Positions 1 to 64,000 of a DNA stretch of 64,000 nt are shown here, in pieces; within the stretch, counting starts at the first letter, position 1, and every line of letters begins with the position of its first letter. The DNA is from Holophagae bacterium (GTDB lineage Bacteria; Acidobacteriota; Holophagae; Acanthopleuribacterales; Acanthopleuribacteraceae). Position numbers and translations under genes: made by a program. The stretch spans positions 1 through 64,000 of the forward strand of contig JAJCXM010000034.1 in the NCBI GenBank assembly GCA_029263455.1, written 5' to 3'. The notes beneath the pieces were generated by a model. That model did not search any database, was not told the origin of the DNA, and saw only the letters and a program-made list of their open reading frames with translations.

Positions 1-843
1 GCTCGGGACGCACCCTTTAATAACAGCTTTGGTCGACTAACCTCTCGCTCCACCATCTGATCCAACATGGGACACCTCCATGCCGATCAGCTTGCCCCAT
101 CTCCAAACCAACCGCCAGATGCACTTCCTCTCCCGCTTACAAAAAACTGTCGTGTGCTAGCTTTAACTTGTTTTCTTAGGCAAGGGTCTCAAAACCATAT
201 CTACTCAGTCGCTAGGCTCAACGAAGATGAACATAAAATCTGATGTCGATTTTTGGTAACGTTGGCATGTTTATGGGTCTTGGGGGCCGTTGATGCCGCT
301 TTCTGATCTGCAACAGCAGCGGACAGAAGTTATCACATTTACCTGGACAATATACCCGCAAAGACTCTGGATTAGCGGATTACAGCATAATAATAGCGGT
401 ACATGGCCAGACGAGCGGTGAAAATTAGCACTATCGTGAGTTAAGGGCTAAGTTGTTTAAAGTGAATGCTTTAAGTGAACGGTCCTTGAGCTAATCGTCT
501 ACACGAAACGTCCGATAAGATAGATTATGTTAACTTGAGGATTTGGCTGGCTGAGACGCATAGATAGCTAAGTGCCCCTCTCTGATAAGTGAATGGCCAT
601 CAGCTGATCCGAATTACGAGGGTCCTCATTAACACCTACGAGCAAATCACCTGCCAACCGCCGTAAACCTAATTGGACTTCGAAGCCCCCATACCGCATT
701 CCGTTCCTACAACCCGGCGCGCGCGCTTACCAATCTGAGTAGACAACGAACCGTCTACAACCAAAAGCTCTTCTGGCAATATACGATCGTGTTTTTTCCA
801 CCGCTCCTATTACAAGGAAGCAGCTAAGATAAGAAACTGAACC
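1..843. other. Gene-free stretch downstream of parB
   Basis: No open frame of convincing length, no tRNA, no obvious terminator hairpin and no cluster of DnaA boxes is visible here, although parAB genes often lie near oriC. A short minus-strand open stretch around 20-150 can be translated but matches nothing I recognise. It may be decayed accessory DNA. Confidence 0.4.
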
Positions 844-1653
844 CTATTCTTCCTTAAGTGAAGCCAGTACGTTTTCCAAGGTATTAATCAGTTCGTCTTT
901 GGAAACTTCACTTCGTTTGAACTTCAATTGGAAACTAAACGTCTTTTGCGGATCCCGAAACCGATAGACATAGGGTTTAAGACGTCGTGTCTTTCGTGTC
1001 TCTTGACGTACTTCACGGCGGTTCGCTCCACGTTCGATTTTTTCAATAAGGGCAAGTTGAGAACGTTCATCGTTCAATTTGGCAATATCAACCAAGGTCG
1101 ATTTGGCCGTAATACCCACCCGATGTACTGCCTCTCTAACTGCCTCTGAAAGTTGAGCTAGCGTCAAAGTCTCGGTCACAGAACTTCGGCTCCTACCAAT
1201 CTTATTGGCCAACTTCTCATGGGTGTAAGAGAAATTGACAAAGAGCGTTTGCAGTCCATCCGCTTCCTCGATGGGATGCAAATCCTTACGTTGAATATTT
1301 TCAACTAAGGCAACTTCGAGAATCTGATTGGGTTCGAGGTTCTTGACAATACAAGGCACTTCTTGCAATCCCGCCTGTTGAGCAGCCAGGTAGCGGCGTT
1401 CCCCCGATATAATTTGGTACATGCGCTCAGTCTTGATGACCAGGATCGGTTCAAGGATGCCGTGTTCCTTGACGGAAGAGGTCAAGGAAGTAAGATCGCC
1501 CATCGCCTTTCGTGGCTGATCGGGATTAGCTTCGATTTGATCGATGGGCAACTTACGACCAACCACTTCGCCTTCCCGAAAAACAAGACTATCTACGTAA
1601 TGAACGTCGTGGCGCATCTTAACGGCTGTAGGTAAACCTCGTCTAGCTGACAC
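844..1653 (-). CDS. parB: ParB/Spo0J-family partition protein
   Basis: 269 aa, GTG start. ParB binds parS centromere sites and works with ParA to segregate the chromosome or replicon. The N-terminal ParB/Srx-like domain (about 35-125) shows the box I region (PDQPRK) and a GERRYLAA motif, close to the canonical GERRxRAA nucleotide-binding box. A helix-turn-helix follows at about 140-175 (YTHEKLANKIGRSRSSV). The C-terminal 50 residues are charged and probably dimerise the protein. The start overlaps the end of parA by 11 bp, so the two are co-transcribed and probably translationally coupled. The HTH and C-terminus differ from the classical Spo0J pattern, so the DNA target may not be the universal parS. 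Family assignment is firm; the target is unknown. Confidence 0.93.
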   Translation of the reverse strand: MSARRGLPTAVKMRHDVHYVDSLVFREGEVVGRKLPIDQIEANPDQPRKAMGDLTSLTSSVKEHGILEPILVIKTERMYQIISGERRYLAAQQAGLQEVPCIVKNLEPNQILEVALVENIQRKDLHPIEEADGLQTLFVNFSYTHEKLANKIGRSRSSVTETLTLAQLSEAVREAVHRVGITAKSTLVDIAKLNDERSQLALIEKIERGANRREVRQETRKTRRLKPYVYRFRDPQKTFSFQLKFKRSEVSKDELINTLENVLASLKEE

Positions 1654-2491
1654 GTTTAAGTACCTCCCTACCCAATTTCATATATTGCTGAGCGCCTGAA
1701 CTCTTTGGCGCAAAGCTAAAAATACTTTCTTTATAGGCAGGCGACTCTTCCAGCCTAACGTTACGCGTGATGACGGTCTGAAAAACTTTGACCCCAAAGA
1801 CTTCTCGAATTTGCGCGAGAATATCCCGACCAAGTACTGTGCGTTTGTCGTACATTGTTACCACGACGCCCATTATTTCCAAGTTGGGATTGGTTCGTCT
1901 TTTAATCTTTTCGACCGTATCCAAAAGATCGTCCGTCCCTTCCATGGCGAAGTAAGACGATTGGATGGGAATAATCAATTGGCTGCTTGCCACCATTGCA
2001 TTGACGGTAAGCAGTCCCAATGTAGGAGGCGTGTCAATAATGACAAAATCAAAATCGGATGCAACCTTAGACAACACATCCTTTAGCCGATACGGCGCCT
2101 CCAGGTCTCCTTGTAACTGTTGTTCAACACGAGCCAGGCTAATATGTGCGGGCGCTAACGTCAATCCTTCTACAGATGTCTGACTAAAAGCCGCACTCAA
2201 GTCTTCAGGGTTGTCACACAGCCAAGCGTAAGTAGACTGTTCTAACTCAACTTCGCCTTGCATGTATGACATCGTCGTGTTGGCCTGCGGGTCCAAATCA
2301 ACCAGCAAAACCTTTCTTTTGGCTAAGGCTAATGCTGACGCTAAGTTAATAGCCGTCGTCGTTTTTCCGACTCCACCCTTTTGATTCGCAATCGTGATAA
2401 TCAAGATTTTCTCCAAAATTGTTTGGGATTTAACGTCTTTTTTGGACCGTTTTGTGGCTAATTTCGCCGCTTTTTTAAACAAAGAAAACAT
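1643..2491 (-). CDS. parA: ParA/Soj-family partition ATPase
   Basis: 282 aa from the ATG. A Walker-type ParA ATPase driving segregation with ParB. The deviant P-loop KGGVGKTT lies at about 38-45, followed by DLDPQAN (Walker A') and VIIDTPPTLGLLT (Walker B). The first 29 residues form a lysine-rich extension not normally present in ParA. A TTG at 2402-2404, preceded by GGAG, would give the usual short N-terminus just before LIITIANQKGG, so the true start is uncertain. A 16-bp palindrome sits 45 bp upstream of the ATG and could serve autoregulation or partition. Confidence 0.93.
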   Translation of the reverse strand: MFSLFKKAAKLATKRSKKDVKSQTILEKILIITIANQKGGVGKTTTAINLASALALAKRKVLLVDLDPQANTTMSYMQGEVELEQSTYAWLCDNPEDLSAAFSQTSVEGLTLAPAHISLARVEQQLQGDLEAPYRLKDVLSKVASDFDFVIIDTPPTLGLLTVNAMVASSQLIIPIQSSYFAMEGTDDLLDTVEKIKRRTNPNLEIMGVVVTMYDKRTVLGRDILAQIREVFGVKVFQTVITRNVRLEESPAYKESIFSFAPKSSGAQQYMKLGREVLKRVS

Positions 2492-2876
2492 GCATAACCT
2501 AACACATCATTTTGTCTAGCTGCAATCTAACCCTTTGTCGGCATGCCGACATATGTTGTAAGTGTTTGAAAATAAACACGTTAACGGGCTTTTTGTTTTT
2601 TGTTTGTACCAAGTCGTTTGCGCCAATGAACGAGAAGGGAAACTCAACCGCTCGACCTAACAACAGCTCGACACGAGGACCCAAATACAAGGCAAACGCA
2701 GACATATCGGCACGATGGAACTAAAGAGGTCGGTCCGATAAATGGCACTAAGGTCGATCTCAGAAAAAGGGGCGATGGCTGGGGACCTGGATCGGCGAAT
2801 TAGCGAGCTCAAATTCCATCAGATGACAACGGGCGAGCGATGAATCGTTTGCCAGCTTAAGAGGAACTCGCATGCC
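2492..2876. other. parA-miaB intergenic region
   Basis: 385 bp between the miaB stop and the parA start, both on the minus strand. Short open frames exist on both strands but have no ribosome-binding site or recognisable product. It must contain the parAB promoter, though no clear -35/-10 pair stands out. Its one striking element is the palindrome at 2536-2551. Confidence 0.5.
2536..2551. promoter_or_regulatory. 16-bp perfect palindrome upstream of parA
   Basis: TGTCGGCATGCCGACA is a perfect inverted repeat without spacer. Its 14-bp core recurs in another intergenic region at 20542-20555. Position and symmetry suggest a dimeric DNA-binding protein site: a non-canonical parS, a parAB operator, or a global regulator site. 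The function is inferred only. Confidence 0.5.
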
Positions 2877-4205
2877 TCAGGATACGCCTAAACGGCCCCT
2901 TAAGGTGTGCACGCCTGCGCCAGTAATGGTAACCGGCAAGGAACGCGAAAAGAGGCTTTCTGGGGCAAGCTCGCCCACATCAAGATGAACCAAAAGGTTA
3001 TCCCGTGTACGACCCGATACGGGGAAGCGTTCGCCTAGCTTAATAGCATCGACGAGAACGCACACCTCTTGGCCAATTCGAGCTTCCATTCTCTGTTTTT
3101 GGATTTCGAGCTGCCTTTTCTGCAGGATCTGCAATCGTTCATGTTTAACGGATTGCGGCACTGGATCACCATGTTTCAGTGCTCCTGTTCCTGGTCGTGG
3201 CGAATACATGAAAGAAAAGATGCGGTCGTAGCCAACTTCCTCTAACAGGGTTACAGTTTCGTTAAATTCTGAATCTAACTCTCCAGGAAAACCAACTATA
3301 AAATCGGATGTTAGGCTACATTGGTTACCTAATATTTCGCGAATCATAGACACCTTTTCCAAGTAGTGGTTGCGGGTGTGCTCGCGTCCCATTCGCTTCA
3401 AAATACGACTGTTTCCGCTTTGCGCAGGCAGGTGAATATTAGTCGCAATTTTGGGGCAGTCGCGGATGGTTTCGATGACGTCGCGGTCAAAGTCTTTGGG
3501 GTGGGGGGAAATGTAGCGGATCACATGCAGCGATTCGATTTCGTTGAGTTGCCTGAGTAGTTCCGCAAACGAGACTGTTGAATAGTAGCTATTGACATTT
3601 TGTCCTAGCAGCTCAATTTCCTTGGTGCCCTGCTCTGCCAGCATGCGGGCTTCAGCAACGATATCAGCGACAGGGCGGGAACGCTCGCGACCTCGAGTAA
3701 AGGGCACGATGCAGTAGGTACAGTAGTTGTCGCAGCCTTCCATGATCGTGATCAGGCCTTTGAGTTTGGCTTTACGGCTAATTTGTTTGACAGGAAAGAG
3801 GTGATTATCCGGGTCCTTATCTACATTAACTTGATGACCTTGCCGTTGTTCGATGCGATCCATCATGTCTGGAAGCGATTTGAGCGCCTGGGTCCCCAAA
3901 ACCAGATCGACATAGGGCGCACGGCTGAAAATTTGAGCCCCTTCTTGTTGTGCCACACAACCGGTGACACCAATGACCATTTCGCCGCCTCTGTTCTGTT
4001 TCATTTGGCGAATCACGCCTAATCTTGAAAAGACCTTTTCGGCTGCTTTTTCGCGAATGGTGCAGGTGTTCAGCAAATAAACATCCGCGTCACTGGCTTC
4101 CTGGGTGACTTCAAAGCCCATCGTCTCTAAAGTCCCCGCCAATTTTTCGCTGTCATGATCGTTCATCTGACAGCCCCACGTTTCGATAAAGTATCTTTTA
4201 CTCAT
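2877..4205 (-). CDS. miaB: tRNA-i6A37 methylthiotransferase MiaB
   Basis: 442 aa, full length. A radical-SAM enzyme that converts i6A to ms2i6A at position 37 of UNN-decoding tRNAs. The N-terminal UPF0004 domain carries three cluster cysteines (ETWGCQMN, NTCTIRE, VTGCVAQ). The radical-SAM CxxxCxxC motif lies in MEGCDNYCTYCIVPFTRG at about 150-165, and a C-terminal TRAM domain ends near residue 440. RGRERSRP and the family-typical HLPAQSGN are also present. It stands alone, about 385 bp upstream of parA on the same strand. Confidence 0.96.
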   Translation of the reverse strand: MSKRYFIETWGCQMNDHDSEKLAGTLETMGFEVTQEASDADVYLLNTCTIREKAAEKVFSRLGVIRQMKQNRGGEMVIGVTGCVAQQEGAQIFSRAPYVDLVLGTQALKSLPDMMDRIEQRQGHQVNVDKDPDNHLFPVKQISRKAKLKGLITIMEGCDNYCTYCIVPFTRGRERSRPVADIVAEARMLAEQGTKEIELLGQNVNSYYSTVSFAELLRQLNEIESLHVIRYISPHPKDFDRDVIETIRDCPKIATNIHLPAQSGNSRILKRMGREHTRNHYLEKVSMIREILGNQCSLTSDFIVGFPGELDSEFNETVTLLEEVGYDRIFSFMYSPRPGTGALKHGDPVPQSVKHERLQILQKRQLEIQKQRMEARIGQEVCVLVDAIKLGERFPVSGRTRDNLLVHLDVGELAPESLFSRSLPVTITGAGVHTLRGRLGVS

Positions 4206-4388
4206 CGCTTGTCTCTCCCGTGACCATTCAAACGGGCCATTACAGCCTATTCTTGGTGTCTCGTCAATTCTAGCTGGCTATTGAAACATAACTGATTGAT
4301 CGATTTTGGCGCAGTCCAAGTTGAGTAAAGACCTTGCTCAATTCGATCTAACCCACAGCCAAAAAAAAGGTTAATTAGACAATCTAGT

Positions 4389-4418
4389 TTGACAATAGTC
4401 CCCTCAATGGCAGATATT
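4389..4418 (+). promoter_or_regulatory. Candidate promoter for the TonB-dependent receptor
   Basis: A perfect -35 hexamer TTGACA (4389-4394) is followed, after 18 nt, by GATATT (4413-4418), a 4/6 match to the -10 consensus. It lies about 80 bp upstream of the receptor start. No Fur-box-like palindrome was noticed beside it. Confidence 0.4.
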
Positions 4419-4495
4419 TAAGACAAATTCAGGAATCATGACATGCAGATTGACAGGGTTGGTTCCTGTTTGAGTGAAATCCGTAGGAGGGATAC

Positions 4496-7390
4496 ATGTA
4501 TATTCGTTGGTTTGCTCTGCTGATCCTTGGCTTCGCGTCGATCGCACTGGCACAACAGACTGGCAGCATCGCAGGTTCGGTCACCAGCAATAATGGTGAA
4601 GTACTACCTGGGGTCACCGTTACCGCAGAATCGGACGTGCTACCACAACCGCGATCCACAGTTAGTAATAGCCTAGGTCGGTACCGGCTCAGCTTACTAC
4701 CGCCAGGTGATTATAAGCTCACCTTCACCTTTACGGGCATGGAGACAGTGAAACGCAATGCACGCGCATTGTTGGATCAGAATTCGACAGTCAACGTGTC
4801 GTTAAGTACGACGGCTGAAGAGACATTGACAGTCACGTCTCAACGAAGCCTTATCGATACGCAGTCAACTGAATTGGCTCAAGCGATTGATTCTGCTACC
4901 TTTGATGCCATTCCTTTGGGTCAAGAATACCGTGACCTGGTTAAATTGGTACCTGGCATTCAGGTTACTCAAGACGGGGTACGCGGACCGAGTGCGGGTG
5001 GCAGCGGTCAAGACAATACCTATAAATTTGACGGGGTTGACGTTACCCTGCCCCTGTTTGGCACCTTATCGGCCGAACCGTCCAACCACGATATTGCCCA
5101 AATATCTATTGTAAAAGGCGGTGCCAAGGCTGTTAATTTTAATCGCTCCGGTGGTTTTTTAATCAACTCTGTGTCCAAGTCGGGTACAAACACCTTTGGC
5201 GGTGAAGTGAGTTACCAAACGCAGCTGGACTCATGGCGCGCTAACGAAAAGCGCCCTCCCACGGGTTTGGAAGGTGAATCCGAATCAACCTGGTTGACCG
5301 CAAGTGTTGGCGGACCGATCGCAAGGGATCGATTGTTCTTTTACGCTTCATATTATGCCCCTGAAAAGGATTTGACTAATCGTACTAATGCGTACGGCGT
5401 TCAACCGGATGGCAAATCAGAGCGCGACGAGTTTTTCGTCAAGTTAACCTTTTCGCCAGTTGAGAATCTCACTCTCAATGCCAGCTACCGCGATTCGAGC
5501 AAAACGTTCTCCAAAGCAAATGTCTTTTCGGTGTCAGCACCCACGGTTACCGCGGGCAATGAAGCAGATCAGACCATTTCAATCTTGGAAGGAAACTGGA
5601 TATTAAATGCCAGTAGTAATCTTACCTTCAAATTCACCGACTACAATCTGGATACGCTTGGTCGGCCTGACAACCTATTAAGTGTCGTACCTAGTAACAG
5701 TCCTGGTGCCCATATCGATTTGGCCAACCTTGACCAAATGGGCTACATCCAATTACCAAATTTTCGCGGTGATGAAGACTATGATGCAGCCGTGAGATCT
5801 ATCATCGAGCGTTACGGCTATTTCGATGAAAACGGTACGCTACAAGGAGGTGGACGCGTCGGCGCCGATTGGTCTATCAACGACCAGGACTTCACGCGCA
5901 CTGAATTTCAAGTCGCTTACAACCATTACTTCACCATGGGCTCAGTCGACCATGATATGCACATCGGATTCCGCTATGCTGAGGACGCTGAAGATCTGAT
6001 TCGGTCCCGCAACGGTTGGGGCATTGTCTCATTCACATCCAATGTAGATGAACTTATCCAAGCGGAATTTCTTCGTAGCGAAGCGCTAGGTGTTGTTCAT
6101 TCCGAGTACGTTTCAGAGAACCTCGAAATCAACGATAACTTCACCATGGGTGATTGGAATTTCAACGTTGGATTTATGTTGAGTCACGACGAGTTATACG
6201 GCCAGGACCTTGCTGAAGATGAGTCGGCCGTTAGCGGCTATCGCGTATCGATCGGCAGTAAATACGAAATGTATGACATTGGCTGGGGCGACATGATTCA
6301 ACCCAGGTTTGGTGCTGTATGGAATTACAACGATACCGACACATTGCAGGCCAGTATGGCTTGGTACAATCCGCCAGCCACCTCCCTTCCCCGTGCGGCA
6401 TCCTGGGCGCGCAACTACAATAACTTGCGTACGCGTGTTTGGTTTGATGCCAATGGTGACTTTGTGCGCACGCAAGACGTGAGCTCCTCTTCCGGAAAAT
6501 TCTTTCAACCAGACATGACGCCCAGACGCACCGAAGAATATGTCGTGGCATGGAACAAGGCGCTTCAGGGTGATTGGACGTTCAAAGCAAGTGCCAGACA
6601 CCGTTATGCCCATCATTTTTGGGAAGATACCAACAATAATGCGCGCACCGCATTTGCACAAACATCCCAAGGTGAAGATCCAGCCGACATCATTGCTCGG
6701 GGCCTCTACATCCCTGAACTTGATGCTTATCGAGATGAGGTTGGTGGTTCTAGTTACGTGATTGCTGAACTTGATGGTGTCTTCACGCGCTACTACGAAG
6801 CTAACTTCGACATTGAGAAACAAACGGAAAGTTTTTACCTCAAAGGTAGCTACACATGGAGCCACTACTACGGTAATTTTGATCAAGACAATACAACAGC
6901 AGATAACGATCAGAATATCTTTATTGGTTCTTCTAATTATGCGGATGGCGTGGGTCGCCAAGCCTGGGACTATAAGTACGGCAACTTGGCTGGTGATCGT
7001 CGTCATATGTTGAAGCTTTATGGTTCGTATTTGATGCCATGGGGATCGCGATTAGGTGCCTTTGCCTTTTATCAGGACGGTCAGCCTTGGGAAACATGGG
7101 ATGTAGAGGTTTACCGTGAATATACGGGCAGCTCAAGTTCCACTATTCGTTTCGCAGAACCGGCGGGATCGAGGCGATCATCGGATCATTATCAAATCGA
7201 CTTCAGCATGACCCATGACTTCAAAATCGCCAATCGCTATACACTTCAACTAGACTTAGACGTCTTCAACCTCTTTGACAAGCAAACGGGTTATTCAATA
7301 GACCCTTATGCTAGCGATTCCACTTACGGACAACCGCGCAAGTTTTGGGAGCCTAGGCGCTTCCAGTTCGCCTTGCGGTTCCGTTTCTAG
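4496..7390 (+). CDS. Oar-like TonB-dependent receptor with carboxypeptidase-regulatory domain
   Basis: 964 aa. An outer-membrane beta-barrel for TonB-energised uptake, or an Oar-type adhesion/secretion protein; substrate unknown. The signal peptide is residues 1-19 (cut after IALA). A CarboxypepD_reg beta-sandwich covers about 22-105 (GSIAGSVTSNNGEVLPGVTV). A plug-like domain spans about 125-235 (IPLGQEYRDLVKLVPGIQV, KFDGVDVTLP). A long barrel follows, ending in the outer-membrane signature FALRFRF with a terminal Phe. The start is supported by a GGAGG-type site at 4484-4490. No TonB/ExbBD or degradative genes adjoin, so the substrate cannot be inferred from context. Confidence 0.92.
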   Translation: MYIRWFALLILGFASIALAQQTGSIAGSVTSNNGEVLPGVTVTAESDVLPQPRSTVSNSLGRYRLSLLPPGDYKLTFTFTGMETVKRNARALLDQNSTVNVSLSTTAEETLTVTSQRSLIDTQSTELAQAIDSATFDAIPLGQEYRDLVKLVPGIQVTQDGVRGPSAGGSGQDNTYKFDGVDVTLPLFGTLSAEPSNHDIAQISIVKGGAKAVNFNRSGGFLINSVSKSGTNTFGGEVSYQTQLDSWRANEKRPPTGLEGESESTWLTASVGGPIARDRLFFYASYYAPEKDLTNRTNAYGVQPDGKSERDEFFVKLTFSPVENLTLNASYRDSSKTFSKANVFSVSAPTVTAGNEADQTISILEGNWILNASSNLTFKFTDYNLDTLGRPDNLLSVVPSNSPGAHIDLANLDQMGYIQLPNFRGDEDYDAAVRSIIERYGYFDENGTLQGGGRVGADWSINDQDFTRTEFQVAYNHYFTMGSVDHDMHIGFRYAEDAEDLIRSRNGWGIVSFTSNVDELIQAEFLRSEALGVVHSEYVSENLEINDNFTMGDWNFNVGFMLSHDELYGQDLAEDESAVSGYRVSIGSKYEMYDIGWGDMIQPRFGAVWNYNDTDTLQASMAWYNPPATSLPRAASWARNYNNLRTRVWFDANGDFVRTQDVSSSSGKFFQPDMTPRRTEEYVVAWNKALQGDWTFKASARHRYAHHFWEDTNNNARTAFAQTSQGEDPADIIARGLYIPELDAYRDEVGGSSYVIAELDGVFTRYYEANFDIEKQTESFYLKGSYTWSHYYGNFDQDNTTADNDQNIFIGSSNYADGVGRQAWDYKYGNLAGDRRHMLKLYGSYLMPWGSRLGAFAFYQDGQPWETWDVEVYREYTGSSSSTIRFAEPAGSRRSSDHYQIDFSMTHDFKIANRYTLQLDLDVFNLFDKQTGYSIDPYASDSTYGQPRKFWEPRRFQFALRFRF

Positions 7391-7410
7391 GCTTTAATCA
7401 CGCCAACCTA

Positions 7411-7440
7411 AAAAGGGCCACCGGCAAGGTGGCCCTTTTT
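7411..7440 (+). terminator. Rho-independent terminator after the TonB-dependent receptor
   Basis: A 12-bp stem AAAAGGGCCACC/GGTGGCCCTTTT with a 5-nt loop, followed by T residues. The stem has A residues on its left side, so it can also terminate minus-strand transcription from the convergent gene ending at 7513. Confidence 0.9.
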
Positions 7441-7512
7441 GTTTGTATGCACCTTTTCTTGTGCGCAGATCCGGCCCTTGTTTATTGATAACTGGTTCAA
7501 AAAAAGACTCTA

Positions 7513-9495
7513 TTACCGGACTTTATCTCGAAATAAAGGATCATTGTTGATGGCCTTCAATAATTGAGGCGATGCGCCTGAGCGGGCACGGTCGAACCAC
7601 ATATCTACATCAGCATTGCCTGTAATTACGGCAACTTGTGCCCTGCGATAGCAGGCAACCCAATACAGCGGGTGGTTTGGGTCCATGGTCTCAAATATGC
7701 GACCTGCTTCATCGAAACGCTCAAGCGCAAGTAAAGCGTCACCGTAGTCCATTTGGTGCTTAAAGTCCGATCCGAGCATGGAGCTAGCTCGAGCAAAGGC
7801 CTCGCAGGCAGATGTGTAATCCTTAACCTGAACAGAGAGCAATGCCCACTTAAGCACAAGACTAGTGTTATCGCTCATTCGGCCTAGGCGTCCGAGTGCG
7901 CGTTTGGCATCCTCTAGCCTGCCCGTCGCTTCAAAAGCCTGCGCAAGTGCCTGTAAGGCGAGGTTTTGGGGCGGTTGTGTATCAGCAAAGGGCTGCAATA
8001 GCTCAATTGTCTCCGCCCATCGCTTAAAGCGGGCGCAATGCAATCCGTAGTACAGCTTCAAATCTGAATCATTTGACACCAGTCGCGCACTTCTTTGAAA
8101 CTCCTGATCGGCCTCTTGAACGCGGTCCAGGAACGAATAACACACGGCTAATCGCAATGCCACCGATGGGTTATTGGGGTCTTTTAGTTTGAGTTCTTCG
8201 AACTTGATCGCTGCTTCATCATAAGCGTGATTGGCAAAGCGGTCAGATGCTTCGTCCAATAGAGGGAGTAAGTGGACTTGATCGTAAGGATGAGGACGTT
8301 CTTCGTCGTCAACAGAAGATCCAGTTGCAAAAGATGTGTAGCCTAGACTTGCTAGATTTTCCCGGGCCGCATCATCCAATGCAATAGAGCTATCTTCCTG
8401 TTGGCCAACGGGATAATTCGCCAACAGGGAGCGCGCTTCTTCATTAATCTCATCACGCTCTGGAATTGACGCCTCGCTCAGTGCTAGCGTTTGCCAGCCA
8501 CGGAAATCCGAACTAGAGATCCACTTTTGAGAACTGTTTTGAGCACTTACGAGCGGTGCCCAGCCGAATTGAAAGTAAGGTTGCAATGCCTCACTGAACA
8601 CCCAGTCTTCACAAAAACCGCGTGCCTCAAACTGGCCTTTTGAAAGACTAAGCACGATGTCAAAAACGCGGCGTGTGCTAAGCGCTTCGTCAACTACTTG
8701 GCCTTGACCCCATGACGACCAAACCAAACATGGCGTTCGAATGGTGGCTTCCGTTAGTAGTGATCCGTGAGTTTGCTCGCCTCCCTTCCCTAAACCTTCG
8801 CCATGATCAGGTACGACGACGATTGCTTTGCTTTGGTCATCAAAACGTGCGCGGAACGCGGTCAAAACTCTACCCAAATGCTTGTCCACAAAAGCTATTT
8901 CGCTTTCATAGCCGCCTAAATTGGGAAATTCTGCGTGTTGTTTGTAGGGATGATGGGCGTCAAAGAAATGTACCCAAATCAAGTGAGGCCGACTTGGGTC
9001 GACATTTTGCAAATAGGCAATCACCTTGTCTGCCGTGACGTTAGCCGTTTGCTCCTGAGAAAGAGGCTGATCGTAATGATCAAATCCTCTCTTCAATCCA
9101 AATTCGCCTTGTAATGGGTAAGCCGACACAAAGGCGGCCGATCGATAGTCTGGCAGTGATTCCCCCAATAATGGCAGATCGGCTGATAGGTATCGGCCAT
9201 TTTCGTGAACGCCATGCTGGTGAGGATAGGTTCCCGACAACATCGATGTATGGGACGCAAGCGTCGTAGGTACGGTGGAATAGGCGCGTCGGTAGACACA
9301 CGCCTGCTGCGCTAACTCATTGAGATGGGGCGTCAACTCAATAAAATCCTTGTTAATGAAGCCCAATCGATCAAAACGCGTCGTATCCAGCGTCACCAGT
9401 AGTATTTGAGGGCGACTTGTCCCAGAGTCCGGAATACAAGAGCCACATTGCACACAGAGCAATACACATAACAAAATGTATGGGGATGAACGCAT
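7513..9495 (-). CDS. Sulfatase-like alkaline-phosphatase-superfamily protein with C-terminal TPR repeats
   Basis: 660 aa from the ATG at 9493-9495, chosen because a lipoprotein-like signal (hydrophobic run, Cys near residue 20) begins there. Residues about 28-330 are an alkaline-phosphatase/sulfatase fold: metal ligands in LVTLDTTR (D37), a nucleophile region at 76-89 and a DHGEGLG metal motif. The sulfatase CxPSR motif is replaced by T78-L-A-S-H, so Thr rather than formylglycine is the expected nucleophile; hydrolysis or transfer of a phosphate-type ester is as likely as sulfate release. From about 440 onward there are TPR repeats (DEAAIKFEELKLKDP, RLEDAKRAL). Substrate unknown. The 5' end is divergent from lysA. 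Confidence 0.85.
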   Translation of the reverse strand: MRSSPYILLCVLLCVQCGSCIPDSGTSRPQILLVTLDTTRFDRLGFINKDFIELTPHLNELAQQACVYRRAYSTVPTTLASHTSMLSGTYPHQHGVHENGRYLSADLPLLGESLPDYRSAAFVSAYPLQGEFGLKRGFDHYDQPLSQEQTANVTADKVIAYLQNVDPSRPHLIWVHFFDAHHPYKQHAEFPNLGGYESEIAFVDKHLGRVLTAFRARFDDQSKAIVVVPDHGEGLGKGGEQTHGSLLTEATIRTPCLVWSSWGQGQVVDEALSTRRVFDIVLSLSKGQFEARGFCEDWVFSEALQPYFQFGWAPLVSAQNSSQKWISSSDFRGWQTLALSEASIPERDEINEEARSLLANYPVGQQEDSSIALDDAARENLASLGYTSFATGSSVDDEERPHPYDQVHLLPLLDEASDRFANHAYDEAAIKFEELKLKDPNNPSVALRLAVCYSFLDRVQEADQEFQRSARLVSNDSDLKLYYGLHCARFKRWAETIELLQPFADTQPPQNLALQALAQAFEATGRLEDAKRALGRLGRMSDNTSLVLKWALLSVQVKDYTSACEAFARASSMLGSDFKHQMDYGDALLALERFDEAGRIFETMDPNHPLYWVACYRRAQVAVITGNADVDMWFDRARSGASPQLLKAINNDPLFRDKVR

Positions 9496-9669
9496 CGAGA
9501 AGAATCGCCTTCCGGTTTCGTGACTCGCAGTAGGGTCAGTAAACATGGCCCGCATACCAAGCATATCAATTCGACCAGCGATTGCGAAGCCAACACAGCT
9601 TGTTTTTGCGGCGCTCGACAAGCCTCCCGCTTTTGCCTAAGATGCCTTAAACCAGTGACGGAGGCGAAT

Positions 9670-11019
9670 ATGTTGTTACACGCGTTTTGGCTTGGATTGA
9701 TCTGCTTGAGTGGCGGCGAACCCGTTACGCCCACAACACCCGATCCTTACCAAAGCAGTACGGGCAGATTCAGCCACGGCCAATTGACCCAGTGGAACAT
9801 GCAATATGGCAGTCCGCTGTATGTGTATGACGGCGATCTGATCACGCAAAAGTTTGAACAGTTTCAGTCCGCCTATAAAAATGCTTTTGGCGAAGCCAAA
9901 GTGCTTTACGCCATAAAAGCAAATACAAATATGGCGATTGTGTCTTTATTGAAGAAGTCAGGTGCAGGGGCTGAATGTATTTCGGGCGGTGAAATAAGCA
10001 CGGCCTTGAAACTCGGATTCGAAGGCGAAAATATTCTTTTCACTTCCTCCGCCAAAACCCCAGCTGAGTTGGAACTGGCCATCCGCAACGGCGTCGTCGT
10101 CAATCTGGACTCTCTAGAAGATCTAAACCACGCTGGTAAGGTTGCCACTCGCCTCAAAACCAAGGCGCGGATTTCATTTCGTGTTAACCCGGACGTTGAC
10201 CCGCACACGCATAAACACATTGCCACGGGCCATAAATTTTCTAAATTTGGCATCCTGCTGGAAAATGACGAAATTATTCGCGCCTATGATCAAGCAAAAA
10301 AACATGAATGGCTAGAAGTTTGGGGACTGCATAGTCATATCGGCTCGCAGATTACGGAATCGGAACCCTTCAGCGACAATGCGCGCGTTCTGTCACACTT
10401 TATTAAGCGCCTCAAGAATGAACTGGGAATTCAACTCAAGTTCGTCGATCTTGGCGGCGGTTTGGGCATTCCCTATCACGACGGACAAATCTCCGTTAGC
10501 CCCAAAGTCGTGGCCGACAAGGTCGCAGAAATCTTGAAGAGTGAATTGAAAGACTTGGGTTATATGCCGGAAATATGGCTTGAGCCAGGCCGATATTTGG
10601 TCGGCGATTCAGGCATACTATTGGCTACCGTCGTCTCCGTAAAAGACACACCTTATACCGATTTCATTAATGTCGATACGGGCTTCAACCATCTGGTGAG
10701 ACCCATCCTGTATGAAGCCTACCATCGGATAAGGGTCCTCAACCGTCAAGACGACATCCGTTTATTTGATGTAGCCGGAAACATATGCGAGACAGGCGAT
10801 GTGCTCGGGCACAATCGTCTATTACCAACACCTGTTGCCGGCGATGTCATCGCTATCTTAGATGCAGGTGCCTATGGGTACACTATGGCTAGCATGTACA
10901 ACAGTTTTGACCTGCCCGCCGAGATTATGGTTCGTGCCGATAAGGTTGAGCTGATCCGCAAAAGGAAGACCTTGGAAGCGCTACTTGAAGGACAAATAGT
11001 TCCAGACGATCTTAAGTAA
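9670..11019 (+). CDS. lysA: Diaminopimelate decarboxylase
   Basis: 449 aa from the ATG at 9670, which follows GGAGGCGA; the frame stays open upstream but overlaps the divergent gene. A PLP-dependent enzyme making lysine from meso-diaminopimelate. Fold-type III features: YAIKANTN with the PLP lysine (about residue 80), HSHIGSQI, DLGGGLGIPY and EPGRYLV. The late CETGDVLG motif supplies the active-site Cys, and GAYGYTMAS ends the domain. The enzyme core starts near MQYGSPLYVYD. The roughly 35 residues before it include a hydrophobic stretch (LLHAFWLGLICLSG) resembling a signal peptide, odd for a cytosolic enzyme; a downstream non-ATG start is possible. Confidence 0.93.
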   Translation: MLLHAFWLGLICLSGGEPVTPTTPDPYQSSTGRFSHGQLTQWNMQYGSPLYVYDGDLITQKFEQFQSAYKNAFGEAKVLYAIKANTNMAIVSLLKKSGAGAECISGGEISTALKLGFEGENILFTSSAKTPAELELAIRNGVVVNLDSLEDLNHAGKVATRLKTKARISFRVNPDVDPHTHKHIATGHKFSKFGILLENDEIIRAYDQAKKHEWLEVWGLHSHIGSQITESEPFSDNARVLSHFIKRLKNELGIQLKFVDLGGGLGIPYHDGQISVSPKVVADKVAEILKSELKDLGYMPEIWLEPGRYLVGDSGILLATVVSVKDTPYTDFINVDTGFNHLVRPILYEAYHRIRVLNRQDDIRLFDVAGNICETGDVLGHNRLLPTPVAGDVIAILDAGAYGYTMASMYNSFDLPAEIMVRADKVELIRKRKTLEALLEGQIVPDDLK

Positions 11020-11088
11020 CTACTTCAGCAAGCTCATCATTTTCGAAAGCTGCATTCGACCTTGCTTACGGTAGAACAAAGTTCCGTT

Positions 11089-12255
11089 CTAATAAGTAAG
11101 GATCTGCCAAATGGTCGTGCAGTTCTTGCCCTTGCTCTTTGATTGGTACATGGCCAGATCGGCGTAATTCAGCAAATCATCTGGTGTCTTGGCGTTAACG
11201 GGATAGGACGCAACCCCGATACTCATGGTTAGGTTAATACGGGCGTCGGAGCCCTTGTTGAAATCAGTGACCTCGATGGCGAATCGGAGTTCTTCTGCCA
11301 ACTTACCTGCTTGTTCGGTGTTTAGCCCAACCGTAGCTAACACAAATTCGTCGCCACCATAGCGAGCGGCGCAGAAACGATCACCTGCGAAGCCTTTAAC
11401 GACCTGAGCAACCTCTTTAAGTATATTGCTGCCGACCAAATGACCGTAGTTGTCATTCACATGCTTGAAATTATCCACATCCATAAAAAAGACCGTGACC
11501 ACGCTTTTGCCGGACGCTCTTTCACAGGCCTTACTAAGGTATTTACGCAGGTACCTGGAATTGAATAACGCCGTGAGGTCGTCTCTGATGGAGAGCTCAC
11601 GAACTTTCTCAAACAGGAATGCGTTCTCCAATGAGATGGCGGTTGCGCGGCCGAACATGCCAAAAAGATTCACGTGGTGTCGAAAATACTTGAGATGTGA
11701 AGTCGCTAGATAACTAAAAAAGGCACCAATCTGTTTGTTACCCGATACCAGTGGGATGACAACCAAACTGCCCTCTTGCGGGCCGAGAAAAAACGGAATC
11801 ACCATCGGTTCCACTTCGTCGTGGCTAAGCACGCTGCCACGACTGATTTCATGTTCTATGGCTTCATCAAGATCAGCCGACAAACTGCGGCTACGTTTGT
11901 AAACCCACTTCGATGGATCCTTACTCCACAAATAAACAACTGAGCCAGCGCTGTTTAAGACCTCTTCCGATACTTTCAAAAGAACTTGCAAGGTTTCTTC
12001 GGTTGATCGGACGGGAAACAGTTGCCGAGTCAATTCCTGATAAGCAATGAGCTCTTGCAAGTACTCCTGCAGTTGGTCCTGGCTTGAGATTGAGCGCTTC
12101 AAGTCCCGCGCTAACTTGCCTACTTTTTGGCGCAACTGTAGTACATCGTCCTTGAGTTCATCCGTTCCGCGGTAGTGAAAGGCGAGGTTCTCCTCAAGCG
12201 CCGAATTGGTGTCGCCTAAATCAACTAAATCGTCGTAGTCGTGGAGATTCTTCAT
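11089..12255 (-). CDS. GAF-GGDEF diguanylate cyclase
   Basis: 388 aa. Makes cyclic di-GMP from two GTP. An N-terminal coiled-coil-like segment (about 25-75) is followed by a GAF-type sensory region (about 75-215) and a GGDEF domain (about 225-385). The intact active-site loop YGGDEFVLA lies near residue 294. The RxxD inhibitory I-site expected five residues before GGDEF is absent, so product feedback by that route is unlikely. No transmembrane segment is visible, so it is cytoplasmic. It begins 3 nt after the dnaE stop and is probably co-transcribed with dnaE. Confidence 0.92.
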   Translation of the reverse strand: MKNLHDYDDLVDLGDTNSALEENLAFHYRGTDELKDDVLQLRQKVGKLARDLKRSISSQDQLQEYLQELIAYQELTRQLFPVRSTEETLQVLLKVSEEVLNSAGSVVYLWSKDPSKWVYKRSRSLSADLDEAIEHEISRGSVLSHDEVEPMVIPFFLGPQEGSLVVIPLVSGNKQIGAFFSYLATSHLKYFRHHVNLFGMFGRATAISLENAFLFEKVRELSIRDDLTALFNSRYLRKYLSKACERASGKSVVTVFFMDVDNFKHVNDNYGHLVGSNILKEVAQVVKGFAGDRFCAARYGGDEFVLATVGLNTEQAGKLAEELRFAIEVTDFNKGSDARINLTMSIGVASYPVNAKTPDDLLNYADLAMYQSKSKGKNCTTIWQILTY

Positions 12256-12258
12256 GAA

Positions 12259-15200
12259 TCAATATCGGAACATCGTTTTTATATTGGGATACTTTTGTGT
12301 AAAGTCCGTCAGCGTCGGTCCAGGGTCAATGGTGAGCCGCTCTGGCTTGATCACTGTCTTAAACTTGTTCTGTACGTTTATTTCCAAATATACCTGACAG
12401 TCCCCTTTATTGACTAGGAAATGCTCGTAAAGATGCTTCAATTGATCCTCATCCACTTCATTAGAACTGATTTGAATGATGCAAGAGCGTATACGGGGCA
12501 GCTCCCAATCAGATAGATCGTGGATTTCTTGCACAATGACATTCTGGCGATCGTTGCGATCGTCCACTCGGCCTTTAACAACTATGGCTTTGTCTTCGAT
12601 GAGCATGTGGCGGTAGGCTTGAAATGTCTTGGGAAACAACACTAGGTCAGCCAGACCTTTCAAATCTTCCAAAGTCATAAACGCCATCGCATCACCTTTG
12701 CTGGTGGTTATCTGGCGCATCGATTGTACCTGGCCACCCAGGATGATTTCTGATCCGGATGGCACATGTTGAAGCGTCTGCGTATCACAGGTTGTATGGC
12801 GTCGGAAGAGGTCCTTGTATTCATCCAAAGGATGCCCAGACAAGTAAAAACCGATGGCTTCTTTTTCAAAGGCCAAGCGTTCGTTTCGGTCCCATTGTGC
12901 TTCGCTGAACCTTACCGAACAAACATCTACAAAAGAGGCACCAAAAAGGTTGTCTTGGCCCGCATCCGCTTCTTTTTGAGCATGATGTCCCCAACCAATC
13001 AGGTCTTCGATGGCGTCAAACATGCTCCGTCGCGTGCGCCCAGTAAAGTCAAATGCGCCCGCCTTGATCAGCTGCTCAATGACTTTCTTATTTACTCGCT
13101 TCAGATCTACGATCTCGAAAAATTTCTGGTAACTAGCAACGGGCTCTTCGGTCGTGGCTTCGGCAATAGCCTCGATCGCCGAATCACCGACCCCCTTGAT
13201 TGCGCCAAGTGCAAAGCGAATCGACCCATCTTCCACGGAAAACTCAGGTTTAGAAGTACGAATGTCCGGCGGCAGCATCGTAATACCCATCTGCCTGCAT
13301 TTATCGATGTAATTGACGACCTTGTCGGTGTTGTCCTTATCCAAAGTAAGCAGCGCCGCCATGAATTGATAGGGATAATTGGCTTTTAGGAAGGCTGTTT
13401 GATAAGCCACCAGCGCATAGGCCGCTGAGTGCGACTTGTTGAATCCGTACTTAGCGAATTCAGCCATCTTGTCGAAGAGCTCGGCACATTTTTCCTGCGG
13501 GAACCCGCGTTCTTTGGCGCCAGCCACAAATTCGGCTTTCTTTTGCACCATCACTTCTTCTTTTTTCTTACCCATGGCTCGTCTTAAGAGGTCCGCATCG
13601 CCTAGCGAAAAGCCACCTACCAACTGGGCGATTTTCATTACCTGCTCTTGGTAAAGAATTACGCCGTAAGTCTCTTCAAGGATCGCCTCCAACTCGGGCA
13701 ATTCATACTCAATCTTGGCACCATGTGCTCCGTCAATGAATTGGTCCACCATGCCGGATCCCAAAGGACCGGGCCGATAGAGCGCGTTTAAGGCGATGAA
13801 ATCTTCGAATCGTTTGGGCCCAAGTCGGACGAGCAGGTTTTTCATGCCGTCCGATTCAAACTGGAACACACCGTCGGTTTCACCCTTACAGAACAATGCA
13901 TAGGTTTTTTCATCGTCAAAATCGGTTATGTCATCCAAATCCAGTTGAATGCTTAACGTCTCGTCAATGAAATCAAGTGTCTTGGAAATAACCGTTAAAG
14001 TCTTAAGGCCCAAGAAGTCCATCTTGAGCAGGCCTATTTGTTCAGCTTCGTCTTTGGCGAATTGGACACAAATCGTGCCTTTTCGATTGTCTTTATAGAT
14101 TGGCGCATAATCGGTAACTGCGCTGGGGGCAATAATGACACCAGCAGCGTGTACACCTGCATTACGACTCAATCCTTCAAGCTTGACAGAGAGATCGATG
14201 AGTTCGCGATTGCGCGCTTCACTCTCGTAGAGTTCACGAAACTCAGGTGACTGTTCTAATGCCTTTGGAATGGTCATCTTCAAGTCTTCAGGAATGAGCT
14301 TTGCTATGCGATTGGTATCGGTAGGACTGAAATCCAAGGTGCGACCAACATCCTTGAGAACCATGCGCGACTTCATGCAGCCATAGGTAATAATCTGGCA
14401 AACGTTGTCGCGTCCGTATTTTTCGGTCACGTAGTCAATGACATCGGAGCGTCTGTCTTGACAGAAATCAATGTCTACGTCCGGCATGGTTACACGTTCT
14501 TTGTTAAGAAAACGCTCAAACAGGAGGTCGTAATGTAGAGGATCGATGTCTGTAATACGCAAAGAGTAGGCAACCAATGAGCCCGCTGCCGATCCGCGAC
14601 CGGGACCTACCGGAATGCGATTCATCAAAGCATGCTTAATGAAGTCCCAAACGATCAAGAAATAGCCAGGAAAGCCCATGTCGTTGATGACGGTGATCTC
14701 TTCCTCAAGTCGCGCTTCGTATTCTTCCAGAGATTTGCGCAATCGGCCTCGATCACGCAGTATCAATAATTGCTTTTTGCGTTCCGCAAAGCCTTCACGC
14801 GCGACTTCGGCAAAGTAACTTTCGATGGTGTGACCATGCGGTACGTCAAAGATAGGTAATTTGTATTCTTGGGTGAGTTGAAAATCTATCATCTCCCCTA
14901 TTTTTAACGAGTTCTCCAGGGCTTCTTCATAACCGGCGAATGTTTGGTACATCTCGTCGCCAGTCTTGAAAAAGAACTGACCACCTGGAGGAAAGCGCCA
15001 ACGTTTTGGATCATTTCTGCGCGCTTGCGTTTGAATGCACAGCAAGGTGTCATGGGCTTCCCAGTCGTCATAATTGGTGTAATGGGAGTCGTTTGTCGCT
15101 ACCACACCAACACCGATCTTTTTAGCAATGTCCATGATTGGTGGGATGACATCCAGCTCAAGTTGTTGCTGATGATTCTGTATCTCTAAAAAGAAGTTTT

Positions 15201-15723
15201 CAGGACCAAAGGTGTTGCGTAAAAACGTTGCCGACTCCAAAGCTCCGTCCAGATCATTGACGATCAAGTTTTGGGCAACCTCGCCTCCTAAACAGGCAGT
15301 CGAACACACTAATCCTTCTGCATACTCTTTAAGTAATTCGCGATCTACCCTGGGTTTATAGTAAAAACCCTCGGTAAAGCCCTTAGAAACCAACTTGGAG
15401 AGATTACGGTAGCCCGTTTCGTTCTTTGCCAATAACACCAAGTGGAAATTATGCTTTTTGCCCGATTTCTTATTGGAAGACACACGTGCCTTATCGTGGC
15501 GCGATGCGGATGCAACATACACTTCACAACCCAATATGGGCTTGACGCCGGCTTTCGTACACTCGTTGTACTGTCGGATGGCACCGAACATATTCCCATG
15601 ATCTGTGATCGCCAATGCCGGCATGTTTGAGGCCTTGGCTTTCGCGACCAAATCCGCGATACGACTGAACCCGTCCAATAACGAATATTCAGAATGGGTG
15701 TGCAAATGAACAAATGGTTTCAA
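12259..15723 (-). CDS. dnaE: DNA polymerase III alpha subunit
   Basis: 1154 aa, typical for DnaE1. The replicative polymerase catalytic subunit. An N-terminal PHP domain (HLHTHSEYSLLDG, ITDHGNMFG, CEVYVA) is followed by the polymerase palm with GPGRGSAAGS and PDVDIDFCQDRR, which carries the catalytic aspartates at about 405-425. Next come the tandem HhH region, then an OB-fold at about 980-1060 (IILGGQVQSMRQITTSKGD). The start precedes MKPFVHLHTH. The terminal beta-clamp-binding and tau-interaction region appears shorter than in E. coli. A diguanylate cyclase gene follows after 3 nt. Confidence 0.97.
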   Translation of the reverse strand: MKPFVHLHTHSEYSLLDGFSRIADLVAKAKASNMPALAITDHGNMFGAIRQYNECTKAGVKPILGCEVYVASASRHDKARVSSNKKSGKKHNFHLVLLAKNETGYRNLSKLVSKGFTEGFYYKPRVDRELLKEYAEGLVCSTACLGGEVAQNLIVNDLDGALESATFLRNTFGPENFFLEIQNHQQQLELDVIPPIMDIAKKIGVGVVATNDSHYTNYDDWEAHDTLLCIQTQARRNDPKRWRFPPGGQFFFKTGDEMYQTFAGYEEALENSLKIGEMIDFQLTQEYKLPIFDVPHGHTIESYFAEVAREGFAERKKQLLILRDRGRLRKSLEEYEARLEEEITVINDMGFPGYFLIVWDFIKHALMNRIPVGPGRGSAAGSLVAYSLRITDIDPLHYDLLFERFLNKERVTMPDVDIDFCQDRRSDVIDYVTEKYGRDNVCQIITYGCMKSRMVLKDVGRTLDFSPTDTNRIAKLIPEDLKMTIPKALEQSPEFRELYESEARNRELIDLSVKLEGLSRNAGVHAAGVIIAPSAVTDYAPIYKDNRKGTICVQFAKDEAEQIGLLKMDFLGLKTLTVISKTLDFIDETLSIQLDLDDITDFDDEKTYALFCKGETDGVFQFESDGMKNLLVRLGPKRFEDFIALNALYRPGPLGSGMVDQFIDGAHGAKIEYELPELEAILEETYGVILYQEQVMKIAQLVGGFSLGDADLLRRAMGKKKEEVMVQKKAEFVAGAKERGFPQEKCAELFDKMAEFAKYGFNKSHSAAYALVAYQTAFLKANYPYQFMAALLTLDKDNTDKVVNYIDKCRQMGITMLPPDIRTSKPEFSVEDGSIRFALGAIKGVGDSAIEAIAEATTEEPVASYQKFFEIVDLKRVNKKVIEQLIKAGAFDFTGRTRRSMFDAIEDLIGWGHHAQKEADAGQDNLFGASFVDVCSVRFSEAQWDRNERLAFEKEAIGFYLSGHPLDEYKDLFRRHTTCDTQTLQHVPSGSEIILGGQVQSMRQITTSKGDAMAFMTLEDLKGLADLVLFPKTFQAYRHMLIEDKAIVVKGRVDDRNDRQNVIVQEIHDLSDWELPRIRSCIIQISSNEVDEDQLKHLYEHFLVNKGDCQVYLEINVQNKFKTVIKPERLTIDPGPTLTDFTQKYPNIKTMFRY

Positions 15724-15852
15724 GGCACGACTCCGTTAATAACGGGCTGATTTGCCGTTTGTGATTTCTCTCAACCTAACACAATATATGGGCATTAACA
15801 AGGATGCGGGCACTATATATCTGGCCTTCAGCCGCTCGAAATCGCGATTGAG

Positions 15853-16746
15853 TTAGTCCGGTGTTACGTTGAGATCTCGCAAGTTAGCTGGCTGATTGCG
15901 CCAATTCTTTTCAACCGTCACATATAACTCCAACGATACCGGTTTCCCTATCAAATCACGCAAGGATCGTTGCGCTGAAAGACGAATACGTTTGATCATG
16001 CTGCCACCGGTACCCAATATGATGCGACGCTGGCTAGGCCGTTCAACCCAAATCCGGGCCGCCACAAAATGAACGCCTTCAGCCTCGTCCCACTGATACT
16101 CGTCTAGGCTAACAGCCACCGCGTGCGGGATCTCTTCTCGAGTGCAACCCAGAACACGTTCGCGAATGAATTCCTGAACCATGAATCTCAGCGGTTGATC
16201 GGTCAACTCATCTTCAGCAAACAAAAATTCCGACTCGGGCAAGTACGGAGTAGCCGCCTGAATAAGTTTCTTGACGTTATCGCCCTCTTTGGCACTTATC
16301 GGGACCAACTCTTTTGGGTCGAAGCGCTCTTGCAAGGCAGTCAGGACTGGAATCATTTTGCTCTTATTGACAAGATCAATCTTGTTGGCCACTAAAATGA
16401 CGGGTACTTCGACATCGGCAATGGCTTGGTGCACAAAATCATCTCCTTTGCCGATCGGTGCCGTGACGTCAATAAAATGAAATACCAAATCGGCATCTCT
16501 CAACCCGTTATAAACCGTCTTCATCATGTCGCGGTTCATCTGATGTTTAGGCTTGTGAACGCCAGGCAGGTCTATGAAGCCAATTTGAAGATTTTCATCG
16601 TGATAGACGCCCAAAATCCGATTGCGTGTGGTTTGTGGTCTGTCAGATACGATCGCGACCTTTTCCCCTAAGGCATGATTCATGAACGTTGATTTGCCCG
16701 CATTGGGCCTTCCTGCAAGCGCAATATATCCGCATCTATTAGTCAC
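15853..16746 (-). CDS. era: GTPase Era
   Basis: 297 aa. An essential ribosome-assembly GTPase binding 16S rRNA near its 3' end. G1 GRPNAGKST, the switch region DRPQTTRNRI, G3 DLPGVHKP and G4 NKIDL are intact. The C-terminal KH domain carries GTGGSMIKRIRLSAQ. All expected Era parts are present and the length is normal. It stands between dnaE and the rarA operon on the same strand, with about 130 bp on either side. Confidence 0.97.
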   Translation of the reverse strand: MTNRCGYIALAGRPNAGKSTFMNHALGEKVAIVSDRPQTTRNRILGVYHDENLQIGFIDLPGVHKPKHQMNRDMMKTVYNGLRDADLVFHFIDVTAPIGKGDDFVHQAIADVEVPVILVANKIDLVNKSKMIPVLTALQERFDPKELVPISAKEGDNVKKLIQAATPYLPESEFLFAEDELTDQPLRFMVQEFIRERVLGCTREEIPHAVAVSLDEYQWDEAEGVHFVAARIWVERPSQRRIILGTGGSMIKRIRLSAQRSLRDLIGKPVSLELYVTVEKNWRNQPANLRDLNVTPD

Positions 16747-16879
16747 AAAACCTCCAACCTGAATCTTAACGTGAGCCGGCTGATGGTGAAAGCAATACCT
16801 TCATAAAGGCACGCTCGCAAGCGATTTGATGTGATGGCGTCAGGTGTGAGATGCAGCCGACCAAGTTACCTTCAGCGAG

Positions 16880-18268
16880 TTACGGGCCGTTTCGTGTGAG
16901 CCGAAATTGGCGCTTAAAAATGAGATTTCCCTTTGCTACCAATAAGTTGAGTGCCTTGCGCACCCATTTTTCTTGAATATCAAGTTGGCTGGCTATTTTT
17001 TTGGCGTCCAAGTCGAACCAGTCTTCGCCGTATTTTTGATTTAGCAGGGTCTCAATCGCCTCGATAACGGACGGAGACGGCGATTCCGATCCTGAATGCT
17101 CAACAAAACGGTGATTGCTTAAGGCGGCCGGTAAAAATGACTGTTCGTAGCTTGGCTTATCGTGGGAATAGACATAGCCATCGCCATGCCCAATCTCTTT
17201 GGCTCCCTTGTAATGACTGTCTTTTAATTTGTCTGGAATAGCGTCCAGAGGTCTGTCGTTCAGACACTTTAAGGCCGCACCGATGGCTTTGATGGCTGCG
17301 TTTGACTTGGGCGCTCGTGCCACATAGATCGTTGCCTGAGCAAGCGCAATGCGCGCTTCAGGCAAACCAATCGACTCAACAGCCTTATACGCCGATTGCG
17401 CGATTAGAATGGCTTGTGGATCTGCATTGCCGACATCTTCAGCAGCGGTCACCCAAAGCCTTCGTGCAATGAACCTAGGGTCTTCACCGCTATTTAAAAA
17501 CCTAGCTAAATAATAAATAGCCGCGTCCGCGTCGGATCCGCGCAGCGATTTCTGATATGCACTGGCCAAATCATAGTGGTTGTCAGCATCACGCGCACCG
17601 CCGCCCTGGGCATGGGACAGGCAAGCATTAATGTGTTCAACCGCAATCGGGTCACTGCTTAAGAGGTCGGCCGCCTCGATCGTCCCTAGGGCAAGCCGAA
17701 AATCGCCCGAAACCCTGCGGGCTAGTAGAACCACAGCCTCGTCATCGATGCTTATCCCTTCGCGTTTACACAGATCAATGATCGCACCTTGCAACGTTTC
17801 TTCATCAAGGGATTGCAAAGCAATAAGTTGAAGCCGTGAACGTAATGCGGGGTTCAAGGCGAAATAAGGGTTCTCTGTCGTTGAGCCCGCCAAGATGAAG
17901 GTGCCATTTTCGGTAAAAGGAAGCAGCACGTCTTGCTGGTTTTTGCTTAAGCGATGGATTTCGTCAATATGGACAAGGCTTCGTTTCTTGAACTGTTGCC
18001 AGTCATGCTCGGCTCTTTCAGCCAAAATTCGTATGTCTTTAACGCTGGCTGAGGTTGCATTAAGCGCATGCGCCACAAGACCTAGCTGAGACGCCATAAT
18101 GCGACTTAACGTCGTCTTCCCAATTCCGGGCGGACCCCAGAAAACCACATTCGGCATGCTGCCACTCTTAAGAAAGCCAGACAAAAGACTCACCGCCTGG
18201 CTTTGTCCGACAACCTGATCCAACTGAGTGGGACGCGCGCGTTCCGCAAGCGGTACTGACCGCTTCAT
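16880..18268 (-). CDS. rarA: Replication-associated recombination protein A (RarA/MgsA) AAA ATPase
   Basis: 462 aa from the ATG at 18266-18268; longer upstream reading runs into the preceding gene. A clamp-loader-like AAA+ ATPase acting at stalled forks. It begins with the family-typical PLAERARPTQLDQVVGQ. Walker A is GPPGIGKTT (about 45-53), Walker B is HIDEIHRL, and sensor 1 is GSTTENP. The C-terminal half carries the MgsA region (YLARFLNSGEDPRFIARRL) and the tetramerisation segment. The preceding GHMP kinase stop and this start share one base (TAATG), indicating translational coupling. Confidence 0.94.
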   Translation of the reverse strand: MKRSVPLAERARPTQLDQVVGQSQAVSLLSGFLKSGSMPNVVFWGPPGIGKTTLSRIMASQLGLVAHALNATSASVKDIRILAERAEHDWQQFKKRSLVHIDEIHRLSKNQQDVLLPFTENGTFILAGSTTENPYFALNPALRSRLQLIALQSLDEETLQGAIIDLCKREGISIDDEAVVLLARRVSGDFRLALGTIEAADLLSSDPIAVEHINACLSHAQGGGARDADNHYDLASAYQKSLRGSDADAAIYYLARFLNSGEDPRFIARRLWVTAAEDVGNADPQAILIAQSAYKAVESIGLPEARIALAQATIYVARAPKSNAAIKAIGAALKCLNDRPLDAIPDKLKDSHYKGAKEIGHGDGYVYSHDKPSYEQSFLPAALSNHRFVEHSGSESPSPSVIEAIETLLNQKYGEDWFDLDAKKIASQLDIQEKWVRKALNLLVAKGNLIFKRQFRLTRNGP

Positions 18269-19218
18269 TAAGGTGGCACCTCTATGGTTCCGTTTGCATC
18301 GGCCATCACCTCGATAATCGTCAATTCCAAAGCTTGGGCAATCGCCAACGATTTTTCCTGTGGCTGATAGCCAAACAACAGCATACAACCGCCACCACCA
18401 GCTCCACACATCTTGCCAACCAAACCATCGTGCTGGTCCAGAAAGCATTTCATGTTTTCAGGTAAGATACCTGGAGCTAGACGGTTACGCATTTCGGATT
18501 CACGTGCAAGCGCTTGCGAAAATGCTTTCGGGTCGCCGCAAACAATCGCTTGCTTAAGCATTTCCGCGTTTTCAGCAAGAGCTCGTAGCAAGCCCAAAAT
18601 TGATGTGTCGCCCTCACAGGCCGCTTTAATAATCTGCCAATTGTTTATGCCGCTATGGTGCTGCTCTTTTGTGTGCAGTAAATAGATGGGTCCTGACAAA
18701 AACGGCGGGATCACCAAATGGTTTGAGCTAGGCGACCCTTGTTCATAGGTAATCACATTCAAACCGCCATGAATGGCGGCTATGGCATCTTGTGTTCCGG
18801 CTGGCTTTTGTAAGATACGGTGTTCAAGAACCGTCACCATGCGAATAAGTTGATCAGCCGAAATCTGGCTGTGGCGTGCGAAGCGATAAACAGCGGCACA
18901 CACGGAAACTAGTAAGGTAGAGCTTCCACCTAATCCAGATGCGCGCGGCACCGAAGACTGCACATCAAAATGCACGGGATCTGTGACATCAAAATAGCGC
19001 AGGGCTTCAGAGAACAACAACTCTGAGGACGTTGCCAACTTGCAACCGCCTTCAAATGAAACAGTCGAAATCGGTCCTGGTTGTCTATGTACCCTTACCA
19101 AGGATCGCAAATTAATAGCCAAGTTAACGGTAACTGCGCCTTCGATCATGTGACACAGAGGTGCGATATCTAAGGTGCCACCCGCCAAATCAATGCGGGC
19201 TGGGCTCGAATAGCTCAT
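18268..19218 (-). CDS. GHMP-family sugar kinase
   Basis: 316 aa from the ATG at 19216-19218, which overlaps the upstream stop as ATGA. A small-molecule kinase of the galactokinase/homoserine/mevalonate fold. The N-terminal SPARIDLAGGTLDIAPL resembles heptose and fucose kinases. The glycine-rich phosphate loop is PRASGLGGSSTLLVS, and GKMCGAGGGGCML forms motif 3. The true substrate cannot be told; a sugar such as a heptose phosphate or fucose is the best guess. It sits in a coupled operon between an amidohydrolase and rarA, which does not reveal the pathway. Confidence 0.82.
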   Translation of the reverse strand: MSYSSPARIDLAGGTLDIAPLCHMIEGAVTVNLAINLRSLVRVHRQPGPISTVSFEGGCKLATSSELLFSEALRYFDVTDPVHFDVQSSVPRASGLGGSSTLLVSVCAAVYRFARHSQISADQLIRMVTVLEHRILQKPAGTQDAIAAIHGGLNVITYEQGSPSSNHLVIPPFLSGPIYLLHTKEQHHSGINNWQIIKAACEGDTSILGLLRALAENAEMLKQAIVCGDPKAFSQALARESEMRNRLAPGILPENMKCFLDQHDGLVGKMCGAGGGGCMLLFGYQPQEKSLAIAQALELTIIEVMADANGTIEVPP

Positions 19219-20420
19219 GGATTCACGGGTCCTAGGCTCGCGGCGATCGCTAACCACAAATCAACGCCATGCTTAATGACGGCTTCTGGAGGATTGAATT
19301 CCGACGTGTGGATATTGGCACAGGCTTCTTCTTTCGAACAGGTTCCAAGAAAGAAATAAACGGCTGGCACCACGTCCGAATAGAAACCAAAATCTTCCGC
19401 TATCATCGTGGCTGATGCCTCTTCTACGAGTAGCCCAGATGAACGAATCCCCGTTTGTACGCGTGACACCCAAGCTTCGTCATTAAAGGTGACCGGCGCT
19501 AGCGTCGCATATTCAAATGTGTAGGTGGCTCTATGCGCGTCGCACACGCCTTTGACAACCCGTTCGAGCCGATTGGGTAACTGATGGCCTAATTCACGGT
19601 CTAAAGTGCGAATCGTGCCCGTCAGCGAGGCGGATCCAGACACGATATTGAATCGTGATCCTGCATGGAACTCCCCAAACGTTACGACCGCAGGAATTCC
19701 TGGCTGTACTTCCCGAGAAATCAGCGATTGCGCACTGGCAACCACTTGGGCTGCCACATACAAAGCATCGACACCCAGTTGTGGTCGCGCGCCATGCGCT
19801 TGTTTCCCTGTTATTTCGATCAAAAATCGGTCAGCGCGCGCCATCATGCCCGCCGGACGTGTCGCAATCGTGCCTAGCTTAAGATCGGGCATCAAATGTA
19901 ATCCGAAAACGACATCCGGCTTGGGGTCCGTGAGTGCCCCGTCTTCAATCATTAAGGAAGCCCCGCCCTTTTCGCCCGGAGGTGGCCCTTCCTCAGCCGG
20001 TTGAAAAAGAAAAACAAATCGACCCTTGGCATCCGGTTGATTGGCAAGCGCCTTTATCGTTGCGAACAGAATGGCGGTATGGACATCGTGCCCGCATGCA
20101 TGCATGACACTTTGATTCACTGAGCCAAACGAAAGTCCTGTTTTTTCATCAACGGGTAAGGCATCAATATCAGCGCGAAACGCCAAGGTTCGGCCCGGAT
20201 TCCCGTGATCAATAACCACGCGTATGCCTGTGCCAGCCATCTCCTCAACATGCTCAAGACCCAAAGCCTTCAGCTCAGATATTAAATACGCTTGAGTTTT
20301 GTATTCGCGGTTGGATAGTTCTGGAAACTGGTGCAGGTGTCGACGAACACGCACCGCGTCTTCGTACACATCAGCGGACCCTGTGCTCAAAAGCGTCATC
20401 AAACAAAAAACCACACTCAT
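19215..20420 (-). CDS. Secreted M20-family amidohydrolase (N-acyl-amino-acid type)
   Basis: 401 aa from the ATG at 20418-20420, preceded by GAGGGACGG. A metal-dependent hydrolase of the IAA-amino-acid/hippurate hydrolase group, cleaving N-acyl amino acids. A short signal peptide (SVVFCLMTLLSTGSA) points to the periplasm. The metal motif HACGHDVHTAI and the catalytic LFQPAEEGP are intact. The dimerisation lid (QAHGARPQLGVDALY) and the last metal ligand region (HTSEFNPPE) are visible. It is first in a three-gene coupled operon with a GHMP kinase and rarA. Confidence 0.9.
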   Translation of the reverse strand: MSVVFCLMTLLSTGSADVYEDAVRVRRHLHQFPELSNREYKTQAYLISELKALGLEHVEEMAGTGIRVVIDHGNPGRTLAFRADIDALPVDEKTGLSFGSVNQSVMHACGHDVHTAILFATIKALANQPDAKGRFVFLFQPAEEGPPPGEKGGASLMIEDGALTDPKPDVVFGLHLMPDLKLGTIATRPAGMMARADRFLIEITGKQAHGARPQLGVDALYVAAQVVASAQSLISREVQPGIPAVVTFGEFHAGSRFNIVSGSASLTGTIRTLDRELGHQLPNRLERVVKGVCDAHRATYTFEYATLAPVTFNDEAWVSRVQTGIRSSGLLVEEASATMIAEDFGFYSDVVPAVYFFLGTCSKEEACANIHTSEFNPPEAVIKHGVDLWLAIAASLGPVNP

Positions 20421-21012
20421 ATAACCGTCCCTCAAGCTTGATCACAAAACATATCACAGCACTGAAAAGCTCACATCCCTAGATCTCGGTTTTGAAGAAT
20501 CTTGTTCTGGTCGAATTCACAAGATTAGTCTTGATGATTTGGTCGGCATGCCGACAGTTTGTTCATCTAATTGTAAAAGATACCGATATGGCGATTCCCT
20601 ATTGCCTGTAAACAGCAATAGAGCAGACAAGGCCAAAAGCATCGTTCAAGATATCTCAAGACTATGTTCGCCAAAGTCTTAGAATGTGACGTTCAACCTT
20701 GCTTTCGATGACGAGCCGGCACGTGTAATCACAACGCAGGTATTGGTTTATTATTGATGAGTTGAGCGTGACCTCGTTCGTTTCAGAACTGAGGAAGCTC
20801 ACGCGGCGTCGATGAGATAAGTGGGTGAGCTGGTAAAGCCAAGAGCGACCATTCAGCAAGGCGATTTCGACAAGGACACCGATTGCTACCGACACACGTT
20901 TGGTCCGCCAGGAGAATCAAAAAAAGTGATCGGCTACAATCATCACACTGTGCTCAACTGAATAAGCGGCATATTTAAGGATTTGTTGGAGCCGGAACCA
21001 TCGGGTGGTGAC
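20421..21012. other. Intergenic region between divergent genes, with palindrome
   Basis: About 590 bp between the divergent amidohydrolase operon and the unrecognised plus-strand gene. A 77-codon minus-strand open stretch (20662-20895) lacks a convincing ribosome-binding site or similarity and is not called. The region must contain both promoters; none is clear. The notable element is the palindrome at 20542-20555. Confidence 0.5.
20542..20555. promoter_or_regulatory. 14-bp palindrome, second copy of the parA-upstream site
   Basis: GTCGGCATGCCGAC is identical to the core of the palindrome at 2536-2551. It is intergenic, about 122 bp upstream of the amidohydrolase start. The shared perfect 14-mer in two intergenic places indicates a protein-binding site; the protein is unknown. 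Confidence 0.5.
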
Positions 21013-22194
21013 ATGCTGAAAAACAAGAATAGAAATAGGTCCATTTGTGGTGCGCTTATGCCATGCCCCGTTAATTCGCGCATATTGACCCTATGTGTGT
21101 TAGCCGTAATTACTCCACTCCAATATTGTGGAAAGCAAAATTCAGAAACGAGATGCGCCATGACAGACATTCGTGAAGTCGAAAATGAAATGGATGGGCA
21201 CCCTCTTTTAGAAAAAGCTTTTCAAAATCTGGGTCCTGAGAACTACGGACCCTACTCGCTTCAATTCATGCCTCGAACAATCGGTAATATCGAGGTGTCA
21301 TCTGGGAAAATTATCGTGACTGACGGCATGGTTCCTCAAGAGACGCCTTTAAAAGCTACTTTCCCTATTGGGATCTTTGCGATTGAAATAGCTATAGCGA
21401 GTTGGGGCGACGATAAGCGCGTGGCATTTTCACGTGTCATATTCAAGAAAGATCCTCCTGTTACGTGGTTTCACGCAAATTTTGAAGGTAGCGCTCCCGG
21501 TTCAATGGATGGCTTTCCGGTGGACAGCGGGACTGGTACTTATGTTGATTATTCGAACCGGAAAAGGGTTGGCGTGTATCCATTTGGAAGCCAGTTCAAA
21601 GAGATCTCAGATTCACTTGCGGAAAAATCATTCGACTCCTACAAAAAATCGGGTACTGATATTTCAATTTTCACAACCGGGTACGGCGATGGGCTCTATG
21701 CATCTTATGTGGGATATGATGCAGACGGTGATATCTGTAGGTTGGTTTCAGATTTTGGCGTCGTGGACGAATTTGAGAAAGCCAAGGAAACCTATGATGA
21801 GAACTATATCGAGTGGTTGATAAGCGAAAGACGTAAATTTGATGTGAAAATCCTCAGCTTTGGAAAAGAACATGTTTCCAATCCCATGAAGAAGGACCAT
21901 GGCGTTCGATTCAACGCCGTTGAATTTCAGGTGATCAAGAACGAAGCATCGTCGCTTAAGACACTAACCATAAAGATTCTTCGAAATGGCAGCTCAGAAA
22001 GAGATCACAACCAAACATATTGCGATATCGATGTCTCAAACATGGAGGTAGGTAAATGGACGGTTAGACAGAGTTTTGCGGTGGATATGTTTATGATCGA
22101 TTTCGAGACAATGGTGCCCGTATTCACACCCGAATTTGAACGAACTCATTTTCAGGTTTACATGAAAGAGAACAATCAGATTTCAAATCCTTAG
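21013..22194 (+). CDS. Hypothetical exported protein
   Basis: 393 aa from the ATG at 21013; an in-frame ATG at 21058 is also possible and would place a hydrophobic run (ILTLCVLAVITPLQYCG) immediately behind a short basic N-terminus. That segment looks like a signal peptide or poor lipobox. The remainder is acidic and rich in aromatic and beta-forming residues, with no motif I recognise. It is flanked by longish non-coding stretches, reads as a monocistronic accessory gene, and seems somewhat richer in A/T than its neighbours. No function is proposed. Confidence 0.6.
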   Translation: MLKNKNRNRSICGALMPCPVNSRILTLCVLAVITPLQYCGKQNSETRCAMTDIREVENEMDGHPLLEKAFQNLGPENYGPYSLQFMPRTIGNIEVSSGKIIVTDGMVPQETPLKATFPIGIFAIEIAIASWGDDKRVAFSRVIFKKDPPVTWFHANFEGSAPGSMDGFPVDSGTGTYVDYSNRKRVGVYPFGSQFKEISDSLAEKSFDSYKKSGTDISIFTTGYGDGLYASYVGYDADGDICRLVSDFGVVDEFEKAKETYDENYIEWLISERRKFDVKILSFGKEHVSNPMKKDHGVRFNAVEFQVIKNEASSLKTLTIKILRNGSSERDHNQTYCDIDVSNMEVGKWTVRQSFAVDMFMIDFETMVPVFTPEFERTHFQVYMKENNQISNP

Positions 22195-22287
22195 TGAACC
22201 TTTACGCACGAGTGATCGTAGCAGCCATCTCCCTGCACCTTACCTAGGCAACAGGATTTAGAGCAGGTGTTTGACCTATGGGATTCC

Positions 22288-22310
22288 GGGCGGTCAAGCC
22301 GCCCCTTCTC
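22288..22310 (+). terminator. Possible weak terminator after the exported protein
   Basis: GGGCGG/CCGCCC stem with a 5-nt loop at 22288-22304, followed by CTTCTC rather than a true T run. It lies about 95 bp past the stop at 22194, so assignment is tentative. Confidence 0.3.
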
Positions 22311-22470
22311 GGTAAGTTAAGGGCCGTGATTTTTTGAATCCAATACGCTTGGCCCAATGTCGCCAATGATTCCACCAGCCTAGCCAAACGCTCATTTGGT
22401 TGTGAGGTGTTTGTCGGCTTACGATTTTCACACAGCGACCAAACACCTCAAGATGCTTGTTGGGTTTAAC

Positions 22471-22746
22471 TTATGTACGTGCAGTTACTTCCAAGAGGTG
22501 GAAGCCGAACTGGGTTTTTACGGGTCCTTGGACCTCACCGATGGGTGCGCTGAATACCACAGCATCAAATTCGGGTACCATGGCCCCCCGTCCAAACTCA
22601 CCGAGATCGCCGCCCTGACGACCAGACGGGCACTTTGAAAAGGCACGGGCCATATCAGCAAAATCGCTACCGCCTTCGATTTGTTTTTTGACGTCCAGGC
22701 ACTCGTCTTCAGTAGGAACCAGAATGTGTCTTGCACTTGCTTTCAT
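22471..22746 (-). CDS. Parvulin-type peptidyl-prolyl isomerase
   Basis: 91 aa from the ATG at 22744-22746, preceded by an excellent AAGGAGAT site. A single free-standing rotamase domain of the PpiC class: ASARHILV at the start, DFADMARAFSKCPSGRQGGDLGEFGRG in the middle (given here as a span of about residues 30-56) and GPVKTQFGFHLLEV at the end. There is no signal peptide, so it is cytosolic, like E. coli PpiC. It catalyses cis-trans isomerisation of Xaa-Pro bonds. No operon partner. Confidence 0.94.
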   Translation of the reverse strand: MKASARHILVPTEDECLDVKKQIEGGSDFADMARAFSKCPSGRQGGDLGEFGRGAMVPEFDAVVFSAPIGEVQGPVKTQFGFHLLEVTART

Positions 22747-22963
22747 TATTATCTCCTTCAAACAAATTGCGTTATTCTAGCGGATCCACGGCGAAGGTGA
22801 ACCCCCTTTTATGCGCGACCATCGCTAAAAAGCTAGTCAAAACATGTGCGACCGGTCATTGCCTAAGCGCTCAAGGACGAACATATGAGCGAACCTGTCC
22901 CCTATCCTTTTTTGGGTCTCAGAGGAACGGCGGAACCATAAGGCTTTGAAAGCTATTGGTTAG

Positions 22964-25129
22964 TTACTGATTGGCAACTTGGATGCTGTCGCTGACTTGG
23001 ATGTCTCGACTCTGCACGGCCGCTAAACCTAGCTCAGGGTTGAGCACCTGTAAATTCAACTGATAGTCGCCATTGGCTAAGCTGCTCAAATCGACTTTCG
23101 CTGCAATGCGCAAGGATTGAGCGGTCGTGTACTGAGAGGTTGTGATATAGCCATTGACGAACTTTGATTCGTTGCCCGATACATTAAAGCGGACTTCATA
23201 GTCTTTCATATCCCCTTCCATGCCAGTGACATGAAAATAGAGGTCGACTTCGCCGTTGGGCACCAGATTACTTAAGCGCGGCGCAACCATCGTGCCATGG
23301 ATCACAAATGGATCGGATTCACGTCTTGGTTTTTCGACGCGGACATGATCGCCTTTCTTCACTTTGAGTCGTGTCTTTTCATCGATGTGATTCAAAGGTA
23401 TGAGGGACTTGTCTGAGGCGTCGGATAAAACGATAGAACTGATCTGCAAGAGCTCGTCACGCGAGGGAACCTGTTCGCAATTCATGCGATGAATTGCTAG
23501 TTCGCCACTATCAAGGTCGCGTAGATAAAACTTCACGGCAGAGGGAGGCGCATCCGACAACAAAACGTGATACAGCATCATTTTAGGGATATCTTTTCGT
23601 GGGAATACAGTCATTTGGATGACATCTTGAGGTCGGTCATTTTCGTCGAAAACGGCGAGCCCTAATTCGTAACCTGCTTTTGGAAAATTCTTGTTCGGTA
23701 ACGAGGTATACATAGGAATGACGTAGCCCGATTCGTCACGAAAAACGGTATGACCGAACTCTGCATCCAAGTCGTTACGAATACTGTCGCCATATAGCAA
23801 TGACACTTCAAAAGCCAACTGTCGGTCTTCATCGCTCCAGTCGTCAAATGGTTTGGGATTGGCCACATGATCGCCGTAAACAAGTTTCCAACCTTTTCGG
23901 TCTTCCACCAGCTCCAAATCGACCTTACTGAAATCATCTGTCGGATCAACGGTGTAGCCAAGCGTATAAAAGTGACGCGCAGCCTTGGTAAAGTCTTGCA
24001 CCTGTTTCGCCATCGAATCCACCGAGTAGGTGCGCGCAAAAAAACCGCCTGTTTCGTGGGCCATCTTTAAAGGACCGGTTTCAATCTGACTTTCATTCTC
24101 GTAAAAACCATTGCGAGGACCGGCCGTGTTGAACAATCTCATAATACGACCGCGGTTCTCGCGGCTGACAAATCTTTCAAGGGTTTGTTGGATACGGACC
24201 GAATCATTGAAGTTACTTGTCGTGGTGTTTTGCTGATCTTTGCCGATCACTTCAGGTGTGGTGTGCAAGAAAGAATAAAGAGTCACGCCCGACGCGTTCA
24301 TGACGCGAGCCAATTCGTCCATGTCACGTGCGGTGCTCACATGATTACCACTTGAATTCTGAACATACGATCCGCCCGTGAACAAATAAATGGAGCGATT
24401 TCCTGGCGATTCATTTAGCAGGCGTGCCAAGATTGACAGTGACTGGCGAAACGATTTCATGTGAACCATTTTCTCAAGTTCTTTGTTTTCAACTTCGTGC
24501 ATGACTTCGTCAACCAGGCCTTCGGCTAGGCGCAATTCTGAGGCACTCAATTGAGCGCCATTGAAATTCAGCTGGAACTCCATTCGTTCAAACGACGAAA
24601 AGACCCTTGCTTGAAGTTGAGTTAATCTGCGTCGAAAGTACCCAGCATAAGTGGCATTGCCCACCGCCGATTGTAGATAGGCTTTATCGGACGTGAACTC
24701 ACTTAAATGACGTAAGCGATCTTCGATTTGAACCACTTTTACCAAATCTTGATCGCCCACTTGATTTTCAATAAAGGCTTGCACCGAAGCCAGCATGGGT
24801 TCGAAAGCTTCTTCAGACAAATTGCTTGAGTCAATGAGGATAATGATCGACTGCGTTGTTTTGGGGCGAGCGTTTTCGTCAGTTGAATAGAATTGCAATA
24901 CCTGTTGCGGATTATTCAGATCGGTTTCTTCAAAGGTAGACAAGGTCCGATACTTCTTCTGATCACGAACCATAAAATCATCTTTGCTGAGGCCTTTCAC
25001 CGCTTCACCGTTCTCATCAAGGACGTGAACACGAACTTGACGCAGGATTACTTTGAGTTCTTCCGAAACTTGAGCGAATACGGTCATCGAGGTGAAAAGT
25101 AAAAAGACTAGGTTCGCGACTTTTGTCAT
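22964..25129 (-). CDS. Secreted VWFA-related domain protein
   Basis: 721 aa from the ATG at 25127-25129, with GAGGATT upstream. A signal peptide (VANLVFLLFTSMTVFA) is followed by a short beta domain (about 20-75, ILRQVRVHVLDENGEAVKGL). Then comes a von Willebrand A-like domain (about 95-400) with LIDSSNLSEE at the metal-site position; the DxSxS motif is incomplete, so metal binding is uncertain. The C-terminal 300 residues are predicted beta-rich. The architecture matches the VWFA-related proteins abundant in Acidobacteriota, whose role is unknown. It is probably periplasmic or surface-exposed, possibly in protein interactions. Monocistronic. Confidence 0.85.
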   Translation of the reverse strand: MTKVANLVFLLFTSMTVFAQVSEELKVILRQVRVHVLDENGEAVKGLSKDDFMVRDQKKYRTLSTFEETDLNNPQQVLQFYSTDENARPKTTQSIIILIDSSNLSEEAFEPMLASVQAFIENQVGDQDLVKVVQIEDRLRHLSEFTSDKAYLQSAVGNATYAGYFRRRLTQLQARVFSSFERMEFQLNFNGAQLSASELRLAEGLVDEVMHEVENKELEKMVHMKSFRQSLSILARLLNESPGNRSIYLFTGGSYVQNSSGNHVSTARDMDELARVMNASGVTLYSFLHTTPEVIGKDQQNTTTSNFNDSVRIQQTLERFVSRENRGRIMRLFNTAGPRNGFYENESQIETGPLKMAHETGGFFARTYSVDSMAKQVQDFTKAARHFYTLGYTVDPTDDFSKVDLELVEDRKGWKLVYGDHVANPKPFDDWSDEDRQLAFEVSLLYGDSIRNDLDAEFGHTVFRDESGYVIPMYTSLPNKNFPKAGYELGLAVFDENDRPQDVIQMTVFPRKDIPKMMLYHVLLSDAPPSAVKFYLRDLDSGELAIHRMNCEQVPSRDELLQISSIVLSDASDKSLIPLNHIDEKTRLKVKKGDHVRVEKPRRESDPFVIHGTMVAPRLSNLVPNGEVDLYFHVTGMEGDMKDYEVRFNVSGNESKFVNGYITTSQYTTAQSLRIAAKVDLSSLANGDYQLNLQVLNPELGLAAVQSRDIQVSDSIQVANQ

Positions 25130-25347
25130 ATTGTTAATCCTCACGGCATAATTTTGGGCAAACGATCAGGGTCTCCGTGAAAAAGTCCATTAATTTGAAC
25201 AAGGAGTGTTGTATCCGCACGTCGTTTGACCTTTACACTTGTATATTGTGTCCGATACAGAAAAAGCAACAATCGCGCCAACGTCATGAAACACAAAACC
25301 GTCCAGGTGGACGCATTTGCACTAGCTATAGGGTTTGGTTAAACGAG

Positions 25348-25719
25348 TTAGGTGCGGCTAGCTCTAGCTTCGCGGACAGTCACATTGAGTAAGTTGTCTA
25401 ACGATTCCATTTGTTCGTCAGCTAATTCCAAAAACTCAATGCCGTATCCGCTTACCGTACCAAAATCATAATTGTGCGCGATTCGTCCTCGAGGAACCAA
25501 TATTTCGTATGACTTAAGCGCAAATCTAATGTTGTCAATGCGTTCGTCCTTCTTTAAGGTGTGCTCCGCAGCGACGTCATAAGCGGCAAACATGCCCTTG
25601 GCGGATAAGCGCACAATCCTCAAGTCCAGGACTTCAGTCCCGTTCCATTCGAAGCTGCAGGTGAACGATTCATCGTCTCCAAACAGGTATCGTTGATACT
25701 TGCGTCGTTCCTCTTCCAT
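25348..25719 (-). CDS. PilZ-domain protein
   Basis: 123 aa. Likely c-di-GMP receptor. The N-terminal ERRKYQRYLF resembles the RxxxR half of the ligand motif, and the (D/N)xSxxG half appears as RLSAKGMFA. A second beta-rich part contains GTVSGYGIEFLEL. Single-domain PilZ proteins act as diffusible effectors on motility or secretion machines. A diguanylate cyclase (11089-12255) and a second PilZ protein (29983-30315) lie in this window. The second motif has S-A-K-G in place of the more usual S-x-x-G with a preceding D/N, so affinity is uncertain. Confidence 0.75.
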   Translation of the reverse strand: MEEERRKYQRYLFGDDESFTCSFEWNGTEVLDLRIVRLSAKGMFAAYDVAAEHTLKKDERIDNIRFALKSYEILVPRGRIAHNYDFGTVSGYGIEFLELADEQMESLDNLLNVTVREARASRT

Positions 25720-25815
25720 TCACCGTCAACATCGGCCAAATGAAGGCGAAACTTTAGCTAGCTACCAAAAAAAAGTTCGTGTAGTTAACCTTCGTCCAAG
25801 TAATTGGACCAAGCA

Positions 25816-26868
25816 TTAGCCCAGTCCAAGTCTTTGGAGTCGATAACTTCCATCCAAAACACGACCACACCAAGTTTGATTGCTTAAGTACCAGTCCACT
25901 GTTTTTGCGATACCGCTCTCAAAGGATTCGCGCGGCAACCAACCCAATTCCGTCGATATCTTGGTGATATCCATGGCGTATCGTCGATCGTGGCCTGGGC
26001 GATCTGTGACAAATTTGATTAGCTCTCGATGGGGGTGCGATTTTTTCTGGCGCTCGTCTAACAAAGCACAAATGGTGTGAACCACTTCCAAATTGGTCTT
26101 TTCGCTTTCGCCGCCGATATTGTAGGTCTCGCCAAGTCGTCCTTTTTCGAGGACAGCAAGAATCGCATCGCAATGATCAGCTACAAATAACCAGTCACGG
26201 ATATTGGCTCCGTCACCATATATGGGTATGGATTCTCCGTTTAACGCTTTCATGATGACGACAGGGATCAACTTTTCAGGGAACTGATAAGGACCGTAGT
26301 TATTTGAACAGTTAGTGGTAACGACCGGTAACCCATATGTGTGGTGATAAGCGCGCACGAGATGATCAGACGCGGCCTTGGATGCAGAGTAAGGCGAATT
26401 TGGCGCATAAGGCGTTGTTTCTTTAAAGGCCCCTTCTTTGCCTAATGATCCATAAACCTCGTCGGTTGATACATGTAAGAACCTAAATGCGCTCTGCTGT
26501 GCCGGCGACAATGAACGCCAATATGCGAGTGTCGCTTGTAGCAATTGAAAGGTACCCACCACATTCGTTTCGACGAAAGCGGCCGGACCGTCAATGGAGC
26601 GGTCGACGTGACTCTCTGCTGCGAAATTGACCACAGCTGAAATGTCGTGTTGCGCAAAAACCTGATCGAGTCGTTCACGATCGACAATGTCAGCTTGGAT
26701 GAAGTGATATTTTTCATTGCCGTTGGCTGCCGCCAAGTTTTCCAAATTACCCGCGTAGGTAAGTTTGTCGATATTTATCACTTCAAATCCGCGATTCAAA
26801 CTTTCAAGCACAAAATTGGATCCGATGAAGCCGGCACCGCCGGTCACCAATAAACAGCCATTACTCAT
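25816..26868 (-). CDS. rfbB: dTDP-glucose 4,6-dehydratase
   Basis: 350 aa. Converts dTDP-glucose to dTDP-4-keto-6-deoxyglucose, an early step to rhamnose and other deoxysugars. The extended-SDR NAD site [10 protein letters not shown] is at residues 9-18. The STDEVYG motif, which carries the catalytic acidic residues, and the [12 protein letters not shown] YxxxK pair are intact. [17 protein letters not shown] signature typical of RfbB follows. The start has AGGAGAAA upstream. It lies 12 nt after sua5, so the two form an operon. The other rhamnose genes (rfbA, C, D) are not in the window. Confidence 0.94.
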
Positions 26869-26880
26869 GGTTTCTCCTAG

Positions 26881-27498
26881 TTAAGATAAGAAGGGTTGGA
26901 TATCGCCCTTGCCTTCGCGAATAATTTCTATTTGGTCGTCCTCTATGCGTACGACCGTTGAAACTTCTGGATAGATCAAATCACCGTCAATGGCCAAGTC
27001 AATCACATTTCCAAAGCGTTCTTTGATGTCTCGAACGTCCATGCACGCAGTTTCTTCGTCTTCTGCGCGGCATGTCGTTGAAATGATGGGGTGACCCAAT
27101 TGACGAACAATCTCAAGAACGACGTTGTGATCTGGTACGCGAATTCCAACTTGCTTGCGCTTGTTTTGTAACAACTTTGGAACAAGACGCGTTGCCGGCA
27201 AAACAAAGGTGTAAGGGCCAGGAAGTAGACGTCGCATAAGCTTATAGGCGAGATTGGAAACTAAGGCATAGTCAGAGATGTGTTTGAGATCACTGCAGAT
27301 AAAGCTGAGCGGCTTCTTGTCGCTTTGGCGCTTAATTTGATAGATCCTATCAATTGCTTTCTTTTCGTGAATACTGCAGCCTAATCCGTAGCAGGTATCC
27401 GTTGGGTAGGCAATGACTCCGCCTTGGCGGACATGCTCTACCACTTCATCTAACAAACGTTGCTGCGGCGTCTCCGGGTGTATGTTCAAGATGCGCAT
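26881..27498 (-). CDS. L-threonylcarbamoyladenylate synthase (Sua5/YciO/YrdC family)
   Basis: 205 aa. Family members make threonylcarbamoyl-AMP for the t6A37 modification of ANN-decoding tRNAs. Signature residues: GGVIAYPTDTCYGLGCS near 32-48, KRQSDKKPL for substrate binding, and the late ISTTCRAEDEE segment. It lacks the C-terminal Sua5 domain, and its length fits the YciO/YrdC subgroup. YciO paralogs exist whose activity is weak, so the exact role depends on whether the genome has another TsaC. It is first in a two-gene operon with rfbB. Confidence 0.88.
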   Translation of the reverse strand: MRILNIHPETPQQRLLDEVVEHVRQGGVIAYPTDTCYGLGCSIHEKKAIDRIYQIKRQSDKKPLSFICSDLKHISDYALVSNLAYKLMRRLLPGPYTFVLPATRLVPKLLQNKRKQVGIRVPDHNVVLEIVRQLGHPIISTTCRAEDEETACMDVRDIKERFGNVIDLAIDGDLIYPEVSTVVRIEDDQIEIIREGKGDIQPFLS

Positions 27499-27583
27499 AG
27501 GATCCCAGCACCTTTAGCCAAAATTGTATCGGCTGTTTCGCAAACGTGCCCTTGCAATGACCGATTGGGTGGCTAAGAGGAAA

Positions 27584-27660
27584 TGGGGAGAATGACGGGG
27601 ATTGAACCCGCGACCGCCAGAGCCACAATCTGGTGCTCTACCAACTGAGCTACATCCTCC
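27584..27660 (-). tRNA. tRNA-His (GTG anticodon)
   Basis: On the minus strand a full cloverleaf folds. The acceptor pairs GAGGATG with CATTCTC. The anticodon stem is CCAGA/TCTGG with loop TTGTGGC, giving anticodon GTG. The T arm is GCGGG-TTCAATC-CCCGT. The extra G at position -1 (27660) faces discriminator C73, the histidine identity feature. The CCA end is encoded (27584-27586). Confidence 0.96.
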
Positions 27661-27674
27661 ACTGGCAAGCACGA

Positions 27675-27704
27675 AGGATACCCGAAAAATGGGACTTGGT
27701 GCAA
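27675..27704 (-). promoter_or_regulatory. Candidate promoter of tRNA-His
   Basis: On the minus strand TTGCAC (27699-27704) and TATCCT (27675-27680) are separated by 18 nt, ending 14 nt before the mature 5' end. The placement fits a tRNA promoter; the hexamers are moderate matches. Confidence 0.4.
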
Positions 27705-27728
27705 GAGTTTAGCGTATCAAAATCAGCG

Positions 27729-28460
27729 TTATTCGCGAACCGGAATCACAATGACCTGGTCAATATCGATTGTATTGTCGTCTAATCCGTTCAGTTCTCT
27801 AAGGATATGAACGTCAATTTCAAAAAGCTTGGCGATGGCGTAAAGGGTATCCTGCTTTTTCACTACATACTCATGAACAGGCCGTCTCTCGGTCGTTGCC
27901 AATTGAGAAATATAGGCATTACCGATAAGTGCAGCGGCTTTGACCTTAGGGACATAAGCTTCCGTTTCAGGTCTAAGTCGGTGGCGAACCTCGCTCCAGC
28001 CTTCCCCAGAACCTAAACTTCGCCGTAAATCCCCTTCTCCCAAGTTATAGGCTGCCAACACCAAATCCCAGGACTCAAATTTATCAAATAAGTACATTAA
28101 GTACTTGGCACAAGCATCAGCGGCTCGGAACGGGTGATTGCGTTCGTCTTTACCTTCAATCACCAACAAGCCAAAGGCTTCGGCCGTTTGCTTCTTGAAT
28201 TGGAACATCCCTTGCGCACCCGTTGGACTCTTCGGCGAAGGCTTAAATCCACTTTCTACTAGAGCTAACCAGACCAACTCGTCAGGAACGCCGTGATCTC
28301 TGAATATTTTTTTGAATTGGTCAACGTAAAACTCGCTGCGTTTCAATGCTTGATCGGTTTGACTCTTACGTTCTGTCGTCAAGTATTCGTGCCATTGGCG
28401 AACAGGCAGGGATTCTGGTTCTAAATCCATTTGCATGAGTATAAAAATCAACGCCATCAT
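27729..28460 (-). CDS. MltD-like lytic transglycosylase with LysM domain
   Basis: 243 aa. Cleaves peptidoglycan between MurNAc and GlcNAc. The SLT domain (about 45-185) has the catalytic glutamate in LALVESGFKP, then SPTGAQGMFQF and VLAAYNLGEG. A single LysM (about 195-240, YVVKKQDTLYAIAKLFEI) binds the glycan. The N-terminus MMALIFILMQMD is hydrophobic but short, a marginal export signal; the true start may differ. It is monocistronic, just upstream of tRNA-His on the same strand. Confidence 0.9.
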   Translation of the reverse strand: MMALIFILMQMDLEPESLPVRQWHEYLTTERKSQTDQALKRSEFYVDQFKKIFRDHGVPDELVWLALVESGFKPSPKSPTGAQGMFQFKKQTAEAFGLLVIEGKDERNHPFRAADACAKYLMYLFDKFESWDLVLAAYNLGEGDLRRSLGSGEGWSEVRHRLRPETEAYVPKVKAAALIGNAYISQLATTERRPVHEYVVKKQDTLYAIAKLFEIDVHILRELNGLDDNTIDIDQVIVIPVRE

Positions 28461-28652
28461 TTGCTCACAATAACACTAGAAAACATGTTCGTACCAAATT
28501 TCAGTTTAGCCGCACAAACAGCTAGATAAAGTGTTGGCTTACTCAAAAGCTCTGTGTCTAGTCTCCATGCAACGCTTACGGCAAGAGGCGCCCAAAACTA
28601 GATTCCGAATTTAGTTACCTTTGCTTAAGCTGGCTTTATACCAAAGCCGTGG

Positions 28653-29927
28653 TTAGCCTGTTCGACCTGCCAATTGAATGCCTTCTTGTTCATCTACGGA
28701 TCTCAGGACAAAATATCCAGCAATCAATAGTATGAGTACCGAACCGACACCTGCCCGCTGGCTATCAAAATACTCAGTCGCTAAACCGAACATGGTAGGC
28801 CCCAGAAAGGCGGTCGCCTTTCCCGAAAACGCAAAAAAACCAAAGAATTCGTTTTCTTTGTCGTCCGGCACGAATCGACCCATAAGCGAACGACTCGCCG
28901 ATTGGTTGGGCCCAGAGAATACGCCAACCAAAATCCCAGCAATCCAGAACCATGTCTTTGAAGGTGCCCAAACGGCCATAATCGTGGCCGCACCTAATCC
29001 CACCAGACTTAACTCGATGGTTCGTTTTCCGCCCAATACATCATCGAGAAAACCGAGACCAAAAGCTCCTAAACCGGCGGCAAGATTGAGAGCAATCCCA
29101 AAAATCAGAATCTCAGTGAGAGTGAAATTGAAGGTACCTACTGCGTAAATGCCTCCGAATGCAAAAACTGTGATCAAGCCGTCGTTATATAGCAGTCGCG
29201 CAATCAAGAAGCGCACGATTTGACGATAGTTTCGTATCTCACGAAAAGTGCCCATTAATTGGCGTATTGTGCCTGCAAATAGCGAGGACTGATTACCCTG
29301 CTGGGCTGGCTGGTCCTTAACCCACAAAAACATTGGCAAGCTAAAAACAAGCAACCAACCAGAAACCAACAAACAGGTTGCTCGCACGTTGAAACCTAGC
29401 TCCTTCGTCATTCCAAACCAGGGAACGTCTGGCTTAATAAAGGCAAATAGCGCAACAACCAAAGCCAACAAGCCTCCAAAATAGCCCAACCCCCACCCGA
29501 ACCCAGAGATACGGCCAATTTTTTCGGGCGGTGCGATATCCGGTAAAAAGGCGTTGTAGAAAACCATGCCCATTTCAAAAGCCACATTGGCGACCACAAA
29601 AATCGCCAATGCCTTGAAAGTCTCGCCTGGCAGCACCGTAGTCAAGAACGCTGTCGCAATGGCGCAAATGAGTGTGGTTATAAACAACATTTTCTTGCGT
29701 AACCCACCTCGGTCAGCAAGTGCGCCCATGAAGGGAGACAAAAAAGCGACCGTTAATGCGGTTGCTGTTACAGCTCTTGACCAATAAAGCGTGCCTTCAA
29801 ACTTGTCTGCGGCGATGGTCGTAGTAAAGAACGCGGCATAGATAAAAGTGACAACTAGAGTCGTAAATGGGGAGTTAGCGAAATCATAAAAGCACCAAGA
29901 CCAGATAGCTCGGCGGTTAGTATTCAC
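28653..29927 (-). CDS. UMF1-family MFS transporter
   Basis: 424 aa with about 12 hydrophobic segments. The opening WSWCFYDFANSPFTTLVVTF is the hallmark of the UMF1/Atg22-like family, whose eukaryotic member exports vacuolar amino acids; bacterial substrates are not established. An MFS loop motif GALADRGGLRKK follows TM2. NQSASRSLMGRFVPDDKENEFFGF in the second half (about 330-352) is also family-typical. It is divergent from a PilZ gene across 55 bp. Confidence 0.9.
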   Translation of the reverse strand: MNTNRRAIWSWCFYDFANSPFTTLVVTFIYAAFFTTTIAADKFEGTLYWSRAVTATALTVAFLSPFMGALADRGGLRKKMLFITTLICAIATAFLTTVLPGETFKALAIFVVANVAFEMGMVFYNAFLPDIAPPEKIGRISGFGWGLGYFGGLLALVVALFAFIKPDVPWFGMTKELGFNVRATCLLVSGWLLVFSLPMFLWVKDQPAQQGNQSSLFAGTIRQLMGTFREIRNYRQIVRFLIARLLYNDGLITVFAFGGIYAVGTFNFTLTEILIFGIALNLAAGLGAFGLGFLDDVLGGKRTIELSLVGLGAATIMAVWAPSKTWFWIAGILVGVFSGPNQSASRSLMGRFVPDDKENEFFGFFAFSGKATAFLGPTMFGLATEYFDSQRAGVGSVLILLIAGYFVLRSVDEQEGIQLAGRTG

Positions 29928-29982
29928 ATTCGTCTCTCTTTCTACTTAACTATATTTATATACTTTCTGCTAAGATACTGCC

Positions 29983-30315
29983 GTGGCACAAGAACGACGT
30001 CAATACAAGAGAATCGATGAACGTCACCTAGTGGCCTATGTCACACGTTCCTCGGAAGCCGGTGTACACGATGAAGGTGTTGCACTGAGTGAAGACTTGT
30101 CTCTAAATGGCATTCAAATGGCCTTGCCACGAATGGCCGCTGTCGGTGACCAACTGGACCTCTCGTTTAATATCGAGCAAGACCTGTTTTCGGTCGTTGG
30201 AGAAATCGTTTGGGTTTCGCCAAACGATGTCGGCTGTGACATTGGCGTACGTATCGTTTCCGTTCCCAAAGAATATGAAGCGAAGATCGAACACATGCTT
30301 AGTGAAAATAAATAA
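29983..30315 (+). CDS. PilZ-domain protein
   Basis: 110 aa, GTG start. Single PilZ domain and probable c-di-GMP effector: ERRQYKRIDERH holds the arginine half of the motif (RRxxxR) and EDLSLNGIQM the D-x-S-x-x-G half. Both halves match the consensus better than in the PilZ protein at 25348-25719. The C-terminal VGEIVWVSPNDVGCDIGVRI is typical. Convergent with the GNAT gene, whose stop is 15 nt away, and divergent from the MFS gene. Confidence 0.86.
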   Translation: MAQERRQYKRIDERHLVAYVTRSSEAGVHDEGVALSEDLSLNGIQMALPRMAAVGDQLDLSFNIEQDLFSVVGEIVWVSPNDVGCDIGVRIVSVPKEYEAKIEHMLSENK

Positions 30316-30329
30316 TCGGTCCATCGCGA

Positions 30330-30878
30330 TCATATTGACCTGAGCTGAGAAACCGCGACGATGGTGGTGCCATCTAACGTAAATTCAGTATTTGGCAATA
30401 CACGCTCGACCAGGACCCGAATACGTGGGTTATCGGCCAATAAGATTGACCTAAACACAAGGATACCGCGTTCCAATGCCGCTTGACTGATGCGTTTGAG
30501 CAATAGCGAGCCGATGCCGCGATTCTGCCAGGCATCAATGACGGTTACGGCCGGTTCCGCCATCTGTGCATCCTCTTTGAGGCGCACAAAACGAGCAACT
30601 GCCACGCCGCGGCCCTGCTGTTCGAATTCAGTTTTCACACTCGCACCAATTGCATAATGGCTCTGTTCATCGATCTCCGTAAAGAAACGGAGTTCCTTTT
30701 CGCTCAACCCTTGCTTGGCCGCAAAAAAACGTTGATAGCGGGACAGAGCCGAAAGTTCACCGAAACCCTCAGCAAGTTGTTCCTTGTCCGAAGGGTAAAG
30801 CGTACGCATCGTAACAATCAAGCCATCCTTAAGGGTGAACGACTCGCTGTATTGATGATGAAAATGCATCTTACTCAT
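30330..30878 (-). CDS. GNAT-family N-acetyltransferase
   Basis: 182 aa from the ATG at 30876-30878; a GTG three codons upstream and another ATG three codons downstream are alternatives. The acetyl-CoA site is in VIDAWQNRGIGSLLLKRISQ (Q/RxxGxG/A motif). The N-terminal half (TLYPSDKEQLAEGFGELSALSRYQRF, about residues 25-50) resembles GNAT domains appended to bacterial protein-lysine acetyltransferases such as PatZ, so protein acetylation is possible. The substrate is not determinable. Confidence 0.82.
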   Translation of the reverse strand: MSKMHFHHQYSESFTLKDGLIVTMRTLYPSDKEQLAEGFGELSALSRYQRFFAAKQGLSEKELRFFTEIDEQSHYAIGASVKTEFEQQGRGVAVARFVRLKEDAQMAEPAVTVIDAWQNRGIGSLLLKRISQAALERGILVFRSILLADNPRIRVLVERVLPNTEFTLDGTTIVAVSQLRSI

Positions 30879-30940
30879 AGGCCTCACTCTGACACAATTT
30901 GCGACACAACGGCTGTATTTTTACGCGATCATTGCCGTCA

Positions 30941-32107
30941 CTAGGGATTTGATTGGATCAATGCTCGACGCAAAAAACGGATTGGCTCGAGTGCGCGTTT
31001 GAATTGACTACCTGGAGCAATTGCTGGCTGATCAATGAGGTCCGCAAGTATTTCTGCAGCCAGCGGACAGGTAAGCGTTCCTCTGGAGGCGTGTCCTAAA
31101 CTTACGTAAAGACCCTCGTAATACGGAATGCTACTCGGATCAAAATGGGATATTGCGCGCTCGCCAGCTGACTGTAATTCGTCGAAACGAGGCAGCTGAC
31201 CAACGATAGGCAAACGATCGGGTGTGCTAAATCGAAACCCGACTCGGCCCGAGACGCAGTCTTCAGGTTGCCATTGGAAATCCGGTAACCAACTTTGAAC
31301 ACGCTTTAACATCAACAGGTTCTGATGCCGGTTGACGTTCATATTGTCCATTCCATGGTCAAAGCTGGCGCCAATTACTTGTATCCCATCAAAACTAGGC
31401 GTCACATAACCGTCTCCACATACAACGGCGTTCATAGTGCTTGTTCGGTCTTTCACATAGACGACTTGTCCACGCACGCGTTCGCCCGGTAGCCAAGCGG
31501 ATTGTTGCAGAGAAAGGTGGTCTCGGGCATTCGCGATGACGACTGCGTCGGCATCAAAGGATCTATTCCGCGTCTTTACTCGCCACTTTTTATCCCATTG
31601 CAGTTCGGTTACATCTACATCTGGCTTGAAGTCGATGGCTTGATGCTGCAACATCCAACGTATCCAATCAGGAATACGAACGCAGCCCGCCTGCATCACC
31701 CAAAACCCGGGTTCCGAGATCTGAATGCCTGCTTTTTGGCTCAACGCAGTGGATCCGCAGCGCACACCAAAATCCAATTCACTATTCGAATCGAATAAGC
31801 GTTTCAAGCGCCGATGTCGCGGAATTTGAATAGCCCCGGTACGTTCGAATATGTTGCCCTCGCCCACATCCTCGATTCGCTGCAACCAGTTCAGGGACGT
31901 CTGAAAACCCTGAGCATAAACAGACTTGGCAGCTGAATCAATATCTGCCAAGAACGGCATCAAAATGCCCATCGGAATACCCGATGCGCCGCTTGCAGGC
32001 TGTGCGGCTCTGTCCAGCAGAGTCACCTGGTTCCCCCGTTGAGCAAGTTCGTAGGCGACACATGTGCCCGCTAATCCTGCACCAATAACGATGATGTTTT
32101 GATTCAC
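30941..32107 (-). CDS. FAD-dependent oxidoreductase resembling the C-terminal domain of MnmC
   Basis: 388 aa. A DAO-fold flavoenzyme. The FAD-binding IVIGAGLAGTCVAYELAQRG opens the protein. ASGIPMGILMPFL and the C-terminal GLYVSLGHASRGTLTCPLAAE match the MnmC oxidoreductase domain, which converts cmnm5(s2)U34 to nm5(s2)U34 in tRNA. The MnmC methyltransferase half is absent, so this is a free-standing MnmC2-like protein; another amine oxidase role is possible. The start overlaps the ABC gene stop by 4 bp (ATGA), so it is translated with the exporter. Confidence 0.8.
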   Translation of the reverse strand: MNQNIIVIGAGLAGTCVAYELAQRGNQVTLLDRAAQPASGASGIPMGILMPFLADIDSAAKSVYAQGFQTSLNWLQRIEDVGEGNIFERTGAIQIPRHRRLKRLFDSNSELDFGVRCGSTALSQKAGIQISEPGFWVMQAGCVRIPDWIRWMLQHQAIDFKPDVDVTELQWDKKWRVKTRNRSFDADAVVIANARDHLSLQQSAWLPGERVRGQVVYVKDRTSTMNAVVCGDGYVTPSFDGIQVIGASFDHGMDNMNVNRHQNLLMLKRVQSWLPDFQWQPEDCVSGRVGFRFSTPDRLPIVGQLPRFDELQSAGERAISHFDPSSIPYYEGLYVSLGHASRGTLTCPLAAEILADLIDQPAIAPGSQFKRALEPIRFLRRALIQSNP

Positions 32108-33876
32108 AAAATCTGTCGTTCCATGTCATCAGTATGCATGGCTTGTGAGGCAGTGACTAAATCTGCGTAAGCACCCGGTTCAGCAGATAATTCTTCATGG
32201 GTACCACGTTGGATGACCGAACCTTCGCTTAAGACTAATATCTCATCAGCCGACTTAATGGTCGACAAACGGTGAGCAACCACGATGACGGTTTTGTGTT
32301 TGAAGATTTCTTGAAGTGCTTCCTGTATCCAGGCTTCGGTCAAGGAATCGACACTGGCTGTCGCTTCATCCATGAGTAAGATCGGTGTGTCATGGGCCAA
32401 CGCTCTTGCGAAAACAATCAGTTGCAACTGGCCGATCGAAAGATTGCCGCCATCGCCTTTGAGCAGGTAATCAAGTCCTCCTTCAAGTTGTTCCAACATA
32501 TGAGTTGCCTTAACCAATTCGACAGCCTGCTTTATGCGTGCGTCTGTGATCTCAGGGTTGAACATGCGAATATTGTCGCGAATGGTTCCTGGGAAAATTT
32601 CAAAATCCTGATGAACCACAGCCACAGATGACCGAATTGCGTGGTGACTGAGTTCGGAAAGCTCGTGATTACCTAATAGGATGCGGCCTTCATAACCGTC
32701 ATAGGCACGGGTCAACAGTTTTCCAATGGTCGATTTACCACTGCCAGTTTTGCCAACAAGGGCCAGCACTTTTCCGGGTTTTACTTCGAAAGAAACGTTG
32801 TTCAGCACTTGTGGCGCGTCGTCGGCATAGCGAAAACTCACCTGGTCAAATAGAGCGCGCGCTTCACTACTCCTCTCCATTACTTTTCCTTGTGCAACCC
32901 TTTCATCGGTATCGAGCAATTCAAAGATCCTCTGTAAGGCAGCCAAAGCCTGTTGGATCACGGTGAACTTACTACTTAGGTCACGAATGGGCACATAAAT
33001 TCGATCGACCAAATTGATGTAAACAATAACGACGCTCAGCTCGATGGGACCCAAGATCTCGCCGTGTGCCCAAAACAGGATCAACGCAACTGACAACGCG
33101 GAAACGGCGTCGATGATGGCATATAACGACGCATCGTAGACATTGCTCCAAATGGTGCTTTGACGGTATTCGCGGTTGATCGTTTCGAATTGATTGGCCG
33201 TCACTTCTTGTTGATGAAAGAGTTGTACTACTTCTATTCCATTGATACCTTCCGCCATTACTCCATTCGCCTTAGCCAATGCAATGCGAATATCCAGATA
33301 CTTTGCTCTCAATTTTTTTCCGCAGTAACGAACGGTGAACACAACAACGGGTACGGTTATGGCCATCACTGGCGCTAGTTTCAATTCCATACGTAACATC
33401 ACGAAGAGCACGCCCAAGATCGTCAAAATATCGACGACGATGGTGGCAATACCAGCTCGTAATGTTTCGCCCAATGACTCTGCGTCATTGATGGTTCGGG
33501 TCATAAGTCTACCAATCGGTTCATGATCAAAAACGGCCAGCCTCAACCGCAAGACATGGTGAAATACCGATTCTCGAATGCGGTTAATGGTCTTTAAGTA
33601 AGCAATGCTCAGCAGGTAATTGAATCCACTTCTCGTTAGGTATTCTAAAAACACCATCACCATAAAAATGGTTGCCAGATACTGAAGTTGATCAATATTG
33701 CCTAGCCCAATTTCATCAAGCGCGTCTTTCAAAATAAAGGGCCGGGCCAGGTCAAAAACTAATGTGAAGGCCATGAGTGCGAACGAGGCATAGTAGTTAC
33801 GTCGGTCTATTCGGCAGTACTTCCAAAAGACACGTAACAAATCTTGTGTCCTTGCATGCGGTCTATTCATGAGCAT
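32104..33876 (-). CDS. Heterodimeric ABC exporter half-transporter, subunit B
   Basis: 590 aa. A six-helix exporter membrane domain (about 20-310) joined to a nucleotide-binding domain. Walker A is GKTGSGKST (about 373), and the Walker B segment LLMDEATASVD has the catalytic Glu. The signature motif is LSIGQ rather than LSGGQ. With the partner's Asp in place of Glu, this is the arrangement of TM287/288- and BmrCD-type exporters, with one degenerate ATP site. It probably exports lipids, peptides or drugs. The start overlaps the partner by 14 bp. Confidence 0.93.
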   Translation of the reverse strand: MLMNRPHARTQDLLRVFWKYCRIDRRNYYASFALMAFTLVFDLARPFILKDALDEIGLGNIDQLQYLATIFMVMVFLEYLTRSGFNYLLSIAYLKTINRIRESVFHHVLRLRLAVFDHEPIGRLMTRTINDAESLGETLRAGIATIVVDILTILGVLFVMLRMELKLAPVMAITVPVVVFTVRYCGKKLRAKYLDIRIALAKANGVMAEGINGIEVVQLFHQQEVTANQFETINREYRQSTIWSNVYDASLYAIIDAVSALSVALILFWAHGEILGPIELSVVIVYINLVDRIYVPIRDLSSKFTVIQQALAALQRIFELLDTDERVAQGKVMERSSEARALFDQVSFRYADDAPQVLNNVSFEVKPGKVLALVGKTGSGKSTIGKLLTRAYDGYEGRILLGNHELSELSHHAIRSSVAVVHQDFEIFPGTIRDNIRMFNPEITDARIKQAVELVKATHMLEQLEGGLDYLLKGDGGNLSIGQLQLIVFARALAHDTPILLMDEATASVDSLTEAWIQEALQEIFKHKTVIVVAHRLSTIKSADEILVLSEGSVIQRGTHEELSAEPGAYADLVTASQAMHTDDMERQIL

Positions 33877-35635
33877 CGCCTTGAGCGTGCGCTATTTGCC
33901 GGTAATAACCGGCGTTATTCATCAAGGAATCATGTGGACCGCGATCTGATATGGTGCCGTTTTCAATCACCAGAATCTCGTCAGTCCACTGGATAGCCGA
34001 TATGCGGTGAGAAACGATGACCACGGCGCGATCCTTGGCGAAGACCTTGAGATTGCGAATGATACGGCGTTCGGTTTCGTGATCCACCGCCGACAACACA
34101 TCATCCAGTACATAAACCTGGGCATCTTTCAGCAGCGCTCGCGCTAACGAAATTCTTTGACGCTGACCACCTGACAGCATGATTCCCTTCTCGCCAACTT
34201 CGGTGTCTAATCCGTGTGGAAATACATCTGGATCCAAGTCGAATCCACATAAATCCAAATAATGCATGATCTTTTCGTCGAATTTGGGTTTGCGGCGCTC
34301 GGCGACCGGAACAGATACGGCAAGGTTCTCACGAAGACTGGTGGAGAATAGAAAAGCCTTCTGCGGCGCAAATGAAAAATACGATTGATAGCTATCCAAA
34401 TCACATGCCGTGGCATCGGATCCCTGCAAATAAATCTGATCAGGGTTCGGCTCGTTGAGCCGCAGTAAGGTTTCAAGAAGAGTCGATTTACCGGCTCCCA
34501 CGGGTCCAAGAATCCCTAACGTTTTACCGGCGTACAAATCGAAATCGATATCAGACAACGAAAACGCCTTTTCATGCGGCTCTAAGGCTTCTTCGTACTG
34601 CATGAACATTGATTTGACTTTAATATCCAGGGTTTCATCGCCAGGTTTAGCCAGCTTTTGCGTAACGGGCGCAAGGTCGGGGGTCGCTAATAAGATCTCA
34701 TCTAATCTTTCCATGGCGGGGACTGCGCGATTAAAAACGTTAAGCATCCAACCCAAGGATAAGAGCGGTGGCATTACCATGGATATGTAACCCAAAAAAG
34801 CCGTGACTTCTCCCAGCGTCATTTCACTAGCGATAACCTTTTGACCCGCTACCCACAAAACGAGGAAGGCAGCCAGATTGCCAACCACTTGGACCAATGG
34901 CATGATGAATGATCTGACTTTGGTCAGCGTCAAATTGGTATTCAGATACGCGCCATTGGTGGCTAAAAACGCACGTTCAAATGCTGGTTCGGCACAATAG
35001 CTTTGTATCGCTGAAATACCTTTGTAAGAGGCCAAACACAGTGACGAAAGATCGCCTAATTGAGTGTTGGCAAGTCGCCAATAACCAAACATATACTGGA
35101 TGCTGCCCTGAATAATAGCGAAGGCAATCAACATGGGAATCGCCAGATAAACGGTCATCGCCACATCCATATTCAACATGGCACCCAGTCCGAAGGCGAA
35201 TGCGGTTCCAACGTTTGCCACCTGCAGGAATGCAAATCCGTAAGCCGCGCGCACAAAGCCGATGTCATTTGAACAGCGACTCACCAAATCACCGGTTTCG
35301 TGGTTTCGGAAAAAGGATCTTGTAAGGAATAGGAGACGATGAAAATAGTCATTTCGAACATGGAACTCGATCATGCGACCGGGTGTGAAAACCAAAAGGC
35401 GTGATGCGATGCGGATCAATATCAGACCCAACGCAAGTAGCGCTATTAACTGAAAGGCGTCTTGAACGGCAGCAGACGTGGGGCCAGTTGAACCATATGC
35501 ATCAATACCATTTTTGATGGTCTCAATAATGGCCACAGTCATGGCCTGGGTTACGGCGACAAGGACGAAACCAGTCAGGTACCACCAGATATATCGCGTT
35601 ACATAGCGCTTGGAAAATGAAAAGAAACGCTTCAA
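33863..35635 (-). CDS. Heterodimeric ABC exporter half-transporter, subunit A
   Basis: 590 aa. Six transmembrane helices then a nucleotide-binding domain. Walker A is GPVGAGKST (about 377) and the signature LSGGQRQRIS (about 485) is canonical. The residue after the Walker B Asp is Asp, not Glu (YVLDDVLSAVD, about 510), so this subunit's own Walker site is predicted to hydrolyse ATP poorly. It should pair with the subunit encoded immediately downstream, forming one consensus and one degenerate site. It is the first gene of the exporter-oxidoreductase operon. Confidence 0.93.
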   Translation of the reverse strand: MKRFFSFSKRYVTRYIWWYLTGFVLVAVTQAMTVAIIETIKNGIDAYGSTGPTSAAVQDAFQLIALLALGLILIRIASRLLVFTPGRMIEFHVRNDYFHRLLFLTRSFFRNHETGDLVSRCSNDIGFVRAAYGFAFLQVANVGTAFAFGLGAMLNMDVAMTVYLAIPMLIAFAIIQGSIQYMFGYWRLANTQLGDLSSLCLASYKGISAIQSYCAEPAFERAFLATNGAYLNTNLTLTKVRSFIMPLVQVVGNLAAFLVLWVAGQKVIASEMTLGEVTAFLGYISMVMPPLLSLGWMLNVFNRAVPAMERLDEILLATPDLAPVTQKLAKPGDETLDIKVKSMFMQYEEALEPHEKAFSLSDIDFDLYAGKTLGILGPVGAGKSTLLETLLRLNEPNPDQIYLQGSDATACDLDSYQSYFSFAPQKAFLFSTSLRENLAVSVPVAERRKPKFDEKIMHYLDLCGFDLDPDVFPHGLDTEVGEKGIMLSGGQRQRISLARALLKDAQVYVLDDVLSAVDHETERRIIRNLKVFAKDRAVVIVSHRISAIQWTDEILVIENGTISDRGPHDSLMNNAGYYRQIAHAQGDAHE

Positions 35636-35810
35636 TGAATCCCCTGCGGTACAAGAGCACCGGTTCCGCGCTCATCATAGCGGTTATGCTGCTGCGGTTC
35701 TAGTTCGGGCCGATAGGCTAGATCAATGTCGGAAATGGGTTCCGGCCAAGCCGGCGTCATCATTGGATACCAGCAATATGATTCTTGTCGAATATACTTT
35801 ATCTATGACA

Positions 35811-35848
35811 AAAAGAGGGCCCAGTCATGGTGCACACGCCAGGGCCCT
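35811..35848 (-). terminator. Rho-independent terminator of the porin gene
   Basis: Minus strand: AGGGCCC and GGGCCCT arms (35842-35848 and 35816-35822) enclose a 19-nt loop, followed by CTTTTTG. It begins about 20 bp after the porin stop. Confidence 0.75.
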
Positions 35849-35869
35849 TTCCTTGATTAGATGCCAGTA

Positions 35870-36949
35870 TTAGTACTGGAATCCAAATCCAGCGTTAAAT
35901 TGCGAACGTTCGCCGTCTGCACCATCCTGCCATTGTTCGTAGTCGACCTTTAAGGCTAAACGTGGAATTGGGAAATAGGCCAAACCGACAGTGACAACGT
36001 CTTGTTCGGTGGCTTCTTTGTTTAGAAACCCCGTGGGTACGTTCTCTTGCGTATCAAAGTGCTCCAACGTAACGAAGGGCATTAGTCTTTGTTTCTTGCC
36101 GTTGAACAAGTCATAGCCAGCGGTGACGTAATAACCCAGTTGATCGCCCACACTTTTGTCACCTTCCAAACCGAGGTAGGCATTTAGATCTTCGGGATTA
36201 GAAACGCTAGACGAGGCGTATGTGCCGCGTAAATCAAATCCACTTTGTGTCCAATGGAAATCCAACGCCCAAAGTGTTAGATCGGAATTGAAGTCCAAGT
36301 CTCTGCCTTGATCTACGCCACCGTGGAAAAGGGATGCGCCTACTTGAAGTCCAGGCTGGCTCCAGCTTAGGCGGCCGACAAATGCGACCTCGTTGGCTGA
36401 ACTCTCAATACCTTTAGATCTCCAACCTCTTATGCCCTTACTACCATCATCGCCATCAGCTTTCATTCCAGCTACTAAATAGCCTTGGTAATCGATACCA
36501 TTTCCAACCTGTCCAAACACGCCTATCCCTGGCTCCTGCCACGATGTTGGGATAATGTTCTTTTCCGTGTAGGGCCGTTCTACCGAGAAAAAGAGATTGG
36601 GTTCGTGGCTTTGGTTCAATTGACCAACTGGCATTAATAGCAGCCCGCCCCTGAAATTGAGTTCTTCTCGGTAGGCATAATCAAGGTGCAGAAACTCAAA
36701 CTCTGGTTCCTCAAACGCGTGTTCAAAATCGATCTCCATGTCGAAAGACCATTGGTCATCGAAGGTATAGCTGAGGCCGAGAACGAAACGGTGTAAATCC
36801 AATTCGTTGTCTGCGTTGGTCGGTGCATTAAAGTGCAGTTCACCGTAGCCGTGCAGGTGCACTTCGCCCGCTTGTGTACTGTCAGCCAAAACGAAGATGA
36901 TCAAGATGGCGATTGTTATGTTCTTCAAATATGCAGTCAAGTCATTCAT
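35870..36949 (-). CDS. Phosphate-selective-porin-like (OprO/P-type) outer-membrane porin
   Basis: 359 aa from the ATG at 36947-36949, which follows AAGGGAATCTTT; longer starts are possible. A signal peptide (ITIAILIIFVLADSTQA) precedes a beta-barrel of alternating strands with many aromatic girdle residues. It opens with HLHGYGELHFNAP and ends in FNAGFGFQY with a terminal aromatic. The DELDLHR...FEIDFEHAFEEPE style resembles OprP-like porins in iron-linked loci. It is divergent from the FMN-binding/ApbE operon, and both sides flank Fur-box-like sequences, suggesting low-iron induction. The solute is unknown. Confidence 0.8.
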   Translation of the reverse strand: MNDLTAYLKNITIAILIIFVLADSTQAGEVHLHGYGELHFNAPTNADNELDLHRFVLGLSYTFDDQWSFDMEIDFEHAFEEPEFEFLHLDYAYREELNFRGGLLLMPVGQLNQSHEPNLFFSVERPYTEKNIIPTSWQEPGIGVFGQVGNGIDYQGYLVAGMKADGDDGSKGIRGWRSKGIESSANEVAFVGRLSWSQPGLQVGASLFHGGVDQGRDLDFNSDLTLWALDFHWTQSGFDLRGTYASSSVSNPEDLNAYLGLEGDKSVGDQLGYYVTAGYDLFNGKKQRLMPFVTLEHFDTQENVPTGFLNKEATEQDVVTVGLAYFPIPRLALKVDYEQWQDGADGERSQFNAGFGFQY

Positions 36950-36991
36950 AAAGATTCCCTTTTCAAGCATAAAGCCACTGTTTTTAATATT

Positions 36992-37006
36992 GAGATTGAT
37001 TCTCAA
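36992..37006. promoter_or_regulatory. Fur-box-like operator 1
   Basis: TGAGATTGATTCTCA matches the 7-1-7 Fur consensus TGATAATNATTATCA at 11 of 14 informative positions and is itself a near palindrome (TGAGA...TCTCA). It lies 43 bp upstream of the porin start. Confidence 0.6.
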
Positions 37007-37054
37007 ATTCATCGTAAAGACCGCATTATACGACAACAATTTAACTCGTCAAGT

Positions 37055-37069
37055 TGAGATTGAGTTTCA
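37055..37069. promoter_or_regulatory. Fur-box-like operator 2
   Basis: TGAGATTGAGTTTCA matches the same Fur consensus at 10 of 14 positions. It lies 65 bp upstream of the FMN-binding protein start, 48 bp from the first box. Together they could repress both divergent promoters when iron is plentiful. Confidence 0.5.
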
Positions 37070-37133
37070 ATTTAAAAAAAGATTGCTTATAATGGCGCCC
37101 GTGTAGGTAATTTCGAACCGGCTAGGACCTTTC

Positions 37134-37670
37134 ATGCTTTTCTTCTTGATTCTTTTTGTGGCACCAGGGACTCGTTCCTATTTCACGGCTGAAGAAGCAC
37201 TGCACAAAATATTCCCCGAAGCGACCGCTAACAGAGTTATTTGGTCACAGTGGCAACAAGTCCCCGAGCCCCTAATAAAGGTGCTTAGCGACGATCCCAA
37301 TTTGCGTGACGCCCGATTGCAAGGCGAGTTAATCGTCTATGAAGTTTCGGGTCAGGCGGGCATCATCGGCTGGGCCGTTATGACTGAAGAATTAGGCAAA
37401 CACCAACCTATGACCATGATGGTGGGTATTGCACCTGACCTTAGCGTGCAGTCAGCGCTGCTAATGACTTTCCGCGAAAATCGGGGATCTGGCGTTAAAC
37501 ATCCAAAATTCCAGCAACAGTTTGATGGCAAGAAGACATCCGATGCCGTCGAGGTAGGCATCGACATTGTTCATGTGAGTGGATCAACTATTTCCAGTCG
37601 CTCGATGGCGCTGGCTGTTCGCAAATCACTACGACTGATTACCCAGCTAAAAAATGTGGCTCATCCTTAG
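37134..37670 (+). CDS. Exported FMN-binding domain protein (flavinylation substrate)
   Basis: 178 aa. A signal peptide at the N-terminus (LFFLILFVAPGTRS) is followed by a domain ending in an FMN-binding fold. The flavinylation-type motif appears as HVSGSTISSRS, with T152 the expected site for covalent FMN; SGAT is the usual form, so Ala is replaced by Ser. Such domains carry FMN on the extracytoplasmic side for electron transfer, as in NqrC and RnfG. The apbE gene overlaps its 3' end by 17 bp and would supply the flavin. It is preceded by a Fur-box-like site. Confidence 0.85.
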   Translation: MLFFLILFVAPGTRSYFTAEEALHKIFPEATANRVIWSQWQQVPEPLIKVLSDDPNLRDARLQGELIVYEVSGQAGIIGWAVMTEELGKHQPMTMMVGIAPDLSVQSALLMTFRENRGSGVKHPKFQQQFDGKKTSDAVEVGIDIVHVSGSTISSRSMALAVRKSLRLITQLKNVAHP

Positions 37671-38535
37671 CGCACTGTGCTTGACCCAACAGGTCACGAA
37701 ACAGCAAACTCGGTACCTTATGGGGACTGTGTTCAGCGTTGAAGTTCCCTTCGAGACGTCTGATCAATTGATCGAAAGCGCGTTTAAGGCCGCCGTTTCA
37801 TTAGAGAAACTGGGTACTACATACAACCCAGAAAGCCCATTAATGCTGCTCAGGAACGCTGATGCCCGCTTCTTTGATCAATCATCATCCGCTCAAGCAC
37901 AGCTACTTGAGCACTTGGAACACGCGATCCATTTTGCGCAAATAAGCAATTGTGCCTTCCATCCAGCAACGTCAATACGCCCTTTCCCGGATCTTGGAGC
38001 GATGCGTCACGCCATTACTCAAGCCCGTAAAGGTTACCTCAAACCCATTGGCTGGGATTTGGGCGGCATGCTCAAAGGAACGGCCATCGATGCCATGATC
38101 GACATTTTCAAACAGCACGATGTCCCATGGGCATTGGTCAATGGAGGCGGAGACATGCGCTGGTACGGGAAATCACAGAAGATCATGATTCGCAAACCTG
38201 GCGATAGCGAAGAGAATGTAGCTCTTTTTTTTGTGCAGCTGGAGTCAGGTGCTTTGGCAACTTCTGCAAATGATCGGCGGTTCACCAGGACCTATGACGG
38301 CGTTGAAGGTCACATCCGTTTTTCTGGGCGAGGATTTAGCGAGCAAATCGAACAGGTGAGTGTTTTGGCAACAACCGCTGAATCAGCAGATGCTTGGGCT
38401 ACAGCCCAATTTGTAGGAGGACCTCGTCATGCGCGAGAATGGTGTGAGTCGTACGGATTGAGCGCCGCACTAGTTACTCTTGACGGAGAACTCTTGTTGA
38501 TAGGAGACAAACAGCATGCTTTTACCTATCCCTAA
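37654..38535 (+). CDS. apbE: FAD:protein FMN transferase
   Basis: 293 aa. Transfers FMN from FAD to a Thr/Ser in SGxT motifs of exported proteins. Family elements are present: RYLMGTVFSVEV near the start, DLGGMLKGTAID (about 130-141), ALVNGGGDMRWYG, then SGALATSAND and ESADAWATAQFV with the metal-binding Asp near the C-terminus. A hydrophobic N-terminus (WLILSALCLT) suggests export or anchoring. It overlaps the genes on both sides, so the three form one translational unit. The neighbouring FMN-binding protein is the obvious substrate. Confidence 0.92.
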   Translation: MWLILSALCLTQQVTKQQTRYLMGTVFSVEVPFETSDQLIESAFKAAVSLEKLGTTYNPESPLMLLRNADARFFDQSSSAQAQLLEHLEHAIHFAQISNCAFHPATSIRPFPDLGAMRHAITQARKGYLKPIGWDLGGMLKGTAIDAMIDIFKQHDVPWALVNGGGDMRWYGKSQKIMIRKPGDSEENVALFFVQLESGALATSANDRRFTRTYDGVEGHIRFSGRGFSEQIEQVSVLATTAESADAWATAQFVGGPRHAREWCESYGLSAALVTLDGELLLIGDKQHAFTYP

Positions 38536-39013
38536 ATGGAATCAACGTACGCGGCTCGCATTTGGGATTTTGCTGGCTTTGCTACTGGTGAGTGAAAGCA
38601 CGGCGTTAGCCTTCTACAGCTTGCGCATCGGCCACGGAAATGAGAGTTCCTATTATCGAGGCACACCGGAAGACGCAGAAATAGATTTAGATGAAGGTCT
38701 TTTTTATCCAAAATCGCTGGTCGAACTTCTAGAGGTAGCTCACCCACACAGTTTCGGTTTTGTCATGTTCTTTGCCCTATTGGCCTTTCTGGCAACAGCT
38801 TTTCCTCTAAGTGATCGTAAGATTAAAGTCTGGACTATCGGTTTTGGCGGATCGATCATCGCATTCATGGCGGTCCCTTTTGTGATCCGATTCGTTTGGG
38901 CCGGCGCTTCAGGCGGATACGGTGTTTTTGGTGCCATTATGTCAATCCACGTGTATGCCTTTATAGGGGCAGGTATATGGTCGTTGCGCCAATCGAGTGA
39001 AACTCAGCCATAG
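38516..39013 (+). CDS. Small multi-pass membrane protein of the flavin locus
   Basis: 165 aa. About four hydrophobic segments (from residue 14, 78, 104 and 138), with an extracytoplasmic loop between the first two. Histidines occur at HGNESS, EVAHPHSFG and SIHVYAFIG, close to membrane segments, and could bind heme b; that is only inference. The start follows AGGAGA and overlaps apbE by 20 bp. As the third gene of the unit, a membrane electron donor or anchor for the FMN protein is a reasonable guess. I do not recognise the family. Confidence 0.75.
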   Translation: MLLPIPKWNQRTRLAFGILLALLLVSESTALAFYSLRIGHGNESSYYRGTPEDAEIDLDEGLFYPKSLVELLEVAHPHSFGFVMFFALLAFLATAFPLSDRKIKVWTIGFGGSIIAFMAVPFVIRFVWAGASGGYGVFGAIMSIHVYAFIGAGIWSLRQSSETQP

Positions 39014-39074
39014 CTTTGTGACCACAGAATAGTATTGCGTTTAGAATAGATCCTAAAATGTTGAGGAGCCCCAC

Positions 39075-39341
39075 ATGATGCGCCTATCTGTTTTCTTGCT
39101 TATCTTTTGCATTGCATGCGCTCGGCCTACGAGGGCCAATTACGAAAAAATAAATAACGACATGACTTACGAGCAAGTGGTAGGTCTGTTAGGTGAACCG
39201 GACGACGTTACTAGTGCTGGTGCTGGCGGGTTTTCCGCCAAATCGGTCAATTGGGAAACCGACTCGATGATCATATCGATTCAGTTCGTAAACGAAAAAG
39301 TGAAACTCAAATCATTCAGCGAGCACCAATCCAAAGAATAA
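39075..39341 (+). CDS. Small lipoprotein with BamE/DUF3862-like fold
   Basis: 88 aa, GAGGAG site before the ATG. The N-terminus RLSVFLLIFCIACA is a lipoprotein-type signal with Cys at about 16, though the lipobox is imperfect. The mature part has the YEKINNDMTYEQVVGLLGEPD signature (about 24-44) typical of SmpA/BamE-related periplasmic proteins, where a helix pair packs on a small sheet. Function unknown. It is 61 bp after the flavin operon, so it could be co-transcribed. Confidence 0.7.
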   Translation: MMRLSVFLLIFCIACARPTRANYEKINNDMTYEQVVGLLGEPDDVTSAGAGGFSAKSVNWETDSMIISIQFVNEKVKLKSFSEHQSKE

Positions 39342-39490
39342 GTGTCCACCATGAGTGACTTACATCACACGGCTGAAGCTCGCCACCACTTTCGTGCGCT
39401 GGATCACGGCGAAACAAGAAATTTGTCCACATATTAAACTGTGAATACGGTCAACAGGCCACTCATGATCTTCTTAAACTCCTCTCCTTC

Positions 39491-39520
39491 AAGGCGGCTT
39501 CCTAAGCCGCCTTTTCTTTT
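39491..39520 (+). terminator. Rho-independent terminator
   Basis: A 10-bp perfect stem AAGGCGGCTT/AAGCCGCCTT with a CCT loop, followed by TTCTTTT. It lies about 150 bp after the small lipoprotein gene and ends the plus-strand unit before the STT3-like gene. Confidence 0.85.
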
Positions 39521-39545
39521 GTTCGCGGTAGCTCTTCATGGTTGA

Positions 39546-41696
39546 ATGAGCACCATGCTAGATCGTCATCCATTCATTCACTATTTGTGTATCGTTTCGG
39601 TCCTTATTTTTGCGGCCTGGCTTCGATGGCCACATTCGGAAATCGATCATCGCGCCGTGTATATGGACAATGACAGTCTCTATCAGCTGCAACGCATTCA
39701 TGACACGTTAGTGAACTACCCGAAAGTACCCACCCAAGACGCAAAATTACATCACCCTAATGGCTATCAACTGCATTGGCCAGGGCTATATCCATGGTTG
39801 ATGGCTAGTTATGTCAAACTGGGTTTCGATGCGGTGGACGATAGTTTGGCAGGTATTGCGCGTAAAACCGGTTATTTGCCTATTGTTTGGGGGCTGTTGG
39901 CTTGCCTGTTTTGGATGCGAGCGAGTGCCCAGTTTTTGTCATCAAAGGAAACGTCGATTGCGATTGGACTGCTCATAGGCTGCATGCCATACACCATTGC
40001 AGTCAGTCGCTATGGGATCTTGGATCACCATGGCTTTGTGGATTTGGCGCTTTCGATCATGGCTTACGGTTGTGTATGCAAGCGCCGCTGGATCCAGTCT
40101 ATCGGACTAGTTATGGGTCTTGCGCTAACGCCGGAATTTCCGTATTACGCATTGATATTGCTGGCGATTTGGGCCTGGTACCAATCGTATCTAAGTTTAG
40201 GAAGCAAAGTGGGCGATTGGTTGCCCTTCGCTTTGGTCATGCTTGTGTGGACCTTAAATCAAGTCGTGCAACAAGGCCCTTGGGTTTGGTGGGACTTGTA
40301 TCGTCTTTCGCTTACCCACGCTGCCTTATTTGCTGCCTGTTCATTTGCGGCAAATTTGTCGCGCACCATCGATTGGCGTAAACGGATGCTGCCCTCGTTA
40401 ATGTTCTTTGGCTTGACACTGCTCACCGTTTGTTTGCTTGTTTTGTGGAGCAACGGTCAGGCTGCCATTCTCGTCGAACGCCTCAGTCAAACAGGCCGAA
40501 TGTCGATTGCTGAAGAAACGAGTGTCTTGCGCTGGCCGCTTTGGAACATGCCAATCTGGATCTGGATATATATTCCAATCGCATTTATTGCTGCATTCAA
40601 CTGCGTTCGCGCACTCCTGCGTCGTGCCACGATGGATTTTGTGACAAGCGGGCTGGTACTCGTTACTTACATCGTGGCGCTCAGGGAAATCCGTCATTTT
40701 GCTGTTTTGCAAGGAGCCTTAATCTCGACCGGAATCTGTCTACTCATCATTGGCATGCGTCGAATCGAGCATCCCATTCACATAACCCTAAAACGATCGC
40801 TTGCGCTTGGATTGCTTTGCTTAGCGTTGACGGCGGCTTACATTGGAAACCGACAGTACCAAAGGGTTCGCCAATCGGATTATGCAAACTGGAATCCGTT
40901 GGTCACAGAAATTCCGGCGTGGTTAGCTAAAAATACAAGCTCGCATCACGCCGTCATGGCGCCTTGGGACATTGGCCATCAAATTCGTGTATTGGCAGAC
41001 CGATCCGTATCCTTGGATCCCTTCAATTTCCCAGACCCCATTGATGTCATTATTGAGGATGTCTACCTGGCCAAAGATGAAGACGAATTGCTACAAGCGC
41101 TTGAGCGCTATCAATGCAAATGGTTGGTGGCCGCTAATCCAACTTCATCGATTGCGGCCGTCTTAGATCCTGCTGATACTCGATGGAGCAATTGGTTTGC
41201 TGGGGGAACGGCATCAAATCCGGTCCTACGGCCACAAGCGCTCGAAAACCCTATGGTCAGACTGTGGATTGCACCATCATGGTTGCCACAGAGTTTAAGG
41301 CTGCGGACCGTAGCCGAAAAGACGGTGGCGATTAAGTTTGTCGGTCAGCCAGGCACCGTTTCTTGCCCCCTTTACCGCATCTATGAACAGGTGCCAGGAG
41401 CGCTGGTAAGGGTGATTGATGCAAAAGAGTCATTCAAACTTGAAACGATTGCCCTTTCCGGCGGTCACGAAGTAATCTGTCAACCGCTGATCCAATCTGA
41501 TGATCAAAACACATGGAAGGTCATTTATCCGGCACCCTATAAAGGTCAAGGAATTCAGTTCCCCAATGCCTACCGCTTATGGAATGAGTCACAAGAATTC
41601 GAGGTTGTGATCAGCGAGGAAGACGTCGTCTTGGGTCGCTTGGTTGAGATTCGATTGTCCGATTTGAAACCAGGCAAAGACCAGGTACCTGACTGA
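39546..41696 (+). CDS. STT3/PglB-like oligosaccharyltransferase
   Basis: 716 aa. About 11-13 transmembrane segments (residues 10-450) and a soluble C-terminal domain. STT3 hallmarks: a first-loop acidic motif MDNDSLYQLQRIHDTL (D41, D43), the HPNGYQLHWPGLYPWL stretch, and LDHHGFVDLALS (D160). The WWDYG-equivalent is APWDIGHQIRVLADRSV (W474, D475) in the C-terminal domain. STT3 transfers lipid-linked glycans to Asn. Lengths and motif order fit; the variant PWDIGH replaces WWDYG. No glycan-assembly (pgl) genes lie nearby. The ribosome-binding site is weak and the next ATG is three codons on. Confidence 0.78.
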   Translation: MSTMLDRHPFIHYLCIVSVLIFAAWLRWPHSEIDHRAVYMDNDSLYQLQRIHDTLVNYPKVPTQDAKLHHPNGYQLHWPGLYPWLMASYVKLGFDAVDDSLAGIARKTGYLPIVWGLLACLFWMRASAQFLSSKETSIAIGLLIGCMPYTIAVSRYGILDHHGFVDLALSIMAYGCVCKRRWIQSIGLVMGLALTPEFPYYALILLAIWAWYQSYLSLGSKVGDWLPFALVMLVWTLNQVVQQGPWVWWDLYRLSLTHAALFAACSFAANLSRTIDWRKRMLPSLMFFGLTLLTVCLLVLWSNGQAAILVERLSQTGRMSIAEETSVLRWPLWNMPIWIWIYIPIAFIAAFNCVRALLRRATMDFVTSGLVLVTYIVALREIRHFAVLQGALISTGICLLIIGMRRIEHPIHITLKRSLALGLLCLALTAAYIGNRQYQRVRQSDYANWNPLVTEIPAWLAKNTSSHHAVMAPWDIGHQIRVLADRSVSLDPFNFPDPIDVIIEDVYLAKDEDELLQALERYQCKWLVAANPTSSIAAVLDPADTRWSNWFAGGTASNPVLRPQALENPMVRLWIAPSWLPQSLRLRTVAEKTVAIKFVGQPGTVSCPLYRIYEQVPGALVRVIDAKESFKLETIALSGGHEVICQPLIQSDDQNTWKVIYPAPYKGQGIQFPNAYRLWNESQEFEVVISEEDVVLGRLVEIRLSDLKPGKDQVPD

Positions 41697-41820
41697 GGTA
41701 CCAACTTACTAAGCTGTAGAGCATAGACCTTCATTGGCTCGATTAAGTACGACTCAGCCTATATGATACTTCTTTAAAGTGGCTCGATTTCCAAGAGATG
41801 ATCTGGCGCCCTAGGGTCCA

Positions 41821-42495
41821 CTAGCCTAGATCAAATAACAGGTTCTTTGCCCAACCTTGTACCATTTCTTGGTACATCGGGTAGGGCTCCAAATCGGTCA
41901 CAGACGCTATTTCTGTTAGCAATTCTTTGGCCTGACCTCTTTTTCGTTTTTCAGCATATACAGTGGCTAAGAAGTAGCGGTTCAGCAAGAATTCAGGGCT
42001 CAATTCGACCGCGGATTTCAACAAATCGATCGCTTTGTTCTTATCGCCTGATCCAACCGGCCAACCTGGACATTGTTGGTAAAAGCGTCCTAGCAAGCGC
42101 AAGGGCGCAGCAAAAAAGAATGCTTCATCCAGATCAACAGCTATAAGTGCATGTTTTTCGATCGGCTTTATGTAGAAGAGTGACGACATGATACCTTTGA
42201 TCAAACCATGAGAACCCATGTTGGCGGCATACCAGAGATGCGCAGCAACGTCATCTTCAGAATAAATAGCCGCTCGCTCCCCTGCCCTCACTCCTTGTTG
42301 ATGTGCGGCTTCCTTTTTCGAATCGTCTGTGTCGTACTCGCCGAGCCAATAACATGCCTCCGATAACATCGTCCACGCGATGCCATCATCCGATTCGTCA
42401 GCCAAATGGGCGTCAATCTCATCCCGCACCTTGATCAGATTGTTTGGATGATCGTCTTCTCGGTTGTCTATCTGATCTCGCCATGCCTGATACAT
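41821..42495 (-). CDS. TPR/TatT-like hypothetical protein
   Basis: 224 aa from the ATG at 42493-42495; a TTG four codons upstream is an alternative. Helical throughout, with TPR-like repeats. AIDLLKSAVELSPEFLLNRY and KRKRGQAKELLTEI form the last two helix pairs, and AHLWYAANMGSHGLIKG (about 105-121) resembles the TRAP-T-associated TatT family. There is no signal peptide, so it is probably cytoplasmic. No neighbour gives a role. Confidence 0.65.
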   Translation of the reverse strand: MYQAWRDQIDNREDDHPNNLIKVRDEIDAHLADESDDGIAWTMLSEACYWLGEYDTDDSKKEAAHQQGVRAGERAAIYSEDDVAAHLWYAANMGSHGLIKGIMSSLFYIKPIEKHALIAVDLDEAFFFAAPLRLLGRFYQQCPGWPVGSGDKNKAIDLLKSAVELSPEFLLNRYFLATVYAEKRKRGQAKELLTEIASVTDLEPYPMYQEMVQGWAKNLLFDLG

Positions 42496-42618
42496 AAAGC
42501 CACCCAATCATCTGATTTAGCTAGCATAACAAGCCTATCAGCCCATGACTACGGGCATTTCTATACCTTAGTCTAAGTACTGATTGCAATTGCTGCTACA
42601 GCCAGCGATTCGATCAGA

Positions 42619-43542
42619 TCAAGGTGTTGTCCATTCACCAGCGAACTCGGTTTGAAAGCGAGGTAATTTGAGGAGGTGATTCTCACGTCCTCGATAGCCT
42701 CGCTCCTGGGACAGCTTTGATTCTTGAATAGCTCGTTCAAGTTGACGGATCCTGGCTGCCGCCGGTGGATGTGTGCCGAAATAATCGCCAATCCCAGTTG
42801 CAACGGCATGTTGGAATTCAGCTTTCAAATTAGGGCTTTGTGCCGTCAGTTCGCCAGCTTCCGCTAGCGCCCGTTGAGCGTCCATGGCAGCTCTTAACTC
42901 ATAGCCTGCTAAGACACACAGTTTTAAAGCAAAGCGGTCCGCTTCCTCTTCCTGTTCATCGCGATAGCCAATGCTGTAGAAGCGGTAGGCTAAGTCAGTC
43001 AGCAGCGAGCCGATTTCGCCAGCCACTGCCCTTCCCGCCTCCTTATATTGAATCAAAGAAGCACAGTGACCTAGGTCAATGTGACCTATTTCATGACCAA
43101 CCACGGCTGCCAACTCAGCTTCCGTATGCAACGTATCCAGTAAGCCTGTAGTCACGTAGACAAAACCACCAGGCAAGGCGAATGCGTTTTTAACCAGAGA
43201 ATTCAAAGCATGAATTTCGTAAGGCATTGATGGCCGACTTAGGTTAGCTTTTGCTAGCAGCGCTGTGAGCACACCATCAAGGTACGCTTGCGATTTAGGG
43301 TCCACTTCTTCGAACAAACGGATCCCTTGACTTAACTTGAGGCCCAATTCGTGCTCCTCAGTTACGGTCAAAGCCGTGAATTCGCGCCCTATGACGTCAA
43401 CCGCTTCGAGGACCTCTGTCGTTCTATCCAACAAAGGCGATAGCTCTATCTCTTGGTTGGCTACCTCCTCATAGACGAGGGTGTAAATCACGCAAATAGT
43501 GCTAATCAAAAGCAATGTCAAGCCTATCAAACGCGGGTTCAT
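42619..43542 (-). CDS. Membrane-anchored M48-family metalloprotease
   Basis: 307 aa. A zinc endopeptidase, BepA/HtpX-like. The N-terminal helix (RLIGLTLLLISTICVIYTLV) anchors or exports it. The catalytic HEIGHIDLGH lies at about 152-161, and the third ligand glutamate is in EEEADRFALKLC (about 200). GTHPPAAARIRQLE near residue 270 is the usual M48 tail. It likely degrades or assembles envelope proteins. Its start codon shares a base with the DUF2339 stop (TAATG), so translation is coupled. Confidence 0.92.
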   Translation of the reverse strand: MNPRLIGLTLLLISTICVIYTLVYEEVANQEIELSPLLDRTTEVLEAVDVIGREFTALTVTEEHELGLKLSQGIRLFEEVDPKSQAYLDGVLTALLAKANLSRPSMPYEIHALNSLVKNAFALPGGFVYVTTGLLDTLHTEAELAAVVGHEIGHIDLGHCASLIQYKEAGRAVAGEIGSLLTDLAYRFYSIGYRDEQEEEADRFALKLCVLAGYELRAAMDAQRALAEAGELTAQSPNLKAEFQHAVATGIGDYFGTHPPAAARIRQLERAIQESKLSQERGYRGRENHLLKLPRFQTEFAGEWTTP

Positions 43543-46500
43543 TATCGCTTCTCCAGGTGCTCTTTGAAGCGTGTGTATGCGAAACTTACACCGATCAATA
43601 CCAAGCCAAGCACGATGAAACTAAAAATCCTTGGTAGTCCAGTTAGGCCCCTCAAGTCATAAACGAACAATTTGAGAATACAAAAAACCAGAAAACCGAG
43701 CCCTGACCACCGTGCGACGTAGTCCTTAGCAATAAAACCTAAGCTGACCGCGAACAACCCTTCCAGACTCAGCCAAATCGTTAAGGAGGTTCCTGATGTT
43801 TCGAACCAGATGAGCCCAGTTAGGACCGAGAAAAGTAGCAGTAGCCAAAAAGGACGCGAAAGAGGTGTTTTCCTATAATCTGCTTCTTGTCCAATCTTGT
43901 ACTGCAGGAAATAACACACCAGAATTAACAGCAAGGCAATGGGAATAGCCGCCAAGTTAATCCTTAGATCTTGCAAGCTGTCTCGAAATGCGAAGTTGAT
44001 CGCAAAGGCGCGAGTCGTTATAGCGAAACCCATCACCCATGCGATGTTTCGCCCATGGTTATTACCAAAAGTCCAACGGCACCATAATCCGATGGCCGCC
44101 ATGCTTGCCCAACCCACAATGACCCACGCGCGGTGAAACTCGTAAACCATGGCAATGGCCAGAATGGCAGAGGCCAAATAGATGTATATCGGTCTGGCTT
44201 TCTGAATCCGGGTCTGGATATTGGCGCTCTGCGCCGCTTTACCCCAGTTCACATAGGCATGGACCAGAAAACCCAGCACTGGCAAGAGAGTCAATGCTCG
44301 ATAGCTAATCCAGGAAAGACTACCAGCTTGTATTACATTGACTAACAATGCATGCAGCGCCCCAAGCACAATGATCACATGACCTGTTTGGAACCAATTG
44401 CTACGCTGACAATATCTTGCAACTTCAACGTAAAGCGTACCCATGGCAAGCCAGATCAGTGCAACCAATAAGTTTTTGTCTGAAGCGAGACAATCAATTT
44501 TCACTAGGACCAGTAAGCAGGTCGAAGCAAGTACGAGGATGATCGTACTTACCAGTGAACGGCCCCACAGTGCCGCGTGATTTTTGAGTCTGGTATTAAT
44601 AAAATGAGCCAGAATCAGGAGGCTGTATGCCAAAACGCCATGCTCAAGCCGTGCAGAAGCGAACCAACCTTGCCCTTCGTACTGCCACAAAAAGATCGCA
44701 TAAGCCGCCGCGGACAAGGCGATGTAGGCCCAACTCTGATAGGCCAAGGGTCGGCAGTTCTTGAATTTAGCAAGCCCTAATCCAATGCAAGCGATACCGG
44801 CTCCACTCAAACTGAGCCAAAGTGGGTGGATTTCAGTCCAGCTCAAAGCCAAGCCCAATATCGCAGTTACCATTGCAATGACCGTGTAAAGCAACATATT
44901 GGCTGTTTGGTTCGCGGCTTCCTGTTTTCGAGAAGACCATGCAAGGGCAAAACCGCTATACAGAGCAGCCAGTATTAACAGACCAGCCAGGACGTGATCA
45001 TTGACAAAAAGTACGGTGGCGCTTTGAATCCAATAGTTTACGAACAGCAGTAAGGCGACAACAGAAAATGCGGCCTGCCCCAATAACAAATGCGTGCGAC
45101 TGCTGCGCCATGACCATAGCTGATGAGCAAGCCCGATCCAAGCTAGGGTTGCAGCCGACCAAGGTAACTCGATTTCCTGAATAACTAACCATATCAAGAC
45201 ACCGCCTCCCGCGATGAGGGCGGTTAGTGCGATGGCCGCACGCTTCGACGATTGTCTTATTGCTCGTTCGTACATCAAGTAACAGGCCAGTGTCGTAGTT
45301 CCAAGAGCAACCGTGTTCAGAGCCAACGGCGCTTTGAAAACCAACGCCAGAATGGCAACGATGATTAAGGTGGCGCTTTGCATTAAGAGGTCATTTTCTC
45401 CACGTTTGCACCCGACTTCATGCCAAATAACCGCAAGCAATGCCAGACATGGAGCAGCCGAAGCCTGTGGTAACGTCATCCAGATGAATTGCACCGCAAA
45501 AGCAATGGTCAACCACGAAAATACTGGAGCCAGGATCTCATTCTCTCGATCGAGACAATAGACCCGCGCCCAAGTGCGAGTAAGAAAGGCGTTAACCAGT
45601 GTGAGCAGCGAAGTACCTGCAAGTAACATCGCTCGGGTTGGACCCTGCAAGTCGATCAGACTTCTAAGTGCAATTTCGATAAAGGCGATGCCAAATAGTA
45701 GGTAGGCCAGTTTGCGGAAGTATTTGTCGCGCAGGAGTAACCCGGCGATCCAGATGGATTGAACACCGAACAGTCGCAGAATTGGCAGCCATTCATGGCC
45801 AAATCCCCATTTAAGCGGAGCCACTAATGCCAAGGCCGCCAGCGACAAGGTGGCTTGTACCAAGTAACTGACGCGATCATCGCGTAGCCTTAAGACAAAA
45901 CAAGTTCCTAACCCAAGAATGCCTAGCGCTAATGGCCACAGATAGCTCCATTGTGGAGCGCTTGTTTGCAGAATATGTAAACCCAAGCCAAGCGCAAAGC
46001 AGGCATGAACAATCGAACTAACTGCATGCCAGCGATTGGGCCCGGACTGTGGCCATTTAAGCTGTGTAACCTGACCGCTTACCCACAAGACTGACAACAT
46101 GAAAAAGACAGCCGTTATCTGTAACGGTACTTGGTTGTGCATTTGGATTAGGATCCAGAGTGTCGCGCATATCCAGCCAGCTAGATGAGCGACAAGCTGC
46201 AGACGACTCCATCTCATTTTGAGCGCTAAGCCGTTGGCAGCCACGACAGCCGTTACCGTTGCAACAAGGTTAAAAATCGCCTGTTGTTCCCATGCCGATA
46301 AACCTAAGCTCAAGAAAATTAAAAGGAAGGCGAATGCAGTCGTCCACTCGTTGCGGTATTTCAGACTGTGGATAACCGCCAATACTGCTGCGAGCACCAT
46401 AGCTAAGACAGCCACTATCGGGTTTTCGATCACGCGAGCGGCGGGTACATAGTGCATCGAGAATGCCACGAAATAGAGCGTTCCCCAGCCGCCCGCGATC

Positions 46501-47198
46501 AGGCTTCTCCCAAATTGCCGGTAGCGGTTAATGGATTCAGCGTAAAGGCCGCCGACCAACATGGTAACGGCGCACGCCATACCCGTGAGTACTTTGCCAA
46601 TTGGGCCAACACGCGTAAATGCGTAGCCAAGAAACAGGACCATTCCCAGCACTACCACCACAACGCCCAGTTTGAGAAAGACCTGAGTGCCCAAGAGCGC
46701 TTCCCAATCACGTTTAGGTTTTGGAAATACGATCATTGGCGGCTGGTCACGCTGCACGGGCGGTTCGCTCTTACGCGCAGGAACCTTTTTAGGTGCAGGA
46801 ACTTGGGGCGGAGATAACTTTTCTATCATAAGTGGAATTTCTAGGGGTCGATCCACAGTGTCTGGTGCTGGGGTTTTCTCCGGTACTGGGGGTGGAATGG
46901 GGATTGGCGGAGGAACTAGCTCTTCCACAATCTGGAAATCTGAAGGGCTCGGGGGCAGGATTTCGATATCAGCAACTGGAAGTTCAGATGGCTCATCTGA
47001 ATCAGACTTGCGCGCTCGGCGCATCAAGTCTGTAAGTTTTCTGTTCATTCTGTCGATCTGGACTTGACTGAGCTCGTTCAGCGCATGCAAATGCTTGATC
47101 TTTTTGGCTTGAGTGATGGTTCTGAAGAAAGCAATCAAAGCCACGACGGGAAAACCAAGCAGCACGAGCCCCAGCAATAATGCAAAAAAGATTTCCAA
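43542..47198 (-). CDS. DUF2339 large integral membrane protein
   Basis: 1218 aa. One N-terminal helix, then a cytoplasmic coiled-coil (ELSQVQIDRMNRKLTDLMRR). A Pro-rich linker follows (about 90-160; PPPIPIPPPVPEKTPAP). The rest is around 30 predicted membrane helices starting at DWEALLGTQVFLKLGVVVVV. That N-terminal signature is the DUF2339 entry point, and the protein has normal length for the family. Function is unknown in all bacteria; roles in envelope stability have been suggested. It is transcribed first and is coupled to an M48 protease. Confidence 0.88.
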   Translation of the reverse strand: MEIFFALLLGLVLLGFPVVALIAFFRTITQAKKIKHLHALNELSQVQIDRMNRKLTDLMRRARKSDSDEPSELPVADIEILPPSPSDFQIVEELVPPPIPIPPPVPEKTPAPDTVDRPLEIPLMIEKLSPPQVPAPKKVPARKSEPPVQRDQPPMIVFPKPKRDWEALLGTQVFLKLGVVVVVLGMVLFLGYAFTRVGPIGKVLTGMACAVTMLVGGLYAESINRYRQFGRSLIAGGWGTLYFVAFSMHYVPAARVIENPIVAVLAMVLAAVLAVIHSLKYRNEWTTAFAFLLIFLSLGLSAWEQQAIFNLVATVTAVVAANGLALKMRWSRLQLVAHLAGWICATLWILIQMHNQVPLQITAVFFMLSVLWVSGQVTQLKWPQSGPNRWHAVSSIVHACFALGLGLHILQTSAPQWSYLWPLALGILGLGTCFVLRLRDDRVSYLVQATLSLAALALVAPLKWGFGHEWLPILRLFGVQSIWIAGLLLRDKYFRKLAYLLFGIAFIEIALRSLIDLQGPTRAMLLAGTSLLTLVNAFLTRTWARVYCLDRENEILAPVFSWLTIAFAVQFIWMTLPQASAAPCLALLAVIWHEVGCKRGENDLLMQSATLIIVAILALVFKAPLALNTVALGTTTLACYLMYERAIRQSSKRAAIALTALIAGGGVLIWLVIQEIELPWSAATLAWIGLAHQLWSWRSSRTHLLLGQAAFSVVALLLFVNYWIQSATVLFVNDHVLAGLLILAALYSGFALAWSSRKQEAANQTANMLLYTVIAMVTAILGLALSWTEIHPLWLSLSGAGIACIGLGLAKFKNCRPLAYQSWAYIALSAAAYAIFLWQYEGQGWFASARLEHGVLAYSLLILAHFINTRLKNHAALWGRSLVSTIILVLASTCLLVLVKIDCLASDKNLLVALIWLAMGTLYVEVARYCQRSNWFQTGHVIIVLGALHALLVNVIQAGSLSWISYRALTLLPVLGFLVHAYVNWGKAAQSANIQTRIQKARPIYIYLASAILAIAMVYEFHRAWVIVGWASMAAIGLWCRWTFGNNHGRNIAWVMGFAITTRAFAINFAFRDSLQDLRINLAAIPIALLLILVCYFLQYKIGQEADYRKTPLSRPFWLLLLFSVLTGLIWFETSGTSLTIWLSLEGLFAVSLGFIAKDYVARWSGLGFLVFCILKLFVYDLRGLTGLPRIFSFIVLGLVLIGVSFAYTRFKEHLEKR

Positions 47199-47455
47199 AA
47201 TTTACCCCACGAAGATTTTCGTTCAAACAGACAACGAGACAATGCTGGCACAGGCAACTAAAATGCCAAATCCTTGCTAGACAGCAAATATGCGTGCTTG
47301 ACTAGGGTGAGCCTTCATCTTCGGGGCCATACTCTGTGCTTTTCTACACACTGTGCGCACACCGTGCGCTGTTATGTTCAGGAAATGATCCGACCAAAAT
47401 TGAGGGGCTATTAAGGAGGGCCTGGTCGCACAACTTTGACCTAGAGTCCGAAACA

Positions 47456-48370
47456 CTAGTCCTTGATAGCTTTGCTTAGGGATTGAAACATAAGTGAAGC
47501 GGCACCGAACTTACCCGATTCCGGACCTAGAAGGGCACGTTTGACTCGTGGCATTTCGTTCGTTCCAAATGTCTGCTTTACCATCATTTCTTCGATCCCG
47601 TCCATGAACAGTGGCTGATTAGAAAGGCCTCCGCCCAAAACGATCATGCTGGGATCATACAAGGAAACCAACATCCCCAAAAACCGGACATATAGTCTCT
47701 GAGTCTCGGCCAGGATCGCTTGTACGTGTTCATCAGATTCGTCCTCGAACAATTGCTCACAGCTACTTCGTTCCAAGATTGGATCACTGTCCTGGTATCG
47801 CTTCAGAATCGACGGGCCTGATAAATAGGCTTCAACACACCCTAGCAACCCGCATTCGCAGGGACGACCGCAAACATCTAAAGGGATATGGCCCGGTTCC
47901 GGTGCCCAGCCATGAGCGCCATTGAAGAGTCGACCTTGAGTGACTACGCCAACGCCGATTCCGGTGCCCAGAATCACACCAACTACATCCTTGATGCCTT
48001 TCGCGATGCCCCAACTAGATTCCGCCACGGCCAAACAATTTGCGTCGTTCTCGAAAATCGATGGGACATCCAGAGCCGCTGCGACTTCTTTAGCAAACTC
48101 AGTCCCGTTAATGGCACGCGAATTAGGTGCGTTGCGCATAATGCCGTCGCAAATACTGCCCGGAATGCCAAAACCGACACCCTTGATGGGATGCCTCGAT
48201 GACAGTTCGTTGACTATGTCTAACAAAACTTGAATAGTGTCCGCGCGCGTGTCTGGTGAAGGAACCCGTATCTTATGATCCATGACACCAATCTCATTGA
48301 TGAGTGCAGCTTCGATTTTGGTCCCGCCAATATCAAAGCCGATTACCCAACGAATGGCACTTTCACTCAA
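47456..48370 (-). CDS. ROK-family sugar kinase
   Basis: 304 aa. An ATP-dependent hexokinase-fold enzyme, probably glucose, fructose or an amino sugar. The N-terminal phosphate loop is GFDIGGTKIEAAL, the catalytic Asp region is SIFENDANCLAVAESSWG, and EPGHIPLD is the ExGH metal motif. The zinc-binding cysteines lie in CGRPCECGLLGCVEAYLSGP. These are all ROK hallmarks; no DNA-binding domain is present, so it is not a repressor. It overlaps the Rieske-flavoenzyme gene by 4 bp, closing the six-gene operon. Its link to the redox genes is obscure. Confidence 0.92.
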   Translation of the reverse strand: MSESAIRWVIGFDIGGTKIEAALINEIGVMDHKIRVPSPDTRADTIQVLLDIVNELSSRHPIKGVGFGIPGSICDGIMRNAPNSRAINGTEFAKEVAAALDVPSIFENDANCLAVAESSWGIAKGIKDVVGVILGTGIGVGVVTQGRLFNGAHGWAPEPGHIPLDVCGRPCECGLLGCVEAYLSGPSILKRYQDSDPILERSSCEQLFEDESDEHVQAILAETQRLYVRFLGMLVSLYDPSMIVLGGGLSNQPLFMDGIEEMMVKQTFGTNEMPRVKRALLGPESGKFGAASLMFQSLSKAIKD

Positions 48371-49980
48371 AGTTCAGTGACTCCCCCATAACGAACCCCT
48401 GACAAGTAAGCCATATCTCGTTTCCAGGTGGTGAGATCATCTTTGTGAAATTGATTGGTGTGCGTGTGTCCGCAAGCTCTTGCGAGGATCTGCATTAATG
48501 AAGTCGCTGAACGGAAGAAACGCTCCAATCGGCGTGCCGACTCGTCGATGATAAGGCGTGCGCGCAAATGGTCCTTTTGGGTGGCGACACCCACTGGACA
48601 GTTATTGCTATTACAGGCGCGCATGCCAATGCACCCAATCGCCTGTATGGCCGCATTGGAAACGGCAACCGCATCCGCACCCAAGGCTAACGCCTTTGAG
48701 AAGTCTGCCGGTGTTCTTAATCCACCCGTAATCACCAAGGTCACATGGTCGGCGCCCAGGCGGTCCAAGTGTTTGCGTGCTCTGGCTAATGCTGGAATGG
48801 TGGGTACCGAAATATTGTCGCGAAAAATAAGCGGCGCAGATCCCGTCCCACCGCCACGACCATCTAAGATGACATAATCGACGCCAATATCGAGGGCTGC
48901 ATCCAGATCTTTCTCAATGTGTTGCGCACTAAGTTTGTATCCTATTGGAATGCCACCCGTTGCTTCTCTAACTTCCACGGCAAAATCTTTGATGTAGGAA
49001 ATATCGTCCCAATCGGGAAATCGGGCCGGAGAAATCGCTGGCTGTCCAACTTGCAATCCGCGGACCGCCGCAATCTTTTCTGTCACCTTCGAGCCTGGTA
49101 AGTGGCCTCCAGTACCCGTTTTTGCGCCCTGGCCGCCTTTGAAATGGAAAGCCTGACAATGTTTAACTTTATCCATCGAAAACCCAAATCGACCAGATGC
49201 CAACTCGTAGAAGTAACGCTCATTGGCTTCCTGTTCTTCAGGTAACATGCCGCCTTCACCCGAGCAGATACCAGTTCCTGCCAGATTTGCGCCTTTTGAC
49301 AACGCGATTTTGGCTTCCTGAGATAAAGCACCAAAACTCATGTCGGATACAAAAAGGGGAAGCTCAAGACGAAGTGGTTTTTTGGCATTTGGACCAATTA
49401 CAACGTCTGTTCCAACGGCGGCATCGTCCAGTTGAGGCATACGATGGAGTTGAGCAGTTACAAACTGAATATCGTCCCAACTTGGCAGTTCCTGCCGGGC
49501 AACGCCCATGGCCGCAGACGGCCCGTGGTGGCCGGTTTTACTCAATCCAAATTTTGCTAAATGCTGGATCAGATTGACATGAGGTTCTTCGGGAGCGCCG
49601 TGAACATCTTGATAATTACCCAGATAATCATTTCGGTTGTACGGCTGTGGGTGCGTTTTTTCCCAAGCGGCAATTTCGTCTTCATCAACCCATACCTGAC
49701 CATCTTCGATCCAGGCATTGAAACTGGCCAAGGATTCGTCGTTATTGTATTCACTAATGCCCGTGCGGTAGCGATAGTCCCAACCGTGTACGCCACAAAT
49801 AAGATTCTCGCCCTCGATCGAGCCATCGGCCAAGAGCGCGCCACGGTGATGGCATCGACCGTACAAAACCGAGACATTGTCATCGTAACGAATGACGACA
49901 AGATCCACGTTGGCTACCAAAGCATAGGTCGGTGTCAACGGTTTGAGCTCGGGCCAGGAAGTGATGGCTATCTTATTCAT
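48367..49980 (-). CDS. Rieske-glutamate synthase-like FMN enzyme
   Basis: 537 aa from the ATG at 49978-49980, which has AGAGGTAG upstream. Residues 1-100 form a Rieske [2Fe-2S] domain with C43-x-H45 and C62-x-x-H65. The rest is the central and FMN domains of glutamate synthase (GltB2 type). It carries VILDGRGGGTGSAPL and the late CNSNNCPVGVATQ cysteine cluster, which would hold a 3Fe-4S centre. The amidotransferase domain is absent. It probably oxidises or reduces a small substrate using electrons passed by the Rieske centre. Fifth of six genes; substrate unknown. Confidence 0.88.
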   Translation of the reverse strand: MNKIAITSWPELKPLTPTYALVANVDLVVIRYDDNVSVLYGRCHHRGALLADGSIEGENLICGVHGWDYRYRTGISEYNNDESLASFNAWIEDGQVWVDEDEIAAWEKTHPQPYNRNDYLGNYQDVHGAPEEPHVNLIQHLAKFGLSKTGHHGPSAAMGVARQELPSWDDIQFVTAQLHRMPQLDDAAVGTDVVIGPNAKKPLRLELPLFVSDMSFGALSQEAKIALSKGANLAGTGICSGEGGMLPEEQEANERYFYELASGRFGFSMDKVKHCQAFHFKGGQGAKTGTGGHLPGSKVTEKIAAVRGLQVGQPAISPARFPDWDDISYIKDFAVEVREATGGIPIGYKLSAQHIEKDLDAALDIGVDYVILDGRGGGTGSAPLIFRDNISVPTIPALARARKHLDRLGADHVTLVITGGLRTPADFSKALALGADAVAVSNAAIQAIGCIGMRACNSNNCPVGVATQKDHLRARLIIDESARRLERFFRSATSLMQILARACGHTHTNQFHKDDLTTWKRDMAYLSGVRYGGVTEL

Positions 49981-49982
49981 AT

Positions 49983-50726
49983 CTACCTCTTTTGGATGGA
50001 TTGGATGTCTTGAGGTCGCGTCTTCAATAGGCGCCACGCTCCCAGTTGAACGAGTTCACCTTTCACCTGAACCGGTACAGCGATATGGTTCAAAACCGCA
50101 TCATTAAGCGCGCCACCATCTACGTTTGTCAATAAGTAATAGGATGCCTTATTTACATCATGCCTTACCAATAGAACTGGTGGAACGCCGCCGCTAATAC
50201 AACGGATGGCACAGGCTTGATGCGGTCTGAGATCGCCGGGATTCATGACACCTAAAAAGCACTTGCTGTCGACAATTTCGCCTTCAAGAGTAACTTGACC
50301 TAAGGTCGCTGTACTTTCAGCTATTGACCCTTTTCCTTGTGACTGGATCGATTCAGGCAATATTTCGATCATCGTGCGCTGATCGCGGTAGATGAGCGTG
50401 CCCCGCAATGTAACAAGCGCCCCGTCAAACGACTCGACCGCGGACATGGCGCCAAATTTACCTGGATTGACTAACAAATAACTAGAAGTGGAATCCGCGT
50501 TGGGACGTGTTAACTCAAGTAGTGGAACCGGATATGTTCGAATTGTGCCTTCAAACTCACGAACATGGCCAAACTCAAAAACTGCCGGGCCTAATTCACG
50601 CATCGTGAACAACCAGCCAACCACGCCAACGAGAGCCAGCAACAGGCTCATGCCAATGAACCGACGGACCCAAGATTTGTGGCGCGCAGGCATCTGATTC
50701 AAATAGCCGACATAAAAATCGTTCAC
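49983..50726 (-). CDS. Membrane-anchored protein with conserved Cys motif
   Basis: 247 aa from the GTG at 50724-50726 (GTGA overlap, GGAG upstream); the open frame extends further but runs into the upstream gene. One N-terminal transmembrane helix (SLLLALVGVVGWLFTM) anchors an extracytoplasmic domain of two OB-like halves. The second half holds SKCFLGVMNPGDLRPHQACA followed by RCISGGVPP; the cysteines and His could bind a metal or form disulfides. I do not know the family's function. Its place between two Rieske proteins suggests electron transfer or assembly. Confidence 0.75.
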   Translation of the reverse strand: MNDFYVGYLNQMPARHKSWVRRFIGMSLLLALVGVVGWLFTMRELGPAVFEFGHVREFEGTIRTYPVPLLELTRPNADSTSSYLLVNPGKFGAMSAVESFDGALVTLRGTLIYRDQRTMIEILPESIQSQGKGSIAESTATLGQVTLEGEIVDSKCFLGVMNPGDLRPHQACAIRCISGGVPPVLLVRHDVNKASYYLLTNVDGGALNDAVLNHIAVPVQVKGELVQLGAWRLLKTRPQDIQSIQKR

Positions 50727-51754
50727 GGCTCGATCTCCACTGGCGATACGTGGGTACCCGCAGGAAGCGGTTGGGCATTTACCCACACTATGTTGGCATC
50801 CACCCTTACTTGGAAGGTGGGTATCTTTTCTGTGAATGGCGGCGGCGATTGCCCGTTTTCTGGCAGATACTGGTAGCCGTGCCACGGACAGGTAATACAG
50901 CCGTCAATCACTCGCCCTTCCCCTAAGGGACCGTTCTGGTGTTGACAGACGTTGGATACCGCGCTGATCTTGTTGTCGTAGCGGAAAACAGCAATACGCT
51001 CCCCCGATCCACAAACAATACGGGCGCGGTTCATAGGGATCTCGTCAACCAGTCCTACTCGGATCCAATCATCGGCCAACTCGGAAGGCTGGTCATGACG
51101 ACGTTCACGCCAGCCTGCAATTAGGTGTAAGGTCAAGATCAGACTAAAGCCGGAACCGAATCCAAACGCCCACCAAGGGTGAACTTCAGATTGAAGAATA
51201 CCGAATCCGACATGCGCAATCATTAAGAAGTAGGCAAAATAAACGCCCATATGCAGCGCTTTCCAGGTGGGTGCGCTTAGGTTGGCCAACCAGAAATCGT
51301 GACTGGTTGCGGCCATTAGAAAAAGGATGAATAAGGCGGCTGCGCCAAGTGGCTGAAAAGGAACCCAACCGTAAGCCAGATAATGCCATTCGCTGGTCAG
51401 TAAACTGACGAATGGATTGATGTCGCCCAATACGTGGAATTGAATGAAACTCAATGTCCCATGCACAAATGCTAACAAAAACATCGTCACGCCCAAATGA
51501 CGTCGGTTGTATAGCAATGGCAAGAATGCGTCATTTAAACGGCACAACGGGCCAATTGCAAGAATGACGTGCAGGAGTAGGAAAGCTGCCAATCCAAAGG
51601 AGCGGATAATCATGGTTTCGGCCGTCATGTCGGGGTGCCGCCACAGGGCGATTGGCACAAAGAGCGCAAAATATGTCGCTAGACAGGCAATAAGGGTGAA
51701 GTCATAACGCTTCTTCTGCCCATTCCAACCAACGGCTTGATAGTGGCTGGTCAT
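50723..51754 (-). CDS. Ferric-reductase-like membrane domain fused to a Rieske domain
   Basis: 343 aa. The N-terminal two-thirds hold about six transmembrane helices of the ferric reductase/MsrQ type, with histidines inside helices (LLLHVILAIGPL, FVHGTLSFIQFH, LHMGVYF, MIAHVGFG) able to bind two b hemes. The C-terminal 100 residues are a Rieske domain with CQH and CPWH. This fusion would pass electrons from the quinone pool or NADPH side across the membrane to a Rieske centre, in either direction. The start overlaps the upstream gene by ATGA. Function unknown. Confidence 0.85.
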   Translation of the reverse strand: MTSHYQAVGWNGQKKRYDFTLIACLATYFALFVPIALWRHPDMTAETMIIRSFGLAAFLLLHVILAIGPLCRLNDAFLPLLYNRRHLGVTMFLLAFVHGTLSFIQFHVLGDINPFVSLLTSEWHYLAYGWVPFQPLGAAALFILFLMAATSHDFWLANLSAPTWKALHMGVYFAYFLMIAHVGFGILQSEVHPWWAFGFGSGFSLILTLHLIAGWRERRHDQPSELADDWIRVGLVDEIPMNRARIVCGSGERIAVFRYDNKISAVSNVCQHQNGPLGEGRVIDGCITCPWHGYQYLPENGQSPPPFTEKIPTFQVRVDANIVWVNAQPLPAGTHVSPVEIEP

Positions 51755-52182
51755 AGTTGCTTGACCTCAAAGGGCACAAAATCAATCACTTGCTCGTGGG
51801 CCAAACTATATACGATCAAATAACCGCTGCTTAGGTCAGGAAACGTAATCAACGTACCCGGTATGCCTAATAAACGCGCGTCGTTAGGTAAGGCTTGTGA
51901 GTTGGGTGCCTGAGAGCTGATGTAAACAAGTGGATCAGCAATACGTGAATCCGGATTGAGGACAATCTGTAAGAATCGCCCTGTATCCGATTCAAGGATT
52001 TCACCGGTAGCAGCCTTCTTTTGCCATGGATCTAGTTTGGCAATTAGACGTGTGGCGCTTTTTTCGTTTTCAGCAAAAGGGACAACCTGCCTACGAGTGA
52101 TTGACCAAGTGAATACCACTGGTACCAACACTGCCAACACCACAAAAAAACTTAAATGACGTCGTCGATGTGTCCGTATCAC
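51751..52182 (-). CDS. Small membrane-anchored protein of the redox operon
   Basis: 143 aa. A basic N-terminus (RTHRRRH), one transmembrane helix (LSFFVVLAVLVPVVFTWSI), then a 110-residue soluble domain outside the cytoplasm. That domain carries DARLLGIPGTLITFPD and FVPFEVKQL and no cysteines, so it is not a redox carrier. No family recognised. ATGA overlaps on both sides tie it to the operon. It may be a structural partner of the membrane reductase. Confidence 0.72.
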   Translation of the reverse strand: MIRTHRRRHLSFFVVLAVLVPVVFTWSITRRQVVPFAENEKSATRLIAKLDPWQKKAATGEILESDTGRFLQIVLNPDSRIADPLVYISSQAPNSQALPNDARLLGIPGTLITFPDLSSGYLIVYSLAHEQVIDFVPFEVKQL

Positions 52183-52442
52183 GCTTTATTACCCATACGA
52201 CGGCGCCGATGTGCCGTATTTTCAACAGTCGGCCCCGCTCCTTTAATCCAGCGGTATAGCAACCAAGGCCAAAAAACACAGCTTGCTGGCAGAATCAGCA
52301 AGCGAAATCCCCAGGTTCCCGCTTTGGCTACAGGATCAATCCGATTGACGCCTCGCACACAAAAAGGAACGGCAAAACCGAATCCCACCGCGGCGTAAAT
52401 TACGCTCAGGGTGACAAACCACTCGACGACAGCTAGGGACAT
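52179..52442 (-). CDS. Small two-helix membrane protein, first gene of the redox operon
   Basis: 87 aa from the ATG at 52440-52442, preceded by GGAG. Two hydrophobic segments (EWFVTLSVIYAAVGFGFAVP and LLILPASCVFWPWLLYRW) and an arginine-rich tail (AHRRRRMGNKA). No domain recognised. It overlaps the next gene by 4 bp, and about 120 bp upstream separate it from the histidine kinase gene, where the operon promoter should lie; a TTGACG with a poor -10 is visible but not convincing. Confidence 0.72.
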   Translation of the reverse strand: MSLAVVEWFVTLSVIYAAVGFGFAVPFCVRGVNRIDPVAKAGTWGFRLLILPASCVFWPWLLYRWIKGAGPTVENTAHRRRRMGNKA

Positions 52443-52562
52443 TTGTGACTCCAATTGCTGTCAAATCCTCCCCAATTTTGATGCGGTCGTCAAGTCTGAG
52501 TCTTCTAAAACGAGCAAACAACCGGTTCGTCAATCCTATTCCCGCATTGACGGAGGTCAGTT

Positions 52563-55500
52563 TCAGTTATGCTGATTCTTAAATACATCATCCAGCAGCT
52601 GGGCAAGTTCTTCCTGTTTGTAAGGCTTGTGAATGAACCAGGTGTTTTCTGAATGGCGGAATTCGGCCATTGCCTGAGATTGACCATAACCACTGGTAAG
52701 CACCGCCTTGATAGAAGGATCTTGCATTCTCATTTGTTTCAAAACTTCGTCGCCGTTCATGTAAGGCAAGGTTATATCCAGCAGAATCAAATCGATTTCA
52801 CGATAGTTAGCATCGAATCGTTCCATCGCCTGCTTACCATCTTCAGCAAGAATCACTTTGTAACCGTGGATGGAAAGCGTGGCATCGATCACCTCACGAA
52901 CCATCGGGTCATCTTCAACTAGCAAGATCGTCTTCCCACCAATTCCAGTGAGCTGACTATCAAAAACTTCAACCGGTTGACTGTGACACAAGGGAAAGAA
53001 TATTTGAAATGAAGTGCCTTCGCCGACCTGAGATTCCACTTTTATGGCACCACCATGCGTGTTGACGATGCCGATAACGGCCGCTAGTCCCAATCCCCGT
53101 CCCACAAATTTAGTTGAATAAAAGGGCTCGAAAATGCGTTTGAACTGTTCGACGGGGATACCACAACCATTATCGCTAACGGTTAAACAAACAAAACCAC
53201 CTTCATAATCTGTATCTATTGCTGAAAAGCTGGGTTGGATCGGTTCGAGTCGATCAACGATGTCTGTTGATACTTTCACGCGTCCATTAACCTTTGAAAC
53301 TGATTCTGAAGCATTGGTGATTAGATTCATGGCGACTTGCAGTATTTGGCCACGATCTGCCAACACACAAATATTCTGGTCACTGAGACTGGTCTCCAAA
53401 TGAATGCCTTTTGGAACGCTTAATTCCAATAGCTGCATGGTCTCCACAATCATTGCATTCAGATTGACGGCTTCCTGCACTAACGGTTCTTTCCCAGCAT
53501 AAGCAAGCATCTGTCGGGTCAAATCTGCGGCTCGTTCGGCCGAAACCGTGATATTGCTTATCAATTTTTTGGTACTCGATTTGACCTTGTTATCGCGCAT
53601 CGCTAACTCTGCATTGCCCATAATGGCACTAAGCAAATTGTTGAAATCATGGGCAATTCCGCCCGCCAGTAAACCCAGTGACTCCAATCGCTGAGCTTGT
53701 TGCAGAGCTTCATCGGAGCGCTTGCGGTTGGTGATGTTGCGGCCGATCGTATGTGCCACAATCGCCTGATTATCTTCGTCGCGAATGAGGCTGGCATTGA
53801 GACTCAACCACAGCTCACTGCCATCGGCGGTTTGCACGCGTATCTCGAGATTTTCGACTGGCTTATCGTTTGAGTAAAGCGCTGCATAAGCTCGATTTAA
53901 GGCAGCGACATCTTCATCGACAACAAAAAATGCAGTCGGTTTCCCTAAGACAGAGTCTTTTTCATAACCCAACATCCAACTGGCGGCCAGGTTACAATTA
54001 ATGATGACTCCTTCGCGGTCAGTACTGCAGTATAAGTCAGGCGCATGTTCGTACAGCTCCTGATAGCGACTAAGAAACTTTGCCATCTCATGACGCTGAT
54101 GCCGTTTTTGAATGACCTTATTGAGGACCGCAGCCATGCGTAACAGAATGGCAAGCAATACAACAGCTAGGCCAGTTAGAAACCAAGCTTTTTGCCAGAA
54201 CGGTGCCGTAACGACAAATCGCAGCTCTGCCACCTGCTCGCTCCAAACCGAATCATTGTTCATGGCTTGTACTTGAAAATGGTATGAACCAGGAGGTAGT
54301 CGTTCATAAATGGAGGAACGACGCGTCGTGATAGGGCCCCAACCTTTGTCTAAACCTTGCATCCAGGTTCGATAACGCACCTCATCCTCATTCGTGAATG
54401 ACAACGCGGCATATTTGATCTCAACTTGGTTTTGATCGTGATTGAGCCTGAGTCGTGCGTTTTGCGGTTTAATTTCACCATTCACAGTCCAAGACTCAAT
54501 TAAGACCCGGGGGGCAACAGAGTTCTGTTTGACGTCAGACGGCGCATATTTCGAGACACCGGTCGAGGTACCAAACCAAAGGTTTCCTTCTCGATCAACG
54601 AAGCTTGAGTCCCATAACGACTCGTCGCCAACCAAGCCGTCATTATGATCAAAAGTTCGAAATGAATCACCGTCGAATTGAACGACGCCCTGATTACTGC
54701 CAATCCAGAGTCCATGTTGATCTGTATCGATTAGAGAGAATAGATTGTTATTAGGTAGTCCGTCTTTGGTTGTGTAGAGGCGAAACGCTTGACCATCATA
54801 TTTCAAGAGACCAACGCTGGAAGATACCCACACCAAACCTTCGTGATCGATTAGCAAGCCTGTCGCTTCACCGGGTTGGTAACCATCTTCGGCGCCAAGC
54901 ATTTGAAAACCTTCACCGTCGTACATAAGTAAAAAGAAGTTTGTGCACATCCACAACCTTCCAGACTTATCCCATTGCATATCTTTAACGAACCAACGCG
55001 GCAAATCCATATCGCAGACTAGTGGCTCAAAATAATCGCCTTCCTGCGAATGAAAAACACCGAGTCCGTTACGATGGTTAGTGGCAATCCAAATACCCCC
55101 TTTGGGGCCCTCTACGATGGAATTGACATATTCGCCAATAACGCCATCAGATTCATCGAATATATGCGTTCCACTTGCATCCATGCGGTTGAGACCATCA
55201 TTAGTCCCCACCCAAAAACGCCGTTTTGAATCGTAAAACAAACTACGGATGACGTCACTTGACAGGCCCGATTCTCGACCAATTTTCGTCATCTCTTCGT
55301 CTTTCAGTCTGGTTAGCCCCCCACCTCGAGTTCCAAACCACATAGCTCCTTCGTGGTCTTGAGAAATGGCGGTGACGAATCCGCTAGATAGACCATTTGT
55401 CTTTGAATAGTTTTCGAATCGCCGACCTACATATTTGGATAAACCACTGCCGTAAGTTCCAACCCACAGGTTTCCTTCATAGTCTTCCATCAGGCTGGTG

Positions 55501-56438
55501 ACGTAGTCGCTTACTAAGCCGTTCTTTTCGCCCACCACAAAGCCAGGTGTTGGGCTGATCGACTGAATTCCGCCACCGAATGTTCCAATCCATAAACCTG
55601 AACGGGCAGAATAAGTCATGGCGCCAATATTGTTACTCACGAGTCCATCTGATTCTGTAAGGACATCAACCTTTGAGTCCGAAATCAGATTGACACCGCC
55701 CTCGCCAGTTCCGACATACATTTTGCCGTCATTTGACTCGGCTAGACAAAACACATCGTTGTTTGACAATCCGGTTTGAGTATTTATTGTGCGGATTTCA
55801 CCACCATCAAGTATATTTAGACCGCCGCCGCGAGTACCGATCCATACCCGTCCCTGTCGATCTTCCAACATGGACCAGACCGTATCGTTTGCCAGTCCAT
55901 CAGCTAAACTGATCTGTCTTGTAACGCCTGACTCAATACAATAAATACCTGAACCATATGTGCCCAGCCAAATACTCCCGTCTTTACGTTCCAAACCACA
56001 TAAGAATGTATTGGATGCCGCTTGTTTATCGTCGAAACGCATCCAACTTCCTTGGCTATAGCGATATGCGCCGGTTGAAGTACAAATCCACAAATCGCCA
56101 GCTCGTGTTTCGATAATCTTCCTGACTTGGCCCAATTCCTTCTGGTCAGAGGGCGTCAACACATCGAAACTATGACCGTTGTAGCGGTTCAAGCCCCCGT
56201 ATGTTCCCACCCAAATATAGCCCTTCGCATCCTGAAGGACGTCAAAAACGGCACCGTGAGCTAAGCCATCGCTACTTGTGTAATTACGAATTTGGTAGTG
56301 TTGAGCCGCAATTGGGCTGCAAAAGACACATGCTAGCAACCAGGCTGGCTGTTTGAACAAACTTACCAAGCCAGAAGTGAGGGCTCCTCTAATCTCCGCA
56401 CAAGCTCTCATCAGCCAAAATACGTAGCAATAAAACAT
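52563..56438 (-). CDS. Hybrid two-component sensor kinase with beta-propeller sensor
   Basis: 1291 aa. A signal peptide or anchor (about 1-45) precedes two Reg_prop beta-propellers (about 50-680) of repeats such as GLWIGTFGGGIQSIS. A Y_Y_Y domain (about 680-750) and a transmembrane helix (about 753-772) follow. Inside the cytoplasm come a PAS domain (about 795-915), HisKA with H-box GIAHDFNNLLSA (H about 928), HATPase (about 1030-1150, DNGCGI) and a receiver domain with LLDITLP (D about 1220). The receiver lacks an attached DNA-binding output, unlike the Bacteroides HTCS proteins it resembles. Ligand unknown, probably a polysaccharide-type cue by family precedent. Confidence 0.93.
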   Translation of the reverse strand: MFYCYVFWLMRACAEIRGALTSGLVSLFKQPAWLLACVFCSPIAAQHYQIRNYTSSDGLAHGAVFDVLQDAKGYIWVGTYGGLNRYNGHSFDVLTPSDQKELGQVRKIIETRAGDLWICTSTGAYRYSQGSWMRFDDKQAASNTFLCGLERKDGSIWLGTYGSGIYCIESGVTRQISLADGLANDTVWSMLEDRQGRVWIGTRGGGLNILDGGEIRTINTQTGLSNNDVFCLAESNDGKMYVGTGEGGVNLISDSKVDVLTESDGLVSNNIGAMTYSARSGLWIGTFGGGIQSISPTPGFVVGEKNGLVSDYVTSLMEDYEGNLWVGTYGSGLSKYVGRRFENYSKTNGLSSGFVTAISQDHEGAMWFGTRGGGLTRLKDEEMTKIGRESGLSSDVIRSLFYDSKRRFWVGTNDGLNRMDASGTHIFDESDGVIGEYVNSIVEGPKGGIWIATNHRNGLGVFHSQEGDYFEPLVCDMDLPRWFVKDMQWDKSGRLWMCTNFFLLMYDGEGFQMLGAEDGYQPGEATGLLIDHEGLVWVSSSVGLLKYDGQAFRLYTTKDGLPNNNLFSLIDTDQHGLWIGSNQGVVQFDGDSFRTFDHNDGLVGDESLWDSSFVDREGNLWFGTSTGVSKYAPSDVKQNSVAPRVLIESWTVNGEIKPQNARLRLNHDQNQVEIKYAALSFTNEDEVRYRTWMQGLDKGWGPITTRRSSIYERLPPGSYHFQVQAMNNDSVWSEQVAELRFVVTAPFWQKAWFLTGLAVVLLAILLRMAAVLNKVIQKRHQRHEMAKFLSRYQELYEHAPDLYCSTDREGVIINCNLAASWMLGYEKDSVLGKPTAFFVVDEDVAALNRAYAALYSNDKPVENLEIRVQTADGSELWLSLNASLIRDEDNQAIVAHTIGRNITNRKRSDEALQQAQRLESLGLLAGGIAHDFNNLLSAIMGNAELAMRDNKVKSSTKKLISNITVSAERAADLTRQMLAYAGKEPLVQEAVNLNAMIVETMQLLELSVPKGIHLETSLSDQNICVLADRGQILQVAMNLITNASESVSKVNGRVKVSTDIVDRLEPIQPSFSAIDTDYEGGFVCLTVSDNGCGIPVEQFKRIFEPFYSTKFVGRGLGLAAVIGIVNTHGGAIKVESQVGEGTSFQIFFPLCHSQPVEVFDSQLTGIGGKTILLVEDDPMVREVIDATLSIHGYKVILAEDGKQAMERFDANYREIDLILLDITLPYMNGDEVLKQMRMQDPSIKAVLTSGYGQSQAMAEFRHSENTWFIHKPYKQEELAQLLDDVFKNQHN

Positions 56439-56515
56439 GACGCTTAACCAAATTAAAGATTCTGTGCCTCATCATGTCACAAAACGGCTCTTGGCACAGT
56501 CTTTAAGTTTGTGAC

Positions 56516-56977
56516 TCAACCTGCTTCAACAAAAGCCTTTAGGCCAACTTCAAATAATTGTCGCCAGCCGCTCGACAAAGACGACACCAACTTTTCAGAG
56601 ACTCTGCCAAACAAGGCGTCGTCTATTTTGACAATAGAAGTCTCCCCGTCACTGGTTACCTTGATGGTGAGCAGCGTGCTGCAGGGTCCGCCCCACTCTG
56701 GTGTGCAGAAGCCAGAAAGGCTCAGCGATGATTTTGGCTCGATATGTAGGACTTGGTACCAAAGCAAGCTGCGTGAACCATTTTCCTCGTACAAACGACC
56801 GCCTGCAAAAGGCTCAAAGACAACCTTCGAATCTGGGCCTAGCATATGAAAATCGGGCAACCACCAGTTGGCCAATTCATCCGTCAATTTACGCCAAACC
56901 ACATCTACCCCGGCATTGATTTTCATCTCGAATCCGTACTGCGCAACACGCGCTTGTTCTATGGTTAGATCGTTCAT
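56516..56977 (-). CDS. SRPBCC/AHSA1-family protein
   Basis: 153 aa from the ATG at 56975-56977, preceded by GGAG. A START-like helix-grip fold. Characteristic elements: VDVVWRKLTDELANWWLP, EPFAGGRLYEE, and the GWRQLFEVGLKAFV terminal helix. AHSA1-type proteins next to ArsR regulators may bind hydrophobic ligands or act on small molecules; the ligand is unknown. The gene starts 1 nt past the arsR stop region, so it is co-transcribed with the repressor. Confidence 0.85.
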   Translation of the reverse strand: MNDLTIEQARVAQYGFEMKINAGVDVVWRKLTDELANWWLPDFHMLGPDSKVVFEPFAGGRLYEENGSRSLLWYQVLHIEPKSSLSLSGFCTPEWGGPCSTLLTIKVTSDGETSIVKIDDALFGRVSEKLVSSLSSGWRQLFEVGLKAFVEAG

Positions 56978-56978
56978 T

Positions 56979-57332
56979 TCACGGCGCTCCTTTCTCTTCA
57001 TCTCTAGCTTGTTCTGCAATGTTCTTAAGCCTGTTAAAGGCCGATTTGATGCGGCGCCGATGTTGGTCCAACCAGCGCTGACATATCTGTTCGATGGGCA
57101 CGGGGTTCAAATGATTCCACCGTTGCCGCCCTTCCCTTGTGATGGTGACAAATCCTGCCGACTCTAGTACGTCAAGATGCTTCATGACGGCTGTCCTGCA
57201 CAAAGGCCGGAAAGCAAGTACTAACTGTGATGTGGTGCATGGCGATTCAGCCAAATGATCCAATATCAGGCGTCGCGTTTGGTCTGACAAAGCGCGCCAA
57301 GTTCGATCTTCATATGTATCTGCTGCCTTCAT
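56979..57332 (-). CDS. ArsR-family winged-helix repressor
   Basis: 117 aa from the ATG at 57330-57332; an ATG six codons upstream is equally possible. The HTH spans about 25-75 (TSQLVLAFRPLCRTAVMKHLDVLESAG). No metal-site cysteine pair is visible, typical for the ArsR group paired with SRPBCC genes. It probably represses its own operon with the AHSA1 gene. A 20-bp inverted repeat overlaps its start. Confidence 0.88.
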   Translation of the reverse strand: MKAADTYEDRTWRALSDQTRRLILDHLAESPCTTSQLVLAFRPLCRTAVMKHLDVLESAGFVTITREGRQRWNHLNPVPIEQICQRWLDQHRRRIKSAFNRLKNIAEQARDEEKGAP

Positions 57333-57350
57333 GTCACCATATAGTGACAT
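57331..57350. promoter_or_regulatory. Inverted repeat at the arsR start, candidate autoregulatory operator
   Basis: ATGTCAC (57331-57337) and GTGACAT (57344-57350) form 7-bp arms around a 6-bp spacer. It overlaps the arsR translation start and lies just inside the transcript, a usual position for ArsR self-repression. Confidence 0.6.
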
Positions 57351-57472
57351 ATGAATGCAATAACCGTCAAGCTAGACATTGCTCAATATCTATCAAACAA
57401 AAGACATATTTTAAGTGCCATATGCATATCGTTTATTCCTAAACACATACGCCTATGAACCAGAATGTCAGA

Positions 57473-57501
57473 TTGACGACTTTGGCCTCAACCTCTACAA
57501 T
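57473..57501 (+). promoter_or_regulatory. Near-consensus sigma70 promoter of the kds operon
   Basis: TTGACG (57473-57478), exactly 17 nt, then TACAAT (57496-57501). It lies about 33 bp upstream of the kdsB ATG. Confidence 0.65.
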
Positions 57502-57533
57502 ACGGTTTTACACCCTAGGGGGTCGACACCGCC

Positions 57534-60759
<3,226 letters not shown>

Positions 60760-61716
60760 ATGGCATTGGAACGCGCCCGTCGGGTGCTTGAAATTGAAGC
60801 TCAAGCGATCGCTGATTTGGCCCAGCAATTAGACGACAGTTTTGTGGCTATGGTTGACCTGATCGCCCAGAGTTCGGGTCGAGTGATTCTGACGGGCATG
60901 GGCAAGAGTGGCATTGTCTGCCGCAAGATTGCAGCTACTTTAGCCAGTACTGGCACGCCCGCCTTCTTCTTGCACCCGGCTGAAGCTATCCACGGCGATT
61001 TAGGCATGATCGTTGAGGGCGACACCGTCATTGCCATATCCAATTCTGGAGAGACACAAGAATTAGTGCGTTTGATGGAATACATTAAACGACAAGGCGC
61101 AACGCTGATTGCCGTGACTGGCAAATCACAGAGCACGTTGGCCAAGTATGCCGACTGCGCATTTACGTTTAGCATCAACGAAGAAGGTTGCCCAATTGGA
61201 CTAGCACCGATGGCTTCAACCACCACGACAATGGCCATTGGCGACGCCTTAGCCGCCGCGTTGATGGAACGCAAAGGCTTCACATCGGCCGATTTTGCCC
61301 GTTTCCATCCTGGTGGCAAGCTTGGCAATAAACTACTAAAAGTGCATGAAGTAATGCATACGGGCACGGATCTGCCATTGGTCGATCAGGAAACACAGTT
61401 GGCACAAGCACTGGTAGAAATGAGCCAAAAACGACTGGGCATGACGGTTGTGCAACTAAGAGAAGGCGGATTAGGCCTCATCTCCGACGGCGACGTGCGT
61501 AGATTGTTGCAGGAACACGGTCCCAAAGCACTTGAATTTGAAGCGCAATCAATTTGCAGTAGAACGCCGAAAACCATTGAATCTAGTCGGCTTGCCGTTG
61601 AGGCCCTCAATCTGATGGAGCACCACCATATTACGGCGTTGATCGTCTCTGACGGTCCGGGCCAATACACAGGTGTCATTCACTTACACGACCTATGGAA
61701 AACCCAACTCATTTAG
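60760..61716 (+). CDS. kdsD: Arabinose-5-phosphate isomerase
   Basis: 318 aa. Makes arabinose-5-phosphate from ribulose-5-phosphate for KdsA. The SIS domain (about 30-190) has GMGKSGIVCRKIAATLASTG, then HPAEAIHGDLGMI and the SNSGETQEL sugar-phosphate loop. Two CBS domains follow (about 200-318; TGTDLPLVDQET, GVIHLHDLWKT). The ATG follows the kdsA stop directly. In several lineages kdsC comes next; here the operon ends, so the phosphatase step must be encoded elsewhere. Confidence 0.96.
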   Translation: MALERARRVLEIEAQAIADLAQQLDDSFVAMVDLIAQSSGRVILTGMGKSGIVCRKIAATLASTGTPAFFLHPAEAIHGDLGMIVEGDTVIAISNSGETQELVRLMEYIKRQGATLIAVTGKSQSTLAKYADCAFTFSINEEGCPIGLAPMASTTTTMAIGDALAAALMERKGFTSADFARFHPGGKLGNKLLKVHEVMHTGTDLPLVDQETQLAQALVEMSQKRLGMTVVQLREGGLGLISDGDVRRLLQEHGPKALEFEAQSICSRTPKTIESSRLAVEALNLMEHHHITALIVSDGPGQYTGVIHLHDLWKTQLI

Positions 61717-62329
61717 CGATCAAAATGCGCATTCAAATCGGCGCTGATCAATGAATCGAATCGAGTGCCGCCGAAGGTAGATCCGATGGATCTGTTGAGA
61801 TTGACCAAATGCCGTCGTCTGTCAGCCCTAAAGGGGCTGGACATGGCAGCCCAGGGCATCGCTCTGGGGAAACGGAAACAACCATTGATTTGTGCCCTGA
61901 AGGAGCACCACAAGTTCAACGTCAATCAATAAACGATCGATTGTTATAGGTCACGTTGATTCGCTTCAGAAAGAACCGCTCTTGGGACCATTATCGGTCA
62001 GAGGAAAACCATTCCAATCACTGAATTGATGTCGCAGAACTGTCACGCCCCTTCAGGGCTCGAATACCTTTGGATTCCTGACCCAGGGCGTTGCCCTGGG
62101 CCGCCATGTGTGGCCCTTTCAGTGCCTTTGGATGGTCAGGCTAATCACGTTATGAATCGAACGGTGCGTTCCGCCGTCGCTTAATCTATAGCGCGGCATG
62201 CAGTCGTTTCTTTTTGACGACGACGCCCCCAAGGAGTGGATCTTCTAAGAAATCCTAGGCTGAGACCATCTTTCGTCGGACACTTTATTTATCTCAACTT
62301 AAACTATTTAGAATAAGGCTATTGCGACT
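61717..62329. repeat. Intergenic palindromic repeat region
   Basis: Two inverted copies of a hairpin module lie here. Copy A holds CAGCCC-loop-GGGCTG (61823-61839), CCCAGGGC-loop-GCTCTGGG (61850-61868) and a short GTGC/GCAC hairpin near 61892-61907. Copy B (about 62047-62120) holds GCCCCTTCAGGGC, a 19-nt palindrome CCCAGGGCGTTGCCCTGGG at 62082-62100 and GGCCCTTTCAG. The module resembles REP-like intergenic elements known from planctomycete and acidobacterial genomes. A 10-mer ATGAATCGAA recurs at 61751 and 62152. No credible gene is seen. Confidence 0.6.
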
Positions 62330-62521
62330 GTGTATCTCAATCTCCCTTCGTCATTCGATTCAATTAGGCTCTTGAGGAATGTAAACTTGAAAAATGTCAA
62401 AGAAGCAAAGAAATCGATTACGCAATCTGGCAATGCAAGTCAGTTGGAAAACATTGACACCCTAAGCGATATGATCAGAAGGCGAATTCCAGAAACCACG
62501 CTATCGGCGGGCAGCGGTTAG
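62330..62521 (+). CDS. Possible small hypothetical protein
   Basis: 63 codons from a GTG. No recognisable domain; middle part basic, KNVKEAKKSITQSGNAS. No clear ribosome-binding site. The stop at 62519-62521 lies just upstream of another short open frame in a different phase, so this could also be the start of a broken gene. Only weakly supported. Confidence 0.25.
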   Translation: MYLNLPSSFDSIRLLRNVNLKNVKEAKKSITQSGNASQLENIDTLSDMIRRRIPETTLSAGSG

Positions 62522-62540
62522 GCTTTTGTTCTTTTTAGTC

Positions 62541-62798
62541 ATGGTGGCCGACGGAATAGAGAATCGCGGAAATGAGGTTAAAGAAATTTTGCGAAGCGAA
62601 GCTCTGACGTCCAGCCCAGTTCATCGCTCCTTCTATTTTGACCTATTGTCAATACTAGGTAGACTTGGCGACGAAAGCATCGTTCCCATCCTTCGGGAGA
62701 TCGCAAGCAAGGGAGTAGACCCTGACTGCCTGCACCTGGCCAAGAGCTGGTTAAAAACAGATTGGATGAAAATTGACGAGGAAAATAGTCTGCACTGA
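62541..62798 (+). CDS. Small HEAT-like hypothetical protein
   Basis: 85 aa from the ATG at 62541, no strong ribosome-binding site. Predicted helical, with a repeat reminiscent of HEAT/PBS lyase units (SFYFDLLSILGRLGDESIVPILREIASKG). Its last 26 nt overlap the DUF433 gene start, suggesting co-transcription. Function unknown; it could be an accessory or immunity-like gene but nothing demonstrates that. Confidence 0.4.
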   Translation: MVADGIENRGNEVKEILRSEALTSSPVHRSFYFDLLSILGRLGDESIVPILREIASKGVDPDCLHLAKSWLKTDWMKIDEENSLH

Positions 62799-63192
62799 GG
62801 GAACTTGTGGAGGCAATCCACGAATCGAAGGAACCCGATTGACGTGCGCAAATATCGTCAATTTGCTGACTTATCAATTCAAGACGGTGTTTCATTTCTT
62901 GCACAGCTACACGTATCTTACAGTTAGCGATATTGTCGAATGTCTGAACTATTGCGGCCAAAAAAGATGCATTGACGACCAGCCGATAAATTATTGTTGT
63001 GGCTGCACCTTGGATGACAGACCTGAAGAGCCCCCTGCCCTTTTTTTGGACAATGATTTTTCACGTATGTACGAAGTAAGGAATGTGGATGGTTATGCCT
63101 ATATGGGAACGAAAGAAGAGTATGAGAAAGACCTCCCTCAGGATATGTGGGAATTGGCTGAAGATCTACTTAACGGGACGAGAAATCGGTGA
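62773..63192 (+). CDS. DUF433-domain protein
   Basis: 139 aa from a TTG; no better start was found. The first 65 residues match the DUF433 helix-turn-helix pattern: TEGTCGGNPRIEGTRLTCAN followed by YLTVSDIVECLNYC. DUF433 proteins are often antitoxin-like partners of PIN toxins, but no toxin gene is adjacent. The remaining 70 residues are Cys-rich (CCGCTL) and acidic and are not part of the usual family. The start codon and partner are uncertain. Confidence 0.6.
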   Translation: MTRKIVCTEGTCGGNPRIEGTRLTCANIVNLLTYQFKTVFHFLHSYTYLTVSDIVECLNYCGQKRCIDDQPINYCCGCTLDDRPEEPPALFLDNDFSRMYEVRNVDGYAYMGTKEEYEKDLPQDMWELAEDLLNGTRNR

Positions 63193-63263
63193 CAGCGAGC
63201 GATTAACGAGGTCATAGACGTGACGCTACCCCTAATCGAAGGACACGAGAAGAAGACGATTGT

Positions 63264-63647
63264 ATGATGAAGGTAGTGAGGGCAAATAGATCAATGGTCA
63301 CGATGAGAAACAAATCCTTAAGCATTCAGACGAAGTTAGCCGCTGCCAGCTTTATCCCGTTATTAGTATTAATACAGACTTATCCATATCGTCCCTATTG
63401 GTTTGAAGGTTTCGAGTTTTTTCCGCTGATATCCATGTCATTTATTTTGCCGGTATGCGTAATCTCTGGGTTTCCCTATACATGGTCGCCCCCGATTTCC
63501 TTGTCGTTACTGCAAGCAGGGTTTTTCATGCTGTTCCCTCTTTGGGCGTGGCGTGGACGACTCGTATTAATAAAGACGAGCATTCTGCTAACACAGTGTT
63601 TCCTATTTTGGGTGTTGTTTATGAAACTCAGGATTTTGGCGATTTAA
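63264..63647 (+). CDS. Small hypothetical membrane protein
   Basis: 127 aa, ATG. About four hydrophobic segments beginning near residues 26, 53, 80 and 105, joined by short loops (YPYRPYWFEGFEFFP). No family recognised. It follows the DUF433 gene by 70 nt and may be transcribed with it. Low support beyond the length and hydrophobicity. Confidence 0.4.
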   Translation: MMKVVRANRSMVTMRNKSLSIQTKLAAASFIPLLVLIQTYPYRPYWFEGFEFFPLISMSFILPVCVISGFPYTWSPPISLSLLQAGFFMLFPLWAWRGRLVLIKTSILLTQCFLFWVLFMKLRILAI

Positions 63648-64000
63648 GCGGCGGCCTGGGCTAAGGTCACGTGATCGTCATGAATCGAATTTCCGCCCCG
63701 CCACCGTACTGTCAGGCGAAGTGCGCGTATCGACAGGAGTGCGGCGACTGAGGTACCGCTTTGGACGAAATGCTTGCCAAACTGAAGATCTCGCAGCGGG
63801 CATCGAATGCAGTGGGGTGCTCGAGTACGTGGCTTAAAATCACGCGCAACTGCCCTGCCTTGTCGCTTGCGAACCTCGCTGTGCTCGATTTACAGACCGG
63901 GGACCTTCGATTCATTCCAGCTCGTCGGCGAAAGCGCTGCCTCAGTCGCTCAGGCTCCTGTCGACACCATCTCCGCTTGAGAAGAACCGGCTTTGCAATC
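63648..64000. other. Unassigned end region with 10-mer repeats
   Basis: No credible gene. The 67-codon minus-strand open stretch at 63712-63915 has no recognisable family. Two more copies of ATGAATCGAA are present, at 63680-63689 (plus) and 63906-63915 (minus). The composition is higher in G+C than the preceding gene, so this may be the edge of a repeat or mobile element continuing beyond the window. Confidence 0.4.

Follow-up and report, generated by a model that had tools for sequence, protein, structure and literature searches.

Our analysis concerns a window of 64,000 nucleotides, positions 1 to 64,000 of contig JAJCXM010000034.1 (C34) in the 6.25 Mb, 40-contig assembly of a Holophagae bacterium, and within it a reading frame predicted to encode a membrane glycosyltransferase. 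The features of this gene, and a paralogue on another contig, are as follows.

39546..41696, + strand: STT3/AglB-like membrane glycosyltransferase of the xWxxGH type, 716 aa, ATG start (profile homology, tree)
39666..39674, + strand: EL1 acidic motif D41-N42-D43, in which D43 aligns with D47 of A. fulgidus AglB (AfAglB) (alignment of homologues)
40023..40031, + strand: EL2 motif D160-H161-H162, aligned with AfAglB D161-H162-H163 (alignment of homologues)
40503..40514, + strand: EL5 motif S320-I321-A322-E323 of the TIXE/SVSE type, aligned with AfAglB TIAE, E360 (alignment of homologues)
40692..40694, + strand: R383, aligned with AfAglB R426, which lies near the lipid phosphate (alignment of homologues)
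40866..41693, + strand: soluble C-terminal part, from about residue 441 to 716, which aligns with core and peripheral domain of AglB (profile match, hydropathy)
40962..40979, + strand: P473-W474-D475-I476-G477-H478, replacing W550-W551-D552-Y553-G554-H555 of AfAglB (profile alignment)
C8:581746-583872, strand not given: paralogue, 719 aa (26% identity)

Directly upstream of the transferase gene (37134-39013) lie genes for an FMN_bind protein, a flavin transferase (ApbE) and a membrane protein of 165 aa, a group that is kept in a second genome of the same genus (G001); it resembles an extracytoplasmic flavinylation unit and is probably unrelated to the transferase. A TPR protein that matches the sterol transporter BstC below the cut-off (E 4.9e-23) is encoded at 41821-42507 and adjoins the transferase in both genomes. 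The order common to the two runs from a porin-like gene on the opposite strand through FMN_bind, ApbE, the 165/167-aa membrane protein and the transferase to the TPR gene on the other strand. The frame is not a chance one, because an orthologue occupies this same gene order in a genome of the same genus and because D43, D160 and E323 are invariant over 23 homologues. Further out, the window contains a large hybrid two-component sensor in which Reg_prop propellers are combined with PAS, histidine kinase and receiver domains (52563-56438), a GDP-mannose 4,6-dehydratase-like gene (25816-26868), to that side of the transferase the closest clear nucleotide-sugar gene among the scanned proteins, and a row of cytidylyltransferase, CTP synthase, DAHP-synthase-family and SIS/CBS genes resembling a KDO-biosynthesis cluster (57534-61716). 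A preliminary description of the locus had reported no lipid-linked glycan genes around the transferase; domain scans agree for its immediate neighbours, and the wider window holds the dehydratase-like and KDO-type genes just named.

With the window protein as query, a Pfam scan at E <= 0.1 returned no family, PF02516 STT3 and PMT included, phmmer against the PDB gave no significant match, and no relative was found in a genome-contig collection or in five other genomes of the same family; plasmid records likewise contained no match. The archaeal STT3 model TIGR04154 (NCBIfam) matches residues 15-174 (E 1.8e-14) with 53.1 bits, where the curated cut-off is 450. A search with the window protein across 61 genomes (its own and relatives) matched two: its own genome, where the hits are the window gene and the 719-aa paralogue (26% identical), and G001, whose orthologue is 36% identical to the window protein. 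A three-row alignment retrieved only the G001 record from the contig collection and, as a profile, matched 27 of 297 genomes of the phylum, while a profile of 23 aligned proteins that include one WWDYG protein (A2) matched 101 of 396, many of these matches being weak and GT-C/PMT-like. Among the loci fetched, 45 distinct proteins at E < 1e-15 constitute our homologue set, and four partial matches (G150:C86, G016:C77, G266:C4 and G088:C183) and weaker PMT-like matches fall outside it.

Against proteins of known structure, the A2 profile matched AfAglB with E 1.1e-100, and a second profile built from 24 relatives, every one without WWDYG (A4), matched it almost end to end (5gmy/3waj; E 1.6e-92; profile positions 25-644 and 653-753). 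The A4 profile also matched human STT3A (E 5.7e-25) and, weakly, C. lari PglB (3rce; E ~1.3e-4); the window trio alone matched AfAglB weakly (E 2.4e-7), mainly in its N-terminal half. TIGR04154 matches all 23 A2 members and Pfam STT3 15 of them, and the paralogue clears the PF02516 gathering cut-off at 33.8 bits. For a family marked by 13 transmembrane helices followed by a soluble C-terminal domain, hydropathy places all hydrophobic segments of the window protein before about residue 440 and a soluble region beyond; an AF2 model from a two-sequence input (the window protein and L014) had a mean pLDDT of 37.7 and a pTM of 0.33. Collectively, the profile evidence gives good support to the view that the window protein is a genuine if remote homologue of STT3/AglB, and the family assignment that the preliminary description had made from motif order and topology is borne out by the A4 match to AfAglB and by TIGR04154.

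According to PMC8342417, AfAglB binds its metal through D47 of the first DXD motif (GND) and, in the second motif (DHH), through D161 and H163, with E360 of TIAE acting by way of water. The features expected of STT3, AglB and PglB proteins at these sites, namely an EL1 Asp, a DXD-type motif in EL2 and an EL5 Glu, are all present in the window protein. D43 is kept in all 42 homologues that cover the region (three of the 45 lack it), D160 in 45/45, H162 in 42/45 and E323 in 44/45, with D in the remaining one; position R383 is R in 38 of the 45 and K in five. The invariant columns of the 23-protein alignment are four: D43, G73, D160 and E323. The reading frame and its DND, DHH and PWDIGH motifs lie where they had been described (D41-D43, D160-H162 and P473-H478), to which we add SIAE at 320-323 as a fourth motif that completes the metal/catalytic set of D43, D160-x-H162 and E323.

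The WWDYG motif serves as a signature of N-oligosaccharyltransferases. The window protein reads PWDIG at this site, with residue pairs from P473/W550 to H478/H555 counted along the alignment, and of WWD it lacks only the first W, with W474 and D475 still in place. Across the 45 Acidobacteriota homologues the first W is present in ten, all of which read WWDxGY, and absent in 35, of which 33 read x-W/F-x-x-G/S-H, with the H at position 478. The first position in these 35 is P (15), D (10), Q (3), H (2), S (2), E (2) or T (1), the second is W (31) or F (4), and the motif Asp is present in ten and missing in 25; both the G001 orthologue (SWSLGH) and the paralogue (SWGSSH) are without it. In AfAglB, WWDYG and DK/MI build the Ser/Thr pocket for the sequon (accessible text of PMC8342417), and a role of WWD in sequon reading appears also in the accessible part of PMC7226087. 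In the DK/MI stretch, where the alignment is loose, the window protein has neither D-x-x-K nor M-x-x-I, nor the K/R-F/Y-like pattern of most WWD proteins.

We placed 42 of the 45 proteins, leaving out the fragments L124, L054 and L125, in a maximum-likelihood tree that is unrooted and does not set which motif type is ancestral. A single branch with 100/100 support splits the WWDxGY type from the type without the first W, and the window protein, its orthologue and its paralogue group together (100/99). Judged by its sequence, then, the window protein belongs to a distinct branch of STT3/AglB-like proteins in Acidobacteriota; it retains the catalytic centre of these enzymes, and most of the pocket for reading the sequon is gone. 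The replacement of WWDYG by PWDIGH, which had been described for this protein, is real, and it is common to a well-supported branch of the family in Acidobacteriota and no private oddity. The catalytic acids are kept throughout, so that selection has maintained the centre for glycan transfer while the tripeptide that reads the sequon has diverged.

The gene had also been called an orphan, which is apt locally and fails genome-wide, since the paralogue, PF00953 enzymes, a flippase and glycosyltransferases lie elsewhere in the genome. At the paralogue locus (L012:7439-11369, which is C8:580439-584369) the paralogue and a VKOR gene (PF07884) overlap by 4 bp, and 3' of the paralogue are a pair of type IV pilin genes, the gene of a TMTC-like protein (PF08409), a GT2 gene and a large DUF4114 gene, which we take to be PilY1-like. 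A thioredoxin-like gene is divergent at the same locus. The pairing with VKOR is reminiscent of the oxidoreductase subunits of the eukaryotic OST, and the paralogue, VKOR and pilin genes could form a pilin-modifying unit coupled to disulfide chemistry. There are four N-X-S/T sites in one pilin, one in the other and nine in the PilY1-like protein, counts that are near shuffled expectation (p 0.047, 0.83 and 0.77 in three uncorrected tests), and sequon enrichment gives no support to N-glycosylation of these neighbouring pilins.

The genome has three PF00953 genes and one flippase over the cut-off. A search for flippase and glycosyltransferase genes, which the preliminary description had proposed, led to an island on contig C22 (L076:7549-14922; counterpart in G001, L077:5385-12740) that comprises a WecA-type PF00953 gene, two glycosyltransferases (GT1 and GT2), a flippase and a 707-aa GT-C-like protein. 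This island is a candidate source of a lipid-linked glycan; it may serve LPS instead, because WaaL/Wzy-type genes (PF04932) are present, three in this genome and four in G001. PF02397 genes were found in neither genome. The neighbourhoods of the xW class (22 loci) have no convincing element in common: besides the transferases, the largest shared cluster contains GT2 and occurs at six of the 22 loci, with some members being wrong-strand frames of high-GC DNA. A wider comparison (51 loci and the window), in which such frames were also many, revealed no shared substrate gene among the matches listed.

We consider the window protein best read as a transferase of the AglB type that uses lipid-linked glycans and recognises its acceptor in a non-canonical way, a reading to which we assign a probability of roughly one half. 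Homology shows an STT3/AglB-type membrane transferase with the metal/catalytic set of D43, D160, H162 and E323, and points to the complete arrangement of AglB, in which a multi-pass membrane half precedes a C-terminal soluble domain. It would bind a polyprenyl-(di)phosphate-linked glycan that is assembled at the cytoplasmic face and then flipped, perhaps through the WecA/GT/Wzx island on C22, and it would move this glycan to an exported protein outside the cytoplasmic membrane. Because xWxxGH replaces the WWDYG pocket throughout the clade, the acceptor would not be read through the canonical +2 Ser/Thr pocket, and the site code would differ from N-X-S/T. For the paralogue, the neighbouring pair of pilin genes suggests pilin-like proteins as a substrate of its own. 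Somewhat more tentatively, we propose that this Acidobacteriota branch kept the lipid-linked-glycan centre, with xWxxGH for WWDYG, and took on a different acceptor code, which could be directed at residues or contexts of another kind on pilins or similar proteins, or at acceptors that are not proteins.

Were the protein instead an ordinary N-oligosaccharyltransferase for N-X-S/T, it would tolerate P for the first W and hold the +2 Ser/Thr with W474 and D475. The retention of both residues and of all catalytic ones speaks for this, as do the sequons in the pilins beside the paralogue, but neither the orthologue, the paralogue nor 25 of the 35 xW proteins retain the D, and the pilins and the PilY1-like protein carry about as many sequons as expected from shuffling; we regard this explanation as unlikely. 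Protein N-glycosylation, which the gene had been said to imply, cannot be deduced from it, since the change falls on the very residues that read N-X-S/T. The other option offered at the time, a different transferase, accounts for the evidence no less well. Nor should the protein be filed as a canonical N-oligosaccharyltransferase, because it lacks WWDYG and does not reach the curated cut-offs.

An STT3 fold that moves a lipid-linked glycan or a single sugar to a lipid, a surface polysaccharide or a small molecule would account for a lost peptide-reading motif next to a retained lipid/metal site, for the lack of a substrate gene adjoining the window copy and for the GT2 genes near some relatives. 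The location of the paralogue among pilin genes and the persistence of an AglB-like C-terminal soluble region count against such a non-protein acceptor, which we find as doubtful as the ordinary sequon-reading enzyme. Decay into an inactive paralogue is quite improbable: the sequence is indeed divergent and below curated family cut-offs, but the 716-codon frame is intact, synteny with an intact orthologue is conserved and the catalytic residues are invariant over 23 homologues.

Of the closest known systems, A. fulgidus AglB (PDB 3WAJ, 5GMY and 7E9S) shares the near end-to-end profile match, equivalent metal residues (D47, D161, H163 and E360), the G-H that closes the motif (WWDYGH in AglB) and an aligned C-terminal peripheral domain. 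It differs in having WWDYG where the window protein has PWDIG and the orthologue and paralogue have still more degenerate forms, and in that the window protein is bacterial and, in a loose alignment, has no clear DK motif. Campylobacter PglB belongs to the same superfamily and is matched weakly (3rce), whereas the window gene lies outside a pgl-like cluster, has DHH in EL2 instead of D-x-D/E and lacks WWDYG. The ten WWDxGY proteins of other Acidobacteriota (e.g. L058 and L117) share phylum and catalytic residues with the window protein but retain WWD and are set off by the 100/100 branch. Bacterial PMT/TMTC-type glycosyltransferases are also GT-C membrane enzymes, and one (PF08409) lies near the paralogue, but they belong to other Pfam families, and PMT models do not match the window protein at E <= 0.1.

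For comparison with prior work we drew on accessible parts of PMC8342417, PMC7226087, PMC4894442, PMC4973528 and PMC5898192. In these, 24 bacterial PglB-type enzymes surveyed come from epsilon- and deltaproteobacteria and aquificae (PMC4894442), and a few bacterial homologues branch among the euryarchaeal members of the Stt3/AglB tree (PMC4973528, the accessible text of which lacks the term 'Acidobacteria'). Our literature search, mostly outside subscription journals and so no proof of absence, returned no report of a WWDYG-less STT3 clade in Acidobacteriota.

A clade that has every catalytic residue and lacks WWDYG is a natural experiment that separates glycan transfer from sequon reading. 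If these proteins are active, they would be transferases with new acceptor specificities, which may be of use in glycoengineering, and the presence of a bacterial STT3-fold gene would be no proof of N-X-S/T glycosylation.
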